Notes under the pieces: model-generated
What the model saw: the letters and a program-made list of their open reading frames with translations, nothing else
The model's database searches: none
What the model was told of the DNA's origin: nothing
Part shown: positions 1 through 64,000 of the stretch, piece by piece
Position numbering within the stretch: position 1 is the stretch's first letter
Layout of the letters: each line of letters begins with the position of its first letter
Position numbers and translations under genes: made by a program
Assembly (NCBI RefSeq): GCF_946227985.1
Contig: NZ_CAMKGL010000001.1
Span: forward strand, 62,001-126,000
From: Serratia quinivorans
GTDB taxonomy: Bacteria; Pseudomonadota; Gammaproteobacteria; Enterobacterales; Enterobacteriaceae
Length of the DNA: 64,000 nucleotides
Reading direction: 5' to 3'

Positions 1-655
1 TGCGCACCACCTGCATATTTTGAATATCCAGCGAGCCGGCCTGCCAAAAACGGAGCTGGTCGAACACCAGTGGGTTCAACAGGGAAATCCCGGAGGTCAT
101 GCCTTCCAGCACCGCCGCCATCGCGACACCGGCCAGCGTCAGCCGCACCGGGTTGAGGCTGCTGCCGCCAAGAGCGCCGATCAGCGCCACCAGCAGTGCG
201 GCAAACATCGCGCCGGCAAAGGCGAACCACAAATATTGGCTGACGTCGACGGCACCAAAAAAGGTGATCCCCAGCACCACGGCAAAGCCTGCACCGGCGT
301 TAACCCCGAGAATGCCCGGATCGGCCAGTGGGTTGCGGGTGAGGGTTTGCATCAGCACGCCGGACAGGCCCAGCGCGATGCCTGCCAGAATGCCAACCAG
401 CGTACGTGGCAACCGGGCGTTGGTGATAATGGTGCAGTCCGCACCGCTACACTGGCCTTTCAGCGCCAGGATAACCGTGTCGAAGGGAATAGATTTAGCG
501 CCGAGTGACAGGCTGAGCAGCATAACGATCAGTAGCGCACCAACGGCAATCAGCAGGCCAAAAAGCCTGCGACGAAATGAACGGGAAGTGCCGCCAATCA
601 GACGCTCCTGGGGAGCAGGGACGGGCTGTGTGCCTGGGCGTGTAATCCGTAACAT
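1..655 (-). CDS. fepD: Ferric enterobactin ABC transporter permease FepD (partial, 3' end off window)
   Basis: Reading the minus strand from the ATG at 655 gives a protein beginning MLRITRPGT, followed by an Arg-rich stretch and then long hydrophobic segments typical of FecCD/BtuC-type permeases (LLIVMLLSLSLGAKSIPF; GLSGVLMQTLTRNPLADPG; GFAVVLG). The LMQTLTRNPLADP loop is a family hallmark. About 218 residues are present; the family is normally about 335, so the C-terminal third lies beyond the window edge. It forms half of the inner-membrane channel that imports ferric enterobactin with FepG, FepC and the binding protein FepB. It is divergent from entS, as in E. coli, across a Fur-controlled intergenic region. 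The annotation rests on similarity and on the ent/fep context. Confidence 0.93.
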   Translation of the reverse strand, partial: MLRITRPGTQPVPAPQERLIGGTSRSFRRRLFGLLIAVGALLIVMLLSLSLGAKSIPFDTVILALKGQCSGADCTIITNARLPRTLVGILAGIALGLSGVLMQTLTRNPLADPGILGVNAGAGFAVVLGITFFGAVDVSQYLWFAFAGAMFAALLVALIGALGGSSLNPVRLTLAGVAMAAVLEGMTSGISLLNPLVFDQLRFWQAGSLDIQNMQVVR

Positions 656-680
656 GCCAATCCATTATTTAATTGAATAT

Positions 681-704
681 AAATGAGTTTTATTATCATT
701 ATTG
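681..704. promoter_or_regulatory. Fur-box-like site between fepD and entS
   Basis: An AT-rich stretch with the core ttattatcattatt matches several half-sites of the Fur consensus (GATAATGATAATCATTATC). It lies 26 bp upstream of the fepD start, between the divergent fepD and entS genes, where E. coli also has a Fur-controlled bidirectional promoter. The match is imperfect. Confidence 0.55.
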
Positions 705-748
705 ATTGCTTTCATCTATGGTACCATGAGTCCCTTCGCTATTGCAGC

Positions 749-877
749 ATATACCCTTCATTCTTGAAGCTGCATCTGTGTTGGCCGCCTGCACTTACCC
801 CAATCACGTACTTCCGGTACGTTCCTGGGGATGCGCTTAGTTGCCGCCTTGATTCAACTCCAATTATTTTGGCTATA
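749..877. repeat. ERIC (IRU) palindromic repeat upstream of entS
   Basis: A sequence of about 129 bp starts with atacccttcattcttgaagc, has a central dyad (cgtacttccggtacg) followed by cctggggatgcg, and ends with caattattttggctata. This is the layout of the enterobacterial repetitive intergenic consensus. A second copy lies at 7792-7919. This one sits between the Fur-controlled region and the entS start codon, so it would be transcribed into the entS leader and could fold there. Confidence 0.85.
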
Positions 878-916
878 GACGCTGCCCCTTTTTCTTTGGT
901 TTTGGTGAGAAAGCTC

Positions 917-2185
917 ATGAGTAAGCCCTCTATTTTGCTTGATTTTGGCCTGCTTAAGACCAATGGCGCTTTTCGCGCCGTTTTTTGCGCGCGCTTTATT
1001 TCCATTTTAGCGCTGGGGTTGATGGCCATTGCGATCCCGGTGCAGATCCAGGCCTTGACCGGGTCGACGTTGCTGGTCGGGTTATCCGTAACGCTGGCGG
1101 GTAGCGGCATGTTTGCCGGTTTGCTGATGGGGGGCGTGCTGGCCGACCGCTACGAACGCCGTCGGCTGATATTGTTCGCCCGCTCCACCTGCGGCATTGG
1201 CTTTGTCGGCCTGTGCCTGAACGCCGCACTGCCTGCGCCTTCATTAACGCTGATTTACCTGCTGGCAGTCTGGGACGGCTTTTTCGGTGCGGTTGGCGTC
1301 ACGGCGCTGCTGGCGGCGACCCCGGCGTTGGTGGGGCGTGAAAATATTGTGCAGGCCGGGGCCATCAGCATGCTGACGGTGCGTTTTGGTTCGATCCTCT
1401 CTCCGGCGATTGGCGGGCTGGTGATTGCCAACGCCGGTGTGGCATGGAACTACGGTCTGGCCGCATTTGGCACCTTGCTGACGCTGATCCCGTTACTGCG
1501 TCTGCCACAGTTGCTGCCGCCCCCGCAGCCGCGTGAGCACCCGCTACGTGCGCTGGCCGGTGGCTTCGGTTTCCTGTTCCGCAACCGGGTGATTGGCATG
1601 GTGGCGCTGATCGGCGCGCTGTTGACCATGGCCAGTGCGGTGCGGGTGCTGTATCCGGCCATGTCCGGTATGTGGCAGGTCAGTGCGGCTCAGTTGGGCT
1701 TTATGTATTCCGCGGTGCCGCTGGGCGCAGCCATTGGCGCCTTTACCAGCGGCCGGGTGGCTCATGTCGCGCGTCCGGGCTGGATGATGCTGATGACGGC
1801 GATTGGCGCTTTTGTCGCTATCGGCCTGTTCGGTCTGATGCCGTGGTACGGTTTGGCATTGTTCTTCCTGGTGGTTTTCGGCTACCTGAGCGCGTTGAAC
1901 TCACTGCTGCAATACGGCTTGATCCAGAATCTGACGCCGGATGCGTTCCTCGGCCGCATCAATGGCCTGTGGACGGCGCAAAACGTGGTGGGTGATGCAC
2001 TGGGCGCGCTGCTGCTAGGGGCAATGGGGGCGTTTATGCTGCCGGCAATGACCTCCACCAGTTTTGGTTTTGGCGTGGCGCTGCTCGGCGTGGTGCTGGC
2101 TGTTGCGATGCGCGGTTTGCGTCAGGTGGGCAGTGGCGGGCAAGAAAGCGATCTCCAGCCCGCCGCGGATTCTACTGAGAAATAA
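917..2185 (+). CDS. entS: Enterobactin exporter EntS (MFS)
   Basis: A 422-residue major facilitator protein that carries newly made enterobactin across the inner membrane. Sequence signs: the MFS loop motif [12 protein letters not shown] near residue 75, the stretch [25 protein letters not shown], and [21 protein letters not shown] in the C-terminal half, all closely matching E. coli EntS. I chose the ATG at 917 ([15 protein letters not shown]) because it aligns with E. coli EntS. The open frame runs further upstream only through the ERIC repeat. The 3' end overlaps the convergent fepB gene by 14 bp. Expected to be Fur-repressed. Confidence 0.95.
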
Positions 2186-3131
2186 ACTCCTTTTCCAACA
2201 GCGTCAGCAGGTTGCTGGCGCTGTAGTAATCGAGTCGGAAGGTGTCGCTGCCCAATGCGTAAACCCGCTTGTGCTGCACCGCCGGCAGGTCCGCCAGGAA
2301 AGGATTGGCCATCAGCCGCTGGACATCGCTGTCATTGTTGGCGAACAGCAGTAGCGTCTGGCCATTCAGCCCTTCCGCCAGGTTCTCACCGGCCAGTTGA
2401 ATAATGTCCTTGCGCATCCCCATGCTGCGGCTGTTTTTCAGCTTGGCCGGTAGCGTCGCCAGCGTAAAACCCAGCTGTTTGAGCATTTGCCCCTGGGAGG
2501 ATGCGGCGGTCCACAGGTTGGCAGATTTACCGTCGGCGTTGAAGACCAGGGCAGAAACCGGTTGTTCCGGCAGTTTCATACGCTGCTTCAGCGATTGTTC
2601 ACGCGCATTGAAATCACTGACGACTTTCTGTGCCTGGGCTTCATGGCCGGTAGCCTGGCCCAGTTCGAGTGCCAGTGCCTGCCAGCTTTTGTCGTCGTAA
2701 TTGACCACCAGCACCGGGGCAATGGCGGAGAGCTGATCGTACAGACGCAGGGCGGAATCGGCACCGGTAGCCGAGATGATAATCAGATCGGGTGCCTCAC
2801 CGGCAATGGTTTCTGCGTTGGGTTCGCCGATATACAGACGCTTAACGCCGCGCTGCGTCGCGATAGCGCTCCATTGATGGAAGAACCCTTGTGAGTCTGC
2901 AACCCGGTTGTTGGGAGTGGTTGCGCCACTGGCGACCACCGGGGCATCAATCGCCAGCAGGGTACCGGTAACGGTGACGCTGGTAGAAACGATGCGGGCA
3001 GGGGGGTGCGCGAGGGTCACGACGCCGTGTGAGGTTTCAATTTTACGCGGCCAACCGGCATCTGCGGCATGGGCCGTGCCAATCAGCATCAGCCCAAACA
3101 GCATCAGGTTGAAGACGGGGTTCTTCTTCAT
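2172..3131 (-). CDS. fepB: Ferric enterobactin periplasmic binding protein FepB
   Basis: 319 residues with an N-terminal signal peptide ([25 protein letters not shown], cleavage likely after HAADA or nearby) followed by a class III periplasmic binding fold. It delivers ferric enterobactin to FepDG. Supporting motifs: [21 protein letters not shown] and [22 protein letters not shown], as in FepB. It is divergent from entC, and its 3' end overlaps entS by 14 bp, so the two transcripts are antisense to each other at their ends. Confidence 0.93.
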
Positions 3132-3153
3132 AACGCATTCCTTAGAAGTTAAA

Positions 3154-3178
3154 TAGTAATACTTATCATTTATATAAT
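3154..3178. promoter_or_regulatory. Fur-box-like site near the fepB start
   Basis: The sequence taatacttatcatttata lies 23-47 bp upstream of fepB and resembles overlapping Fur half-sites. With the stronger box at 3274-3293 it brackets the divergent fepB/entC promoter region. Confidence 0.45.
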
Positions 3179-3273
3179 GAAAACTGCTGATTTTATATCA
3201 CGATTATGAATGGAATAACTGTTTACATTTATTGACATAGAATATTCACGAGGGTAATTTAACGCGATTCAAT

Positions 3274-3293
3274 ACAAATGATAATCATTATTA
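3274..3293. promoter_or_regulatory. Fur box upstream of entC
   Basis: The core aatgataatcattat matches the Fur consensus without mismatch over 15 bases. It is 37 bp upstream of the chosen entC start, in the divergent fepB-entC intergenic region, and would repress entCEBA when iron is sufficient. Confidence 0.85.
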
Positions 3294-3329
3294 TACGGGT
3301 TATTGTTCATGATACGAAAGGGAGCACCG

Positions 3330-4538
3330 ATGAGCGTTACACTAAACAGTACCGGGCAAAAGAAGCCGCAGAGCAAGGATAGCGAACAACCTGCTGCAAA
3401 TGTGTCGCCGACCTCCGGCTTTTTCTTTACCTCTCCTTTCCGTAGCCTGAGCACCCAAGGCTGTTTCGCCAAAATTACCCTGCCGGCTCAGGGAGGGGAC
3501 CAGCTTAACGGCGAGTTCCAGCAGGCGGTACAACATGCTTTTGCCGAAGCCAGGCTGGCGGGGGTTAAAAACCCGGTACTGTGCGGCGCGATCCCGTTTG
3601 ACACTCATCAGCCCTCCGCGCTGTTTATTCCCCAACACACCCAGTGGTTTGAGCGCGATGCCTTTCTGGCAGGCTTAACCTCTCCGCAAGACGCGCTGCC
3701 GGAAATTATCCGCCAAAATGAAGTGCCTGCCCAGCAGCCCTTTATGCAGATGGTGGCGGATGCGGTGGAAGCGACCCGCGGTGACCAGTTGGATAAAGTG
3801 GTGCTGTCGCGCTTGCTGGAGATTGAAACCCGTGAGCCGGTAGACCGCCAGGCGTTGATGGCGCGGATCATCGCCCAGAATCCCCATGGCTTCCACTTCC
3901 ATGTCCCGCTGGAACAGGGGGCATTACTGGGAGCCAGCCCGGAATTGCTGTTACGCAAATCCGGCGCGCAGTTCTACTCCAACCCGCTGGCCGGTTCTGC
4001 CCGTCGTGATGCCGATCCGCAGCGGGATCTGGAGGTTAGTCAGCAGCTGTTGGTGTCAGAAAAAGATCGCTATGAGCACCAGTTTGTCACTGAAGGAATG
4101 CGCCAGGTGTTGGCCGATCGCTGCCGGTATCTGAATATTCCCACCGTTCCTGAATTATTGAGCACCACCACGCTGTGGCACCTGTCCACGCCTATCGACG
4201 GTGAAGCCGCCAGCCGCGCTGAAAATGCGCTGTCGCTGGCCTGCCTACTGCACCCGACACCGGCGCTGTGCGGTACGCCGACCGCGTTGGCGCATCAGGT
4301 GATCAAGCAGTTGGAGCCGTTCGATCGCGGCCTGTTTGGCGGCATCGTCGGCTGGTGTGACGCCGAAGGCAACGGTGAGTGGGTGGTGACCATCCGTTGT
4401 GGCACGGTGCAGGGCAATCAGGTGCGACTGTTTGCCGGTGCCGGCATTGTGCAAGACTCTTCGCCGGAATCCGAATGGCATGAAACCGGCACCAAACTCA
4501 GTACCATTTCGCGGGCGTTTGGCCTGAACCAAGGATAG
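3330..4538 (+). CDS. entC: Isochorismate synthase EntC
   Basis: 402 residues. Converts chorismate to isochorismate, the first committed step of 2,3-dihydroxybenzoate and enterobactin synthesis. The chorismate-binding domain shows [32 protein letters not shown] and [23 protein letters not shown], all characteristic of EntC/MenF enzymes. I prefer the ATG at 3330 (MSVTLNST), which follows a GGGAG ribosome-binding site; an in-frame ATG at 3309 lacks one. First gene of entCEBA, 8 bp ahead of entE. Confidence 0.96.
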
Positions 4539-4546
4539 ACATTCCC

Positions 4547-6175
4547 ATGACCATTGCTTTTACCCCCTGGCCTGAGGCGTTAGCCCATCGCTATCGCGAA
4601 CGCGGCTATTGGATCGACCGGCCCCTGACCGACATCATCACTCGCCAGGAAAAAAATGACGCCATCGCGCTGATCGACCCGGAGCGCAGCCTGAGTTATC
4701 GGCGGCTTAATCAACTCTCCGATCGGTTGGCCGCTGCCCTGCAGCGCCGTGGCATTCAACGTGGAGATACTGCGCTGGTGCAGTTGGGCAACGTGGTCGA
4801 GTTCTATGTGACCTTCTTCGCGTTGTTGAAAATTGGCGTGGTGCCGGTGAACGCACTATTCAGCCATCAACGCAACGAACTGAACGCCTACGCCGTACAG
4901 ATCAAACCGGCATTGCTGATTGCCGACCGCCAGCATGGCCTGTTTGGCAACGACGAGTTTCTGACGGCATTTCGCGCCGAGCATCCTTCACTGCGCGTGG
5001 TGGCACTGCGCAGTCAGGACGGGGGCGAGCAGTCGCTGGCGGCCTGGCTGGAAGAGGACTGCGGTGACTTTGTCGCGACGCCAAGCCCGGCCGACCAGGT
5101 GGCGTTTTTCCAGCTTTCCGGTGGCAGCACCGGCACGCCAAAGCTGATCCCGCGGACCCACAACGATTACTACTACAGCATTCGCCGCAGCGTGGAAATT
5201 TGCCATTTCGATGTCGATACCCGCTACCTGTGCGCGCTGCCGGTCGCCCACAACTATCCGATGAGTTCCCCGGGCATCCTGGGTGTGTTTTATGGCGCCG
5301 GGCTGGTGGTGTTTGCCAGCGATCCGGATGCCGGACAATGTTTCCGTTTGATCGAGCAGCATCAGATTAACGTGACGGCGCTGGTGCCGCCGGCGGTGAC
5401 GCTGTGGCTGCAGGCGATTGAAGAGTGGGGCGGTTGCCAACAACTGGCCAGCCTTAAGCTGTTGCAGGTGGGCGGCGCCAAGCTGGGAGAAACCCTGGCA
5501 GCACGCATTCCGGCCGAGATCGGCTGCCAGTTGCAGCAGGTGTTCGGCATGGCGGAAGGCCTGGTGAATTACACCCGCCTGGACGATGACGACCAGCATA
5601 TCCTGACGACCCAGGGCTGCCCGATGTCGCCGGATGACGAGCTGTGGGTGGCTGACGAAGACGGCAACCCGCTACCGGTGGGGGAAACCGGGCGTCTGAT
5701 GACCCGTGGCCCTTATACCTTCCGTGGTTATTACCAAAGTCCGGAGCACAACGCCGCCGCCTTTGATAAGGACGGTTTCTACTGTTCCGGCGATTTGATC
5801 AGCCTGACCGAAGACGGCTATGTGAAGGTTGAAGGGCGACAGAAGGATCAGATTAACCGCGGTGGGGAAAAGATCGCTGCGGAAGAAATCGAAAACCTGT
5901 TATTGCGCCATCCGGAAGTGATCAATGCGGCGTTGGTGTCGATGCCGGACGAACTGATGGGTGAAAAAAGCTGCGCCTATATCATCGCGACCAGCGCGTT
6001 GAAGCCGGTGGTGTTGCGCCGCCATCTACGCGGCGAGGGCGTGGCCGAATTTAAATTACCCGATCGCTTTATACAGGTTGATACGCTGCCGCTCACCCCG
6101 GTTGGCAAAGTGGATAAAAAACTGTTGCGCCAACGCCTGGAGGCGCAACAACTGACTCTGGTCCAGGGAGAATAA
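4547..6175 (+). CDS. entE: 2,3-dihydroxybenzoate-AMP ligase EntE
   Basis: 542 residues, full length. An adenylate-forming enzyme that activates 2,3-dihydroxybenzoate with ATP and loads it onto the carrier domain of EntB. The AMP-binding P-loop is [15 protein letters not shown] (near residue 190). Also seen are [16 protein letters not shown], the YCSGDL core and the C-terminal catalytic lysine region [12 protein letters not shown]. Lies 8 bp after entC and 3 bp before entB in the operon. Confidence 0.97.
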
Positions 6176-6178
6176 GTC

Positions 6179-7033
6179 ATGGCTATTCCAAAACTTAATG
6201 ATTACGCGTTGCCGACTCAGGCTGAACTGCCGACCAACAAAGTGAGCTGGACGGTGGAACCGCAGCGCGCTGCACTGTTGATCCATGATATGCAGCAGTA
6301 TTTCCTGAATTTCTGGGGTGAAGACAGCCCGTTGATCAAACAGGTGGTGGAGAATATCGCCAACCTGCGGCGTTACTGCAAATCACAGGGGATTCCGGTG
6401 TTTTATACCGCGCAGCCTAATCAGCAGAGCGATGAAGACCGTGCATTACTCAATGACATGTGGGGGCCGGGTCTGAATAAGCACCCGGAACAGCAGGCGG
6501 TGGTCGCCGCTCTGGCCCCGGAAGAAGACGATACGGTGCTGGTGAAATGGCGCTACAGTGCCTTCCACCGCTCACCACTACAGGAAATTCTGCAGGAGTC
6601 AGGGCGCGATCAGTTGATTATTTGTGGTGTCTACGCCCATATCGGCTGCATGACTACGGCGATTGACGCTTTCATGCGCAATATTCAGCCGTTTATGGTG
6701 GCTGACGGCCTGGCTGATTTCTCCCGCGAAGAGCATCTGATGGCGCTGCGTTATACCGCCGGTCGTTGTGGCCGCGTGGTGACCACCGCTGAACTGTTGC
6801 CGGGCATTGCCAGCAAGGCTGTGCTGCGCCAGCAAATCATGCCTTTCCTCGATGAAGACAGTGAAGAGATGGGCGACGATGAAAACCTGATCGACTACGG
6901 TCTGGATTCGGTTCGCATCATGGAGTTGGCGGCCCGCTGGCGTAAAATTCGTAGCGATATTGATTTTATCGCACTGGCCAAGAACCCGACCATCGATGGC
7001 TGGTGGACGCTGCTGTCGGAGGGAAAAGCCTGA
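6179..7033 (+). CDS. entB: Bifunctional isochorismatase / aryl carrier protein EntB
   Basis: 284 residues. The N-terminal isochorismatase domain (about 1-205; LLIHDMQQYF, WRYSAFHRSPLQ, YAHIGCMTTAIDAF) hydrolyses isochorismate. The C-terminal aryl carrier domain (about 215-284) contains the phosphopantetheine attachment serine in DYGLDSVRIMEL, Ser244. EntE loads dihydroxybenzoate here for use by EntF. The stop codon overlaps the entA start by one base. Confidence 0.97.
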   Translation: MAIPKLNDYALPTQAELPTNKVSWTVEPQRAALLIHDMQQYFLNFWGEDSPLIKQVVENIANLRRYCKSQGIPVFYTAQPNQQSDEDRALLNDMWGPGLNKHPEQQAVVAALAPEEDDTVLVKWRYSAFHRSPLQEILQESGRDQLIICGVYAHIGCMTTAIDAFMRNIQPFMVADGLADFSREEHLMALRYTAGRCGRVVTTAELLPGIASKAVLRQQIMPFLDEDSEEMGDDENLIDYGLDSVRIMELAARWRKIRSDIDFIALAKNPTIDGWWTLLSEGKA

Positions 7034-7791
7034 TGGAACAACGGGGCGATTTCGCCGGTAAGCAAGTCTGGGTCACTGGTGCCGGGGCCGGGATTGGCTT
7101 GGCAACGGCACTGGCGTTTGTGCAGGCCGGTGCCGAAGTGATTGGCTTCGATAAACATTTTGGCGAGCCGGAATACGCATTCCGCACCGAAGTGCTGGAT
7201 ATTGCCGACAGTGACGCGGTAGATCGGGTTTGTGGACGCTTGTTGGCGGAGCAGGGGGCGCTGGACGTGTTGGTCAACGGAGCCGGAATTCTGCGTATGG
7301 GGCTGGCAGATGAAACCAGCACCGCAGACTGGCTGGCTTGCCTGGCCGTCAATGCCGGTGGGGCATTTAATCTGTTCCGCCACGCTTTACCGGTATTCCG
7401 TCGCCAACGACGCGGTGCGATTGTCAGCGTGGCGTCTAACGCCGCGCATGTGCCGCGCGTCGGTATGGCGGCCTACTGTGCCTCCAAGGCGGCATTACGC
7501 AGCCTGTGCAACACCGTAGGGCTGGAAATGGCCCCTTATGGCGTACGATGCAACCTGGTTTCGCCAGGATCGACCAATACGCCCATGCAGCGCGGCATGT
7601 GGCAGGATGAAACCGGTGAGCAGAACACCATTAACGGTTTCCCGGAACAGTTCAAACTGGGCATTCCGTTGGGTAAAATTGCTCAGCCGCAGGAAATCGC
7701 CGATGCCATTTTGTTCCTGGCTTCCGATCGCGCCAGCCATATCACCATGCAGGATATTGTGATTGATGGTGGGGCGACGCTGGCGGCCTGA
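7033..7791 (+). CDS. entA: 2,3-dihydro-2,3-dihydroxybenzoate dehydrogenase EntA
   Basis: 252 residues, short-chain dehydrogenase. Oxidises dihydro-DHB to 2,3-dihydroxybenzoate with NAD. The cofactor-binding motif is TGAGAGIG near residue 14, and the catalytic YxxxK is YCASK. The ATG at 7033 overlaps the entB TGA by one base, giving translational coupling. Last gene of the operon here: the thioesterase entH (ybdB), which follows entA in E. coli, is absent and an ERIC repeat begins one base after the stop. Confidence 0.96.
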   Translation: MEQRGDFAGKQVWVTGAGAGIGLATALAFVQAGAEVIGFDKHFGEPEYAFRTEVLDIADSDAVDRVCGRLLAEQGALDVLVNGAGILRMGLADETSTADWLACLAVNAGGAFNLFRHALPVFRRQRRGAIVSVASNAAHVPRVGMAAYCASKAALRSLCNTVGLEMAPYGVRCNLVSPGSTNTPMQRGMWQDETGEQNTINGFPEQFKLGIPLGKIAQPQEIADAILFLASDRASHITMQDIVIDGGATLAA

Positions 7792-7919
<128 letters not shown>

Positions 7920-7941
7920 GACTATTTGTTATTATGACCAT

Positions 7942-7967
7942 AAGGCGCTGCTTGCAGTGCCTTTTTT
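7942..7967 (+). terminator. Probable terminator of the entCEBA operon
   Basis: Hairpin (aaggcgctg / cagtgcctt) with the loop cttg-like, followed by a run of T. Lies just beyond the ERIC repeat, 150 bp after entA. Confidence 0.65.
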
Positions 7968-8023
7968 ATTGGTGTAGCAAGGGAGGGTTATAGGTGTTTT
8001 GAATTGTTCCGGACGACAGATGC

Positions 8024-8051
8024 GAAAAAAGCGCCCAAAGGCGCTTTTTTC
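8024..8051 (-). terminator. Terminator of the tRNA-Val/tRNA-Lys operon
   Basis: Symmetrical hairpin aaaaaagcgcc / ggcgctttttt, able to work in both directions. On the minus strand it lies immediately after tRNA-Lys, the last gene of that cluster. Confidence 0.8.
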
Positions 8052-8056
8052 TGTAT

Positions 8057-8132
8057 TGGTGGGTCGTGCGGGATTCGAACCTGCGACCAATTGATTAAAA
8101 GTCAACTGCTCTACCAACTGAGCTAACGACCC
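8057..8132 (-). tRNA. lysV: tRNA-Lys (anticodon TTT)
   Basis: 76 nt including an encoded CCA. The acceptor stem GGGTCGT pairs with ACGACCC, the D-arm is TAGCTCAGTTGGTAGAGC, the anticodon loop CTTTTAA gives UUU, and the T-arm is GGTTCGAATCC. Fourth gene of a Val-Val-Val-Lys cluster next to gltX, the same arrangement as E. coli valU-valX-valY-lysV. Confidence 0.97.
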
Positions 8133-8139
8133 GCAGAAG

Positions 8140-8215
8140 TGGTGGGTGATGACGGGCTCGAACCGCCGACCCCCTCCGTGTAAAGGAGATGCTCTACCAA
8201 CTGAGCTAATCACCC
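8140..8215 (-). tRNA. tRNA-Val (anticodon TAC)
   Basis: 76 nt with encoded CCA. The acceptor GGGTGAT pairs with ATCACCC, and the anticodon loop TTTACAC region gives UAC. Third of three tRNA-Val genes in transcription order, 7 nt before tRNA-Lys. Confidence 0.97.
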
Positions 8216-8254
8216 ACTTCAGAACTTCCGGGTACTGCCAAACAAGAGAATGAG

Positions 8255-8330
8255 TGGTGGGTGATGACGGGCTCGAACCGCCGACCCCCTCCGTGTAAAG
8301 GAGATGCTCTACCAACTGAGCTAATCACCC
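8255..8330 (-). tRNA. tRNA-Val (anticodon TAC)
   Basis: Identical in structure to the copy at 8140-8215 (acceptor GGGTGAT/ATCACCC, anticodon UAC, encoded CCA). Second of three in transcription order. Confidence 0.97.
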
Positions 8331-8370
8331 TCATTCTTCTCATTTCTTACTGCTTTACTGCTCAACAAGA

Positions 8371-8446
8371 TGGTGGGCGATGACGGGCTCGAACCGCCGA
8401 CCCCCTCCGTGTAAAGGAGATGCTCTACCAACTGAGCTAATCGCCC
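8371..8446 (-). tRNA. tRNA-Val (anticodon TAC), acceptor-stem variant
   Basis: 76 nt with encoded CCA. It differs from the other two copies in the acceptor stem: GGGCGAT pairs with ATCGCCC, so a T-A pair is replaced by C-G on both strands of the stem. First tRNA of the cluster; its start lies about 290 bp from the divergent gltX. Confidence 0.97.
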
Positions 8447-8738
8447 CGTCTTGTTGGAGTCGCATTATAGGGATAGTTGAAAGTGAGTCAACGGTTTTTA
8501 AAATGATTTCAATCGTTCGCCGCAAATTTAAACAGGATGCGATATTTATCGCCTGCAATGTCGAATCTTTGCACATTGTTATGCGTAAAGCGCCGCAGAG
8601 ATGATGAAATCAGCCATGGCAATATCGTGTCAGCGTTGAGGAATTAGCGCGTGGTGGTACAATGTTGCCCACTTTTTTAAATTCCGAGCAATCGTCGGCA
8701 ACCGCCGACACGCGTTGCGTAATAAGGCAGTGAACCCA

Positions 8739-10148
8739 ATGAAAATCAAAACCCGTTTTGCACCGAGCCCAACCGGCTATCTTCACGTCGGTGGTGCCCG
8801 TACTGCGCTTTACTCCTGGTTGTTCAGCCGCCATGCGGGCGGTGAGTTCGTTCTGCGTATCGAAGATACCGACCTGGAACGCTCAACCCAGGACGCTATC
8901 GACGCAATTATGGATGGCATGAACTGGTTAAACCTGGATTGGAATGAAGGCCCGTACTTCCAGACCAAGCGTTTTGACCGCTATAACGCGGTGATTGACG
9001 ACATGCTGGTGCAGGGTACCGCCTATAAATGCTATTGCTCGAAGGAACGTCTGGAAGCGCTGCGTGAAAAGCAGATGGAAAACGGCGAAAAACCGCGTTA
9101 CGACGGCCACTGCCGCGACAGCCAGTGCAGCCATACCGATGACGAACCACACGTGGTGCGTTTCCGTAACCCGCAGGAAGGCTCGGTTATCTTCGATGAC
9201 AAGATCCGCGGCCCGATCGAATTCAGCAACCAGGAGCTGGATGACCTGATCATCCGTCGCACCGACGGTTCACCAACTTATAACTTCTGCGTAGTAGTAG
9301 ATGACTGGGATATGGAAATCAGTCATGTGATCCGCGGCGAAGACCACATCAATAACACCCCGCGCCAGATCAACATTCTGAAAGCGCTGGGTGCGCCGGT
9401 ACCGGAATACGCCCACGTTTCGATGATCCTCGGTGACGACGGTAAAAAACTGTCTAAACGTCATGGTGCGGTAGGGGTGATGCAGTACCGTGACGACGGC
9501 TACCTGCCGCAGGCGCTGCTGAACTATCTGGTGCGTCTGGGCTGGTCTCATGGCGACCAGGAAATCTTCTCTATTGATGAGATGAAAGAGTTCTTTACCC
9601 TGGAAGCGATCAACAAATCCGCCAGTGCCTTCAATACCGAGAAGCTGCAGTGGCTGAACCACCATTACATTAACCATATGCCGGCCGAAGAAGTGGCAGT
9701 GCACCTGGCATGGCATGTTGAGCAACTGGGTATCGAAACTCGTAATGGCCCTGAACTGAAAGATATCGTTAAGCTGCTGGGCGAGCGCTGCAAAACGCTT
9801 AAGGAAATGGCCGAGTCTTGCCGTTACTTCTACGAAGACTTCAGCGAGTTCGACGCTGACGCGGCCAAGAAACACCTGCGTCCGGTTGCTCGTCAGCCAC
9901 TGGAAGCGGTGCGCGCCAAACTGGCCGCTATCACCGCCTGGACGCCGGAAAACGTGCATGACGCCATTCAGGGCACGGCAGATGAGCTGGGCGTAGGTAT
10001 GGGCAAGGTAGGAATGCCGCTGCGCGTGGCGGTTACCGGCGCCGGTCAGTCACCGGGTATGGATGTGACCGTTCATGCCATCGGTCAGGCCCGTTCTCTG
10101 CAGCGTATTGACCTGGCGCTGGCTTACATTGCCGGGCGTGAAGCTTAA
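8739..10148 (+). CDS. gltX: Glutamyl-tRNA synthetase GltX
   Basis: 469 residues, class I aminoacyl-tRNA synthetase that charges tRNA-Glu. The HIGH-like motif is in [21 protein letters not shown] near the N terminus, and the KMSKS-like motif is [16 protein letters not shown]. The zinc-binding insertion has [13 protein letters not shown] and a later H-C-R-D-S-Q-C-S-H stretch. I chose the ATG at 8739 ([11 protein letters not shown]), which matches E. coli exactly; the in-frame ATG at 8715 does not. Flanked by tRNA genes on both sides, as in E. coli. Confidence 0.98.
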
Positions 10149-10177
10149 GGCTGATAGTTTCCCTGCCTGTTAATAAC

Positions 10178-10211
10178 AAAGCCCCGTGGAGCAATCCCGG
10201 GGCTTTTTTTA
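10178..10211 (+). terminator. gltX terminator
   Basis: Stem aaagcccc(g) / cggggcttt with the loop tggagcaatc, followed by seven T. Lies 30 bp after the gltX stop. Confidence 0.88.
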
Positions 10212-10407
10212 TCGGTTGCTTGATGGCGAATTTCTGGTGCGTCGTGCCAGGGTCATAGTTTGGGTCATTATGCTCAATTTTTAGCAGCAAACGCGCTGAT
10301 TTGGCGGCTTTTTCAGCGCTTGAAGCAGGAATGCAATTTAGCCGTTGACAGCTTAGAGTGGGTTTCATATTATGCGCCCCGTTCACAGGATTTTGTGATT
10401 GTGGATT

Positions 10408-10483
<76 letters not shown>

Positions 10484-10543
10484 ACCTTTATCTCAGAAAG
10501 GTTGGGGAATACCGTAACGCCGGTTAAAGCGTACCACTTTTGT

Positions 10544-10619
<76 letters not shown>

Positions 10620-10625
10620 CCATTT

Positions 10626-10654
10626 AAAAAGCCGACCTCAGGGTCGGCTTTTTG
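10626..10654 (+). terminator. Terminator of the tRNA-Ala pair
   Basis: Hairpin aaaagccgacc / ggtcggctttt immediately after the second tRNA-Ala, with a T-run that leads into the TTCC repeat. Confidence 0.85.
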
Positions 10655-10668
10655 CTTTCTTTCCTTAC

Positions 10669-10704
10669 TTCCTTCCTTCCTTCCTTCCTTCCTTCCTTCC
10701 TTCC
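10669..10704. repeat. TTCC tetranucleotide microsatellite, nine perfect copies
   Basis: Nine uninterrupted TTCC units, with degenerate pyrimidine-rich units on both sides (about 10651-10718). Lies between the tRNA-Ala terminator and the nupC terminator, outside any gene. Perfect tetranucleotide tracts of this length are uncommon in enterobacteria and are expected to vary in copy number. Confidence 0.95.
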
Positions 10705-10738
10705 TTTCTCCCTTTCCCGGGCACCGAATGACAGGCAT

Positions 10739-10763
10739 TAAAAAAGGCCGCCGAAGCGACCTT
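10739..10763 (-). terminator. nupC terminator
   Basis: On the minus strand, aaaggtcgc-ttcg-gcggcctttttt forms a hairpin with a UUCG tetraloop and a T-run, about 30 bp after the nupC stop. Confidence 0.82.
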
Positions 10764-10794
10764 TATCTTAGTGATATCTTACTGACGTTTCGGC

Positions 10795-11982
10795 TTAGCC
10801 CAGAACCAGGCCCGCGATGGACGCAGACAGGATGCTGACCAGCGTTGAACCGTAAACCAGCTTCAGGCCAAAGCGAGAAACCACGTTGCCCTGATGCTCG
10901 TTCAGCCCTTTAATCGCACCGGCAACGATGCCGATGGAAGAGAAGTTGGCGAAGGAAACCAGGAACACCGACAGAATACCCATGCTGCGAGGAGAGAGTT
11001 CAGCAGAGATTTTCTGCAGTTCCATCATCGCCACGAATTCGTTGGATACCAGTTTGGTTGCCATGATGCTACCCACCTGCAACGCTTCGTGCTTAGGAAT
11101 ACCCATAATCCAGGCGAATGGATAGAAGAAGTAGCCCAGAATTTCCTGGAAGCTCAGGCCAAAGATGGCGCTGAACAGGCCGTTGAGCGCGGCGATCAGG
11201 GCGATAAAGCCGATCAGCATCGCAGCAACGATAATAGCTACTTTAAAACCAGCCAGAATGTATTCACCCAACATTTCGAAGAAGCTCTGGCCTTCGTGCA
11301 GATTGCCCAGATGCAGTTCTTCTTCTTTACTGGTGTCATACGGGTTAACCAATGACAGCACGATAAAGGTGCTGAACATGTTCAGTACCAGTGCCGCTAC
11401 CACAAACTTGGCGTCCAGCATGGTCATGTAAGCGCCGACGATGGACATGGAAACCGTAGACATCGCGGTCGCCGCCATGGTGTACATGCGCTTTTCAGAC
11501 ATCTTGCCCAGGATATCTTTATAGGCAATGAAGTTTTCAGACTGGCCCAGGATCAGCGAACTGACGGCATTGAACGATTCCAGCTTGCCCATACCGTTGA
11601 CTTTTGACAGCACGGTACCAATGATGCGGATGACAAACGGCAGTACTTTAATGTATTGCAGAATACCGATCAGCGCGGAGATAAAGACGATTGGGCACAG
11701 TACCTTCAGGAAGAAGAAGGCCAAACCTTTATCACCCATACCGCCGAATACAAACTCAGTCCCTTGCCCAGCAAACCCGAGCAGCTTGTCAAACAGCGCT
11801 GCGAATCCTTTTACAAAGCCTAAACCCGCTTCCGAATGCAGGAAAAAATAGGCCAGCAGTACTTCAATAACCAACAGTTGAATAACGTAGCGAATGCGGA
11901 TGCTTTTACGATCGCGGCATACTAAAAGTGCCAGGATCGTGACCACCACCAACGCTAACGCGAAGTGCGCAATATGGGACAT
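10795..11982 (-). CDS. nupC: Nucleoside permease NupC (CNT family)
   Basis: 395 residues, inner-membrane proton-coupled nucleoside importer. The family signature region ([69 protein letters not shown]) closely matches E. coli NupC, as do the N and C termini. The order nupC, mntH, ypeC follows E. coli. Divergent from mntH over a 378-bp region. Confidence 0.96.
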
Positions 11983-12299
11983 GTTTGCTCCAAACTTGAG
12001 GCAGGCTGAATTTCGGATGTCATTTTATGTAACGCCACGTTTAAAAACGAGAGGTCTATAGCAAATATGGAAATTCATACTGGGAAACGTCTTAAACTAG
12101 TACGGTAAAGCATAAAAAATCAAGGGCTTAATGAAGTCATATGAAATTCCTATTCCTGGGTAAATTTGATGATAAGACGGATTGTGCTCTAAATCTGTCC
12201 CGGAAGAGTGCGGAAAATGTTCATCTAGCGGCTAAACCTTTCGTTAAACCCGTGGTTTTTATCTATTGCAGAGATAAGTATTACCACTACAAATGCACT

Positions 12300-12318
12300 T
12301 GATAATTATTATCATTTA
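12300..12318. promoter_or_regulatory. Fur-box-like site upstream of mntH
   Basis: The core gataattattatca is a near-perfect palindrome resembling the Fur consensus, 43-61 bp before the mntH start. E. coli mntH is repressed by MntR and Fur; I could not identify a convincing MntR box. The rest of the nupC-mntH intergenic region (11983-12360) is AT-rich and shows no gene. Confidence 0.65.
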
Positions 12319-12360
12319 CATAAGATAACCCCAGGCTTAATAGAAGTAAGGGTTCAGAAC

Positions 12361-13593
12361 ATGCTGAACAGTCGCGTGGTTGAGACCACCCCACGTTCAT
12401 CCAGGAAGATCAAACTTTCCCTGATGGGCCCCGCATTTATCGCGGCTATCGGCTACATTGACCCCGGTAATTTCGCCACCAATATCCAGTCCGGTGCCTC
12501 TTTTGGTTATACCCTGCTGTGGGTGGTGGTGTGGGCCAATGTCATGGCGATGCTGATCCAGCTGTTGTCCGCCAAACTGGGCATTGCCACTGGTAAAAAT
12601 CTGGCGGAGCATATTCGCGATCGTTTCCCGCGTCCGGCGGTGTGGGCTTATTGGGTTCAGGCAGAAATCATTGCCATGGCCACAGATCTGGCCGAATTTA
12701 TCGGCGCGGCTATCGGTTTCAAACTGCTGTTGGGCGTGACGTTGCTGGAGGGAGCGATCCTGACCGGCATCGCTACTTTTTTGATCCTGATGTTGCAACA
12801 ACGTGGGCAAAAACCTTTGGAATGGGTGATTGGCAGCCTGCTGCTGTTTGTCGCTTTGGCTTATATGGTGGAACTGGCATTTTCCCAGCCACAGTTGGGC
12901 CCGCTGTTAAAAGGCATGGCGATGCCGGATTTACCGAACGGTGATGCGGTGTTTTTGGCCGCCGGGGTGCTTGGTGCCACCATTATGCCGCACGTGATTT
13001 ATCTGCATTCGTCGTTAACTCAGGCGCCCGGGGAAAGCTCAAAGGCCGACAGGTATGCTGCCACCAAGGTCGATGTGGCCATTGCCATGACCATTGCCGG
13101 TTTTGTTAACCTGGCGATGATGGCTACCGCCGCTGCTGCCTTCCACTTTAATGGCCACAGCGGTATTACCGATCTCGACCAGGCTTATCTGACGCTGCAG
13201 CCCTTGTTGGGGCAGGCGGCAGCCACTATTTTCGGACTGAGCCTGGTGGCCGCCGGGTTATCTTCTACCGTGGTGGGTACGCTGGCCGGGCAGGTAGTGA
13301 TGCAGGGGTTTGTGCGTTTTTACATTCCGCTGTGGGTGCGCCGTGTGGTCACCATGCTGCCATCGTTTATCGTCATTATGTTGGGGATGGACGCCACGCG
13401 AATTTTGGTACTGAGCCAGGTATTGCTGAGTTTCGGTATTGCACTGGCGTTGGTGCCGTTGCTGTCGTTCACCGGTAATCGTGAGCTGATGGGTGAGATG
13501 GTGAACAGTCGCACCATACAGACGATGGGCAAGTTGATCGTGGTGGTAGTGGTAGGGCTGAACGGTTATCTGCTGATCAGTAGCCTGCTGTGA
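12361..13593 (+). CDS. mntH: Proton-dependent manganese transporter MntH (Nramp)
   Basis: 410 residues, inner-membrane Mn(II)/Fe(II) importer. The Nramp metal-binding motif DPGNFATN occurs in TM1 and [11 protein letters not shown] in TM6, and [17 protein letters not shown] is also present. Full length compared with E. coli MntH (412). The open frame begins [14 protein letters not shown], with a GAAGTAAGG-like site upstream. Convergent with the ypeC-like gene, with a shared terminator between. Confidence 0.96.
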
Positions 13594-13606
13594 GCGCCTA
13601 TTAAAT

Positions 13607-13633
13607 GAAAGGCCGGCGCAATGCCGGCCTTTT
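13607..13633. terminator. Bidirectional terminator between mntH and the ypeC-like gene
   Basis: Perfect hairpin aaaggccggc / gccggcctttt between the converging 3' ends, with A- and T-runs on opposite flanks. Confidence 0.85.
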
Positions 13634-13637
13634 ACGG

Positions 13638-14048
13638 TCAGTCGTCGTGGTCACCATGACCATGGTGGCGATGATCGCGGTCATCATGGCGTCGATCCTT
13701 CCAGTGGTGTTTATCATGGTGCTTGTAGTAGTGCTTATCGTATTTGCGATAGCGGCCTTCATGATAGTAATAATTTTTGCGCCAGTAATCGTTGTCGCGC
13801 CAGCGATAACCATCCCAGTTGTAGCCTCGACGGTTGCGGTCACCCAGGTAGCGCCCCTGATGGCCCTCCCACCAGTCACGGTCACGCCAGTCATAACCGT
13901 CCCAGTAACGGCCGCGGTTGTCTTGTTCACCGATGCGTAATGAAACGCCCGGCATCAGATCGATACTGAGGCCCTCAGCCTGGGCCTGCTGCATGGCAGG
14001 CAGTGTCGACGCCACCAACAGGGTGGCTAATAACAGAGGTTTAAACAT
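13638..14048 (-). CDS. ypeC: YpeC-like secreted protein (DUF2502)
   Basis: 136 residues with a signal peptide (MFKPLLLATLLVASTLPAMQQAQA) followed by a short conserved block (LMPGVSLRIGEQDNRGRYWDGYDWRDRDWW). The rest is unusually rich in Tyr, Trp, Arg, Asp and His and ends in a His/Asp-rich tail (DDRDHRHHGHGDHDD). Function is unknown; the His-rich tail suggests metal contact, an inference only. Same position next to mntH as in E. coli. A second family member is encoded at 24320-24667. Confidence 0.85.
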   Translation of the reverse strand: MFKPLLLATLLVASTLPAMQQAQAEGLSIDLMPGVSLRIGEQDNRGRYWDGYDWRDRDWWEGHQGRYLGDRNRRGYNWDGYRWRDNDYWRKNYYYHEGRYRKYDKHYYKHHDKHHWKDRRHDDRDHRHHGHGDHDD

Positions 14049-14278
14049 GAATTCTCCTTTCCGCCGCAGCGGCTTGGCCGGCTTTATAAGTAATGAAGCG
14101 CGTTCATCAGTTTATAAAATGGCCTTATAGTTTTACCTGCAATAGCGGCATCTTAGCCTTTACGGATAGGGTTGAATCTTAGAGGGATTCTGAAAAACGG
14201 TCGGGGATGAGTGATTTAAGATTCGTCTGGCCTGAATAGGGTATCGCCGGTGTTGAAACCGGCGATAATTGTAATCGA

Positions 14279-15268
14279 TTACACTAATATCTGTTCGATC
14301 TGAGCCATTTCGTCATCGCTGAAGCTACGGTTAGCCAACATGCCGACAGCATCTTCAATCTGACTGGTCTTGCTGGCACCGATCAGTACCGAAGTAACGC
14401 GGTCGCCACGTAATACCCAGGCCAGCGCCATTTGCGACAGCTTCTGCCCGCGCTGTTGCGCCAGCGCATCGAGCCGACGCACCTTATCTAACTTATCGTC
14501 GGTGAGTTGACCGGGCTGCAGGAATTGGCTGCTGCTGGCGGCGCGTGAATCTTGCGGTATCCCCTGCAGATAACGATCGGTCAGCAGGCCACCGGCCAGC
14601 GGTGAGAAGGCGATGGAGCCTACGCCGTGTTCTTCCAGCGTGTCCAGCAACTCGGGCTCAACCCAACGTTCGAACATTGAGTATTTCGGCTGGTGGATCA
14701 CGCACGGCGTGCCGAGTTTTTGCAGGATAGCAAACGCTTGCCGCGCACGATCGGCCGGGTAATTGGATAGCCCGACGTACAGTGCCTTGCCCTGACGCAC
14801 CAGCAGATCCAGCGCCGCCATGGTTTCTTCCAGCGGCGTATCCGGATCCGGGCGATGGTGGTAGAAGATGTCCACATAGTCCAGCCCCATGCGCTGCAGG
14901 CTTTGATCCAGGCTGGCGACCAGATATTTTTTCGATCCCCAGTCGCCATAAGGGCCTGGCCACATGGTGTAACCGGCTTTTGAAGCGATGATCAGCTCAT
15001 CGCGCCAGGGCTTCAGGTCTGCGCTGAGAATACGGCCGAAGTTTTCCTCGGCGGAACCGGGCGGTGGGCCATAGTTGTTGGCCAAGTCAAAATGAGTGAT
15101 TCCGCGGTCGAACGCGCAGTGGATCAGTTTACGCGCATTGTCATACAGCGTGGTGTCGCCAAAGTTATGCCATAGGCCAAGTGAAATGGCCGGCAGTTTC
15201 AGGCCGCTACGGCCGCAGCGGCGATATTCCATATTTTGGTAACGTGAAGAATCAGCCTGGTAGAGCAT
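14279..15268 (-). CDS. Aldo-keto reductase, YghZ/GpR-like (L-glyceraldehyde 3-phosphate reductase family)
   Basis: 329 residues, NADPH-dependent aldo-keto reductase fold (AKR14-like). Motifs: LGLWHNFGDTTLYDNA, FDLANNYGPPPGSAEENFGR (catalytic Asp and Tyr), KAGYTMWPGPYG and SVLIGASKTSQIEDAV. I chose the ATG at 15268 (MLYQADSSRYQNMEYRRCG), which aligns with YghZ; upstream in-frame codons show no homology. E. coli YghZ is 346 residues and detoxifies methylglyoxal and reduces L-G3P. The exact substrate here is inferred. Divergent from ipdC. Confidence 0.85.
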   Translation of the reverse strand: MLYQADSSRYQNMEYRRCGRSGLKLPAISLGLWHNFGDTTLYDNARKLIHCAFDRGITHFDLANNYGPPPGSAEENFGRILSADLKPWRDELIIASKAGYTMWPGPYGDWGSKKYLVASLDQSLQRMGLDYVDIFYHHRPDPDTPLEETMAALDLLVRQGKALYVGLSNYPADRARQAFAILQKLGTPCVIHQPKYSMFERWVEPELLDTLEEHGVGSIAFSPLAGGLLTDRYLQGIPQDSRAASSSQFLQPGQLTDDKLDKVRRLDALAQQRGQKLSQMALAWVLRGDRVTSVLIGASKTSQIEDAVGMLANRSFSDDEMAQIEQILV

Positions 15269-15516
15269 AGGAACCCTTTTCCGCAGAGGTGAAATGAATT
15301 TTAGTGTATGCGTTTTCACAAGGATTGTCAGAGTCCCCGATCACGCTTAATCGCCAAAGCGTTATCAATCTGACTAATGAAGTATTCCTCATGCCTGCCA
15401 ATAGGGCACGGGTGTAACGCTGAGTTGCCAAGCGCTTTTTAGATATAAAGCTCGAAATTTATCCATCACCTTCGATACTTAATACTAACAATCTCCGGTG
15501 TTGGCAGGTGATGATC

Positions 15517-17178
15517 ATGAATAAGACCTATAGAGTGGCTGATTACCTACTCGATCGTTTGGCTCAGATCGGCATCCGGCATTTCTTTGGCGTGCCCGGT
15601 GACTACAACCTGCAGTTTCTCGATCATGTCATCAGCCATCCGCAAATTACCTGGGTAGGCTGCGCGAATGAACTCAATGCCGCCTATGCCGCAGATGGTT
15701 ACGCACGCTGTAAACCGGCCGCCGCTTTGCTGACCACCTTTGGCGTAGGCGAACTGAGCGCGCTCAACGGTATTGCCGGTAGCTACGCCGAATACCTGCC
15801 GGTGATCCACGTGGTGGGTGCCCCAACGTTACGCGCGCAGCGGGCCGGTGATTTGCTGCACCATTCGCTGGGGGACGGTGACTTTGGCCACTTTGCCCGT
15901 ATGGCGAAAGAGGTGACCGTCGCGCAGGCCAGCCTTACCCCCGACAACGCCGAGGCGGAAATCGACCGCCTGCTGACCATCGCGCTGTTTGAACACCGTC
16001 CGGTCTATATAGTGTTACCCAGTGAGGTGGCGGAAGCCCCCTTAACCTCCCGGCCTGCGCAGCTGGTGCTACGCCAGGCGCACCTTTCCCAGACGTCGCT
16101 GCAAGCCTTTATCGCTGCCGCGCGAGCAATGCTGTTACCGGCCAGGCGGGTTTCCCTGCTGGCGGATTTTTTGGCGGAACGTTTCGGGGTGGAAAAAGTG
16201 CTGGAACAGTGGATGAATGAGGTTGATATACCGCATTCAACCATGCTGCTGGGCAAAAGCGTATTGGATGAAACCCATGCCTGCTTTACCGGCACCTACG
16301 CCGGTGCCGCCAGCGATCCACAGGTGAAGCAACTGATTGAGGGGGCCGATGTGGTGATTAACGTCGGCGTGCGCTTTACCGATACCATTACCGCCGGCTT
16401 CAGCCATCATCTGCCTGCAGAAAAATGCATAGATCTTCAGCCGTTTGAAGCACGGGTAGGGCAGCAGGTATTCAGCCAAATCCCGCTGCGTGATGCGGTA
16501 CTAGCACTGCACCAGTTGACGTTGTCGTTGGCAAAACAATGGCCAGTACCGGCCATTCAGCGCCCGACATTGCCGGACTCGAACGGCAGTGGCCTGGATC
16601 AGCATGGATTTTGGCAACAGATACAGGACTTTCTGCGCCCCGGCGATATTTTGATCGCCGAACAGGGCACCGCCTGCTTTGGTGCGGCGGCGCTTGGCCT
16701 GCCGCATGGCTGCCGGTTTATCGTCCAGTCGCTGTGGGGCTCTATCGGTTACACCCTGCCGGCGGCATTCGGGGCACAGACGGCGGAGCCGGATCGGCGG
16801 GTGGTGTTGTTGATCGGCGATGGTTCGGCTCAGCTCACGGCGCAGGAACTGGGTTCGATGCTGCGTGATGGGCAAAAGCCGGTGATCTTCCTGCTCAATA
16901 ATGAGGGTTATACCGTTGAACGGGCGATTCACGGCCCGCAACAGCGTTACAACGATATCGCCCAGTGGAACTGGACGCAGTTACCGCAGGCGCTGGCGGG
17001 CGAGCATCAGGTGAAAACGCTGCGGGTCGCCGATCCGCAGCAGTTGCGCCAGGCACTGAAAGAAGTGGGCGACAGCCCACAACTGGCCTTTGTGGAAGTG
17101 ATGCTGCCGAAGATGGACATTCCCGAACTGCTCGATAGCGTTTCACGCGCCATTCACTCGCGTAACGCAGCCGCCTGA
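15517..17178 (+). CDS. ipdC: Indolepyruvate / phenylpyruvate decarboxylase (TPP enzyme)
   Basis: 553 residues. Very similar to Enterobacter IpdC: VADYLLDRLAQIGIRHFFGVPGDYNLQFLDHV, the catalytic Glu in WVGCANELNAAYAADGYAR, and the TPP/Mg motif GDGSAQLTAQELGSMLRDGQKPVI with NNEGYTVERAIHG. It decarboxylates indole-3-pyruvate to indole-3-acetaldehyde on the route to indole acetic acid or tryptophol, and often accepts phenylpyruvate. The ATG at 15517 follows AGGTG at good spacing; ATG 15511 is an alternative. The last 25 bp overlap the convergent LysR gene. Confidence 0.88.
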   Translation: MNKTYRVADYLLDRLAQIGIRHFFGVPGDYNLQFLDHVISHPQITWVGCANELNAAYAADGYARCKPAAALLTTFGVGELSALNGIAGSYAEYLPVIHVVGAPTLRAQRAGDLLHHSLGDGDFGHFARMAKEVTVAQASLTPDNAEAEIDRLLTIALFEHRPVYIVLPSEVAEAPLTSRPAQLVLRQAHLSQTSLQAFIAAARAMLLPARRVSLLADFLAERFGVEKVLEQWMNEVDIPHSTMLLGKSVLDETHACFTGTYAGAASDPQVKQLIEGADVVINVGVRFTDTITAGFSHHLPAEKCIDLQPFEARVGQQVFSQIPLRDAVLALHQLTLSLAKQWPVPAIQRPTLPDSNGSGLDQHGFWQQIQDFLRPGDILIAEQGTACFGAAALGLPHGCRFIVQSLWGSIGYTLPAAFGAQTAEPDRRVVLLIGDGSAQLTAQELGSMLRDGQKPVIFLLNNEGYTVERAIHGPQQRYNDIAQWNWTQLPQALAGEHQVKTLRVADPQQLRQALKEVGDSPQLAFVEVMLPKMDIPELLDSVSRAIHSRNAAA

Positions 17179-18044
17179 TCCGCCGCGTTTTCCAGCAGGC
17201 GTTCCAGCAACCAATACCCCGCCGGCCCCGGCGGGGTCAGTTTCGACCATACCGCATCCACTGAAATCAGCTTCGGCCAGCCGCGGGGCTTGAGCTCGGT
17301 CAATTTGTCATGGCCGTATTGTTTTACCAACCAGTTCGGCAGTACGGCCCAGCCGAACCCTTGTTCCGCCATTTCCAGCAATAGCAGGTAGCTGGGGGCT
17401 GACCACACCAGACCGCCGGACCGGGCGGCTTCAGCGCCGCTATAGGTATTGAGGATGAGTTGGCGCGTGCTGGCCAGTTGCTCCTGCGTGGGGGCGGGCG
17501 TCTGCGCCAGCGGGTGCGAGTGGGTGACGAACAGCCCCATTTCCGTTTGTTCCGGCAGCCGCGCAAAACCGATGTCCGGCGGGTAACTGGCCTGAACCTC
17601 CACCATACCCAGATGCGCGCGGCCGCTTTGCAACAGGTCAAGCACGTCGCCGTCTTCGGCGATCATGCACTCCAGCTCAATATCCTGATAACGTTGTTCA
17701 AAGTGCTGCATCAGGCGATCGTGGTGGGTTGGCTGATAGGTATCGGAGAACACCAGGCTGAGGCGCGGCTCGATATTGTCCGCCAGCCGAATGCTCAGTG
17801 CGTCCAGCCGTTCGCTGGCGGCAAGGATCTCCTGCACATGGCCCAGCACTTTGTGGCCGGCGGCGGTCAACACCGGTTGGCGCGCCTGGCGATCGAACAG
17901 AATCAAGCCGAGATCGGCCTCCAGGTTGGCAATGGCGGTGCTGATGGTTGACTGACTTTTGCGTAGCTTACGGGCGGCGGCAGAGAACGAGCCGAGGGCG
18001 GCGGCTTCGACAAACGCCTGCAGGGCTTCGGGTGAATAGCGCAT
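17154..18044 (-). CDS. LysR-family regulator divergent from a PACE efflux gene
   Basis: 296 residues with a typical LysR N-terminal winged HTH (ALQAFVEAAALGSFSAAARKLRKSQSTISTAIANLEADLGLILFDR) and a substrate-binding C-terminal domain. It is divergently placed 99 bp from a PACE-family efflux gene. In Acinetobacter the LysR regulator AceR is likewise divergent from the PACE gene aceI, so regulation of the neighbour is likely. Palindromes suited to LysR binding lie at 18050-18072. Its 3' end overlaps ipdC, and control of ipdC cannot be excluded. Confidence 0.85.
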   Translation of the reverse strand: MRYSPEALQAFVEAAALGSFSAAARKLRKSQSTISTAIANLEADLGLILFDRQARQPVLTAAGHKVLGHVQEILAASERLDALSIRLADNIEPRLSLVFSDTYQPTHHDRLMQHFEQRYQDIELECMIAEDGDVLDLLQSGRAHLGMVEVQASYPPDIGFARLPEQTEMGLFVTHSHPLAQTPAPTQEQLASTRQLILNTYSGAEAARSGGLVWSAPSYLLLLEMAEQGFGWAVLPNWLVKQYGHDKLTELKPRGWPKLISVDAVWSKLTPPGPAGYWLLERLLENAADQAAALRE

Positions 18045-18049
18045 GATGT

Positions 18050-18072
18050 ATCTACTTTATAGATGGAATCTA
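18050..18072. promoter_or_regulatory. Overlapping palindromes, probable LysR operator
   Basis: Three linked arms atcta-N5-tagat-N3-atcta form two overlapping perfect dyads, 6 bp from the LysR start codon and 72 bp before the PACE gene. Position suits autorepression plus control of the efflux gene. Inference from layout. Confidence 0.55.
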
Positions 18073-18143
18073 TCTTTAACCTACCTAAAAATAAGATGAT
18101 AATCACCTGACTTTAGCAAAAACAGTAAAAAAACAGGTGATGT

Positions 18144-18596
18144 ATGCAACTGCAAAACAAGTCTTTCATTGAACGTATCGTCCACGCCGTCGGTTTTGAA
18201 GCCATCGCAGTGATGATCTGCGCCCCGCTGGGCGCGTGGTTGCTAAACCGTTCGATGGTACAGGTCGGTGCGTTGGCGGTGATGTTGTCCACCGTCGCCA
18301 TGGTATGGAACATGGTTTATAACACCGTTTTTGACCGCCTGTGGCCAGTGGGCCGCGTGGTGCGTAATCTTAAGGTGCGGGTGTTTCATGCCCTGGGTTT
18401 TGAGGCCGGGTTTGTGTTGATCGGCGTACCGATTGCCGCCTGGATGCTGAGCATCTCTTTTGTGCAGGCGTTTATGCTGGAACTTGGTTTCTTCCTGTTC
18501 TTCCTGCCGTACACCATGCTCTATAACTGGGCGTACGATACCCTGCGTCAGCGCTGGTTCGAGGCGCGCCAGCCGGTCAATTCCTCGGCTAAATAA
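18144..18596 (+). CDS. PACE-family multidrug/biocide efflux protein
   Basis: 150 residues with four transmembrane segments arranged as two tandem bacterial transmembrane pair (BTP) domains. Each repeat begins with the family motif RxxHxxxFE: RIVHAVGFE (Glu19) and RVFHALGFE. Glu19 corresponds to the proton-coupling glutamate of AceI. The later motifs WNMVYNTVFD and YNWAYDTLR complete the two repeats. Known members export chlorhexidine and other cationic biocides, and short-chain diamines. Divergent from a LysR gene, as for aceI/aceR. Confidence 0.9.
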   Translation: MQLQNKSFIERIVHAVGFEAIAVMICAPLGAWLLNRSMVQVGALAVMLSTVAMVWNMVYNTVFDRLWPVGRVVRNLKVRVFHALGFEAGFVLIGVPIAAWMLSISFVQAFMLELGFFLFFLPYTMLYNWAYDTLRQRWFEARQPVNSSAK

Positions 18597-18662
18597 GGCG
18601 TCGTCATCACTTCGATTCTCAGGTAATGTCGGAACATTGCAGCAATGACGGAGGAGCAAACG

Positions 18663-19355
18663 ATGAAAGTGCTGGGCCTGCTGGGCGGCATGAGTTGGGA
18701 ATCAACCATACCTTATTACCGCATGATCAATGAACAGGTGAAAGAGCGCCTCGGTGGCCTGCATTCGGCCAAAATTGTGCTCTACAGCGTCGATTTTCAC
18801 GAGGTCGAACGCTTGCAACATCAGGGCGACTGGGACGGTGCGGGGCGTTTGTTGGCTGCCGCTGCGGCCTCGCTGCGTGCCGCCGGTGCGCAGGCCATCG
18901 TCATTTGTACCAATACCATGCACAAGGTGGCGGATGCGGTTGAACAGGCCAGCGGCTTGCCGTTGATTCATATTGCCGACGCCACGGCATTGCAGGTGCG
19001 TCAACAGGACATTCGCCGCGTCGGGCTACTCGGCACGCGTTTTACCATGGAGCAGGAGTTTTACCGTGGACGCTTGCAGGAAAAATACGGCATCGAAGTG
19101 GTGACCCCGGTGGCGGCCGATCGCGACATTGTGCACCGTATTATTTATGAAGAGCTGTGCCTGGGGAAAATCCGCGATGCGTCGCGCGATGAGTACCGCC
19201 GTATCATCGGCAACCTGGAACAGCAGGGGGCGCAAGGCATAATTTTCGGCTGCACCGAGATTGGCCTGCTGGTCGGCGCGCAGGATGCGTCAGTGCCGGT
19301 CTTCGACACCACCGCCATCCATGCGCGCGCCGCAGCGGAATTCGCGCTCGCTTAA
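18663..19355 (+). CDS. Aspartate/glutamate racemase family protein (YgeA-like)
   Basis: 230 residues. Asp/Glu racemase fold with the two catalytic cysteines Cys82 (VICTNTMHK) and Cys197 ([11 protein letters not shown]); N-terminal [16 protein letters not shown] is typical of YgeA-type broad-specificity amino acid racemases. I chose the ATG at 18663, preceded by GGAGGAGC; the upstream in-frame start at 18645 is poorer. The stop codon overlaps the stop of the convergent yfeO gene in a TTAA palindrome. Confidence 0.87.
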
Positions 19356-20599
19356 TCGTCCTGTGCAGAGTGGCGCTTGCCCACCAGCATCAGCGGTTTG
19401 CCCGCCAGCACCAGCCAGGCGGGCAACATCACCACACAGAGTATGGGCAGCAGGTGCAGTTCCGGCACCACGGCAACGGCCATAAACAGGCTGAGCCAAC
19501 CGTCACGCGTGACCACCAACACCAATCCCATAATGGCGCAGGAAACGGTAATCGCCGCCGGTACCGCCGGAACATGCTGATGCAGCATCAGGCCCAGCGC
19601 TACCCCGACAAACACCGCCGGGAAGATACGTCCGCCACGAAAGCCGCTGGCGGCAGCAATCACCAGAGCCGCCAGCTTGCTCAGTGTAATCAGCAGCAGC
19701 TCCGTGACAGAAAAATTCTCGCCCATCGCCAGCCGCTTCATTTCATCGAGCCCTTTAAACAGGGTGATGTCACCCCCGATTAACGCCAGCAACCCAAGCA
19801 CAAAACCGCCCAATCCCAGCATCAGCACCGGATTTTTTATCGAGTGGAACAGACGGTGGACGTGCGGAAAGCTCCATAGCGCCACCATGCCCAGCGCGAT
19901 GGCGATCAGGGCGACGATGGAACCACTGAAGATATCCGTCAGCCGGGTCACGGTGTAGGGATCAAGCTGCAGGGCAAAGTTCGGCGTGAAAAATAACTGT
20001 GTAGTGACCGCACCGGCCGCTGCCGCCATTAACGGGGCAAATAGCCGATCCCACAGCGGCACGTCATTATTGCCTGCCAGCGTTTGCGAAAAAATCAGCG
20101 CAGCGGCAACCGGAGTACCGAACAGTGCGCCGATGGTGCCGGCCGCAGCCAGAATAATCCAGTCCATGCGGGGGACTTTCGGTAGCAGGCGCGAACCTAT
20201 TGCCACCACCAGCGCAATATTGATGGCGGTGATCGGGTTTTCCGGCCCCAGACTGACGCCACCCACCAGGCCAACGATCAGCGCCAGCGTAAGACCGGGC
20301 AGCGCCGAAAGCGGCAGCGGCATACCGATCAAAGATTCAGTGGCCGGATCGGGGCCTGCATGGCCAGGCATATAGCGGATTATCAGCCCAACGGCGACAC
20401 CGGTCAGCGTCAGAAGGCCGATCAGCCACCAGGGCGAATGGGTATCGATATTCATAGCCGCAGGAATATTCACCCACAGCAGCCGCTGCAGTGCATCGGC
20501 GAACTTCATCACCAGAATGAGCACCAGGCTTGAGGCTGAACCGATAATGAGAGCGGGCAGAGCGAAAGCCAACATGGCATTGGCGCGCGGGTGCAGCAT
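19352..20599 (-). CDS. yfeO: ClC-type ion channel/transporter family protein YfeO
   Basis: 415 residues, polytopic. It begins [24 protein letters not shown], as in E. coli YfeO, and keeps [68 protein letters not shown] and [16 protein letters not shown]. Predicted chloride or fluoride/proton transport is inferred from the ClC family; the substrate of YfeO is not established as far as I know. Divergent from glk, as in E. coli. Confidence 0.92.
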
Positions 20600-20817
20600 G
20601 CAGGGATCCCTTTTCAATGGCCCTGGATGGCAGGCCGAACGGGTGATGGTTGTGGCCACAGCTTGCCAGACAATCGACACTCTGGCACGCAATGATATTT
20701 CCGGCCGGGCGTGAAGGCCGCGGGGCCGGTTAATAGTGCCTTTCTGTCATGACGGTTAACAGTGACCATGGCGCGTTTTTTGCCGCAATTTGTTTCAGAT
20801 GGGGCTGAAAAGGGTTG

Positions 20818-20833
20818 GCTGAAACGTTTTTTG
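20818..20833. promoter_or_regulatory. Cra (FruR) site upstream of glk
   Basis: The core gctgaaacgttttt matches the Cra consensus GCTGAAWCGWTTCA well on its conserved half. E. coli glk is Cra-repressed. Lies 112 bp upstream of the glk start in the 345-bp yfeO-glk intergenic region, which otherwise shows no gene. Confidence 0.6.
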
Positions 20834-20944
20834 TGATCCGGATCGCTAATGGATGGCCGCGCAGAGGATGGTGATTGTTGTTTTTGCAGCGGGATTTTAC
20901 AGTGTGGGCAGCTTTCTATTATTCATTTCGCGGAGAAGATACTG

Positions 20945-21907
20945 ATGACTTATGCCCTCGTAGGTGATGTAGGCGGCACCAATGCCCGCCTGGCGTTGTG
21001 CACTGTGGCGACGGGTGAAATTACCCAGGCGAAAACCTATTCCGGCCTGGAGTTTGACAGCCTGGAGGCGGTAATCCGCCAATACTTAAAAGGTCAGGAT
21101 ATCCAGGTGCAAGACGCCTGTATTGCCATTGCCTGTCCGGTCACTGAAGACTGGGTGGCGATGACCAATCATACCTGGGCGTTTTCGATTAAACAGATGA
21201 AGGCCAGTTTGGGGCTGAGCCATCTGGAAGTGATCAACGACTTTACCGCCGTTTCGATGGCGATCCCGATGCTGTCGCAAGAGGATGTATTGCAGTTCGG
21301 CGGTGGTAGCGCGCAGAAAGACAAACCTATTGCGGTGTATGGCGCCGGGACCGGTTTGGGGGTGGCGCATCTGGTGCACGTTAATCGTCGCTGGGTGAGC
21401 CTGCCGGGCGAGGGCGGCCACGTTGATTTCGCGCCGAACAGTGAAGAGGAAGATATCATTCTGGAGGTGTTACGCGCTGAAGTAGGCCATGTGTCTGCCG
21501 AGCGCGTGCTGTCCGGGCCGGGGCTGGTCAATCTTTACCGCGCGATCGTCAAGTCCGATAACCGTCTGCCGGAAAAGCTGGCGCCGAAGGACATTACCGA
21601 GCGCGCACTGGCTGACAGTTGTATCGACTGTCGCCGCGCCCTGTCGCTGTTCTGCGTTATTTTGGGGCGCTTCGGCGGCAACCTGGCGCTGAACCTGGGC
21701 ACCTTTGGCGGCGTTTACATTGCCGGTGGCATCGTGCCGCGCTTTATGGAGTTCTTCAAAGCCTCCGGTTTCCGTGCGGCGTTCGAGGATAAAGGGCGTT
21801 TCAAGGATTACGTGCACGACATTCCGGTATTTATGATAACCCATGGACAACCCGGTTTGCTGGGTGCCGGCGCTCATCTGCGCCAGACGTTGGGTATGCA
21901 TCTGTAA
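20945..21907 (+). CDS. glk: Glucokinase Glk
   Basis: 320 residues, ATP-dependent glucose 6-phosphorylation in the cytoplasm. ROK-related glucokinase motifs: the ATP-binding [13 protein letters not shown] near the N terminus, [39 protein letters not shown] and [18 protein letters not shown] chose the ATG at 20945 ([12 protein letters not shown]), as in E. coli Glk (321 aa); the long upstream extension of the frame has no homology. Confidence 0.96.
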
Positions 21908-21915
21908 CCATAACA

Positions 21916-21946
21916 CCGGCAAAGCAGCATACCGCTGTTTTGCCGG
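21916..21946 (+). terminator. Inverted repeat after glk, possible terminator
   Basis: The arms ccggcaaagcag / ctgttttgccgg pair over 11 of 12 positions just after the glk stop, but no strong T-run follows. Confidence 0.45.
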
Positions 21947-21996
21947 GATGATTTATACCAAGATTATTGGGGGATGAATCGTGGCGGCAAGTTCAA

Positions 21997-22512
21997 TTAA
22001 TACAGACTGGAGATATACGTATTAACAGGCTCAGGCAATAAGTCTTGTGGATGATCACCTCCAAATGTTGCCCACTTGCTTTTTCCGCTAATAATTGTTG
22101 AAGCAACTCGAGTATTTGATTCTGCATTGTATATGGTGATTTTTACTTCTATTTTGTCAGGTATGCCGGACCATTCAGTAGCTCTGTCTTCCCAGTGTAA
22201 TATCTGTGGGATGACGTAATACCCACGAATAATTGGGTGGTTATTCTTCAGGCAAGCAATGTCCTTGCAGTCTGCGAAAATACTCACATTATCTGAGTGT
22301 CTCGAGAAGGCTGCTTTAACGGCTGTTGCTGTACCATTGCCCGAACCTGCGTAACTATGAGTTTCATATACGCCATCAGCAGGTATTGCTATGACTATTG
22401 CGGTATCTTTAATTAAAAGCTCAGTGTTTTTTTGGATGTCATTTGTGTTGTATTTGGCTGAGCAACCAGTCAACAATAATATTGCAGAAGAAAACAGTAA
22501 TAAACCTTTCAC
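21997..22512 (-). CDS. Lipoprotein, DUF4823-like
   Basis: 171 residues. Lipoprotein signal MKGLLLFSSAILLLTGCSA with the lipobox LTGC, Cys17. The rest (IVIAIPADGVYETHSYAGSGNGTATAVKAAFSRHSDNVSIF; ASTIISGKSKWATFGGDHPQDLLPEPVNTYI) resembles the DUF4823 lipoprotein family, recalled rather than searched. Function is unknown. The gene is clearly more AT-rich than glk and the MFS gene around it, suggesting acquisition by transfer. Followed on the same strand by no partner gene. Confidence 0.68.
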   Translation of the reverse strand: MKGLLLFSSAILLLTGCSAKYNTNDIQKNTELLIKDTAIVIAIPADGVYETHSYAGSGNGTATAVKAAFSRHSDNVSIFADCKDIACLKNNHPIIRGYYVIPQILHWEDRATEWSGIPDKIEVKITIYNAESNTRVASTIISGKSKWATFGGDHPQDLLPEPVNTYISSLY

Positions 22513-22647
22513 TTCACTATCCTCGAAATTAAAATTCGCTCATCATAACAATGTTTTACAAGTCCAGAGTAATAATTATTAATTTCTTTGCTAATTATTT
22601 TTTTGGTTATGCCAATTAAAATTATCTCGCTATCAATATCTCTACGA

Positions 22648-22684
22648 TAAAAGGGGCGCAACCGTTAAGTTGCGCCCCTTTTAT
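22648..22684 (-). terminator. Terminator of the yhjX-like gene
   Basis: Very strong hairpin aaaaggggcgcaac / gttgcgcccctttt 12 bp beyond the stop codon of the MFS gene, with A- and T-runs on both sides. Confidence 0.88.
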
Positions 22685-22695
22685 CGTTTTAGGCG

Positions 22696-23922
22696 TTAGG
22701 CTTTTGCCAGATGCGCCTGCGAGAAGTGTTCTTCTTCCAGCGCGACCGCTTTCGGTGCCTTGATGAACAGGGTGATTATCAGAGAAGCCACTGACAGCAC
22801 GCCAATCACGATGAAGGTCGCATGGAAGCCGCCGAAGTATTTGGCGACAAACGAACCGGCCAGTGCGCCCAGACCGAAGCCCTGATAGATGATGCCGTAG
22901 TTTTTGCTGTGGTTTTTCAGGCCGAAGAAGTCACCGACAATCGCTGGGAATACGGTGATGTTGCCACCGAAGCAGAAGGCGACGGCGCCGACGCAGATGA
23001 AGAACAGGGTGTGGTTCAGAGTCAGGAAGCTCAGCGCCACAATCGCCAGTACGGTGATCAGCATGGTAAAGCTGATGACGCGCATGCGGCCCACTTTATC
23101 GGACAGCGTACCCAGAATAATACGGCCTGCGGTGTTAAAGATGGCGACGGCGGAAACGGTGTTGGCGGCGGTAGCCAGGTCCATCCCAGCCAGCTGTACG
23201 CCCATGTCTTTCACGATGCCAATCAGATACAGACCGCTCATACAAGCCGCGAAGAAGATGATGAACAGCAGGTAAGCTTCTTTGGTCGCCAGCATTTGGC
23301 GGACGCTGAAGTCATTGCCCAGGCCGCTGGTCCCTTGCTGTGCAGACTGGCTCACCAGTAGCGGCTCTTTCAACAGCAGGGAGCCCAGCACAATCAGCGC
23401 CATCACAATGGCACCCCAGTAGAAGAAGGCAGAGGACACACCAACGTCGGCAATCAACGCGGCGTTAACGTATTTGAACAGCAGGCTACCGCTACCGAAA
23501 GCCCCCACCGAGATACCGGAGATCAGCCCTTTGTTGGCCGGGAACCATTTGATCAGGTTAGACAGGGTAGAGATATAAGCGATACCTACCGCGAAACCGA
23601 CCACGACCCCGGCCAGCAGATAAACCATATTCAGCGAGCTGACGTAGGCGCTGGCAATCAGGCCCAGTCCCACCAGGATGCCAGAGCACAGGGTCAGGTT
23701 ACGGATCCCGAAGCGTTCCTGCAGTTTGCCGGCAAATAAAGTGGCGAAGGCCAGGAAGAAGCTGGTGATGGAGAAGGTGGTGGCGACGTCAGCGAGGCCC
23801 CAGTGGAACTTGTCGACCAACGGCTGGTTGAACAGACTCCAGGTATAGATAGTACCGAGACCCATCTGGCAGATGATGGTCCCCAGAACGATTAAGCTGC
23901 GATTTGCCGGTTTGGTGTTCAT
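22696..23922 (-). CDS. YhjX-like MFS transporter (pyruvate-inducible, putative monocarboxylate transport)
   Basis: 408 residues, 12-TM major facilitator of the oxalate/formate antiporter family. Strong resemblance to E. coli YhjX: GTIICQMGLGTIYTWSLFN, AGKLQERFGI, TLSNLIKWFPANKGLISG, CMSGLYLIGIVKDM, GTLSDKVGRMRVISF, FCFGGNITVFPAIVGDFFGL and KNYGIIYQGFGLG. In E. coli, yhjX is the main target of the YpdA/YpdB pyruvate-sensing system. Here it lies two genes from ypdAB and has YpdB-like operator repeats upstream (24072-24132). The substrate is unproven. Confidence 0.85.
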   Translation of the reverse strand: MNTKPANRSLIVLGTIICQMGLGTIYTWSLFNQPLVDKFHWGLADVATTFSITSFFLAFATLFAGKLQERFGIRNLTLCSGILVGLGLIASAYVSSLNMVYLLAGVVVGFAVGIAYISTLSNLIKWFPANKGLISGISVGAFGSGSLLFKYVNAALIADVGVSSAFFYWGAIVMALIVLGSLLLKEPLLVSQSAQQGTSGLGNDFSVRQMLATKEAYLLFIIFFAACMSGLYLIGIVKDMGVQLAGMDLATAANTVSAVAIFNTAGRIILGTLSDKVGRMRVISFTMLITVLAIVALSFLTLNHTLFFICVGAVAFCFGGNITVFPAIVGDFFGLKNHSKNYGIIYQGFGLGALAGSFVAKYFGGFHATFIVIGVLSVASLIITLFIKAPKAVALEEEHFSQAHLAKA

Positions 23923-24071
23923 GGCCGGGCTCCTTCCTGTGTGTGCGTTGCCGGGCGTTAGCCGTTGGCTGAAATTTGCGGGCGCTGTCTTGAACCCCGC
24001 GGTATGGGCATATTATATGGCTGGTAGTACCAGCCGACGGCGGATCGGGAATGAGTTGCACAAGGGAAGGA

Positions 24072-24102
24072 ATGAAATGCCTCTGACGGTGCATGAGCTG
24101 CC
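24072..24102 (-). promoter_or_regulatory. Predicted YpdB operator upstream of the yhjX-like gene
   Basis: On the minus strand two direct repeats stand 11 bp apart: the upstream one ggcagctcat (8 of 10) and the downstream one ggcatttcat (perfect). The published E. coli YpdB site, as I recall it, is GGCATTTCAT-N11-GGCATTTCAT. A further single copy, tgcatttcat, lies at 24123-24132. The pair is about 150-180 bp upstream of the transporter start codon. Confidence 0.75.
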
Positions 24103-24319
24103 GTTTTAAGGCTTAAAAGGGGATGAAATGCAGCGGGTGGCACGTGATCTAAATCAAGAATGTTAACGATTTATCGCCAATGCTCCGCCGGAGATTGTGG
24201 TTGAATTGTGAAGGATGTGGGGGGAATGCGTAAATGGGCATTGTTCCTATAGAGCGGCGGTCGGCGCAGATCTATGTTATCTGCGAACGGACGGGTTCCG
24301 CTCTGCAGGAGTCGTTGAG

Positions 24320-24667
24320 ATGAAAAAAATACTGTTGTTATTAGCTGCGTTGCTGTTATTGCCATGGGTGAGCCACGCGGACGTATCGATTGGCGTAAAT
24401 GTACCGGGCCTTTCATTACACGTTGGTGACCGCGATGACCGGGGTCATTATTGGGACGGTGGTCGCTGGCGCGATCCGCGCTGGTGGTCCGAACACCGGG
24501 GCTATGAATACCGGGGTTATGAACGCCCGCGCGGTTATTACTATGGCCCGCCGCCACGGGTGATTTATTACGGCCCGCCACGACATGAATGGCGTGATCG
24601 CCCTCATTACCGCATGCCACCACCGCCACCACCGGGTTATTACTACCGCCCAGGGCCGCGCTGGTAA
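24320..24667 (+). CDS. Secreted DUF2502 (YpeC-like) protein, second paralogue
   Basis: 115 residues. Signal peptide MKKILLLLAALLLLPWVSHA, then VSIGVNVPGLSLHVGDRDDRGHYWDGGRWRDPRWW, the same block as in the YpeC-like protein at 13638-14048. The C-terminal half is rich in Tyr, Pro, Arg and Gly with a poly-proline stretch (MPPPPPPGYYY). Function is unknown. It lies between the yhjX-like gene and ypdB and converges on ypdB, 10 bp apart at the 3' ends. Confidence 0.82.
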   Translation: MKKILLLLAALLLLPWVSHADVSIGVNVPGLSLHVGDRDDRGHYWDGGRWRDPRWWSEHRGYEYRGYERPRGYYYGPPPRVIYYGPPRHEWRDRPHYRMPPPPPPGYYYRPGPRW

Positions 24668-24677
24668 CGGCCGGCGA

Positions 24678-25412
24678 TTATAAACGCATCAGTTTGCGAA
24701 ACTCTTTCACCTTGCTGCGGCTGACCGGCACTTCAAAATCCAGATCGCTCAGCCGCAGAATATAAGTGTTGTTGAACCAGGGCACGATCTCGCGGATTTT
24801 AGACAGATTGACGCAGTAGGAACGGTGACAGCGGAAGAAATGCTCTTCAGGCAGGCGACCGTAAAATTCGGTCAGGTTCATCGGCATCACAAACTCTTCG
24901 CGCCGGGTATAAACCCGCGTCACTTTCTCATCGGCGGCGGCATAGTAAATGTCGTTGATGTCGGTAACGATAATCCGCTCGTCTTTAATCAGGTTAATGC
25001 TGTGGCTGCTGCGATTCGGTGCGCTGGCCTGCTCCGGTAACGTGGCGGGGCGGTTATGCAGCGCCTCCAGCTTCTGCAGCATGGTGACGATACGCGCTTC
25101 GTGATAGGGCTTGAGGATATAGTCAAAGGCCTCGATTTCGAATGCCTCCACCGCATGCTCTTTATAGGCGGTGATAAACACAATCGAAGGACGATGCGCG
25201 AATTTGCTGATGTTCTGCGCCAGCAGTACCCCGTCCAGCGACGGGATATTGATATCGAGAAAAATGGCGTCAACCTGATGGGTTTGCAGGTATTTCAGCA
25301 CGTCCAGCCCGTCCTCGAAGGTGGCTTCGATAACGATATTGCTGTGTTTTTTAATCAGGTAACTGAGTTCTTCCTGCGCGAGAAACTCGTCTTCAACGAT
25401 GATGGCTTTCAT
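24678..25412 (-). CDS. ypdB: Response regulator YpdB (LytTR family)
   Basis: 244 residues. N-terminal receiver domain with the phospho-acceptor Asp53 ([12 protein letters not shown]), then a LytTR DNA-binding domain (about 140-244) ending [17 protein letters not shown], nearly identical to E. coli YpdB. With the kinase YpdA it responds to extracellular pyruvate and activates yhjX. The gene start overlaps ypdA by 4 bp (ATGA). The matching operator lies upstream of the neighbouring yhjX-like gene. Confidence 0.94.
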
Positions 25413-27118
25413 GAGCGCTCCCCGACCGGCAGCATGTTGTTCTCTACCGGCAGTTTGCCGCCATTTTTGCTGATATAAAAGGCAATTTCGGTGCCGGGTT
25501 CCAGGCGACGGATGCGAAGCCCTTCGCCGTACAGCAGGGACACCCGGTGATGCACGTTCAGCAGACCGATATTGTGCCCTGGCATCTCGTTGCGGGCCAC
25601 CCGTTCGATGACCTGTGGGTCGATGCCGTGGCCGGTATCTTTGACTGAAATCCTGACTCGGTCACCCTGATCTTTCACCGCAATCACCACCACGCCTTTG
25701 CCTTTACAAGGTTGGATACCGTGCACGATGGCATTTTCCACCAGTGGCTGGATCAGCAGGCTGGGGATGCGTACCGAAATATCGTCATCAATGTCATAAA
25801 TCACCGTCAGCTTGGCGCCGAAGCGTGCCTGTTCGATGGCAATATAATCCTGGATTTGGTGCAACTCTTTGCGGATGTCGATTAACTCGTCATTCAGCTC
25901 CAGGTTATAGCGCAGGTAGCGTGACAGATTGATAATCAGTTGGCGCGCGGTATCCGGATTGGTGCGGATCGAGGACGAAATGGCGTTAAGCGCGTTGAAA
26001 AGGAAGTGCGGGTTGATCTTGCTTTGCAGGGCGCGCATTTCCGCTTTGTCCGCCATCTGACGCAGATGCTCAATGCGCGAGACTTCCATTTGGGTGGAGA
26101 TAATCTGCGACAGGCCGACCGCCATCACCTTCAGCGTATTGGTGATCTGATGGGCGTGGCAGTAGTAAATTTTCAGCGCGCCGGTCACTTCGCCTTTCTC
26201 CCATAGCGGGATCACCAACTGCGAGTGGATCTGCGGCGTGGCCGGGTTTTCCAGATTGTTTTTGATAATGATCTTGCCGTGCCGGATGCTTTCACGGGTC
26301 ACGCGACTCAGGCCTTCGCGGCCAATCGGGTAGGCTTCTTCCCCCACCCCGACGTAGGCCAGCACCTGATGGGTATCGGTGATGGCCACCGCATCGGCCT
26401 GAATGTCGTGGCGAATGATATCGCAGATGGTGGCCAGCGTTTCACTGTTGATATTGCGAAAATAAGGCAGCGTTTTGCGGGCAATATCCAGCGCCAGCTT
26501 GGCCTGGCGGGCAGCGATCACTTCCTTTTCGTCTTCCACGCTCTGCACCAGCAGCACGATCAGGCCAATACATACCGTGCCGAGGATCATCGGCAGGGCA
26601 ATTTTGGAGACGATATCCAGCCCCAGCTCGGTCGGCTTGGCCCATAGCACGATCAGCAGCATGGTCAGGCATTCACACAGCATGCCGCCGATGATCCCGG
26701 CGCGCCAGCGCTGTTCTTTCTTCACCTTCAGGTTGATATACCCGGCACCGATCCCGGCAATGATACTGGTGATCAGGCAGGGAACCGAGGTAATGCCATC
26801 GATATCTATCAGGTAGCGATGCACCCCGGCAATGATACCGGTAATGATCCCCACCCAGGGGCCGAACAGAATGCCGCCGGCCATGATGGCGATCACCCGT
26901 ACGTTGACCAGCGAACCTTCAACGTTAACGCCGGAATAGGTACTGAACAGGGCAAACAGCGAGAAGATGGCGGTGACCATGGCCAACTCCAGCGGCGTAT
27001 GGTCTTCTTTTTGCAGCAACTGGCGGAACAACCGGGTGCGGGTGAGGAAAAACAGGCAGATCAACATCAACGCGGCGCGATCAAATACCGCTAACAGCAT
27101 TTCAAAAAAGGGGTGCAC
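25409..27118 (-). CDS. ypdA: Pyruvate-sensing histidine kinase YpdA (LytS family)
   Basis: 569 residues, inner membrane. N-terminal 5TM-LYT sensor region (about 1-200) with several hydrophobic spans, a GAF-like region (about 220-350), then the kinase core with the phospho-accepting His in [17 protein letters not shown] and an ATPase domain ([23 protein letters not shown]). Length matches E. coli YpdA (565). First gene of ypdAB. Genomic neighbourhood with alaC agrees with E. coli, which separates it from the paralogous BtsS (YehU). Confidence 0.93.
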
Positions 27119-27209
27119 GGCGGGCTCTCGCTGCGGCGGAAAGATACCGGGAGTATATCACAGCGAATTGTCCCCGTGACGGCCGGGCGGCGCGCCACGG
27201 GGCCGCGTA

Positions 27210-28454
27210 TTATTTAATGCCCAACTGTTCCTTGCCGAGTGGTGTCAGCAGGTCAAGCGTGGCCCGGCCGACGAAGTCCACTTCGAAATCATCAGGGGCG
27301 AAATCCGGCGGGGTTTTGCCGGCGATAAAGCTGGGCAGCTGACGTTGCAGGTAGGCATCGTTTTTCTCACAGCCCGGCGCGGCAGCGATGTACATTACGT
27401 TGCTGTCGAATTCGCCGTTATGCTCATTTTCCACCGCGTGGATCACGTCGCAGTGCCAGAACACCGTGTCGCCCGGCTCTAAATCGGGAATAGGGGAAAT
27501 CCCACTGATTAAAAGGGGATGCCATTTTTCGGAGATCGAAAGTGCCCGTCCTGGGGCGGCATCGCACAGGTCATCGTCGGCGACGTCATCCTGCAGCGCA
27601 CGCAACAGCACGTAAGCCATGGCGTTGGCCACCGGCACCAGGTTCAGCGTGCCGGCATTGGTGCGCTGCGGCGTCAGCGCCGTCCAGCCCTGGAAGGTGC
27701 GGAACATCGAGCACACTGCCGGTGAAGCGATTTCACGCACTTCGGTGCGGCCGTCGGCGGCGAACGGATCATAATCCTGCCAGTTGCCGGAGAACACGTG
27801 GCGATAGACGTAACGGAAGTTCTCATCCAGCCAGCGCTCAATGGTGCCGCTGTCTACGTGTGGCGACAGGCCCAGCGAAGAGGAGTTCGGCGGACGACGA
27901 CGGGTGCGGTCGGCGTAGGTGGCGACGCGCGTCGGGTCAAAATGCTGTTTTCCGTTGCTCTCGGTTTCCCACAGGCTGTTAAGGAACACCTGTACCGCGT
28001 GCATGCGGGCATCCTGGCGGGCTTCCACCTGCGGTTTTGACCAGTAAATGCCATAGATTTGTGGCTTGCTGGCGGCCAGTTTGCCGAAGTAATTGTCTTC
28101 GGCGGCCCCTTTCAGACGTTCGACGAAGTTGTTGCGGTCGAGGTAGTCGCCGATTTCCCGGTTCCAGGCCGTAGCGCTGTCACGGGGAAAAACGCCGCGA
28201 ATGGCGCAGGCACCACGCTGTTTGATCAGCGCTTTTTGCTGCTCGCTGACGCGCTGTTGCAGGATATCTTCGGCATCGATTTGCGGCACCGGGTTTTGAC
28301 CGGCGGCCAGCTCCTGGCGGATTTGTTCGACCTGCTGACGGATATTGTCTTCCAGCGCCAGGAAGGTCTCGCGGTAATTCGGTAATGCCTGGCGCAGTTG
28401 TTGTTTGACGGCTTTAATTGCGCCTGGAATATCGTCAATCTGTAAGGAAGCCAT
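27210..28454 (-). CDS. DUF1479 protein (YbiU-like, putative Fe(II)/2-oxoglutarate-type oxygenase fold)
   Basis: 414 residues, resembling E. coli YbiU. The C-terminal two thirds has [14 protein letters not shown] (a possible metal-binding H-x-D), [30 protein letters not shown] and [19 protein letters not shown] (a possible distal His). This layout suggests a double-stranded beta-helix dioxygenase, an inference from motif spacing; no substrate is known. A long helical N-terminal part precedes it (about 1-75). Stands alone between ypdA and a divergent GNAT gene. Confidence 0.82.
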
Positions 28455-28641
28455 GGTGTTCTCCTCGCGCTGCGGGTGGGCAACGACGGACGGTTGTAGG
28501 GGAGCGGGTAAGGCGTTATGGTTTGTTGTTTTGACGTTAATGATTATCTGGATTTAATAGAGGAAAATAAAGGGATATCTTTCATTCGTAACTTCCTCAT
28601 TTTCGTTTTTCGGAAATTCCCGTTTTTAGGAGACAGAAGCA

Positions 28642-29181
28642 ATGAAGTTGGTCACTGAACGTTTGACCCTGGAGTCGTTGACGGCCGACGACTGGCCGCT
28701 GTTTTTAAGCCTGTATCAGGATCCTGAGGTGATCCGTTACATCTCCGACCCGTACAGCGATGAGGGCATCATCAGTCGTTTCGAGGCCCGTCTGCCAACC
28801 TGGGACAAGCATTTGGATCAATGGTTGTGCCTGGTGTTGCGCGAGAAAGAAAGCGGAGAAGTGGCTGGCATCACCGGTTTTCGTCCGATGTGGCAGCCTA
28901 ATCAACAGGCGGAAGTGGGTTACGCCTTGCTGCCGTCCGCGCAAGGTAAGGGCTATGGCAAGGAATCATTGCGTGCGGTGCTGGATTTTGGTTTTAACGC
29001 CTGCGGTTTCCATAAGCTGACTGCGACGGTAACCGCAGGCAATATCGCCTCGCGTCGGTTGCTGGAGTCCTGTGGCTTTCTGCTGGAAGGTACGCTGCGT
29101 GATAACTATCGGCTGGCGGGGCAGTGGTGCGATGACTGGCAGTTCGGGCTGCTGGCGAGGGAATTTAAGGCCGGAAAATAA
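28642..29181 (+). CDS. GNAT-family N-acetyltransferase (RimJ/RimL-like)
   Basis: 179 residues. Typical of the RimJ/RimL-like GNAT group: TERLTLESLTADDWPLFLSLYQDPEVIRYI at the N terminus, the acetyl-CoA-binding loop PSAQGKGYGKESLRAVLDFGF, then HKLTATVTAGNIASRRLLESCGFLLEGTLRDNY. The acceptor could be a protein N terminus or a small amine; not determinable. Preceded by TTTTTAGGAGACAGAAGC, a good ribosome-binding site. Followed by alaC 121 bp later. Confidence 0.85.
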   Translation: MKLVTERLTLESLTADDWPLFLSLYQDPEVIRYISDPYSDEGIISRFEARLPTWDKHLDQWLCLVLREKESGEVAGITGFRPMWQPNQQAEVGYALLPSAQGKGYGKESLRAVLDFGFNACGFHKLTATVTAGNIASRRLLESCGFLLEGTLRDNYRLAGQWCDDWQFGLLAREFKAGK

Positions 29182-29302
29182 AAAAGTTGTGCCGGGTATC
29201 GACAAGCCTGCCGAGGCTGGGATATGTTCAATATCCGGTCAATCTTTAGGTTGGCCAGCGTCGCTCGGATGGTCCGGGCGCTAACGTCTCTTCGAGGTAT
29301 CT

Positions 29303-30538
29303 ATGGCTGATAAAAGTCCGCAACGCCGTTTCACGCGTATTGAACGTCTTCCTCCTTACGTATTCAACATCACCGCCGAACTCAAGATGGCTGCGCGCCG
29401 TCGTGGCGAGGATATCATCGATTTCAGCATGGGCAACCCCGACGGGCCAACCCCGCCGCATATTGTGGAAAAGCTCTGTACCGTTGCCCAGCGTGACGAT
29501 ACCCATGGCTACTCCACTTCGCGGGGTATCCCGCGTTTGCGCCGTGCCATTTCACGCTGGTATGCCGATCGCTACCAGGTGGAGATCGATCCCGAAAGCG
29601 AAGCCATTGTTACCATAGGTTCAAAAGAAGGGCTGGCACACCTGATGCTGGCGACGCTCGACCACGGTGATACCGTGTTGGTGCCGAATCCGAGCTATCC
29701 GATCCACATTTACGGTGCGGTGATTGCCGGTGCTCAGGTGCGTTCGGTACCGCTGGTGGAGGGAGTGGATTTCTTTGGTGAGCTGGAGCGCGCCATCCGT
29801 GAAACCATTCCGCGCCCGAAAATGATGATCCTCGGTTTCCCGTCAAACCCGACCGCCCAGTGCGTAGAATTGGACTTCTTTGAACGCGTGGTCGCGCTGG
29901 CCAAACAGTACGACGTGCTGGTAGTCCACGATCTGGCCTATGCCGATATCGTTTACGACGGCTGGAAAGCGCCCTCGATTATGCAGGTGCCGGGTGCCAA
30001 GGATATCGCGGTCGAGTTTTTCACCCTGTCGAAAAGCTACAATATGGCGGGCTGGCGTATCGGCTTTATGGTTGGTAACCCGGAGCTGGTCAATGCGCTG
30101 GCACGGATTAAGAGTTATCACGATTACGGTACCTTCACCCCGTTGCAGGTGGCTGCCATCGCCGCGTTGGAAGGCGATCAGCAGTGCGTGCGGGATATTG
30201 CGGAACAGTACCGTCAGCGGCGAAATGTGCTGGTAAAAGGGCTGCATGAAGCGGGCTGGATGGTGGAGAACCCGAAAGCGGCGATGTACGTCTGGGCCAA
30301 AATTCCCGAGCCTTATGCGCATCTCGGTTCACTGGAGTTTGCCAAACGTCTGTTGGCGGAAGCCAAGGTGTGCGTATCTCCGGGCATCGGCTTTGGTGAC
30401 TACGGTGACACCCACGTGCGTTTCGCGCTGATAGAAAATCAGGATCGTATCCGTCAGGCAGTTCGCGGTATCAAAGCCATGTTCCGGGCTGATGGACTGA
30501 TCAAACCGGCCAAGAGCAGCCCGGCAACAACCAAGTAA
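29303..30538 (+). CDS. alaC: Glutamate-pyruvate aminotransferase AlaC
   Basis: 411 residues, PLP-dependent class I/II aminotransferase making alanine from pyruvate and glutamate. The start [23 protein letters not shown] matches E. coli AlaC. The PLP lysine is Lys244 ([16 protein letters not shown]), with [14 protein letters not shown] and GFPSNPTAQ also present. In E. coli alaC is likewise next to ypdAB, linking alanine synthesis with pyruvate sensing. A GAGGTATCT ribosome-binding site precedes the ATG. Confidence 0.95.
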
Positions 30539-30548
30539 TGACGTCAGG

Positions 30549-30573
30549 CCGGCGTATTCACGCCGGTTTTTTT
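30549..30573 (+). terminator. alaC terminator
   Basis: Hairpin ccggcg-tattca-cgccgg followed by seven T, 10 bp after the alaC stop. Confidence 0.87.
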
Positions 30574-30647
30574 CTTGCCTCCAAGGTTTTCTTCATTATT
30601 TACCCACTATTCTCTAATAAGATTTTCTTTATTTATCGGGGGAGTAT

Positions 30648-31172
30648 ATGGGGAACCGTTACGCGAAATCGCAAATCGTCTTGCACTGGCTGACGCTGTT
30701 GATGGTGATCCTGACTTACGCGGCGATGCTGCTGAAGGATTCGGTGCCGGATGACATGGCTCCATTGATAAAAAATCTGCATTTCAACTTTGGTGTGGCC
30801 GTCTTTTTACTGATGTTGGTTCGGTTGGGATTGCGTCGGCGGTATGGCACACCGGCTACCACTCCGCCGCTCGAAGAGTGGCAGGATGTGGGGGCCAAGA
30901 TCTTTCATTGGCTGCTGTACGTGATATTCCTGACCTTGCCGGTATTGGGGATGCTGACTCTGGCCTACGGCGGGAAAACCTGGGTATTACTGGGCTGGCA
31001 GGTACCGCAGTGGATAACACCGGATCCGGTGATGCGGCGTTTGATCAAGACGACCCATGAAACGCTGGCCAACGTCGGCTATTTTATCATTGGCGCACAT
31101 ACGCTGGCGGCGCTCTACCATCATTATCTGCGCAAGGATGACACCTTGCGCCGCATGATGCCGGGGAAATAG
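30648..31172 (+). CDS. Cytochrome b561 (CybB family)
   Basis: 174 residues, four transmembrane helices. Haem-ligand histidines stand in SQIVLHWLTLL (TM1), KNLHFNFGVAVF (TM2) and KTTHETLANVGYFIIGAHTLAALYHHYL (TM4 region). The family carries electrons from quinol to superoxide or other acceptors in the inner membrane. E. coli CybB acts as a superoxide:ubiquinone oxidoreductase; the same role here is inferred. Single-gene unit with its own terminator. Confidence 0.9.
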   Translation: MGNRYAKSQIVLHWLTLLMVILTYAAMLLKDSVPDDMAPLIKNLHFNFGVAVFLLMLVRLGLRRRYGTPATTPPLEEWQDVGAKIFHWLLYVIFLTLPVLGMLTLAYGGKTWVLLGWQVPQWITPDPVMRRLIKTTHETLANVGYFIIGAHTLAALYHHYLRKDDTLRRMMPGK

Positions 31173-31189
31173 CCCCATTCAGAAACAAC

Positions 31190-31215
31190 AAAGGGGCGCT
31201 GGTGCGCCCCTTTAT
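31190..31215 (+). terminator. Terminator of the cytochrome b561 gene
   Basis: Hairpin aaaggggcgc-tggt-gcgcccctttat, 18 bp after the stop codon. Confidence 0.85.
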
Positions 31216-31251
31216 CTATATTCCCGAACTGTATTCCTGGCTATGCCTTGG

Positions 31252-31326
31252 TTATGCAACCATCAGCATAAAGGTGCCAATCCATGTAACCAACATGAAT
31301 GAAACGCCAAATACGAAATATTTCAC
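31252..31326 (-). CDS. Possible 24-residue membrane miniprotein (GTG start)
   Basis: A short minus-strand frame starts with GTG and gives a protein beginning MKYFVFGVSFMLVTWIG and ending FMLMVA, essentially one transmembrane helix. The sequence aagggag lies 7 nt before the GTG, a good ribosome-binding site. The frame stays open upstream, but without hydrophobic character. I do not recognise the protein. It lies in a 712-bp stretch (31173-31884) without any conventional gene. Confidence 0.4.
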   Translation of the reverse strand: MKYFVFGVSFMLVTWIGTFMLMVA

Positions 31327-31641
31327 TGAACAACTCCCTTCTGGAGTCCCTCGCAAGCCAATGATCCCGATTGTTGTGCTGAGTATTTTGTGGATAGTCG
31401 ATGGTGGAGAGGCGGATCCTTCAATAGGAAGAACAACGTCCTTGACCACAGATTATCCGGTTGTCGCGCTTCAAAGTCCGTGAGGTAAAACATGAACCAC
31501 GACAGGATCGGCGTTAATGTACTCCCAATATCAGCCTGATTACAATACTGTGTTTTTGATCACACTTTTTGACTGCTTTTTAACCAGGCATGACTGTTTC
31601 TAAACGATTTTTATTTCTCTTCTCATTGAGTAAAAAGAGCA

Positions 31642-31665
31642 ATAGCCCGCTTCAGCGGGCTTTAT
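31642..31665 (-). terminator. Hairpin downstream of the 31-residue frame
   Basis: On the minus strand, aaagcccgctgaagcgggct forms a stem-loop followed by a short T-containing tract and, 9 bases on, a run of T. Supports a transcription unit ending here. Confidence 0.55.
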
Positions 31666-31697
31666 TATTGTGTTTGCTGTGATGTTATGAAAAGGGA

Positions 31698-31793
31698 TCA
31701 GGCGACGGCGTTGGCACCGGTCAGCAGGATGGCCCAGAAGACAAGGCAAGACAGCAGAATTACGGCCCAGATATTGCGGCGGCTCCACTCCAT
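31698..31793 (-). CDS. Possible 31-residue membrane miniprotein
   Basis: ATG at 31793, a protein beginning MEWSRRNIWAVILLS and ending LLTGANAVA: a short basic N terminus followed by one hydrophobic helix. AAGG lies 6 nt before the ATG, and a hairpin follows at 31642-31665. The shape (charged start, WAV..., single span) recalls small membrane proteins such as YmiA, but I cannot assign it. Likely real because it has a ribosome-binding site, membrane-helix composition and a terminator. Confidence 0.5.
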   Translation of the reverse strand: MEWSRRNIWAVILLSCLVFWAILLTGANAVA

Positions 31794-31884
31794 TTTTAGC
31801 CTTCACTTTTTGCTCTTGATGATTCGGTAATGAACACATCGGCGAAAAATGGAGAAAATTTAGCCCCCGAATAAAATATTTTTC

Positions 31885-32325
31885 TTATTGCTGGCGGATC
31901 TCTGCTACCGAGATTTGTACCTCATACCCTAACAGGTAAAGAGCCTGTTCCAGTGCTTCTACCTTGGAGGCATAGGCCACATCCAACAGGCGGTCCATTT
32001 GGCCGGCGTTAAAGCCAAGTTTGCGCGCCAGGCCGGCTTTCGAGGTGGCACTGGCCAGCATAATGTTATGCAACTCGAGCTTGAGTTTTACCAGCACCGG
32101 CAGGTGGATCGCCAGCTCATCCGGCAGAGCACGAGAAGGGGCGGGTACCGGGCGGCCTTCTTCCATTTCCAGCGCGATGGCAATCAGCAGACTTTCCTGT
32201 GCTTCCAGCTCAATGTCCTCACGTTTATAGCAGGCGGCCTGCTGCTGAGGAAAATCACGAAACTGAATCTGCCAGGCGTCGCTGTCGTTATCAAAGGCAT
32301 AGTGGGCGGGGTAGTGGCAAGACAT
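31885..32325 (-). CDS. HicB-like antitoxin (no HicA partner seen)
   Basis: 146 residues. N-terminal HicB-type partial RNase-H fold (MSCHYPAHYAFDNDSDAWQIQFRDFPQQQAAC; EAQESLLIAIALEMEEGRPVPAPS), then a C-terminal HTH (ASATSKAGLARKLGFNAGQMDRLLDVAYASKVEALEQALYLLGYEV). I chose the ATG at 32325, preceded by ACAGGAAATACC. Type II HicB proteins normally follow a HicA toxin of about 60 residues; no such frame lies upstream (32326-32613) or downstream. It may act as a stand-alone regulator. Confidence 0.75.
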   Translation of the reverse strand: MSCHYPAHYAFDNDSDAWQIQFRDFPQQQAACYKREDIELEAQESLLIAIALEMEEGRPVPAPSRALPDELAIHLPVLVKLKLELHNIMLASATSKAGLARKLGFNAGQMDRLLDVAYASKVEALEQALYLLGYEVQISVAEIRQQ

Positions 32326-32613
32326 GGTATTTCCTGTTTGGGCCGGGAGTGGTGCGGCATTGTGACCGCTTGACCCGCAGATAGCCAGTGCCGCGGCTGA
32401 CGAGATGATAGCGATTCTCATTAACAACGGTTATAGAGTGCCGTGGGGACCGCTACTTACCCTAAGTCATTCGTTGTTTCTGTGCTTCTCATCACGTTTT
32501 TTAGAGTTTTGACTCTTGGCAGTGTGACCGGCGACATAATCCAGTTTGTTCGTACCTGACAATGGATTAACATAACCCACACCTATCACTGGCCTGGCTT
32601 ATATGGATATCCG

Positions 32614-33699
32614 ATGCGTCATTTAGTTGTTCTTCTCCCCCTGCTTACCTTACTTACTGCCTGTAGCAGCGGGCCGAAGTCGACCCCAGCCACGCCTCAG
32701 GACAACACCGTGAAAGGCGGTTTTCTGCTGACGCCAGCGCATTCCGGTCAGCCGCTGGGGGGCGATTTTGCCAACAACCCGAACACCGCCCGTTTTATCG
32801 ATAAAATGGTGCAGGAACACGGTTTCGATCGTCAGCAGTTGCATGACGTGCTGGCCCAGGCCAAGCGGTTAGACTCCGTACTGAGACTGATGGATCGTCA
32901 GGCGCCGACGCCAACCACCCAGGCACCGTCCGGGCCTAATGGTTCCTGGCTGCGTTACCGCAATAAGTTTATTACGCCGGATAACGTGCAAAACGGCGTG
33001 CAGTTCTGGAATCAGTATCAGGACGCGCTGCAGCGTGCTTATCAGATCTACGGTGTGCCGCCGGAGATTATTGTCGGCATTATCGGCGTTGAAACCCGTT
33101 GGGGCCGTGTAATGGGTAAAACCCGCATTATCGATGCGCTGTCTACCCTGGCGTTCGACTATCCGCGCCGTGCCGATTACTTTGCCGGCGAGCTGGAAAC
33201 CTTCTTGTTAATGTCACGTACCGAAGGGGATGATCCGCTGGAACTGCGGGGCTCCTTTGCCGGTGCTATGGGTTACGGTCAGTTTATGCCGTCCTCATTC
33301 AAGAGTTATGCGGTTGACTTCAACGGTGACGGCCACGTAAACCTGTGGGATCCGGTGGATGCCATCGGCAGCGTTGCCAACTACTTTAAAGCACACGGCT
33401 GGGCCAGGGGTGAACCTGTGGCCGTACCGGCCAGCGGCCAGGCACCGGGGTTGGAAAATGGCTTTAAAACCCGCTATTCGGTTGCCAGTTTGTCAGAGGC
33501 TGGGCTGACGCCGCAAGGGTCGCTTGGTGGCAATCAGGAGGCCAGCCTGCTGCGCCTGGATATGGGGACCAGCTACCAGTATTGGTACGGTTTACCCAAC
33601 TTCTACACCATTACCCGCTACAACCACAGTACCCATTATGCGATGGCAGTGTGGCAGTTGGGCGAAGCGGTGGGCCGTTCGGCACGCGGCGGATTCTGA
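32614..33699 (+). CDS. mltB: Membrane-bound lytic murein transglycosylase B
   Basis: 361 residues. Lipoprotein signal MRHLVVLLPLLTLLTACSSG with lipobox LTAC, Cys17. The catalytic glutamate is Glu160 in VGIIGVETRWGRVMGKTRIIDALSTLAF, matching Glu162 of E. coli MltB. GAMGYGQFMPSSFKSYAVDFNGDG is the substrate and calcium-site region. Cuts the MurNAc-GlcNAc bond of peptidoglycan, forming 1,6-anhydro ends, from the outer membrane inner face. Single gene with a terminator. Confidence 0.95.
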   Translation: MRHLVVLLPLLTLLTACSSGPKSTPATPQDNTVKGGFLLTPAHSGQPLGGDFANNPNTARFIDKMVQEHGFDRQQLHDVLAQAKRLDSVLRLMDRQAPTPTTQAPSGPNGSWLRYRNKFITPDNVQNGVQFWNQYQDALQRAYQIYGVPPEIIVGIIGVETRWGRVMGKTRIIDALSTLAFDYPRRADYFAGELETFLLMSRTEGDDPLELRGSFAGAMGYGQFMPSSFKSYAVDFNGDGHVNLWDPVDAIGSVANYFKAHGWARGEPVAVPASGQAPGLENGFKTRYSVASLSEAGLTPQGSLGGNQEASLLRLDMGTSYQYWYGLPNFYTITRYNHSTHYAMAVWQLGEAVGRSARGGF

Positions 33700-33716
33700 T
33701 GTCGCCTCATTAATGG

Positions 33717-33743
33717 AAAAGGCCGCAGAAGCGGCCTTTTTTA
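33717..33743 (+). terminator. Terminator between mltB and the porin gene
   Basis: Hairpin aaaaggccgc-agaa-gcggcctttttt between the convergent genes. Confidence 0.85.
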
Positions 33744-33755
33744 CGTCGGCAGCGA

Positions 33756-34907
33756 TTAGAAGTCGTAACGCAGACGCACCAGCGTCATATCGCCGAGGTT
33801 GTCGGTGCTTGACGTCAGCACGTGTTCCACATCGACGCGGAAACCGTAATCAAACTGCACGGTCACACCCAGGCCGTTATCAATACGCTGATAGTCACGG
33901 CCACTGACGTACTGCAAACGGTCGCCCATAAAGTACGGCATGACGGATTTCACCGCATATTGCCCTACCGGCACGGTGTAACCGGCCAGATATTCAATAC
34001 CCCAGGCGTCACCGGCGAAGTAGTCGTTAACGTTGGCTTTTTTGGTGGTCAGGAAGTTGTTGTACCAGCCGCCGCCAAAGGTCAGCGTCCAGTTATCCGG
34101 TTTCCAGCTCAGCGCGGTACCCAGGATGTTCTGATCATAATCTTTCGAAGCGTGGGTGGCAGGGTCACGCATTTCGGCGCGGGTATAGTTCCACGCGGTA
34201 CCCCAGGTCAGGTCCGGCGTCAGGTGGTAATCCACACCCAATGAACCGCCGCCCTCGCGCCTGTAGCGCAGGCCATTACCCGGCAGGTACTCGTTATCGC
34301 TGAACAGGTAAGAGGCATACACATCCGCATCGCCGAAGGTATTTTTGTACTTCAGCATTTTACGTGAACGGTAAGATCCGTCGTAATCCCCGTTGATGCC
34401 GTTCCCCGGAGCCTGGGCCAGCATGTCGTAATCCCAGATATCGGTTTTGGCGCCAACCACGTCGTAGTACACGCTGTTTTGTTGGCCAAAGGTCAATTGT
34501 CCCCAGGTTTTGCTTTTCAAACCGGTGTACAACATGCGGCGGCTGGTGTTGTTGGCACCCTCTGCATAGTGGTTATCCCAGTTGAACAGCGCAGGGATAT
34601 TCACCCCCAGTTCGTAGTAGCTGATCCAGCTAATGTCGTCGAACAGGTAGTAATCGGCGGCGAAGCGGAAGCGGGTTCCGCCGTCAAAACCGTTACGTTT
34701 GTAAGAGCCTTTATCACCATCGCCGGTCATATTGTTGAACTGCGGACGGATGCTGCCGCCGACGGTAAAATTAAGACGGCTCAGCGGATCGCCCGCCTGT
34801 GGATCCTGCTTTAGCAGGGTAATTTCAGCCTGGGCGGCGAAAGAAGCACTGCCAACTACCAGTCCCAGAGCAATTGCCTGGGTTAATGCGCGCAATTTGT
34901 ATGTCAT
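33756..34907 (-). CDS. Outer membrane porin (16-strand type)
   Basis: 383 residues. Signal peptide (MTYKLRALTQAIALGLVVGSASFAAQA), alternating hydrophobic beta strands, KSKTWGQLTFGQQNSVYYDVVGAK resembling the loop-3 region of general porins, and a C-terminal aromatic strand ending VRLRYDF, required for BAM-dependent insertion. It is not OmpC/OmpF itself. The first mature residues (ITLLKQDPQAGDPLSRLNFTVGGSIRPQF) resemble a distinct Serratia/Yersinia porin group. Substrate unknown. The 422-bp upstream region (34908-35329) is AT-rich and holds its promoter, but no gene. Confidence 0.8.
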   Translation of the reverse strand: MTYKLRALTQAIALGLVVGSASFAAQAEITLLKQDPQAGDPLSRLNFTVGGSIRPQFNNMTGDGDKGSYKRNGFDGGTRFRFAADYYLFDDISWISYYELGVNIPALFNWDNHYAEGANNTSRRMLYTGLKSKTWGQLTFGQQNSVYYDVVGAKTDIWDYDMLAQAPGNGINGDYDGSYRSRKMLKYKNTFGDADVYASYLFSDNEYLPGNGLRYRREGGGSLGVDYHLTPDLTWGTAWNYTRAEMRDPATHASKDYDQNILGTALSWKPDNWTLTFGGGWYNNFLTTKKANVNDYFAGDAWGIEYLAGYTVPVGQYAVKSVMPYFMGDRLQYVSGRDYQRIDNGLGVTVQFDYGFRVDVEHVLTSSTDNLGDMTLVRLRYDF

Positions 34908-35329
34908 TTTTTATCCCTGTGTGTACTTGCCGACCTCACTGAACCTACTGGCATCAGTGATTTGCTCAGGAAATTTTCTGAGCGTTTTCATTGCTTTTAG
35001 CGTGGGTAAAGCGAAAGGCATATGTAACACAATGTGCGTCACAAAAAGTTACTTTTCCTGCTAATTATTGGTTTTTTCTGTAACTGTCAGCAGGGAAGTG
35101 CCGCGATGCCGCCAGGCGGTGTAAAAACTAAACTTAATGGCGCAGCAATGACGATGATGTTCGGATGAATTCAGCTAACACGAAGGTTTATATTTTTCAC
35201 TTGTCAGTGAATGGCATATATCGTGTAATTTCATCACGCAGAGCGATATTTAAATAAGCGGATATAGCGTAATTAACCAGGGTGATATCTGCAAAATGGA
35301 TAAGGCTAATAAAGATCATGGAGATGGCT

Positions 35330-35620
35330 ATGAAAAAGTGTTTAATGCTGATTGTCGGTCTGTTGCCATTACCCTTGATGGCGGCCGAGTCGCACGTTTG
35401 TCAGTCGCAAGCTTATGATTATGCAAGTATTGGTAATCTTAGGCTGAGTGATGACACGGTTTTTACCTGTCGTGATATTGGTCGCCTCACCATCCCTGAG
35501 TTGGCCAATCGGGGCTGGAAGGTGACCCATGTGGCGCAACAAACGGAATATACCGGTGAAGTCGACAGTGATAATGAAGTCATTAAGATGTATCAGGAAA
35601 TAGTGGTTTATAAAGACTAA
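35330..35620 (+). CDS. Small secreted hypothetical protein
   Basis: 96 residues. Signal peptide MKKCLMLIVGLLPLPLMA, then a mature part of about 78 residues with two cysteines (HVCQSQAYDY; VFTCRDIGRLTIPEL). The second part (ANRGWKVTHVAQQTEYTGEVDSDNEVIKMYQEIVVYK) ends in beta-strand-like repeats. I chose the ATG at 35330, which has GGAG six bases before it; ATG 35318 and 35324 are alternatives. I do not recognise the family. Stands between the porin promoter and a DMT transporter. Confidence 0.62.
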   Translation: MKKCLMLIVGLLPLPLMAAESHVCQSQAYDYASIGNLRLSDDTVFTCRDIGRLTIPELANRGWKVTHVAQQTEYTGEVDSDNEVIKMYQEIVVYKD

Positions 35621-35710
35621 CCTTTTATATTTTTCTCAGATTTATCCATCACCTTTTTATTAGCGGTGAGGGATGGATGCGTTTTTATTTATGCGGTTTG
35701 AGGTGGTGTG

Positions 35711-36634
35711 ATGAGTGCCAGAAACAACATAGACAGCAGGGCTGCCGCCGCCATGATGATGATATGCGCCATATGGGGGCTGCAGCAGGTGGCGATCAAG
35801 GCCGCCGAGCCGGACATTTCTGCCGTGCTGCAAATCGCCATTCGATCGGGCATTGCCGCCCTGGCGGTTTACCTCCTGGCGCGCTACCGAAGCGAAAAGT
35901 TCGTTTTCGATCGCCCCACGCTGTTAGCAGGCCTGTGCGTTGGGGGGCTGTTCGCGTTGGAGTTCTTTTTCGTCTCCGAAGGTTTGCGCCATACCAGCGC
36001 GTCGCACATGGCGGTATTTTTGTATACCGCACCTTTATTCTCCGCCATCGGGCTGCATTTTGTTATTCGGCATGAACGGCTTTCGTTGATACAGTGGCTC
36101 GGTATTGCCATCGCCTTCGGCGGTGTGGTGCTGGCCATTTCTGGCATGAGTGATAGTTCGGGCGCAGAAAGCCAACTGCGTGGTGATATTTACGGCCTGC
36201 TGGCGGGCATGTCCTGGGGCGGCTCGACCATCGTCATTCGCACCACCGGGCTGGCAAACTGCTCGTCAAAACAGACCCTGTTATTCCAGCTCTCGGGAGC
36301 CTGCATTTTGCTATCTCTGTTGGCGATAACTACGGAAAACGTTCATTTCACTTTGAGCACGCTGGCCTGGAGTAGCCTGATATTCCAAACGCTGGTGGTC
36401 TCTTTTATCAGCTATTTAATCTGGTTCTCTCTGCTGCGTCATTATCAGGCGTCCTCGTTGGGTATTCTGACCTTTATGACGCCCATTTTTGGGATATTAG
36501 CCGGCGTGGTGATATTGGGTGAGCCGCTGCAGATTGAGTTTGTATTGGGTTCTGTGCTGATCGTTTTAGGATTAATTGTCGTGAGCTGTTCTTATTTGTT
36601 TTATCTCAATAGAGGGATTGTACCTAAAATATAA
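35711..36634 (+). CDS. DMT-superfamily (EamA) transporter
   Basis: 307 residues, ten predicted transmembrane helices in two EamA repeats (about 12-150 and 160-300). Typical stretches: MMICAIWGLQQVAIKAAEPDISAVLQIAIRSGIAAL, HTSASHMAVFLYTAPLFSAIGLHF and LGILTFMTPIFGILAGVVILGEPL. Family members export amino acids and related metabolites; the substrate here is unknown. ATG 35711 is preceded by GAGGTGGTGTG. The next gene starts only 3 bp after the stop. Confidence 0.85.
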   Translation: MSARNNIDSRAAAAMMMICAIWGLQQVAIKAAEPDISAVLQIAIRSGIAALAVYLLARYRSEKFVFDRPTLLAGLCVGGLFALEFFFVSEGLRHTSASHMAVFLYTAPLFSAIGLHFVIRHERLSLIQWLGIAIAFGGVVLAISGMSDSSGAESQLRGDIYGLLAGMSWGGSTIVIRTTGLANCSSKQTLLFQLSGACILLSLLAITTENVHFTLSTLAWSSLIFQTLVVSFISYLIWFSLLRHYQASSLGILTFMTPIFGILAGVVILGEPLQIEFVLGSVLIVLGLIVVSCSYLFYLNRGIVPKI

Positions 36635-36637
36635 ATT

Positions 36638-36937
36638 ATGGATGTAGATGTTAATACCTATCAAATAGTCTGTGAAAGTCAATTTACCATTACGATGCAA
36701 ATATCGAAATATGCCTGGGGTTATCCTTTAATCACGCTCAGTGATAATGGCGATTTTTTTGTGGTGAAAAGCACTAAGCGCGGTCGGTTATCTAACCAGA
36801 CGCCGGTCGAGATAATAAAGTTTTCCAATAACTATACTGTGGTATGGGATAACAGCCGCAAGCATATTTATTACTCAAAGGCCGGGCAGTTATACAGCTG
36901 CGCACTTGAATTTTCTTATACTCCCAAGACTTGGTAA
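36638..36937 (+). CDS. Hypothetical protein, possibly coupled to the DMT transporter
   Basis: 99 residues, soluble, with no signal peptide. Rich in beta-prone segments (YQIVCESQFTITMQISKYAWGYPLITLSDNGDFFVVKS) and ending with ALEFSYTPKTW. The start lies 4 bp after the DMT stop and lacks a clear ribosome-binding site, so translation would depend on coupling. AT content is higher than nearby backbone. I do not recognise it. Confidence 0.42.
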   Translation: MDVDVNTYQIVCESQFTITMQISKYAWGYPLITLSDNGDFFVVKSTKRGRLSNQTPVEIIKFSNNYTVVWDNSRKHIYYSKAGQLYSCALEFSYTPKTW

Positions 36938-36971
36938 TCATTTTTAAACCACCGGCCAATGCCTCTGGCAA

Positions 36972-37901
36972 TCAGACCAGAGGTTCTATTTTCATCATCC
37001 ACTGTTTGAAGGCGATAATTTTCGGCCACTGACGTTCGGATATGGTCGACACAAAATAGCAGTGTTCGCAGGGCAGGGTCATGTTGGTAAAGGGGATAAT
37101 CAGTTCACCGCTTTTGATCCAGTCTTGCACCAGATTAAGCCGGCCCATGGCGACGCCAAGGTGTTGAGTCGCCGCCAGCACCGCCAAATCTGAGCGATCG
37201 AACTCCATGCTTTTGCTGTCGGTATCCAGCCCTAAATCAAAATGTTGTGCCCAGGTCAGCCATTCGTCTTCACCCGAATTATACCGGTCATGCAACAGGG
37301 TACAGTGCGCCAGGTTTTCAGGAGCATTGTAGAGGTCATGCGTTTTGGCGTATTGCGCAGTGCAGATCGGCACCATGGACTCCGACATAAAGGTTTCGTC
37401 CAGCTGTTTACCTGACGGCAGAAGCCCAAAGTACAGTGCTAAATCAACGCCCCGGTTGGCCAGATTGATATTCTCCTGCCCGGTGAGAATGTTCAAATGA
37501 ATGGTGGGATACTGGGCAATAAACTCGCCGATCCGCGGAATCAGCAAGCATTGGACGATGGAGGGGTGGGAATAAATGGTCAGGGTCCCCGTCAGCTCAC
37601 GGTTTTTAATATCAAGAATTTCCTGAGTCAGTGCACCGAAGGAGTTGCTTAACGACCATTGCATCCGCTCACCTTCCGGTGTGAGCGTAATTCTGCGGTG
37701 AAAACGTTGAAATAAAAGAAAGCCCAGCTCTTTTTCAAGCAGGTTTATTCTGTGACTTACAGCGCTGGGAGTAATTGACAGTTCTTCCGCCGCCAATGAA
37801 AAGGAGAGATGACGGGCGACGCATTCAAAGGTATGCAACCGTGAAAATTGATAGCTGGTTAGCGGATTGGCCCGTTGTGAATATTTCTTGTTGGGGAACA
37901 T
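36972..37901 (-). CDS. DsdC-like LysR transcriptional regulator
   Basis: 309 residues. The HTH is LHTFECVARHLSFSLAAEELSITPSAVSHRINLLEKELGFLLFQR. The whole protein follows E. coli DsdC, the D-serine-responsive activator: NRELTGTLTIYSHPSIVQCLLIP, RGVDLALYFGLLPSGKQL, NLAHCTLLHDRYNSGEDEWLTWAQHFDLGL and FDRSDLAVLAATQHLGVAMGR. Neither dsdX nor dsdA is in the window, so its target may be elsewhere or may be the facing DMT transporter. In E. coli dsdC also lies near argW and yfdC, so the locus is partly conserved. Confidence 0.82.
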   Translation of the reverse strand: MFPNKKYSQRANPLTSYQFSRLHTFECVARHLSFSLAAEELSITPSAVSHRINLLEKELGFLLFQRFHRRITLTPEGERMQWSLSNSFGALTQEILDIKNRELTGTLTIYSHPSIVQCLLIPRIGEFIAQYPTIHLNILTGQENINLANRGVDLALYFGLLPSGKQLDETFMSESMVPICTAQYAKTHDLYNAPENLAHCTLLHDRYNSGEDEWLTWAQHFDLGLDTDSKSMEFDRSDLAVLAATQHLGVAMGRLNLVQDWIKSGELIIPFTNMTLPCEHCYFVSTISERQWPKIIAFKQWMMKIEPLV

Positions 37902-38086
37902 GCTATTACTCCATTCGCGAGATAGAGTAATATTAACATTTTAATCAGTGGAACTAAAATTCGATTTATTCTTGGATGACTGTGAGAATCGGGGCTTTTG
38001 AGGTAAGGCAATGGTCACAGCCCATTGCCCTAAACTAATCTGCCGTGATATATGGCAGGTGCGTGATAGCAATACGTGCTTTTTCC

Positions 38087-38626
38087 CTACCACATCAAAT
38101 CATCAGGAACAACAAAGTCGGCATAAGGATCTTCTTCGTCTTGTGCCTCCTGACTAAGCGCTGCATTTAACACAATGCTGCTCGCATCGCGTTGCGCAAT
38201 TTTATCGGCCACGATCGCGGGTATAATCGCGTATTCGCTATCAACGCCATTCTCCGCAACCAGACGCGCAATGGCGAGACGACCATTAATTAGCTGAGTT
38301 TGAGTCGCTTTATCCACATTGATATTTTTAATTAAATTATTGTCTGTGAAGTTATAGCTGATATTTCCTTTTGAAATAACGATCCTGTTCATTTCAATTA
38401 ACTGCTTTACCTGAGCCTTATACTCTTTAGACAGGGCAGCTTGCTTTTGTTGCTCACTCAGCTGTTTATCACGTTCGATTTGTGCCTTTTTATTGACTTC
38501 GACCGCCTCTCTGGCCTCACGAGCCTGAACGCGTGATTTTTTAGCGGTTTTTTGCACTTTCGCCAGTTTCTTGCTGTTGACCAATCCGGCTTTAAGCATC
38601 TGCTCTTGTAATGTGAGTTTTGTCAT
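38087..38626 (-). CDS. yaiL: DUF2058 nucleoprotein/polynucleotide-associated-like protein (YaiL)
   Basis: 179 residues, the same length as E. coli YaiL and almost collinear with it: MTKLTLQEQMLKAGLVNSKK at the start, KKSRVQAREAREAVEVNKKAQ (a charged coiled-coil region), KQLIEMNRIVI, INGRLAIARLVAENG, VADKIAQRDASSIVLNAALS and DDPYADFVVPDDLMW at the end. I chose the ATG at 38626; the frame is open further upstream but without homology. Function is not well defined. It marks the last backbone gene before the accessory island. Confidence 0.9.
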   Translation of the reverse strand: MTKLTLQEQMLKAGLVNSKKLAKVQKTAKKSRVQAREAREAVEVNKKAQIERDKQLSEQQKQAALSKEYKAQVKQLIEMNRIVISKGNISYNFTDNNLIKNINVDKATQTQLINGRLAIARLVAENGVDSEYAIIPAIVADKIAQRDASSIVLNAALSQEAQDEEDPYADFVVPDDLMW

Positions 38627-38684
38627 GTTCGTTTCTAAAATCGAGTAAATAGTATCTGCGATTATACCTTTAATCCTGGAAGCT

Positions 38685-39107
38685 GTGCCAGATTGTGGGC
38701 AGTGCTCACGCATCATGCTGATAACAGCGAAGTATTTAGACGACGAAAATGGCTTAAGGCCTTGTGTGGCGCGGTTTTTGCGGATTTCGATAGTGGGGGT
38801 CTCTAAGACAAACCGTAAGCATAAGATGCTTGCAGATGTGTACTGCACATGCAGCAATCCAGAGTGTGGTCACCGGTTTGTAGCTAATGTGACGTTTTCT
38901 CATACCTTATGTCCTAGTGCATTGGCGCACGGGCAGATGATACAGAGTTTGCTTAAGGGGATTACCCCGGATGAACGGGCTGACACTATTGGGTGGTTTA
39001 AAGCGGCCCAGGAGAAAGAAATACAAGAGGCAAAGGCCAGTGTGCCCAACCCCACAAAACCGATCGTTACGCGGCGTAGGAATGCCAATTACGTGGCGGG
39101 TCAATAA
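38685..39107 (+). pseudogene. Ogr/Delta-like zinc-finger protein, phage remnant with doubtful N terminus
   Basis: The C-terminal part (SKTNRKHKMLADVYCTCSNPECGHRFVANVTFSHTLCPSAL and after) is clearly of the Ogr/Delta family, late-gene activators of P2-like phages that bind zinc through four cysteines. The second pair is present (CTCSNPEC). The expected first C-x-x-C pair is not recognisable in frame: the N-terminal half (LRPCVARFLRISIVGV) looks frame-shifted or replaced. An ATG at 38829 would give a short version without the first pair. Probably a decayed prophage gene left next to argW. Confidence 0.6.
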
Positions 39108-39501
39108 TGGCATTACAGGCCAAGGCGTAGGAGGCATGTAGAGCGTTTGGTTTACCACCTTTTTCAGTTGGACTATTTTCTGCAATACCCGCAAAGCCGC
39201 GCCCTGCGTGGCTTTTGTGTTTTCTTTCTGTGTGCCGCTGGTTTTATTTTTTCCCTGCACTTTCGCGTAAAATAAAATAATTCAATTTAATCAATATCTT
39301 AATTCATCTCGAGGTAGTGTGTCTGGAGGCTGAAACTGAAAAATACTGAAATTTTTTTCAAACTTTTCAGTTGGGGATTTTTCTCAGAAGCCCAGGCGTG
39401 GCGCGTGTTGGCGTGTTGGCGTGTTGGTTTGTAGAAAAATAAAACTGAAAAAATTTTACGATCCAAAGTGTGCAGGCGGGTGCGGTGTAGTGCAATTTTG
39501 G
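39108..39501. other. Non-coding AT-rich stretch with short repeats
   Basis: No gene seen. It holds three tandem copies of gcgtgttg (39403-39426) and two dispersed copies of ttttcagttgg (39161-39171, 39364-39374), with further aactgaaaaa segments. It bridges the phage remnant and the broken end of the transposon. Confidence 0.7.
39403..39426. repeat. Tandem 8-bp repeat, three copies
   Basis: Three perfect consecutive copies of gcgtgttg in a non-coding stretch. Confidence 0.9.
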
Positions 39502-39789
39502 TCACTTTAGATTTTTTAGAGAGTTATGTAGCAGCATTTTTTCTCTATCTGATATGTGTGAATTCAGCACCAGAAACTCACTTTTATTTTCCTCCCTGAG
39601 ACGCTGCTGCAAACGCCGCAGAGTGACTGTCTTGCCGCTGCCAACTACACCACAAACGGCAATTAACCGGCCTTCGTGGATAGCACCGCGGATATCCTTG
39701 ATAAGCTGCTTATGGTGAGCCGTCTCATAGTAACCGGCCTGATCGATTGGTTGCGCCAGTCCATAATGTTCCATTACCTCAACCCGCAT
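39502..39789 (-). pseudogene. Transposon AAA ATPase, C-terminally truncated
   Basis: 95 residues from the ATG at 39789 (MRVEVMEHYGLAQPIDQAGYYETAHH). The Walker A motif GVVGSGKT is intact, but the frame leaves the family pattern after LREENK and stops. Normal ExeA/TniB-like partner ATPases are about 250-300 residues, so Walker B and the rest are missing. The start overlaps the transposase 3' end by 11 bp, the usual coupling. The element's left end seems deleted here. Confidence 0.75.
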
Positions 39790-41433
39790 GATCCTCTCCT
39801 GATTGGGTGTTGCGGAAATACTCCCTGACCCGGGCAAATACCTCGCTGCGGATCAGCGTGTCTGTCAGTACCTGGTCGATAAACGCCTTGTCTTCATCCG
39901 ATAATTTCGCCAGCGGTGTGGCCAGATCAGCCACAATAGCCAGCTTCGCTGCCTCCGGGGTAGGAAAACAGTATTCAAACGCTGTGGACTCGAAGGGTTG
40001 ATGTGGCAACACCCGCGAGCTCTGAACGCTATCGGCCACCAGTTTGAGGTCACAACCGGACAGGGCGCTGATAGGTAAGTTCAGTTGCCGAGCCAATGAC
40101 TGGATACGGTCTGCCCGCCCCGCTGCTTTTCCGCGTTTGAATGCCCGATAGCGGTGCAGAGGTATCGGGCCGGAAACAGGAAAATAAGGCCCCCACTTTT
40201 CACCGTCAAACTCCACGAACATTTCGTCATCAAAGAGGCCCCACAGCAGGATAACGGTTTCACCCGCCATGTCGGGTTCGACTTCGTAAGCTGTCCCGTC
40301 AATCGTTATGCGGGCATCGATACCCACCTTGCGAGACTCCGGCTCCCGGGCAAAGCGACAGTACTGCTCCCAGGTGCACATGTCCTGCACTCCCTTTGGT
40401 GGCAAATGCATCAGCCAATCTTCCTCACGGGAATGCTTTTCGCTGCGATGTCGTTGTGCGTTATAGCGTATCAGGTAGTTCCAGAGCCATTCATTCGCCT
40501 GCTGTTCGGTCTCCGGCTTATGAAAATGATACAGCGTTTCGTGGGCTTCTTTGACGGAACGGGCGTTCTACCTTGCCTTTTGACCGGGTGGTGGTGCGGG
40601 TGCCATCCTTGCCTGCCGGCATATGTGTCTGCCAGTCAATCTGCAGTGCCTGCATCACATTCTGGAAAACATGGCTTTTCGCCACCGGGCCATTATCGAG
40701 GTACAGCATTTTCGGTCGCCCCTGGAGAGACATCTCCGGATGACTTTTAGGCGCCATGGCATTAAACAGAAAGCGCAGGGCAGACTCCGCATCTTCGCCA
40801 TACACACAGCGGTATTCCTGGTAATTCACCCCGCTGCGATCGTCCACCACGCTGAATAACATCAGGGTAGGTTGTCCGCGGGCCGGATCAATCCACTCAG
40901 GGCATTCGATATATTTGAGATCAGAGGGCGACACATCGAACTGCCAGCAGTCATTACTGCACTCAGCCTGGAACCGCGCTGCCGGTGGCTCCCGTAACAG
41001 ACGTGAGTGATCGAGTCGGAACAGGGACAAATAGCGGTTAACCGTTGGCCTGCGCAACAACCCTTTTGGAAGTTTAACCAGCCCCTGAGTCGTTTCCACA
41101 CCATGCTCTTCGAGCAACTGAATGGCACGCGTCGTGGACAGATGACGACCGGCTTTATTGGTGGTACGTAATTTCAATGCAGCGATCAGTTCACAATAAT
41201 ATTCGAGTTCGGACGGCGGCAGTATCCGGGGTTTCCCGTGATCACGCCGGTGTGCAATGTGAGGTTTCTGGAAGGCGCGGAGTGTACGATAGACGGTGGT
41301 GACGGAAATGCCATAGAGTAGCGCCATCGCGGTGATCTGGGCCGCGCGTTCCGGACTTTTTGGTGGCAGACGGTAGCCGTTGCCGCAGTTGCAACAAAGA
41401 ATCGGTGGGAATGGTTTTACGCTGGCTGCTCAT
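39779..41433 (-). pseudogene. DDE (rve/Mu-type) transposase with two frameshifts
   Basis: A single transposase in three frames. It begins at the ATG at 41433 (MSSQRKTIPTDSLLQLRQRLPS), shifts at about 41367 to PPKSPERAAQITAMALLYGISVTTVYRTLR, continues through the integrase core (QFDVSPSDLKY, MLFSVVDDRSG, MLYLDNGPVAKS, KGKVERPFR), then shifts again at about 40555 to VKEAHETLYHFHKPETEQQ. The Mu-type C-terminal domain follows (VGIDARITIDGTAYEVEPDMAGETVILLWGLFDDEMFVEF). Each shift restores recognisable sequence, so the gene is inactive. Together with the ATPase and resolvase it forms a Tn552/Tn5053/Tn7-superfamily-like element. Confidence 0.8.
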
Positions 41434-41977
41434 CGCGGTCCAGCACACGATAGACCGAGGCTCGACCGATCCCCAGTTGGCGAGAAATCGCCGTTGCGCC
41501 CATTTTCTCTTCAACGTACAACCGACGGACCTCAACAGGATCGATGCGCGGTTTGCGCCCCTGATAAACCCCGCGGGCTTTTGCGGCAGCAATACCTTCC
41601 AACTGACGTTCACGGCGCAGGTTGGTTTCAAACTCAGCGAAGACACCCAGCATATCCAGAAACGCCTTACCTGCTGCGGTGCGCGTATCCACAGGTTGTT
41701 CTGTTGCCTTGAGGGTAATGCCCTGCTGGTTCAGGGCATACACGATATCCTGCAAATCTTTAATGCTACGGGCCAAGCGATCGACTCGCGTGACAATCAG
41801 CGTGTCTCCCTTCCGCAGAAAATCCAGCAACAGTTGCAGCTCAGTTCGTCCATCGCGGCGGGTCCCGCTCGCTTTTTCTGAACGGATGATTTCGCAGCCA
41901 GCGGCGCGAAGCGTCTGTATTTGCAAATCCAGATCCTGGTCGTTGGTTGAAACCCGGGCATAACCGTAAAAAGCCAT
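41417..41977 (-). CDS. Serine recombinase (resolvase/invertase family)
   Basis: 186 residues. Catalytic Ser9 in MAFYGYARVSTNDQDLDLQ, then the conserved SGTRRDGRTELQLLLDFLRKGDTLIVTRVDRLARS, the long E-helix (FAEFETNLRRERQLEGIAAAKARGVYQGR) and a C-terminal HTH (GATAISRQLGIGRASVYRVL). Resolves cointegrates or inverts DNA at a res site, probably the repeats just upstream (42008-42060). I chose the ATG at 41977. Its end overlaps the broken transposase by 17 bp. Appears intact. Confidence 0.88.
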   Translation of the reverse strand: MAFYGYARVSTNDQDLDLQIQTLRAAGCEIIRSEKASGTRRDGRTELQLLLDFLRKGDTLIVTRVDRLARSIKDLQDIVYALNQQGITLKATEQPVDTRTAAGKAFLDMLGVFAEFETNLRRERQLEGIAAAKARGVYQGRKPRIDPVEVRRLYVEEKMGATAISRQLGIGRASVYRVLDRDEQPA

Positions 41978-42007
41978 TGTTATGAAAAATGTCTCGTTAG
42001 ACTCTAG

Positions 42008-42060
42008 ATGAGGAAAACGTAACATGCAGATGAGACAAAAACAATCCAAATGAGACAGAA
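42008..42060. repeat. Transposon-end repeats (atgagaca iterons)
   Basis: Copies of atgag(a/g) start at 42008, 42030 and 42050, spaced 20-22 bp, with inverted tgtctc at 42065-42070 and at about 41989-41994. Repeats spaced two helical turns apart at one end of the element are typical of transposase-binding ends in Mu/Tn7/Tn552-type transposons and could also include the resolvase res site. Confidence 0.6.
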
Positions 42061-42096
42061 AAACTGTCTCACCAAACTGTACGCTTTGGGTGTACC

Positions 42097-42126
42097 CAAA
42101 AAAGAAGCCCGGCGTTAAGCCGGGCT
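42097..42126 (-). terminator. Terminator of the bacteriocin-immunity operon
   Basis: On the minus strand, agcccggcttaacgccgggct is followed by a run of T interrupted once. Lies 23 bp after the immunity gene stop. Confidence 0.85.
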
Positions 42127-42149
42127 GAAAGAGTGAGACGTTATGGTGA

Positions 42150-42404
42150 TCAGGCTTTCCTGAAACCTGGCTTGCCGTTTTTAGCGCGCCATTCCTTGAT
42201 GATTTTAACTACAGCCTCGGGCCCTTGATTGCCCTTTTCAGGGTAATATAACAAATCCGATCCTGACGGATGCTCAGACAACCTCTCAAACTCCATAACA
42301 GCATCAATATGCGCTTCTTCTGATGGATAGGTGTCGTTATAAATTCCTTTTACGAATTCGAGGAATTCTTTTTCCGTATAATCAGATATCATCTTATTAG
42401 CCAT
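42150..42404 (-). CDS. DNase-bacteriocin immunity protein (colicin E / pyocin S Im family)
   Basis: 84 residues, clearly of the Im2/Im7/Im8/Im9 family: ISDYTEKEFLEFVKGIYN (helix I) with the variable specificity helix II that follows (TYPSEEAHIDAVMEFERLSEH). The invariant helix III is EHPSGSDLLYYPEKG, whose paired tyrosines bind the nuclease, and IIKEWRAKNGKPGFRKA ends it. It neutralises the C-terminal nuclease of the adjacent bacteriocin. The start codon lies one base after the bacteriocin stop. The variable helix II suggests specificity distinct from E2/E7/E8/E9; inference. Confidence 0.93.
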   Translation of the reverse strand: MANKMISDYTEKEFLEFVKGIYNDTYPSEEAHIDAVMEFERLSEHPSGSDLLYYPEKGNQGPEAVVKIIKEWRAKNGKPGFRKA

Positions 42405-42405
42405 G

Positions 42406-44529
42406 TTACTTCCCTCCCTTGCTTGAATGAATTTCAACATGTCGTTTCGGGGTTACGACACCAAGGTTATCTACATCATAGACAGCCCCGCCATCTTTTA
42501 TCAGTTTTACATGATGTAATTCAGCTTTAACCCTTTTCCCTGCTCGTTCGGTCTTCCGAACATACGGAGCTCGCCCATTTTTCATGGTGGCTAAGCTACC
42601 GGGATCAAATTGCTTGCTTAATGCAGGATCTTTACTCACCTCCTGCCAGAATGCCTTGCGGAATGCATCAAAGTTCGCAAACTCCCGACCACGCAGCTTG
42701 TCCGCAATCTGACTGGGGACTGGCGCACCCAGCTCCTGAGCCGCTTTATTCAGCCAACCTTCACCCACTTTCTGTCCCTTGCCGCTCACTTTCCCCGGCA
42801 TGTCTCGCGGGCTACTGAACACCACGTAAATCGGCTCAACGCCGGTACCCTTGGCATCAGGCTGCCAGTAGATAAAATCTTGCAGCCCGTCGGTCTCTGC
42901 GCCCGGTGACGTGGTCACCACGATATTTTCCACCGGCTTTACATCGGTGCCGGTATGCACCGGTGTTGCTGGTACCGGCGGAGCCTGATTACCGGTATTC
43001 GAGGGTGCAGACGGTGCTGCAGCCGGGTTAATCAAAACCGTCCGTGAAGGGGCTCCTGCTACCGCAGGCACGGTAATACGGTCCAGACCGGTTTTTTCGT
43101 CACGTACCGCCGTCAATACCTGGACGGTTTTCGGCACACCATCACCGGTTTTCAGCAGTTTCAGTGCCAATTGGCCGTTTGACATGACCAGTTGACCCCT
43201 TGCGGGCAAATCGACCGAACTCCCACCGGGTTTCAGCCCGTGATCTTTGGGCAGCATAATGCTGGCAGGATAGCTGAACAAGGCGGGAACATCGCGGCCT
43301 GGCACCTTGTCACTCCCTACACCCACCTTCGTGGAATGGAAGATAGCAGCCAGGGTAAACCCACGGGCAACACCGGTTGCCAGTGACAGTCCCCGGCCAA
43401 TGGTGCCCGCGAGTGACTCCGGCAGCGTCCCGCCCATCATTACCGTTCCGCTGCCTGCCACGGCAAATTGAACCGCACCCGGAACACGGCTCAAAGCCAA
43501 TGAGCCTGTATCCCCCATAGCGCCATTGGCTGCTTTCACCATTTCAGGGGTATATGCCGGGGCGGGATGCACCCCAACTTTAGCCAATTCTGCCGCAATT
43601 TTAGCTTTTGCTTCCGCCGCCGCTTTCGCCTCTGCCTCTGCGCGTGCTTTGGCCTCTGCTTCCGCTTTGGCTTTCGCCTCAGCCTCAGTCCGGGCCGCCG
43701 CTTCTGCCGCCGCTTTCACTCTGGTCTCTGCTTCTGCCTTGGCCCGCGCTTCAGCCTCAGCCTGGGTGCGAGCATCTGCTTCGGCTTTTCGCGCAGCTTC
43801 CAGGGTGATATCCGCCAGCCCTTTATCGACGTTAGCCTGATTAAGCGCTTGCTGTGCTGCATTTAATTCAGCCGTGGCGATATCAACCTGATTCTGGAGA
43901 TTTTTCAGTTTTCCATCCTCCTCATCCAGTTGCCCCAGATAGGTCGGGTCAAGTTGATACATTTCCGTGAGCATCGAAACCAGCGTTTTTTTCTCGTCAC
44001 GTGGAGGAATGGCTGAGGCCAGCTGTTGATTTTTTTGACGAATCTGTTCTGTGGCCTGATTAATGCGCTCCTGAGCTTCACGCACTTTATTTTCAGCCGC
44101 AGACACACCTATTTTTGAACCTTCCGCGGTCGCATTCGCTTTGGCTTCAGCTTCCGCTCTGGCTTTAAATTCGGCTTCGGCCTGTGCGCGGGCGCTGTCT
44201 TCAGCTTCTTTTCTCGCTGTCTCTTCCGCTTTTTGTTTGGCTTCCGCTGCTTCTCTTTCCCGCTTCAGCCGTTCTTGTTCTTCATGCCAGAGCTTTTGCA
44301 GATAGTCGCCGACTTCCCAGGAATCATATCCACTAATCGCATTTCCTAAATCCAGGCTAACTGAGCCGAATGGGTTAGCGGAACTAAACGGATTACTTCC
44401 CTTTCCGTCCCCGGCAGGAGTGACAGATAAAGTATTTCCATCCCACGCACCTGTTGTCGGCCACCCCCACTGCGCCCCATCCCACACCATACCTGGTTGG
44501 GGTGCGGTGCCATTGTTGTTATCACTCAT
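42406..44529 (-). CDS. S-type DNase bacteriocin (colicin/pyocin hybrid)
   Basis: 707 residues. Domains: a Trp/Gly-rich N terminus (about 1-75) with a TonB-box-like NTLSVT at 32-37; a long Ala/Glu/Lys coiled coil (about 78-320, TolA-like KAEAEAKARAEAEAK repeats); a Gly-rich segment and a pyocin-S translocation domain (about 330-560); and a colicin-E-type HNH DNase (about 578-707). The DNase is close to the E9 nuclease, with His672, His673, Asn688, His697 and His701 in ELHHVKLIKDGG...NLGVVTPKRHVEIH. AGGAG precedes the ATG. It is secreted by unknown means: no lysis gene accompanies it. The promoter has LexA and Fur sites. Confidence 0.93.
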   Translation of the reverse strand: MSDNNNGTAPQPGMVWDGAQWGWPTTGAWDGNTLSVTPAGDGKGSNPFSSANPFGSVSLDLGNAISGYDSWEVGDYLQKLWHEEQERLKREREAAEAKQKAEETARKEAEDSARAQAEAEFKARAEAEAKANATAEGSKIGVSAAENKVREAQERINQATEQIRQKNQQLASAIPPRDEKKTLVSMLTEMYQLDPTYLGQLDEEDGKLKNLQNQVDIATAELNAAQQALNQANVDKGLADITLEAARKAEADARTQAEAEARAKAEAETRVKAAAEAAARTEAEAKAKAEAEAKARAEAEAKAAAEAKAKIAAELAKVGVHPAPAYTPEMVKAANGAMGDTGSLALSRVPGAVQFAVAGSGTVMMGGTLPESLAGTIGRGLSLATGVARGFTLAAIFHSTKVGVGSDKVPGRDVPALFSYPASIMLPKDHGLKPGGSSVDLPARGQLVMSNGQLALKLLKTGDGVPKTVQVLTAVRDEKTGLDRITVPAVAGAPSRTVLINPAAAPSAPSNTGNQAPPVPATPVHTGTDVKPVENIVVTTSPGAETDGLQDFIYWQPDAKGTGVEPIYVVFSSPRDMPGKVSGKGQKVGEGWLNKAAQELGAPVPSQIADKLRGREFANFDAFRKAFWQEVSKDPALSKQFDPGSLATMKNGRAPYVRKTERAGKRVKAELHHVKLIKDGGAVYDVDNLGVVTPKRHVEIHSSKGGK

Positions 44530-44565
44530 AAGAACTCCTTTTTCTTAAACAAAAAGTTGAATTAA

Positions 44566-44581
44566 CTGTGTATCCATACAG
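44566..44581 (-). promoter_or_regulatory. LexA (SOS) box of the bacteriocin gene
   Basis: ctgtgtatccatacag fits CTG-N10-CAG with an AT-rich centre. It lies 37 bp upstream of the bacteriocin start codon, just downstream of the predicted start of transcription. A second, degenerate box (ctgtatatacaaag) begins at 44590 and overlaps the -10 region, so the pair resembles the tandem LexA sites of colicin operons. Confidence 0.88.
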
Positions 44582-44588
44582 TAACCAA

Positions 44589-44617
44589 ACTGTATATACA
44601 AAGTTCCCGTGCGTCAA
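44589..44617 (-). promoter_or_regulatory. Predicted sigma-70 promoter of the bacteriocin gene
   Basis: On the minus strand a -35 TTGACG (44612-44617) is followed after 17 bp by TACAGT (44589-44594), or after 15 bp by TATACA. The -10 overlaps the degenerate LexA box, and the Fur box abuts the -35. Confidence 0.6.
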
Positions 44618-44636
44618 TGTAATGATAACCATTCTC
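44618..44636. promoter_or_regulatory. Fur box upstream of the bacteriocin promoter
   Basis: tgtaatgataaccattctc matches the 19-bp Fur consensus at 15 positions and ends directly next to the predicted -35 element. Points to repression by iron. Confidence 0.72.
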
Positions 44637-44780
44637 AGTTGTACCATTAATGATACAACGTATGCCCGGAAGAGCGCGATGGTCACTGAGGGGTGTTTTT
44701 TGCGTGGTTTTCTGATTAAAAATAACAGGATGGGTGACTTTGTTGCCGGACTGTCGATATGACGAATTTCATTTGCAGTT

Positions 44781-44930
44781 ATTGTGAGCCGAAGGAAATG
44801 GAATGCGAGCCGGAAAAGATAAACGCGAGCTCATTGTCACTTAATGTGAGCCCGGGAGGATTTTCATTGTCATTTAATCTGAGCCGAAAATTGCGCTGAT
44901 TGCGAGCCCGGGGGATTTCGATTGCGAGCC
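44781..44930. repeat. Array of seven ~21-bp-spaced repeats (attgcgagcc consensus)
   Basis: Seven degenerate copies of a(a/t)tgygagcc start at 44781, 44802, 44822, 44843, 44876, 44899 and 44921, so spacing is 21, 20, 21, 33, 23 and 22 bp. Two copies are extended to gagcccgggrgg. The same-face spacing fits binding sites at a transposon terminus or an iteron array. No matching transposase lies nearby. Confidence 0.75.
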
Positions 44931-45075
44931 GTTACAACTAGGGTTGATGCCATTGGCTAATTGATTTCGGGCCTCATCTCGCTTCAGTATTGGACGTTGT
45001 TAGATGGCGCGATGGATAAAATTATTGTTATAAAAGGATTTTATAGAATTCTTTGGACGTGCTGAGATGTGTTAA

Positions 45076-45150
45076 TGGTGTCCCCGACTGGAATCGAACC
45101 AGTAACTAGCCCTTAGGAGGGGCTTGTTATATCCGTTTAACTACGGGGAC
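45076..45150 (-). tRNA. argW: tRNA-Arg (anticodon CCT)
   Basis: 75 nt with encoded CCA. The acceptor GTCCCCG pairs with CGGGGAC, the anticodon loop CTCCTAA gives CCU, and the T-arm is CTGGTTCGATTCCAG. Located next to yfdC, as E. coli argW is, where it is an integration site for a prophage. Its 3' end faces the accessory island here. Confidence 0.96.
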
Positions 45151-45279
45151 GCTGCGGGCTGGCAACCTGAGGCTGCCGGGGCAGTATACCTTTTTTTACC
45201 CGCAGAATAAGCGCTTAGCGGTGCGTTTGCTCATTCCATCGCCAAAATGCGCTGATTTTCGCGTGCGTGCTGACCGCGA

Positions 45280-46209
45280 TCACGGTTTTCTCGCCCTGGC
45301 GGTCTGTTTTTCTGCCTCCAGCCGCGCCGCTTTGTTTTTATCGCTCATATCATTGCGGATCTGCGCATGGCTGATTAACGCAAAGATAAAGGTGCCGCCG
45401 ATAATGTTGCCGGCCAGCGTCGGAATGGCGAAGGGGTAGATAAAATCTTGCCAGGGGATCACGCCGCTAAACACCAGATAAAGGATCTCTACCGATCCGA
45501 CCACGATATGGGTCAGGTCGCAGATCGCCACCAGATAGGTCATCAGGACGATTACCCAAATCTTGGCGGCCCCGGCGGAAGGGAACATCCACACCATGGT
45601 GGCGATGATCCAGCCTGCCAGAATACCGTTGGCAAACATTTCTGACGGTGAATTTTGCATCACTTCCTTCGAAAGGCTAACGAAGGCGCTGCGAGTGTTT
45701 TCATCAAAAATCGGCATGTGAATAAACGCCAGTGACACCAGCCCGGTGCCAATCAGGTTGCCGAGCAGCACCACGCCCCACAGGCGAAACAGGATGATGA
45801 AATTTCTCGGCGTCGGTTTGTGCATGATAGGTAGCACGGCGGTCACGGTGTTTTCGGTAAACAGCTGCTGGCGGGCCATAATCACGATAATAAAGCCAAA
45901 GGTGTAGCCAATATTCTCGATAAAGAAGCGGCTGGGGTCGTCCGGCAAACGGGCGTGAAAAATACCCTTGGCCATCAGGGAGGCCCCCATCGATAGCCCG
46001 GCGGCCACCGCCGACCACAGCAAGGCCAGCCAGTCACGCTCCAGCTCTTTCTCACCCTCCATGCGGATCTGCTCATGCACCGCCGCCGCGCGTGAGGGCA
46101 GGTTCTGTTCCTTTACCTCGATTTCGCTCTTGCCCTGTTCTTGCTCTTTGCTCTCCACCTGCAGAGGATCGTCGCTGTCCGTCTTCGGGCGCTGTTGTGA
46201 GTCGCTCAT
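45280..46209 (-). CDS. yfdC: FocA/NirC-family inner membrane protein YfdC
   Basis: 309 residues. A charged cytoplasmic N terminus (about 1-65, rich in Glu, Gln and Lys) precedes a six-TM formate/nitrite-channel fold: ALLWSAVAAGLSMGASLMAKGIF, GFIIVIMARQQLFTENTVTAVLP, GNLIGTGLVSLAF and IVVGSVEILYLVFSG. Matches E. coli YfdC, whose substrate I do not know. ATG 46209 is preceded by GGAGAGAGCAG. Adjacent to argW, as in E. coli. Confidence 0.9.
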   Translation of the reverse strand: MSDSQQRPKTDSDDPLQVESKEQEQGKSEIEVKEQNLPSRAAAVHEQIRMEGEKELERDWLALLWSAVAAGLSMGASLMAKGIFHARLPDDPSRFFIENIGYTFGFIIVIMARQQLFTENTVTAVLPIMHKPTPRNFIILFRLWGVVLLGNLIGTGLVSLAFIHMPIFDENTRSAFVSLSKEVMQNSPSEMFANGILAGWIIATMVWMFPSAGAAKIWVIVLMTYLVAICDLTHIVVGSVEILYLVFSGVIPWQDFIYPFAIPTLAGNIIGGTFIFALISHAQIRNDMSDKNKAARLEAEKQTARARKP

Positions 46210-46461
46210 TATCTGCTCTCTCCTTAAACTGCTGCCGGGGTCACGGATTAAGCATAGCTGGCCCACCGGTAGGCCGAAAGCCAGGTCGCAAATTGCAGAA
46301 AAAAGTAACAAGAGTTTAACGCCGCCGGTTTTTTCTTCGCATTATTGATCTGGGGCGCAATATTACCCCTATTGGAGTAGCTGAGTGCCCTGCGGCGGGC
46401 TACGTGCCGCAGATGGCTTATGCTATGATCGCTATCCCAAAGAAAAATATGAGTTCTCCCG

Positions 46462-47094
46462 ATGCTGGAAGCTAAAAATCTGAGTTGCGTCCGCGATGAA
46501 CGCACCCTGTTTAGCGGGTTAAGCTTTACGGTGAAACCGGGCGATATTATTCAGGTGGAAGGGCCGAACGGCGCGGGCAAAACCAGCCTGCTGCGCATTT
46601 TGGCCGGCCTGGCGCGGCCGGAGGGCGGTGAAGTCCACTGGCATGGGCAAAATACGTTGCGCCATCGCGAACGTTACCATCAGGATTTGTTGTTCCTTGG
46701 CCATCAGCCGGGGATTAAAAGCCTGTTAACGCCCTTTGAGAACCTGCAGTTTTACCAGGCGGTGAGTAGCATTCCCGATCGTCAGGCCATTTGGCAGGCG
46801 CTGGAGCAGGTAGGGTTAGTGGGTTATGAGGATTTACCGGTAGCGCAGCTTTCCGCCGGACAGCAACGCCGGGTAGCCCTGGCGCGTTTGTGGCTCAGCG
46901 ACAGCCCGTTGTGGATCCTGGATGAGCCGCTGACGGCCATCGACAAGCAGGGCGTGGCTGAATTAATTAGCCTTTTTGAGCAACATGCGCAGCAGGGCGG
47001 CATGGTATTGTTGACCACCCATCAGGATTTGGCCGGCGTAACGCAGGCGGTAGGTAAAATCAGCCTGACGGAAAATCGCATGGAGACTCTTTGA
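46462..47094 (+). CDS. ccmA: Haem exporter ATP-binding subunit CcmA
   Basis: 210 residues. ABC ATPase: Walker [11 protein letters not shown], signature [15 protein letters not shown], Walker [13 protein letters not shown] and H-loop TTHQDL. Works with CcmB, CcmC and CcmD to release haem-loaded CcmE in system I cytochrome c maturation. First gene of ccmABCDEFGHI; its stop overlaps the ccmB start by one base. Confidence 0.95.
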
Positions 47095-47753
47095 TGTTTT
47101 TGACCGTATTGCGCCGCGAGCTGAAGATTGCCTTTCGCAAAGGGTCGGAAATCGTTAATCCGCTGTGGTTCTTTCTGATTGTTATCACCCTGTTTCCGTT
47201 AGGGATTGGGCCGGAGCCGCAGTTACTGGCGCGTATTTCGCCGGGAATTATTTGGGTCGCTGCGCTGCTGGCGGCGCTGTTGTCGCTGGAGCGCTTGTTT
47301 CGCGATGACTTTCTTGATGGCTCGCTGGAGCAACTGCTGTTGCTGCCGACGCCGCTGCCAATGACGGTGTTAGGCAAAGTATGTGCTCACTGGGTGGTAA
47401 CAGGCCTACCCCTGCTAATCCTGTCGCCGCTGGTGGCGCTGCTGCTGTCGTTGGATATCAATACCTGGCTGGCGGTGGCGTTTACGCTGCTGCTGGGCAC
47501 GCCGACGCTGAGCCTGATCGGCGCTATCGGCGTGGCACTGACCGTCGGGCTGCGCAAGGGCGGCGTGCTGCTTAGCCTGCTGGTGCTGCCGCTGTATATC
47601 CCGGTGTTGATATTTTCCACCGCAGCCATCGATGCCGCCTCTATGGGCATGCCCATAGAGGGGTATCTGGCGATCCTGGGCGCCATGTTGGCGGGCAGTA
47701 TCACGTTGGCACCGTTCGCTACCGCAGCAGCGCTGCGAGTGAGCGTGCACTAG
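47094..47753 (+). CDS. ccmB: Haem exporter membrane subunit CcmB
   Basis: 219 residues, six transmembrane spans. FLTVLRRELKIAFRKGSEIVNPLWFFLIVITLFPLGIGPEP and LERLFRDDFLDGSLEQLLLLPTPLPMTVLGKV are family hallmarks. Forms the ABC complex with CcmA. The ATG at 47094 overlaps the ccmA stop. A 109-bp gap separates it from ccmC. Confidence 0.95.
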   Translation: MFLTVLRRELKIAFRKGSEIVNPLWFFLIVITLFPLGIGPEPQLLARISPGIIWVAALLAALLSLERLFRDDFLDGSLEQLLLLPTPLPMTVLGKVCAHWVVTGLPLLILSPLVALLLSLDINTWLAVAFTLLLGTPTLSLIGAIGVALTVGLRKGGVLLSLLVLPLYIPVLIFSTAAIDAASMGMPIEGYLAILGAMLAGSITLAPFATAAALRVSVH

Positions 47754-47862
47754 CTAACATATTGAAATGCGGGTTAACGCCATCAAGAGCGTATTGCACC
47801 GCACCAGAAATTTTCGTCGCCTTGGTCAACAGGGCGGCCACCGTATAAATTTACCGTGAGCA

Positions 47863-48609
47863 ATGACGACAATGTGGAAATGGTTACATCAGTTTGCCCA
47901 GCCTGAACGGCTGTATCGTGTCTGCGGCCGCTTTATCCCCTGGCTGGGGCTGGCCGGCGCGGCCTGCCTGCTGTTGGGTTGGGTATGGGGTTTTGGCTTT
48001 GCGCCCAAGGATTATCAGCAGGGCGACAGCTTCCGTATCATGTATATCCATGTCCCGGCCGCCATGTGGTCGATGGGGATCTATGGCTCCATGGCGGTAG
48101 CGGCATTTATCGGCCTGGTGTGGCAGATGAAAATGTCCGATACGGTGGTGGCGGCGATGGCGCCGGTCGGCGCGGTATTTACCTTTATTGCTCTGGTCAC
48201 CGGTTCTGCCTGGGGCAAGCCGATGTGGGGCACCTGGTGGGTGTGGGACGCGCGCCTGACCTCCGAGCTGGTGTTGCTGTTCTTGTATATCGGTATTATC
48301 GCGTTGTACAACGCCTTTGAGGATCGCCGCCTGGCGGGCCGCGCCGCCGGTATTTTGGTGCTGGTGGGAGTGGTAAACATCCCGATTATTCATTTCTCGG
48401 TCGAATGGTGGAACACGTTGCACCAGGGATCGACCAATATGCAACAGAGCATCGCGCCAAGCATGCGCACCCCGCTGCGCTGGGCGATCCTCGGCTACCT
48501 GCTGTTCTTTATTACCCTCACTTTAATGCGCCTGCGCAATTTGATTTTGTCTCAGGAAAGTCAGCGTCCGTGGGTCGCCGGGCTGGTCAATAAGGAGCGC
48601 CAACCATGA
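47863..48609 (+). CDS. ccmC: Haem transporter CcmC
   Basis: 248 residues (245 from the alternative ATG at 47872, which equals the E. coli length and begins MWKWLHQFAQ). Six TMs and the periplasmic WWD domain (GSAWGKPMWGTWWVWDARLTSELVLLFLY) that binds haem with flanking histidines (IHVPAAMWS; NTLHQGSTNM). Loads haem onto CcmE. Neither start has a strong ribosome-binding site, so the choice is uncertain. Overlaps ccmD by 4 bp. Confidence 0.94.
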   Translation: MTTMWKWLHQFAQPERLYRVCGRFIPWLGLAGAACLLLGWVWGFGFAPKDYQQGDSFRIMYIHVPAAMWSMGIYGSMAVAAFIGLVWQMKMSDTVVAAMAPVGAVFTFIALVTGSAWGKPMWGTWWVWDARLTSELVLLFLYIGIIALYNAFEDRRLAGRAAGILVLVGVVNIPIIHFSVEWWNTLHQGSTNMQQSIAPSMRTPLRWAILGYLLFFITLTLMRLRNLILSQESQRPWVAGLVNKERQP

Positions 48610-48842
48610 ATGCCGCATTTACTTCCTGGCAGGCGTTTTTCGCCATGGGGGGCTATGCCTTCTACGTCTGGCTGGCGGTGGCCGTTACGCTGCTCTCGCT
48701 GTTGGGCCTGGTGGCGCATACTTTCTGGCAGCGCCGACAATTGCTCGATGAGATTGGCCGCCGTCAGGCGCGCGAACGGCGTATTCGCCAATCGCAGCAG
48801 TCGAAACAAAAATCCGCCAACCCGCGGGAGAAATCATTGTGA
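48606..48842 (+). CDS. ccmD: Cytochrome c maturation protein CcmD
   Basis: 78 residues: one transmembrane helix ([22 protein letters not shown]) followed by a basic cytoplasmic tail rich in Arg, Gln and Lys. It is needed to release holo-CcmE from the CcmABC complex. Overlaps ccmC and ccmE by 4 bp each. Confidence 0.92.
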
Positions 48843-49333
48843 ATCCACGTCGTAAAAGTCGCCTGTATCTGGCGATCGTAGTGCTGATCGGCGTTGCGCT
48901 TACCGCGACCCTGATGCTGTATGCGCTGCGTTCCAACATCGATCTGTTTTATACCCCGAGCGAAATTCTGCAGGGCAAGGGCGAAAATCATGAAAAGCCG
49001 GAAGTGGGCCAACGCCTGCGTATTGGCGGCATGGTGATGCCCGGCTCGGTGAAACGCGATCAGAAAACGCTGCAGGTCAGCTTCAAGGTTTACGATGCGC
49101 GCGGTGCCATCGACGTCACCTACACCGGTATTTTACCGGACTTGTTCCGTGAGGGGCAGGGCGTGGTGGCGCAGGGCGTATTGGGCGAAGGCAACGTGGT
49201 GAACGCGCGTGAAGTGCTGGCGAAACACGATGAAAAATACACTCCGCCGGAGGTGGCCGACGCCATGAAAGAAAACCATAAGGGGCCGGCTTCGGCTTAC
49301 GCCACCCCGCAGAACGAGGGCGCTAAATCATGA
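48839..49333 (+). CDS. ccmE: Haem chaperone CcmE (GTG start)
   Basis: 164 residues. An N-terminal anchor ([22 protein letters not shown]) and a periplasmic OB fold; the haem-binding histidine is His130 ([14 protein letters not shown], with the conserved Tyr134). Carries haem covalently from CcmC to CcmF. Starts with GTG, which shares four bases with the ccmD stop. Confidence 0.95.
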
Positions 49334-51300
49334 TGCCGGAAACGGGAAGTTTTCTGCTGTGTCTGGCGCTGGCGATTTCGCTGCTGCTGAGCATTTACCC
49401 GCAGTGGGGCGCAGCGCGTCAGGATCGCCGTATGATGGCGGTGGCGCGTCCACTGACCTACGGCATGTTTGCCGCTATCGCGCTGGCGTTCATCTGCCTG
49501 GTGTATGCCTTTGTGGCCAATGATTTTACCGTGGCTTATGTGGCCGCCAACTCCAACACGCAACTGCCGGTGTATTACCGCATCGCCGCCACCTGGGGGG
49601 CCCATGAAGGGTCGCTGCTGCTGTGGGTGCTGCTGCTGAGTTGCTGGTCACTGGCGGTGGCATTGTGCAGCCGTGCGATGCCGCAAGACGCTGTGGCACG
49701 CGTGCTGTCGGTGATGGGCATGATTACCGCAGGTTTCCTGCTGTTTATTATCATGACCTCCAACCCGTTCACCCGCACCTTGCCGAATTTCCCGATCGAC
49801 GGCAGCGATCTCAACCCGCTGCTGCAGGATATCGGTCTGATTTTCCATCCGCCACTGCTGTACATGGGCTATGTCGGCTTCTCGGTGGCCTTTGCTTTTG
49901 CTATCGCCTCACTGATGGCCGGCCGGCTGGATACCGCCTGGGCGCGCTGGTCACGTCCCTGGACCACGGCGGCCTGGGTGTTTCTCACCATGGGTATCGT
50001 GCTGGGCTCTGCCTGGGCTTATTACGAACTGGGCTGGGGCGGCTGGTGGTTCTGGGATCCGGTAGAGAACGCTTCATTTATGCCGTGGCTGGCCGGTACG
50101 GCGCTGATGCACTCGCTGGCGGTGACTGAAAAACGCGGGACTTTCAAGGCCTGGACGGTATTGCTGGCGATTACCGCCTTCTCGCTGTGCTTGCTGGGTA
50201 CCTTCCTGGTGCGCTCTGGCGTGCTGGTGTCGGTACACTCTTTTGCCTCCGATCCGGCGCGCGGCATGTTCATTCTCGCCTATTTGGTGATTGTGATCGG
50301 CGGTTCTTTGCTGTTGTACGCAGTTAAGGGCGGCCAGGTGCGCAGCCGGGTGCAGCATGAAACCTTCTCGCGTGAAACCTTCCTGTTGGGCAACAACGTA
50401 CTGTTGATTGCCGCGATGCTGGTGGTGTTGCTGGGCACGCTGTTGCCGCTGGTGCATAAACAGCTTGGCCTGGGCAGCATTTCTATTGGCGAGCCATTCT
50501 TCAATACCATGTTTACCTGGCTGATGGCCCCGATGGCCTTGCTGATGGGCATCGGCCCGTTGGTGCGCTGGCGCCGTGATGAACCGACCAAGCTGTGGCG
50601 TCGCCTGAGCGTGGCGCTGGTGATTACGCTGGTGTTGTCGATCCTGCTGCCGTGGCTGCTGCAAGACAGCATCGCCGGTATGACTGTGGTGGGGCTGATT
50701 ATGGCGGTCTGGGTGATTATCCTGACGCTGATGGAACTGCACGAACGCGCTACTCATCGCCACGGTTTTTGGCGTGGCCTGAGCCATCTTTCCCGCAGTC
50801 ACTGGGGCATGGTGCTGGGTCACCTTGGTGTCGCGGTGACGGTAATCGGTATTGCCTTTAGCCAGAATTACAGCGTGGAACGCGATGTCCGCATGAAGGC
50901 TGGCGACAGCGTGGATATCCATAACTATCACTTTGTGTTCCGTGATGTGCACGATATCCGTGGGCCGAACTATACCGGCGGCGTCGGTATCATCGACGTC
51001 ACGCGCAACGGCAAGCCGGAAGCGACGCTGCACGCGGAGAAACGCTACTACAGCGTGGCGCGCAGCATGATGACCGAAGCGGCCATCGACGGCGGCTTCA
51101 GCCGTGACCTGTATGCGGCACTGGGCGAAGAGCTGGACGACGGCTCCTGGGCCGTGCGGTTGTACTATAAACCCTTCGTGCGCTGGATCTGGTTCGGTGG
51201 GGTATTTATGGCGATCGGCGGCATCCTGTGTATTCTCGACCCGCGCTATCGGATGAGTAAAAAACTCAAGCGTGAAGGCAAGCTGGAGGAGCAGGCATGA
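49330..51300 (+). CDS. ccmF: Haem lyase subunit CcmF
   Basis: 656 residues, about 15 TMs. WWD domain [29 protein letters not shown], with conserved histidines in [12 protein letters not shown] and [14 protein letters not shown]. Transfers haem from CcmE to apocytochrome c with CcmH. Starts ATGATG, overlapping the ccmE stop by 4 bp. Confidence 0.96.
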
Positions 51301-51848
51301 ACCGTAAGCTGCTGTTTATCCCGTTAATTCTGTTCCTGCTGCTGGTGGCGGCGTTTATGGTGCAATTGACGCGCAACGCCGGTGGTGAGGATCCGACCAT
51401 GCTGGAGTCGGCGCTGATCGGCAAACCGGTACCGGCCTTCAAACTGGAATCGCTCGAAAGCCCCGGCAAGACTTACGATCAGGCAGTGCTGCGCAATGGC
51501 AAACCCATGCTGCTGAACGTCTGGGCCACCTGGTGCCCGACCTGCCGTGCCGAGCATCAATACCTCAATACGTTGGCCACGCGCGGTATCCGCGTGGTGG
51601 GGCTGAACTATAAAGACGATCGCAGCAAGGCGGTGACCTGGCTAAACTCGCTGGGTAACCCTTATGCGCTCAGCCTGTATGACGGCGACGGCATGCTGGG
51701 GCTGGATCTGGGCGTGTATGGCGCGCCGGAAACCTTCCTGATCGACGGACAGGGCATTATTCGCTATCGCCACGCCGGGGATATGAATGAGCGCGTCTGG
51801 CAGCAGGAAGTGTTGCCGCTGTACAAAAAATACGGGGGTGAGGCATGA
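51297..51848 (+). CDS. ccmG: Thiol:disulfide oxidoreductase CcmG (DsbE)
   Basis: 183 residues. An N-terminal anchor and a periplasmic thioredoxin fold with active site Cys80-Pro-Thr-Cys83 in NVWATWCPTCRAEHQY. YGAPETFLIDGQG holds the cis-proline region. It reduces the CXXCH cysteines of apocytochrome c. Overlaps its neighbours by 4 bp. Confidence 0.95.
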   Translation: MNRKLLFIPLILFLLLVAAFMVQLTRNAGGEDPTMLESALIGKPVPAFKLESLESPGKTYDQAVLRNGKPMLLNVWATWCPTCRAEHQYLNTLATRGIRVVGLNYKDDRSKAVTWLNSLGNPYALSLYDGDGMLGLDLGVYGAPETFLIDGQGIIRYRHAGDMNERVWQQEVLPLYKKYGGEA

Positions 51849-52318
51849 GGCTGATGACCCTGGTCTTCGCTCTGCTGCTGAGTTGGAGCGCGGCTGCGGC
51901 TATTGATACCTATCAGTTCAAATCGGTGGAGCAGGAACAGCAATACCGTGAATTGACCGAGCAGCTGCGCTGCCCGAAATGCCAGAACAACAGCATTGCC
52001 GATTCTAACGCCATCATTGCGGCGGACATGCGCACCAAGGTGTATGAGCTGATGATGCAGGGGCAGAGTAAGCCGCAGATCATCGATTACATGGTGGCGC
52101 GCTACGGCAATTTCGTCACCTACGAGCCGCCGGTGACTCCGGCGACGCTGATCCTGTGGGTTGGCCCGTTGCTGTTTGTGCTGATCGGCGGGGCGGTAGT
52201 GATACTGCGCACTCGCCGTCGCCGCGCCGGTGCTGCTAACGCTAACGATGAATTCTCCGAGCAGGAGCAACAGCGTTTGGCAGCGCTGCTGAAAGAGACT
52301 GACAGGAAGAAACCCTAA
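51845..52318 (+). CDS. ccmH: Cytochrome c maturation protein CcmH (short form)
   Basis: 157 residues. Signal peptide (MRLMTLVFALLLSWSAAA), then the redox motif LRCPKCQNNSIADSNA (Cys43, Cys46) and a single TM near the C terminus (ATLILWVGPLLFVLIGGAVVIL). In E. coli CcmH is a longer fusion with CcmI; here it ends before the TPR part, which is the next gene. The last base is shared with the ccmI start. Confidence 0.94.
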   Translation: MRLMTLVFALLLSWSAAAAIDTYQFKSVEQEQQYRELTEQLRCPKCQNNSIADSNAIIAADMRTKVYELMMQGQSKPQIIDYMVARYGNFVTYEPPVTPATLILWVGPLLFVLIGGAVVILRTRRRRAGAANANDEFSEQEQQRLAALLKETDRKKP

Positions 52319-53529
52319 TGGCTTTTTGGCTGATTATTATTGTATTGCTGGTCGGCGCTGCGGCGTTACTGGTGGTGCCGGCGATGCGCCAAAGCGACAA
52401 AAACACTGCCGCTAGCCGCGATACGCTGAATAAAGCGTTTTATCAGGATCGTCTGCACGAACTGGAGCAGGACGAAGATCAGGGCGTGGTTGCCGAGCGT
52501 CCGGAGATGGTGAAGGAACTGCAGCAAAATCTGCTCAATGATATTCCCGGTCAGCAGGACGCGCAGGCGAAGCCGATCAACCGTTGGGCACTGGTGCCCG
52601 GCGTAGCGTTACTGGTGGTGGTCACCCTGGGGTTCTATCTGAAAACCGGTGGACTGGCGCAGGTGCTGGACTGGCAGCAGGTGGAAGCTCAAATGCCGGA
52701 GCTACGCGCTCGGGTTGCCAATGAACGTGCCCAACCGCTGAGCATGGAAGAGATTGCCCGTCTCGGCCTGGGGCTGCGTACTGCGTTGCAACAGGATGAC
52801 CGCAATATCAACGACTGGATGATGTTGGGGCGGGTCGGCATGGCATTGAACAACGCTACCACCGCGACTCAGGCATTCGCCCATGCTTATCAACTCGATC
52901 CGAATAGTCTGGAAGTGCGCCTCGGCTACGCGGAAGTCTTGACGCGCTCTAACGATCCAGAGGATAACAAGCAGGCCACGCAGATGCTGCGCAAGATGAT
53001 CGCCGAAGATCATACCAATCTGCGCGTGTTGAGCCTGTTGGCGTTTAATTCCTTTGAGCAGGGCGATTTCAAGCAGGCTATTGGTGCCTGGCAGGTCATG
53101 CTGAAACTGTTGCCGGCTAACGATCAACGCGCCGAAGTGATAAAGCGCAGTATTGAACAAGCAAAAACACAGGCAGGCGGAGAAACTGTTAAACTTGGCG
53201 TTAACGTGACGTTATCGCCGCAGGCGACTAACGCTTTGCCGCCGCAGGGGACGCTGGTAATCTCGGTGACCGATGGTGCCAATCCGGTGCCGGTGGCGGT
53301 AAAACAGCTGCCCTTAAGCCGTTTCCCGCTATCATTCTCTTTGGATGACAGCAATGCCATGATGCCTGAACGCCTGCTTTCGGCCCAGCATCAGGTCAAG
53401 GTGCGGGTGCGGATTTCTCAGGACGGTCTGGCCACGCCACAGGCGGGTGACTGGTTCGGTGAGAGTGCGCTGCAGAATTTCAGCGGTAAAGAGCAGATTG
53501 ACGTTCAGATAAACAAACAGGTTCCCTGA
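52318..53529 (+). CDS. ccmI: Cytochrome c maturation chaperone CcmI
   Basis: 403 residues. Two N-terminal TMs (FWLIIIVLLVGAAALLVVPAM; VPGVALLVVVTLGFYL), a cytoplasmic loop between, then TPR repeats in the periplasm (about 140-300; DDRNINDWMMLGRVGMALNNATTATQAFAHAYQLDPNSLEV) and a beta-rich end. It presents apocytochrome c to the haem lyase. Corresponds to the C-terminal half of E. coli CcmH. Last gene of the operon. Confidence 0.93.
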   Translation: MAFWLIIIVLLVGAAALLVVPAMRQSDKNTAASRDTLNKAFYQDRLHELEQDEDQGVVAERPEMVKELQQNLLNDIPGQQDAQAKPINRWALVPGVALLVVVTLGFYLKTGGLAQVLDWQQVEAQMPELRARVANERAQPLSMEEIARLGLGLRTALQQDDRNINDWMMLGRVGMALNNATTATQAFAHAYQLDPNSLEVRLGYAEVLTRSNDPEDNKQATQMLRKMIAEDHTNLRVLSLLAFNSFEQGDFKQAIGAWQVMLKLLPANDQRAEVIKRSIEQAKTQAGGETVKLGVNVTLSPQATNALPPQGTLVISVTDGANPVPVAVKQLPLSRFPLSFSLDDSNAMMPERLLSAQHQVKVRVRISQDGLATPQAGDWFGESALQNFSGKEQIDVQINKQVP

Positions 53530-53564
53530 ATAAAAAGACCGAACGTGTTTTCATGGAGAAGAAT

Positions 53565-54323
53565 ATGAATTTTCGCCTGACTGGGCTGGCTTTCACAACG
53601 GTGTTATTGGTGGGCTGTGCCAGCACGCCACAAAATGAACCACAAGGGCGATCCGATCCTCTGGAAGGATTTAACCGGACGATGTTCAACTTTAACTATA
53701 ACGTCCTGGATCCGTATGTCCTGCGCCCGGTGGCCGTGGCCTGGCGTGACTATCTGCCGATGCCGGCGCGTAATGGCATCAGCAACTTCACCTCCAACCT
53801 GGAAGAACCGGCCAGCATGGTCAACTCCTTCCTGAAGGGTGATCCGTACAAGGGAATGATCCACTTTAACCGTTTCTTCCTCAACACCCTGTTGGGGATG
53901 GGCGGCCTGATCGACGTGGCTGGCATGGCTAACCCGAAACTGGCGCGTGAAGAGCCGAACCGTTTCGGCAGCACTCTGGGGCACTACGGTGTGGGTTACG
54001 GCCCTTATGTGATGTTGCCGGGCTATGGCAGCTTCACCCTGCGTGAAGAGGGCGGTGACTGGGCGGATAGCCTCTATCCGGTGCTGAGCTACCTGACCTT
54101 CTGGATGTCGGCGGGTAAATGGGTGGTTGAGGGGATAGAAACCCGTGCCGAGCTGCTCGATTCCGACGGCCTGCTGCACAACTCTTCCGATCCATACCTG
54201 ATGGTGCGTGAAGCCTACTTCCAGCGCAACGACTTCCTGGCGAACGGCGGCTCGCTGAAGCCGGAAGTTAACCCGAACGCCCAGGCAATTCAGGGCGATC
54301 TGGACGAGATAGACTCGCAATAA
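53565..54323 (+). CDS. mlaA: Phospholipid-binding lipoprotein MlaA (VacJ)
   Basis: 252 residues. Lipoprotein signal MNFRLTGLAFTTVLLVGCAST with lipobox LVGC, Cys18. The family pattern DPLEGFNRTMFNFNYNVLDPYVLRPVAVAWRDYLP, NRFFLNTLLGMGGLIDVAGMAN and RFGSTLGHYGVGYGPYVMLPGYG is present. Removes mislocalised phospholipids from the outer leaflet with MlaC and MlaBDEF. I chose the ATG at 53565, with GGAG six bases before it. Next to fadL, as in E. coli. Confidence 0.94.
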   Translation: MNFRLTGLAFTTVLLVGCASTPQNEPQGRSDPLEGFNRTMFNFNYNVLDPYVLRPVAVAWRDYLPMPARNGISNFTSNLEEPASMVNSFLKGDPYKGMIHFNRFFLNTLLGMGGLIDVAGMANPKLAREEPNRFGSTLGHYGVGYGPYVMLPGYGSFTLREEGGDWADSLYPVLSYLTFWMSAGKWVVEGIETRAELLDSDGLLHNSSDPYLMVREAYFQRNDFLANGGSLKPEVNPNAQAIQGDLDEIDSQ

Positions 54324-54347
54324 CCTCGGTTGGTAGCGAAGATAAAG

Positions 54348-54373
54348 AACCCGCTTTGATGGCGGGTTTTTTA
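54348..54373 (+). terminator. mlaA terminator
   Basis: Hairpin aacccgc-tttgat-gcgggtt followed by T-rich sequence, 24 bp after the stop. Confidence 0.85.
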
Positions 54374-54392
54374 TGCTTTGAGATTAGCGGGC

Positions 54393-54419
54393 AAAAAAAA
54401 GCGCCCCGCAGGGCGCTCT
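54393..54419 (-). terminator. fadL terminator
   Basis: On the minus strand, agcgccctgcggggcgct is followed by eight T, 20 bp after the fadL stop. Confidence 0.87.
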
Positions 54420-54438
54420 GACTTCATCATCGAAAGGA

Positions 54439-55761
54439 TTAGAAGCGGTAGTTGAAGTTGGCGCCGTACAGCCAGGCCTTGCCCACTGAATCGAAGGTGT
54501 ATGGACCTTCTTTGATGGTGACTTTCTGGCCGTGCATGTAGGAGATACCGACGTCAACCGAGGCGTCTTTGTTGAACGCATAGCTGGTACCGGCACTCAG
54601 CCACAGGCGGTCCTGATCCGGGATTGAGATCGAACGGTTTTGAGCAGGAACCGGGCTGTCATCGAAGGCGATACCGGTACGGAAGGTCCAGTTGTCGTCG
54701 TAGAAGTAGGTGGTACCCAATGCGATGCGGTAAGAATCTTTGAAGCCTTCATGCTTCTCGAACAGCGTCTGACCGTTGCTGCCGGTGGCTTTCAGCTCCT
54801 GGAACTGGCTCCAACTGGTGTAAGCCATGCTGTAGTGAACGGCCCACTGTGGCGCAACCTTGTTGTAGCCCGAGATTTCCCACATTTCTGGCAGGTTCAA
54901 GTCCAGAGAACCGGGAATGGTGCTGCCGTTGGTGCCCATAGGCAGGCCGAGAGCACCCAGGAGTGGATTATAGGCGGATGGCAGGCTGCTCTTGTAATCG
55001 CCGTCGAACTTGATTTTCACTTCGGAGCGGTAGGTGAAACCGTAACGGTTGTTTTCATCCACTTCATACAAAATACCGGCATTCCAACCGAAACCCCATT
55101 TGTCACCTTTCAGGTGAGATATCTGGGTATCGGCCGGGATCTGTGATACCGGGCCTGCCAATTGCGGAGGCAACTGACCAGAGCCTGCGATCAATTTCGG
55201 CAATTCACCGGCATAACGCTCAAGCTTGGCTTTGGCGTAAACCGCATCAAAGCCCAGGCCGAAGCTGAATTGTTTGTTCAGACGATAAGCACCGCTCAGA
55301 TTGAGGTTTAGGGTGGTCAGGTCGGTTTTACCGCCATAAGCCCCTGCGGTGTAACCGTCGTTGAATTCGGTAGCCAGGCCGTAGTTACTGGTGACAGAGC
55401 CACCCACGGCAAACTGATCGTTAATTGGCTGTACATAATGCAGGTTCGGCACCCAGGCGGTAGGGGCGATGTTTTTTGCGTCCAGGCTGGCACCTGAAGG
55501 TGATTTGCCTGAAATGTCCACGTCCGGATCGATAAACACAGCGCCGAAAGACAGCTCTGGGCGAGTGTACATCATCAACAGGGCTGGGTTACGGCTGGCA
55601 GAAGCCGCAGTGTCTGCCATGGCACCTTCACCAGAATACGCACGTCCTAAACCAGCTGCTGAGAACTCGTTCAGCTGGAATCCGGCGGCAGACACGTTTG
55701 AAGAAATAATTGCCACTGCAGCTGCGAGAGCTGATTTAGTAAATAGGTTTTTCTGGCTCAT
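54439..55761 (-). CDS. fadL: Long-chain fatty acid outer membrane transporter FadL
   Basis: 440 residues. Signal peptide [25 protein letters not shown], then [38 protein letters not shown], the family N-terminal hatch signature. The barrel ends with [11 protein letters not shown] (C-terminal Phe). Imports long-chain fatty acids. I chose the ATG at 55761, as in E. coli; ATG 55767 is two codons upstream. Divergent from yfcZ, with FadR operators between. Confidence 0.95.
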
Positions 55762-55854
55762 GACCAAAACCTCATTTTATGTGTTTATTATTTAAACATG
55801 TTACATAAAGTAACAAGGAAGCGCGCGATTGTAGGGTCCGATCCCATTCAGACA

Positions 55855-55868
55855 AATCAGACCAGTGG
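55855..55868 (-). promoter_or_regulatory. FadR operator 2 of fadL
   Basis: On the minus strand, ccactggtctgatt matches the second E. coli fadL FadR site as I recall it (gccactggtctgattt). It lies 94-107 bp before the fadL start. Confidence 0.75.
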
Positions 55869-55874
55869 CTGAAT

Positions 55875-55891
55875 TATAGGTCCGACCTGTG
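55875..55891 (-). promoter_or_regulatory. FadR operator 1 of fadL
   Basis: The palindrome aggtccgacct centres on this site. Spacing to operator 2 (about 20 bp) matches E. coli fadL. Together they indicate repression by FadR, relieved by acyl-CoA. The rest of the fadL-yfcZ intergenic region (55762-56168) is AT-rich with no gene. Confidence 0.78.
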
Positions 55892-56168
55892 AGAATGTTG
55901 CAACATTGTTTTTGAAATATTTCCAAATTGATATCAAAAGAGAGATCTGGCTAACAAAAAACCAGCGATAGATAACAAAATTCTTACCATTCCTTAGCAG
56001 ACAACGATTTTCATTTGTGATTTCCATCACTTAAAACACCTATAAAAAGTAAGTGCTAGTGATCGGTTTCACCACAGAGTAAAATAGACACAGAATCTTG
56101 TATCTTTGCGCCAGCGTTTAAATGGCAATTTGGATGCGCGTAATGGCGGTCCCTGAGGAGAATTAACC

Positions 56169-56465
56169 ATGTCAAATTCACTTAATAAATGTAGCGCCCA
56201 GGAAACTGCCGCTTGTTGCTGTGTAGACGTTGGCACCGTCATGGACAATACCGATTGCACCGCCTCCTACAGCCAGGTGTTTGCCAATCAGCAGGATGCA
56301 GAGAAAATGTTGGCCGCGTTGACTGAAAAAGCCCGGGGTGTGGAATCTGACCCTTGCGACATCAGCAGTAGCATTAAACCGGTTGACGGTGGTGTAGAAC
56401 TGGTGGCTGATTTCACCTTTGCCTGCCAGGCAGAAACCTTTATTTTCCAGCTCGGCCTGCGTTAA
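56169..56465 (+). CDS. yfcZ: YfcZ/YiiS family protein (DUF406)
   Basis: 98 residues. Cysteine-rich beginning (KCSAQETAACCCVDVGTVMDNTDCTASYSQVFANQQDAE) and a shared ending (VELVADFTFACQAETFIFQLGLR). In E. coli yfcZ also lies between fadL and fadI. Function is unknown. GAGGAGAATTAACC precedes the ATG. Confidence 0.9.
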   Translation: MSNSLNKCSAQETAACCCVDVGTVMDNTDCTASYSQVFANQQDAEKMLAALTEKARGVESDPCDISSSIKPVDGGVELVADFTFACQAETFIFQLGLR

Positions 56466-56601
56466 TTGCTGCTTTAAAAGGGTGCGGGGCTTACCCGCAC
56501 CGTCTTCTGCCCCATAATCCCTCCCTGGAAAGTTGCTCCTGCTCTCAGTTTTCACTTCTGCCGGTTTGCCAAATATAAACATTTGGTTAACAATGACCCC
56601 A

Positions 56602-56614
56602 TCAGGTCAGACCT
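56602..56614 (+). promoter_or_regulatory. FadR operator upstream of fadIJ
   Basis: The palindromic core aggtcagacct, 44-56 bp before the fadI start, fits the FadR consensus (TGGTNNGACCA-like). Confidence 0.7.
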
Positions 56615-56657
56615 CTTTTTAGCCGTTGCGCTGACGTTATTCTCTTCAGGAGCGTTT

Positions 56658-57968
56658 ATGAGTAAGGCACTGCCGTTGGTGACCCGTCACGGTGACCGTA
56701 TTGCGATTATAAATGGACTGCGCACCCCCTTTGCCAAACAGGCGACCGCTTATCACGGTATTCCGGCGGTGGATTTGGGTAAAACGGCGGTGAGTGAACT
56801 GTTGGCCCGCACTGGCATCGATCCGGCGTTGATCGAGCAACTGGTGTTCGGCCAGGTGGTGCAAATGCCTGAAGCGCCGAATATTGCGCGTGAAATTGTG
56901 CTCGGTACCGGTATGAGCGTGCATACCGATGCCTACAGCGTGTCGCGTGCCTGCGCCACCAGCTTCCAGGCGATTGCCAACGTGGCGGAAAGCATTATGG
57001 CCGGTAGCATCAGTATCGGCATTGCCGGCGGCGCTGACTCTTCTTCCGTTTTGCCTATCGGCGTCAGCAAAGCGCTGGCGCGCACGCTGGTGGACGTTAA
57101 CAAGGCCCGTACCCTGTCACAGCGCCTCAAGCTGTTCAGCCGACTGAAATTCCGTGACCTGATGCCGGTCCCTCCGGCGGTGGCGGAATATTCTACCGGC
57201 CTGCGTATGGGGGATACTGCCGAGCAAATGGCGAAAAGCCACGGCATCACCCGGGAAGAGCAGGATGCGCTGGCGCACCGTTCACATCAGTTGGCGGCCA
57301 AAGCCTGGGAACAGGGGCTGTTGCACGATGAGGTGATGACCGCCTACGTGCCGCCGTATCGCACCCAAATTAGCGAAGACAACAACGTCCGCAAAGACTC
57401 CAGCCTGGCTTCCTACGCGAAGCTGAAACCGGCATTTGACCGTAAGCATGGCAGCGTTACTGCCGCCAACAGCACGCCGTTGACCGACGGTGCGGCGGCG
57501 GTACTGATGATGAGTGAATCGCGGGCGAAAGAGCTGGGCTTACAACCGCTGGGCTACCTGCGCAGCTTTGCCTTCTCTGCCATCGACGTGTGGGAAGATA
57601 TGTTGCTCGGGCCGTCCTACGCAACACCGCTGGCGTTGGATCGCGCCGGTATCGGCCTGGCTGATCTGACGCTTATCGACATGCATGAAGCTTTCGCCGC
57701 ACAAACCCTGGCCAACCTGAAGATGTTTGCCAGTGACGAGTTTGCCCAGCAAAAATTGGGTCGCAGCCGGGCGATTGGTGAAGTGGATATGGATAAATTC
57801 AACGTATTGGGCGGCTCGATCGCCTACGGCCACCCGTTTGCCGCTACCGGCGCACGCATGATCACCCAAACGCTGCACGAGCTGAAACGCCGTGGTGGTG
57901 GGCTGGGGTTGACCACCGCCTGTGCGGCCGGAGGGTTAGGGGCCGCAATGATCGTAGAGGTGGAATAA
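56658..57968 (+). CDS. fadI: 3-ketoacyl-CoA thiolase FadI
   Basis: 436 residues, the same length as in E. coli. Catalytic cysteine Cys99 ([13 protein letters not shown]), with [26 protein letters not shown] and [16 protein letters not shown]. Final step of the alternative/anaerobic beta-oxidation cycle. I chose the ATG at 56658, with CAGGAG before it. Its last base is the first base of the fadJ ATG. Confidence 0.95.
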
Positions 57969-60133
57969 TGAGTTTTGAAAACGCATTGCACGAACAGCGA
58001 GCCAAGCCCTCAGCCTTTCAGCTGACGATACGTCCGGACAACATTGGCGTGATCACCATTGATGTCCCCGGCGAGAAGGTGAATACGCTGAAGGCCGAAT
58101 TTATCGAACAGGTCAACGACGTACTGATCCGCGCGCAGCAGCATCCAGCGCTGGAAGGGCTGGTGATCGTTTCCGGCAAGCCGGATTCGTTTATTGCCGG
58201 CGCAGACATCACCATGATTGCCGCCTGTACCACCGCCAAAGAAGTCGAAACGCTGGCGAAGAAAGGCCAAAGCACCCTGGCACAGATTGCGGCATTCCAG
58301 GTTCCGGTAGTGGCAGCCATTCACGGTGCCTGCCTGGGTGGCGGCCTGGAGCTGGTTTTGGCCTGCCACGGCCGCGTCTGCTCATTGGATGATAAAACTG
58401 CACTCGGCCTGCCGGAAGTTCAGTTGGGTTTGCTGCCGGGATCCGGCGGCACTCAGCGCTTGCCGCGGTTGATTGGTGCCAGCAAGGCGCTGGACATGAT
58501 CCTGACCGGCAAACACATTCGGGCGCGTCAGGCGCTGCGTCTGGGGCTGGTGGACGACGCGGTGCCGCAATCGATCTTGCTGCAGACCGCCATCGAACGA
58601 GTCAAACAGGGTTGGCAAAGCCGACGTGAATTGCCGTGGCAGGAGCGTTTGCTCAACGGCCCGCTGGGTAAAAGCCTGCTGTTCAGCATTGTACGCAAGA
58701 AAACGCTGGCAAAAACGCACGGCAACTATCCGGCGGCGGAGCGCATTATTCAGGTGGTGCGTACCGGTCTGGATAATGGTAGCGCCAGCGGTTATGAAGC
58801 CGAGGCCAAGGCCTTCGGCGAGCTGGCGATGACGCCACAGTCAGCGGCGTTACGCAGCCTGTTCTTTGCCTCTACCGCGTTGAAGAAAGAGCGCGGCGGC
58901 AATGCACAACCTCATGCATTACATCGTATCGGGATCCTCGGTGGCGGCTTGATGGGCGGTGGGATTGCCTGCGTGACCGCTACGCGCGGCGGTCTGCCGG
59001 TACGAATTAAAGACGTTAACGAAACGGGCATTAACCACGCGTTAAAATACAGCTGGGATGTGCTCAGCAAACGGGTTCGCAGTAAACGCATGCGTCCGGC
59101 TGAGCGACAAAAACAGATGATGCTGATCTCCGGTTCGACCGATTACACCGGTTTTGATCGGGTGGACGTGGTGATTGAGGCGGTGTTTGAAGATCTGTCG
59201 CTCAAGCAGCAGATGGTGGCCGAGATCGAACAACACGCGGCCCCGCACACTATTTTTGCCTCCAATACTTCATCGCTGCCGATTGGCCAGATTGCTGCCG
59301 GCGCGCAGCGGCCGGAGCAGGTGATCGGCCTGCATTATTTCAGCCCGGTCGATAAAATGCCGCTGGTAGAGGTGATACCTCATGCCGGTACCAGCGAAGA
59401 AACCATTGCCACCACCGTGGCATTGGCGCAAAAACAGGGCAAGACGGCGATTGTGGTTGCCGATCGTGCCGGTTTCTACGTTAACCGCATTTTGGCTCCT
59501 TATATAAATGAAGCGGCGCGTTGTCTGTTGGAAGGTGAGCCGATCGAATCGCTGGACAAGGCGCTGGTCGACTTCGGCTTCCCGGTCGGGCCGATAACCC
59601 TGCTCGATGAAGTGGGCATTGACGTCGGCACCAAGATAAGTCCGGTGCTGGTGGAACAGTTGGGGCCGCGCTTTGCCGCCCCGGCGGCTTTCGATGCGGT
59701 GCTCAAAGACGGGCGTAAAGGGCGCAAAAACGGCCGTGGCTTTTATCTGTACCCGAGTGAAGGCCAGCAACGTCAGCGGCACAAACGTGCCGATACCTCG
59801 GTGTATGTTCTGCTTGGCATTACACCGAAGTCGCATTTGCAGCAGGCGGTTATTGCGCAGCGTTGCGTGATGATGATGCTGAACGAAGCGGCGCGCTGTC
59901 TGGATGAAGGCGTGATCCGCAGCGCCCGCGACGGTGACATCGGTGCCGTGTTCGGCATTGGCTTCCCACCGTTCCTTGGCGGGCCCTTCCGCTATATGGA
60001 TCAGCTTGGCGCCGACAAGGTGGTTAAAACGCTGGAGTACCTGCAGCGCCAGCACGGGGAATATTTTGCGCCCTGTGAACGTTTGCAGCGCATGGCCCAG
60101 CAGGGCGAGCGCTTCTATCCGCAGGGGTCTTGA
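57968..60133 (+). CDS. fadJ: Multifunctional fatty acid oxidation complex alpha subunit FadJ
   Basis: 721 residues. N-terminal enoyl-CoA hydratase domain (about 1-190; [54 protein letters not shown]). L-3-hydroxyacyl-CoA dehydrogenase domain from about 315 ([39 protein letters not shown]) and its C-terminal pair. Forms a complex with FadI. TAATG overlap with fadI. Confidence 0.95.
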
Positions 60134-60538
60134 GCGGCGCGCTGACGTGAATTGTACTAGAGTAGGATCAAGGGGCTTTGTGATCGTTATCACTCCTTGC
60201 ACTACCGGCAATCCCACCCACTGTACAGGGGGATAGGGACGAGGTAACGTAGCCCGATGGCGGTGTAAAACTGGCCGCCATCAATAAAATTCATGTTGAG
60301 AAGGTTAAAATTTAACCTGTTGAATTGGTTGTTATGTGAGCATTGAATGCGTATCGGAACGCTATTGATGTAAAAAACAGCGTTTTCTTTACGTGAACTT
60401 TCAGGCAAAATGCCCGGCCGCCATAAAGAGACGGCGCGTTATCGTTTCAAAGCTTTTGCTTTGGGGTTGTAAAACTCGGCGATACAGCACGCTCGGCGTT
60501 TCTGTATAGCGTTATTTTGTCAACAACAGCGGTGCAAT
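60134..60538. other. Intergenic region between fadJ and sixA
   Basis: 405 bp with no supported gene. It contains an inverted repeat gatggcgg / ccgccatc (60257-60283) followed by an AT-rich run, which may end the fadIJ transcript, and an AT-rich promoter-like part before sixA. Confidence 0.55.
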
Positions 60539-61021
60539 ATGCAAGTTTTGATTATGCGTCACGGAGAGGCGGCACTCGATGCGGCCAGCGATTCGGTAAG
60601 ACCTCTTACTGTTTGTGGCCGTGATGAGTCACGTCAGATGGCGGCCTGGTTAAATACCAAGTCTGTGGATATTGAACGAGTGCTGGTCAGCCCCTATCTG
60701 CGGGCCGAACAGACGCTGGCCACGGTGCGCGAAGCCTTGACCTTGCCGGCGAGCGAAGAAGTGCTGCCTGAGTTGACGCCGGGCGGAGACGCCAGCCTGG
60801 TGGGCAGTTATTTGCAGGTGCTGGCACAGCAGGGGATCAGCTCGGTGCTGATTGTCTCCCACTTGCCGCTGGTGGGTTACCTGGTGGCTGAGCTTTGCCC
60901 GGGTGAATGTCCGCCGATGTTTGCCACCTCGGCAATCGCCAACGTTGATCTGGCGGCTGACGGCAGCTGCGGTAAATTTGAATGGCAGGTCAGTCCGTCG
61001 CAGGTGATGGCTAAAGTGTAG
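60539..61021 (+). CDS. sixA: Phosphohistidine phosphatase SixA
   Basis: 160 residues. Histidine-phosphatase fold with catalytic His8 in MQVLIMRHGEAALD, VLVSPYLRAEQTLATVREAL and VSHLPLVGYLVAEL. Removes phosphate from histidine phosphocarriers such as ArcB or NPr. Located between fadJ and smrB, as in E. coli. Confidence 0.93.
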   Translation: MQVLIMRHGEAALDAASDSVRPLTVCGRDESRQMAAWLNTKSVDIERVLVSPYLRAEQTLATVREALTLPASEEVLPELTPGGDASLVGSYLQVLAQQGISSVLIVSHLPLVGYLVAELCPGECPPMFATSAIANVDLAADGSCGKFEWQVSPSQVMAKV

Positions 61022-61042
61022 GGGCCGCAGGCCGGTTGCAAA

Positions 61043-61073
61043 CAAAAGGGCGATGTTAAATATCGCCCTTTTG
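61043..61073. terminator. Bidirectional terminator between sixA and smrB
   Basis: Hairpin aaaagggcgat / atcgccctttt between converging genes. Confidence 0.85.
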
Positions 61074-61086
61074 TCATTTCTGCCGT

Positions 61087-61617
61087 TTAGTCGGCCAGTT
61101 CGACCAGCAGCAAGATGGCCGCGGTACCGCCCCATTCCTTGGGGGCCTGGTGGAACACCAGTACGTCGGGATGCTGCGCCAGCCACAGCGGGGTTTGCTG
61201 TTTAAGGATATGCTTGCCGTGGCCGTGCATCACACAGGCGCAGTGTACGTGTTCGCGTCGGCAAGCGGCGATCAATGCGCCCAACTCCTGCTTGGCCTGC
61301 ATTTGGGTCAGGCCGTGCAAATCGAGAAACAGCTCCGGTGAATAGTCACCGCGGCGCAGTTTTTTCAGTTCAAAAGCACTGTAACCGGGGCGCACATAGC
61401 GCGTCGGGCCTTCCTCTTCCAACTGCGGTTGGTATTCATCCGAGAAATAATAACTGGCGTCCACCTGTTCCTGCAGCAGGCGCTGCGGGGCAATTTGTTT
61501 GGTTTTTGGCTTGGGTTTACGGTGGACAATGGTGTCCTGACGCAGCTTTTTTGCGTCTACTACCGACTCTCTGAAGAGCTGCAATTCATCTTTGCTCAGA
61601 GGGTGCTTGTTCTTCAT
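61087..61617 (-). CDS. smrB: Smr-domain ribosome rescue nuclease SmrB (YfcN)
   Basis: 176 residues. N-terminal extension ([18 protein letters not shown]) and a C-terminal Smr domain with the conserved LDLHG near residue 100 and [10 protein letters not shown]. Collided ribosomes recruit it to cut mRNA between them in E. coli. Divergent from prmB, as in E. coli. Confidence 0.92.
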
Positions 61618-61787
61618 TTTTCATTCACCGGAAATCATTTATCGCGGTAGTTTACCGTGTCGCGGGTATCTGTCGACGCAAAATTCGCGCCAAAATGAAA
61701 AGCGCAAGGGGTTAGCGTGATTTGTCGCGGGCTTCATGGCAAACTATGCGGCTAAATCATGAATCACAGTGCCTGCCGGAGGGCAAA

Positions 61788-62720
61788 TTGGACAAAATTT
61801 TCGTCGAGGAAGCAGTGAATGAACTGCACACCATTCAGGATATGCTGCGCTGGACGGTGAGCCGTTTTAACGCCGCGGATATCTACTATGGTCACGGAAC
61901 CGACAATCCGTGGGACGAAGCGGTGCAATTGGTGCTGCCGAGCCTGTTCCTGCCGCTGGATATTCCAGAGGACATGCACACCGCACGTTTGACCTCCAGT
62001 GAGCGCCACCGCATCGTTGAACGCGTGATCCGCCGCGTCAACGAGCGCATTCCGGTCGCCTACCTGACCAACAAAGCCTGGTTCTGCGACCTGGAGTTTT
62101 ATGTTGATGAGCGCGTGCTGGTACCGCGTTCCCCGATTGGCGAACTGATCAACGATCGCTTCAGCGCACTGATCCCTCATCCTCCGAGCCATATTCTCGA
62201 CATGTGTACCGGCAGCGGCTGTATTGCCATTGCCTGCGGCTATGCTTTCCCGGATGCGGAAGTGGACGCGGTAGACATCTCCGCCGACGTGCTGGCGGTG
62301 ACCGAGCGCAATATTCAGGCGTTGGGTGTTGAACAGCAGGTGACGCCGATCCGTTCCGATCTGTTCCGCGATCTTCCGGCGATCCAGTACGATTTGATTG
62401 TCACCAACCCACCGTACGTTGATGCAGAAGACATGTCAGATCTGCCGGAAGAGTTCCGCTTTGAACCTGAACTGGGTCTGGCGGCGGGTAGTGACGGCCT
62501 GAAGCTGGTACGTCGCATTCTGGCCTGTGCGCCGGATTACCTGAGCGACGACGGCGTGCTGATTTGTGAAGTGGGTAACAGCATGGTACATCTGATGGAA
62601 CAGTATCCGGATATTCCGTTCAGCTGGTTGGAGTTCGAAAACGGCGGTGACGGGGTGTTCATGCTAACCAAACAGCAATTGGTAGATTGCAAAGAGCATT
62701 TCAGCATCTATCGCAGCTAA
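61788..62720 (+). CDS. prmB: Ribosomal protein L3 glutamine methyltransferase PrmB (TTG start)
   Basis: 310 residues, the E. coli length. Methylates Gln150 of L3. S-adenosylmethionine site [30 protein letters not shown] and the catalytic NPPY ([21 protein letters not shown]). I chose TTG 61788 (protein begins [22 protein letters not shown]), because GGAGG lies five bases before it and the protein then aligns with E. coli from residue 1; ATGs at 61722 and 61746 give an extension without homology. Confidence 0.92.
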
Positions 62721-62782
62721 GCATTCTTCGGGCCTGCTCTGGCGGGCCCAACAGAGATAATAATTAAGGGTAAGGATCCGCG

Positions 62783-63868
62783 ATGGCAGGAAACAGTATT
62801 GGGCAGATTTTCCGCGTCACCACTTTTGGTGAATCTCACGGTGTGGCGCTGGGCTGTATCGTAGACGGTGTGCCGCCGGGCATTCCGCTTACCGAAGCTG
62901 ATTTGCAGCACGATCTGGACCGCCGTCGTCCAGGCACCTCGCGTTATACCACCCAACGCCGTGAGCCGGATCAGGTCCGTATTCTTTCCGGCGTGTTTGA
63001 AGGTGTGACTACCGGTACCAGCATCGGGCTGATAATCGAAAACACCGACCAGCGCTCGCAGGACTACGGTGCGATTAAAGACGTGTTCCGTCCGGGGCAT
63101 GCAGATTACACCTACGAACAAAAATACGGCGTGCGCGACTACCGTGGCGGCGGCCGTTCTTCGGCACGTGAAACGGCCATGCGTGTTGCAGCAGGGGCGA
63201 TTGCCAAGAAATACCTGCAGCAGAAATTTGGCGTACAGGTGCGTGGTTACCTGGCGCAGATCGGCGACGTGGTCTGTGAGCTGAAAGACTGGGAGCAGGT
63301 CGAACAGAACCCGTTCTTCTGTCCGGATCCGGACAAGCTGGAAGCCCTGGACGAGCTGATGCGCGCGCTGAAAAAAGAGGGCGACTCCATTGGCGCCAAG
63401 GTCAGCGTAGTGGCAGAAAACGTGCCGGTAGGCCTTGGCGAACCGGTGTTTGACCGCCTCGACGCGGATTTGGCGCATGCGTTGATGAGCATCAATGCGG
63501 TAAAAGGCGTGGAAATTGGCGACGGCTTTAGCGTTGTGACCAAGCGCGGCAGCGAAAACCGCGACGAAATCACCCCGGAAGGTTTCCAGAGCAACCATGC
63601 GGGCGGCATCCTTGGCGGTATCAGCAGCGGGCAGGCGGTGATCGCCCATCTGGCGCTGAAACCAACCTCCAGCATCATGGTGCCGGGCAAAACCATCAAT
63701 CGCCAGGGCGAAGCCGTGGAAATGGTCACCCGTGGCCGCCATGACCCTTGCGTAGGCATCCGTGCGGTACCAATTGCCGAAGCGATGATGGCGATTGTGC
63801 TGATGGATCACCTGCTGCGCCAACGTGCGCAGAACGGTGATGTGGTTTCTAACGTTCCACGCTGGTAA
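62783..63868 (+). CDS. aroC: Chorismate synthase AroC
   Basis: 361 residues, full length. Converts EPSP to chorismate with reduced FMN. Motifs: [63 protein letters not shown] and [20 protein letters not shown]. Supplies the chorismate used by EntC. Followed 5 bp later by mepA, as in E. coli. Confidence 0.96.
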
Positions 63869-63873
63869 TCACC

Positions 63874-64000
63874 ATGAAAAACTGGATGTTGGGCATTCTT
63901 GCCCTGATGGCTTCGGGTTCCGCCATGGCATTGACGCCGTGGCAGAAAATCGAGAACCCGGTGGCCGGTGCGCCGCAGGCGGTGGGGGGGTTTGCCAATG
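63874..64000 (+). CDS. mepA: Penicillin-insensitive murein endopeptidase MepA (partial, 5' end only)
   Basis: Only 42 residues lie in the window: signal peptide MKNWMLGILALMASGSAMA, then LTPWQKIENPVAGAPQAVGGFAN, matching the beginning of MepA (TPWQKI...P). The remainder is off the right edge. Follows aroC by 5 bp, the E. coli arrangement. Confidence 0.85.
   Translation, partial: MKNWMLGILALMASGSAMALTPWQKIENPVAGAPQAVGGFAN

Follow-up and report, generated by a model that had tools for sequence, protein, structure and literature searches.

In E. coli, the sensor YpdA and the regulator YpdB have their target gene yhjX at a distance of 1.2 Mb, far from ypdAB as a first-pass annotation of the DNA studied here had stated. 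In a 64,000-nt stretch of the Serratia quinivorans genome (GCF_946227985.1, contig NZ_CAMKGL010000001.1, positions 62,001-126,000; hereafter the window), a yhjX-like gene is found close to ypdAB. The question raised by this locus is whether it represents an ancestral arrangement or a secondary linkage of the E. coli gene, the two options offered by that annotation, or a different gene under the same regulator. We refer to the window-like YhjX subfamily as T1 and to the E. coli-like one as T2. The genes and flanking elements of the locus are:

22645..22686, no strand: perfect 18-bp inverted repeat, terminator-like, downstream of yhjX (read from the sequence)
22696..23922, minus strand: yhjX-like MFS transporter of subfamily T1, 408 aa (NF049980, MFS_1, T1 side of the tree)
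24320..24667, plus strand: ypeC-like DUF2502 gene between yhjX and ypdB (Pfam PF10697)
24678..25412, minus strand: ypdB (pyrR), LytTR response regulator (Pfam Response_reg and LytTR)
25409..27118, minus strand: ypdA (pyrS), LytS-type sensor kinase (Pfam 5TM-5TMR_LYT, GAF, His_kinase, HATPase_c)

Only one gene, the DUF2502 gene on the opposite strand, separates the transporter from ypdAB, and not two as first described. Its likely start at 24320 was chosen by eye, the predicted open reading frame beginning at 24215, and the Yersinia and Pectobacterium loci examined (L025, L044) have no such gene in the interval from ypdB to yhjX. The gene alaC, which had been placed next to yhjX, is located beyond ypdA on the far side, two genes further. 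The inverted repeat was absent from the list of a terminator scan, and an Rfam search for an RNA element in 21900-24700 gave no match reaching the gathering score.

Judged by homology and synteny, the sensor pair is the orthologue of E. coli YpdA/YpdB (PyrS/PyrR). Window YpdA and YpdB are 76.5% and 74.6% identical to their E. coli counterparts, with alaC and glk in the same region. The sensor has the domain set 5TM-5TMR_LYT, GAF (23.4 bits, cut-off 22.4), His_kinase and HATPase, and the regulator consists of REC and LytTR domains with D53 present. The equivalents of the BtsS pyruvate-pocket residues R72, R99 and C110 are R, R and C in 80/80 sequences including window YpdA, while the position equivalent to BtsS S113 is T in both window and E. 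coli YpdA. The genes ypdB and glk are direct neighbours in six T2 genomes, whereas T1 lies between them in Serratia and Yersinia.

The window transporter is YhjX-like, as previously proposed, but going by its sequence it is not an orthologue of E. coli YhjX: identity is 44.6%, and the T2 clade of the transporter tree excludes it. The protein scored 388.3 bits against NCBIfam NF049980 (SfMCT L-lactate MFS transporter, cut-off 320) and 309.5 against the oxalate/formate antiport family TIGR00890, below the cut-off of 374.85. With SfMCT (PDB 6g9x, 6hcl), an L-lactate transporter that does not transport pyruvate, it shares membership of the MFS family and the carboxylate-binding residues Y119, N276 and R280. 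In contrast, H250 and D257, the residues compared from a proton-site set that in the SfMCT paper also has D378 and Y383, are not conserved and align with I236 and L244, and several other pocket residues differ. Because SfMCT does not carry pyruvate and H250/D257 are not conserved, the substrate of the window transporter is uncertain. Seven pocket residues (Y116, N263, R267, F318, I322, Y346, F349) are invariant in 80/80 YhjX sequences, and the predicted carboxylate pocket is common to T1 and T2.

The following elements were found upstream of the transporter gene, given in the direction of its transcription:

24123..24132, minus strand: half-site-like TGCATTTCAT (9/10), 30 bp upstream and outside the 21-bp register
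24093..24102, minus strand: half-site 1, GGCAGCTCAT (8/10; sequence, genome scan, conserved in Serratia)
24072..24081, minus strand: half-site 2 (central), GGCATTTCAT (sequence, genome scan)
24051..24060, minus strand: half-site 3, TGCAACTCAT (7/10; genome scan, Serratia conservation, 21-bp register test)
24012..24017, minus strand: -10 hexamer TATAAT, at an offset of 33 nt from half-site 3 (sequence, conserved offset)

Half-sites 1 and 2 are separated by 11 bp on the minus strand, so that two direct half-sites with the expected gap lie upstream of the target. This bears out the direct repeat with an 8/10 copy previously described at 24072-24102, and the E. coli motif used in that description agrees with the published GGCATTTCAT-N11-GGCATTTCAT (PMC4847170, Table 1). 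Half-site 3 lies downstream of the central site at a spacing of precisely 21 bp; it had been missed, and the operator has three half-sites at a 21-bp period rather than two. The third copy named in its place, at 24123-24132, does exist and reaches at least 8/10 in 12/14 aligned Serratia promoters, but it is out of register; we rejected it as the third site, since its neighbour is 30 bp away whereas 24051-24060 is at 21 bp. The pattern KGCANNTCAT-N11-KGCANNTCAT has 2 matches in the window at up to two mismatches (0.18 expected). At up to one mismatch it has 2 in the whole 5.33-Mb genome, both in the yhjX-like promoter, and the reversed-pattern control has 0. The operator repeats are kept in all 14 aligned Serratia promoters and far beyond, so the lack of conservation in relatives that the first-pass annotation had named as evidence against itself is contradicted.

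The -10 hexamer was assigned because its offset is conserved across promoters, the best offset being 33 in 54/56 Enterobacteriaceae T1 promoters and 32-33 in 29/30 from Firmicutes; the offset is weak in T2 (32 or 33 in 17/45). A sigma-70 scan did not list this hexamer, and the one promoter it listed is on the other strand and below the shuffled mean.

The triplet extends well beyond Serratia. We collected 147 promoters and based the final counts on the 138 that are distinct (the 9 repeats remain in the earlier register and per-site score counts). Among them, T2 of the family is represented by E. coli K-12 and by 44 of the 107 genomes with T2 in the census described below. The third-site test requires a pair of at least 15/20, leaving out 1/57 T1, 3/31 Firmicutes, 0/45 T2 and 2/5 promoters from outside the family. 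Of the promoters from Enterobacteriaceae and Firmicutes that have a clear pair, 118/129 contain a third half-site (at least 6/10) in the 21-bp register (Enterobacteriaceae T1 51/56, T2 44/45, Firmicutes 23/28), compared with an off-register rate of 5-8%; it is absent from 5/56, 1/45 and 5/28, respectively. Outside the Enterobacteriaceae, the pair occurs in 3/5 promoters and the third site in 1/3. Four promoters fell below the triplet threshold, namely G036, G163, L065, where the sensor pair is divergent, and L082, where the start of yhjX is broken; as this threshold also scores the pair, it was not used as proof of the third site. In E. coli-type promoters the third site lies upstream of the published A/B pair, and in E. 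coli PyhjX it is CGTCATTCAT, which precedes site A by 21 bp and matches at only 6/10.

The two-site LytTR mechanism of YpdB has been put forward as general (PMC4847170). A rival reading is that the third half-site merely accompanies an extended pair, or is the site of another protein, and that YpdB uses two sites. We consider this improbable. The published footprint and SPR model does involve just sites A and B (PMC4847170), and the outer sites score below the central one, which has the highest mean in both Enterobacteriaceae groups (147 promoters, 9 repeats included). However, three separate groups have a third site at a spacing of exactly 21 bp, with a frequency more than ten times the off-register rate, and LytTR operators with three direct repeats are known from RcoM and CoxC (PMC11347149), although these are one-component CO regulators with 8-bp repeats (TTCNNGCA with 12-13 bp gaps in RcoM1) and CoxC represses. 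In E. coli yhjX, mutation of site A abolishes YpdB binding while mutation of site B does not (PMC4847170); site A is the central site of the triplet, and these data fit it.

In a scan of 40 genomes (19 T1, 21 T2), all 33 exact operator matches fell in yhjX promoters. One-mismatch matches away from yhjX numbered 42 versus 12 for the reversed control, so further YpdB targets are possible. A chance repeat of no regulatory role would agree with the degeneracy of the half-sites (7-10 of 10), but it is excluded in practice by an operator match in the yhjX promoter of 40/40 genomes, as well as by the uniqueness of the pattern in its own genome, its conservation elsewhere and the background score of six loci with no ypdAB homologue in the fetched DNA.

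Among 295 Enterobacteriaceae genomes drawn from a larger group (thresholds E 1e-90 for YpdB and 1e-60 for YhjX), T1 was found in 29, T2 in 107 (including the fragments G237 and G112 and the broken frame G239) and both in none. For the T2 genomes this exclusion rests on the window query, with the best six or fewer first-look candidates scored per genome; for the 29 T1 genomes, a direct search with E. coli YhjX found no T2. T1 adjoins ypdB in 28/28 family genomes with a ypdB match, and T2 does so in 1/104 and is unlinked in 103/104, which makes E. coli an ordinary representative of T2. Outside the family, T2 adjoins its own ypdAB in 19/19 genomes with YpdB. The comparison of gene order called for by the first-pass annotation thus revealed widespread linkage of ypdAB to a yhjX-type gene, partly published before (PMC5552118, Table 1): 43/43 named Enterobacterales and 31/36 Firmicutes loci, all fetched with the window protein, are linked, and ypdAB-T1 cassettes with the same operator are present in Paenibacillus and Clostridium. 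The reported co-location of sensor, regulator, operator and transporter was right, with the operator recognized by its pattern.

In the transporter tree, T2 formed one clade and Enterobacteriaceae T1 another, next to Paenibacillus, while T2 of the Enterobacteriaceae was placed together with the T2 proteins found in other families, which are 58-72% identical to E. coli YhjX. The tree of the sensor disagrees with that of the transporter (AU tests on 31 chosen taxa of 80, p 3.65e-63 and 7.15e-06), and a single Enterobacteriaceae YhjX clade is rejected (p 7.15e-06). Sensor sequences came from the genomes whose stretches were fetched, and G262 and G304, with incomplete YpdA, were left out of both trees. 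From the tree conflict we conclude that one transporter has been exchanged for another while sensor and operator were conserved, and the shared operator and predicted pocket, the mutual replacement and the lack of co-occurrence lead to the same conclusion. Since the window gene and E. coli yhjX are members of different subfamilies, the choice between ancestral and secondary was wrongly framed: the trees show exchange, not the move of one gene. This suggests that bacteria swap the transporter and keep the sensor, with the same DNA sites on both transporter kinds.

One history inside this explanation, rather than a denial of it, is a single ancient merger, which we regard as a serious candidate while leaning against it. 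An enterobacterial ancestor would have had T1 beside ypdAB, shared with Firmicutes, together with T2 derived from the kind of cassette seen in neighbouring families, and lineages would then have lost one of them, making repeated fresh transfers unnecessary. T1 and T2 would both have answered to one YpdB, because their operators match. The branching within T1 broadly follows the species marker GltX (60 rows; G244 and G163 had no GltX match at thresholds), the T1/T2 label needs 3 changes on the GltX tree, and the linkage counts fit, with T1 adjacent and T2 displaced in the family and T2 adjacent outside it. Against this, none of the sampled genomes holds both transporters, so each phase with two transporters must have been brief; a sensor tree with BtsS/BtsR of E. 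coli and a divergent pair from Priestia as outgroups, both on very long branches, settled neither its root nor the direction of exchange; and T2 of some genera is placed away from the species position, with modest support. Simple relocation, with T1 ancestral and E. coli yhjX moving away and diverging fast without any exchange, is very improbable. It would suit the widespread linkage beside an unlinked E. coli gene and the long branch to T2 (2.89), but the family's T2 proteins cluster with those of other families, where T2 adjoins its own ypdAB, and the trees and the AU test against one family clade reject fast divergence after relocation.

Overall, we think it likely that the locus is a YpdA/YpdB unit beside its target, with a triplet operator and T1/T2 exchange. 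This explanation builds on homology, the order of the genes, the conservation and register of the operator, the mutual exclusion of T1 and T2 and the conflict between the trees, from which we infer YpdB binding, activation and substrate. By orthology, YpdA would sense external pyruvate and phosphorylate YpdB, whose monomers would bind side by side at 24093-24102, 24072-24081 and 24051-24060, two helical turns apart. YpdB would then recruit RNA polymerase at the -10 box 33 nt downstream, and the MFS monocarboxylate transporter (T1) would be switched on. Published results from S. marcescens speak against this: an E. coli yhjX reporter was not activated there, a yjiY reporter likewise failed, and the motif was reported as unidentifiable (PMC5552118).

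The gene order of the window equals, by locus tags, that published for S. marcescens (GSMA_02299-02298/02296; PMC5552118), and ypdAB is likewise linked to a yhjX-type gene in Yersinia enterocolitica (YE1228-1227/YE1226; PMC5552118). That study found no YpdB motif in S. marcescens and treated the target as yhjX, whereas here the target is a separate subfamily and the triplet is present, in degenerate form, in S. marcescens 106R and other Serratia. We posit that its degeneracy is why the Serratia site was probably overlooked. The E. coli system shares with the window an orthologous sensor and regulator, the half-site motif, the 11-bp gaps and a yhjX-type target promoter; it differs in that its target is unlinked and of the other subfamily, and its published operator has two sites instead of three.

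More speculatively, and with the balance of our judgement tipping only just against it, YpdAB may act as an open slot, a constant sensor with a three-half-site operator from Paenibacillus to E. coli, in which one of two transporters of ancient divergence could be installed at any one time and an incoming transporter with its own matching operator would be controlled at once. The actual switch would be the cooperative triplet rather than the A/B pair, and something such as titration of scarce YpdB or toxicity of double expression would forbid two transporters in a single cell.

YpdB is a studied model of DNA binding by LytTR regulators, and since the oligonucleotide of the published YpdB work (PMC4847170) includes the conserved third half-site, its mechanism can be directly retested. 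The locus also provides a natural case in which the target gene was swapped while sensor, signal residues and operator stayed unchanged. The exchange of transporters explains why yhjX of E. coli lies far from its regulator when a yhjX-type gene is adjacent in other bacteria, and results obtained with E. coli YhjX may not hold for Serratia, Yersinia, Pectobacterium and Paenibacillus.

YpdA and YpdB (PyrS/PyrR), a sensor kinase and a LytTR regulator, are encoded next to a yhjX-like transporter gene, in the following arrangement:

25409-27118, minus strand, ypdA (open reading frame)
24678-25412, minus strand, ypdB (open reading frame)
between ypdB and yhjX, plus strand, DUF2502 (ypeC-like) gene (domain search)
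22696-23922, minus strand, yhjX-like MFS gene (open reading frame)

On the far side of yhjX follow a DUF4823 lipoprotein gene, glk and yfeO, in that order, and on the far side of ypdA a Gig2-like gene, an ORF that by eye is acetyltransferase-like, and then alaC. The best named match to the window yhjX is that of S. proteamaculans UME734 (99%). E. coli K-12 likewise has alaC, ypdAB (now pyrSR), glk and yfeO grouped together, with yhjX 1.2 Mb from ypdAB, in agreement with the first-pass annotation, which had placed it far away. Elsewhere in the window, an 18-bp perfect inverted repeat downstream of yhjX (22645-22686) is a possible two-way terminator, and a minus-strand ORF (42406-44529) resembles, when judged by eye, colicin-type bacteriocins, its C terminus being HNH-like.

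Identity to E. coli is 76.5% for the window YpdA, 74.6% for YpdB and 44.6% for YhjX, and most Paenibacillus and Clostridium YhjX-like proteins are about 60-65% identical to the window YhjX. Judged by sequence, the window transporter is different from E. coli YhjX. A census of the Enterobacteriaceae (295 genomes; E ≤1e-90 for YpdB, ≤1e-60 for YhjX) recovered YpdB in 133 genomes, YhjX in 136 and both in 132. YhjX fell into a window-like subfamily (T1; 66-100% identity to the window protein, 29 genomes) and an E. coli-like subfamily (T2; 39-49%, 107 genomes), with no intermediate and no genome carrying both within this census; likewise, E. coli YhjX as query found no T2 in the 29 T1 genomes. Among the matches listed in mostly open-access literature, with subscription papers thinly covered, there was no report of two exchangeable YhjX subfamilies, of a third YpdB half-site or of a Firmicutes ypdAB-transporter cassette.

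The E. coli YpdB site is given as GGCATTTCAT-N11-GGCATTTCAT in PMC4847170. With up to one mismatch, KGCANNTCAT-N11-KGCANNTCAT has two matches in the 5.33-Mb genome holding the window, both in the yhjX promoter and overlapping (24051-24081, 24072-24102), which gives three half-sites with a 21-bp period; the reversed control pattern had no match in that genome at the same threshold. In the window alone, 0.18 matches of the N11 pattern with up to two mismatches are expected by chance. The pattern scans thus bear out the claimed resemblance of the promoter repeat to the E. coli motif as real and above chance. Of the two repeats and third copy (24123-24132) proposed in the first-pass annotation, the two in-register sites stand, while 24123-24132 is out of register. 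The conservation check proposed there was also positive, as all 14 aligned Serratia promoters carry the triplet with at least 7/10 at each site, that of S. marcescens 106R reading GGCAACTCAC, TGCATTTCAT and TGCAACTCAT. A CRP-like palindrome, CGTGATCTAAATCAAG (24143-24158), well kept in the Serratia alignment, also lies in the interval that separates yhjX from the divergent ypeC-like gene.

A position matrix built with the E. coli site as seed yielded GGCATTTCATTCC, with the top mean score at the central site in both Enterobacteriaceae groups and at the third site in Firmicutes. Among 138 distinct promoters, those with a clear pair were searched for a third half-site (≥6/10, in the 21-bp register), which was found in 51/56 Enterobacteriaceae T1 (vs 0.056 off register), 23/28 Firmicutes T1 (vs 0.052), 44/45 Enterobacteriaceae T2 (vs 0.080) and 1/3 promoters of other families (vs 0.026); the first three groups pooled give 118/129. 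Since promoters of relatives are not independent, one representative per 75% cluster was also counted, giving 9/11, 8/11 (Firmicutes) and 31/32, respectively. In E. coli itself, CGTCATTCAT (6/10) stands 21 bp upstream of site A of the published A/B pair. A -10 box lies 33 nt past the third site in 54/56 Enterobacteriaceae T1 promoters and 32-33 nt past it in 29/30 Firmicutes promoters, but in only 17/45 of T2. As a natural negative control, the operator was absent (best 11-13 of 20, equal to background) from six loci with T1-like or related transporter genes whose fetched DNA holds no ypdAB homologue (L050, L061, L063, L068, L079, L083; five Firmicutes and one short contig labelled Flavobacteriaceae). 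The promoter of Pectobacterium sp. PL152 (L082) fails the operator test because its yhjX frame is incomplete at the start (282 aa).

Scanning 40 genomes with up to one mismatch gave 99 matches, 57 in yhjX promoters and 42 elsewhere (hand count). Every one of the 40 genomes has a match in its yhjX promoter, and the 33 exact matches all lie in such promoters; the 42 others have one mismatch each, and the reversed control gave 12. This distribution supports yhjX as the probable main target, and further targets are possible. Fried reportedly identified the target in 2013, to go by the title. Among the 42, a one-mismatch match of the form GGCARCTCTTCATAGCT..GGCARRTCAT recurs in 13 genomes and has the look of conserved coding sequence, not of an operator.

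According to SPR data (PMC4847170), YpdB binds cooperatively as a monomer, and this binding requires site A but not site B. If A were the centre of three sites, its loss would isolate the others and loss of B would leave a pair, so that the asymmetry would be expected; this three-site account is a reinterpretation of the SPR data. Three-repeat LytTR operators are described for RcoM and CoxC (PMC11347149).

The residues matching R72, R99 and C110 of the BtsS pyruvate pocket (PMC10653868) are kept in 80/80 aligned YpdA, and the YpdA signal is therefore likely pyruvate. Similarly, residues matching SfMCT pocket positions Y119, N276 and R280 (PMC6573034) occur in 80/80 aligned transporters, where four other pocket positions (F, I, Y, F) are identical throughout; with these residues in common, the two subfamilies probably share one kind of monocarboxylate as substrate, which may or may not be pyruvate. 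E. coli lacking btsT, cstA and yhjX does not grow on pyruvate, whereas single and double mutants do (PMC7730263). SfMCT, however, transports lactate but no pyruvate (PMC6573034), and neither of its proton-site residues, H250 and D257, is present here.

Of 80 loci retrieved using the window protein as query, 43/43 Enterobacterales and 31/36 Firmicutes loci have ypdA and ypdB homologues adjoining the transporter, in one of the 31 (L065) as a divergent pair. T1 lies within 1.5 kb of ypdB in 28/28 genomes, the 29th T1 genome having a broken ypdB (L093). In two S. rubidaea loci (L023, L093) the ypdB frame is broken (longest piece 140 aa), which could be an assembly error; T1 yhjX and operator look intact. 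In the family census, 55 genomes have T2 and ypdB on different contigs; the distance between the two exceeds 20 kb in 37 genomes and is 1.5-20 kb in 11, and in 1 genome they are adjacent. Of 217 genomes drawn from across the order, 29 held YpdB (E ≤1e-60), 19 of them from outside the family, and there T2 adjoins ypdB in 19/19 (opposite strand in two). The ypdB-glk interval holds six other genes in E. coli and is occupied by T1 in Serratia and Yersinia; in six T2 genomes (L149, L170, L173, L179, L182, L243) glk directly follows ypdB, with yhjX-T2 placed upstream of ypdA and, in 4/6, beyond alaC.

In the YpdA+YpdB tree (80 taxa; quick method, SH-aLRT only) the T1/T2 label requires five changes, five of them forced by starred branches, and in the tree of GltX, a species marker from the window (60 rows), three (bootstrap range 3-3), two of them so forced. 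As rooting failed, the exchanges are given here without direction or number. The YhjX tree has T2 as one clade and Enterobacteriaceae T1 as another, beside Paenibacillus. When T2 was held to one clade in the sensor tree, or Enterobacteriaceae to one clade in the transporter tree, AU tests (31 taxa) rejected the constraint (p 3.65e-63 and p 7.15e-06, respectively). Gene order in the ypdB-glk interval of T1 vs T2 genomes agrees with the trees. One genome of the family (G436, locus L183) carries the whole ypdAB-T2 cassette. Its sensor groups with another family than Enterobacteriaceae, and the entire unit may therefore have arrived by lateral transfer.

YE1226 of Y. enterocolitica and AHA_0068 of A. 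hydrophila are marked by Behr et al. 2017 (PMC5552118) as near their own ypdAB, and S. marcescens, to judge by its locus tags (GSMA_02299-02298 and GSMA_02296), has the same closeness. These authors could find no YpdB motifs in S. marcescens (ATCC 13880; 106R was aligned here) or A. hydrophila, and neither species gave a signal with the yhjX or yjiY reporter of E. coli. By its alignment, the Serratia triplet is degenerate enough to have been missed. The silent reporter in S. marcescens counts against free interchange, though less so because the second reporter failed there as well. Since, by the paper's text, only these two species failed, Y. enterocolitica gave a response with the E. coli yhjX reporter, and T1 is present in 12/12 named Yersinia loci (Y. 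enterocolitica itself being outside the set). We infer that a T2 promoter probably responds to the YpdB of a T1 species.
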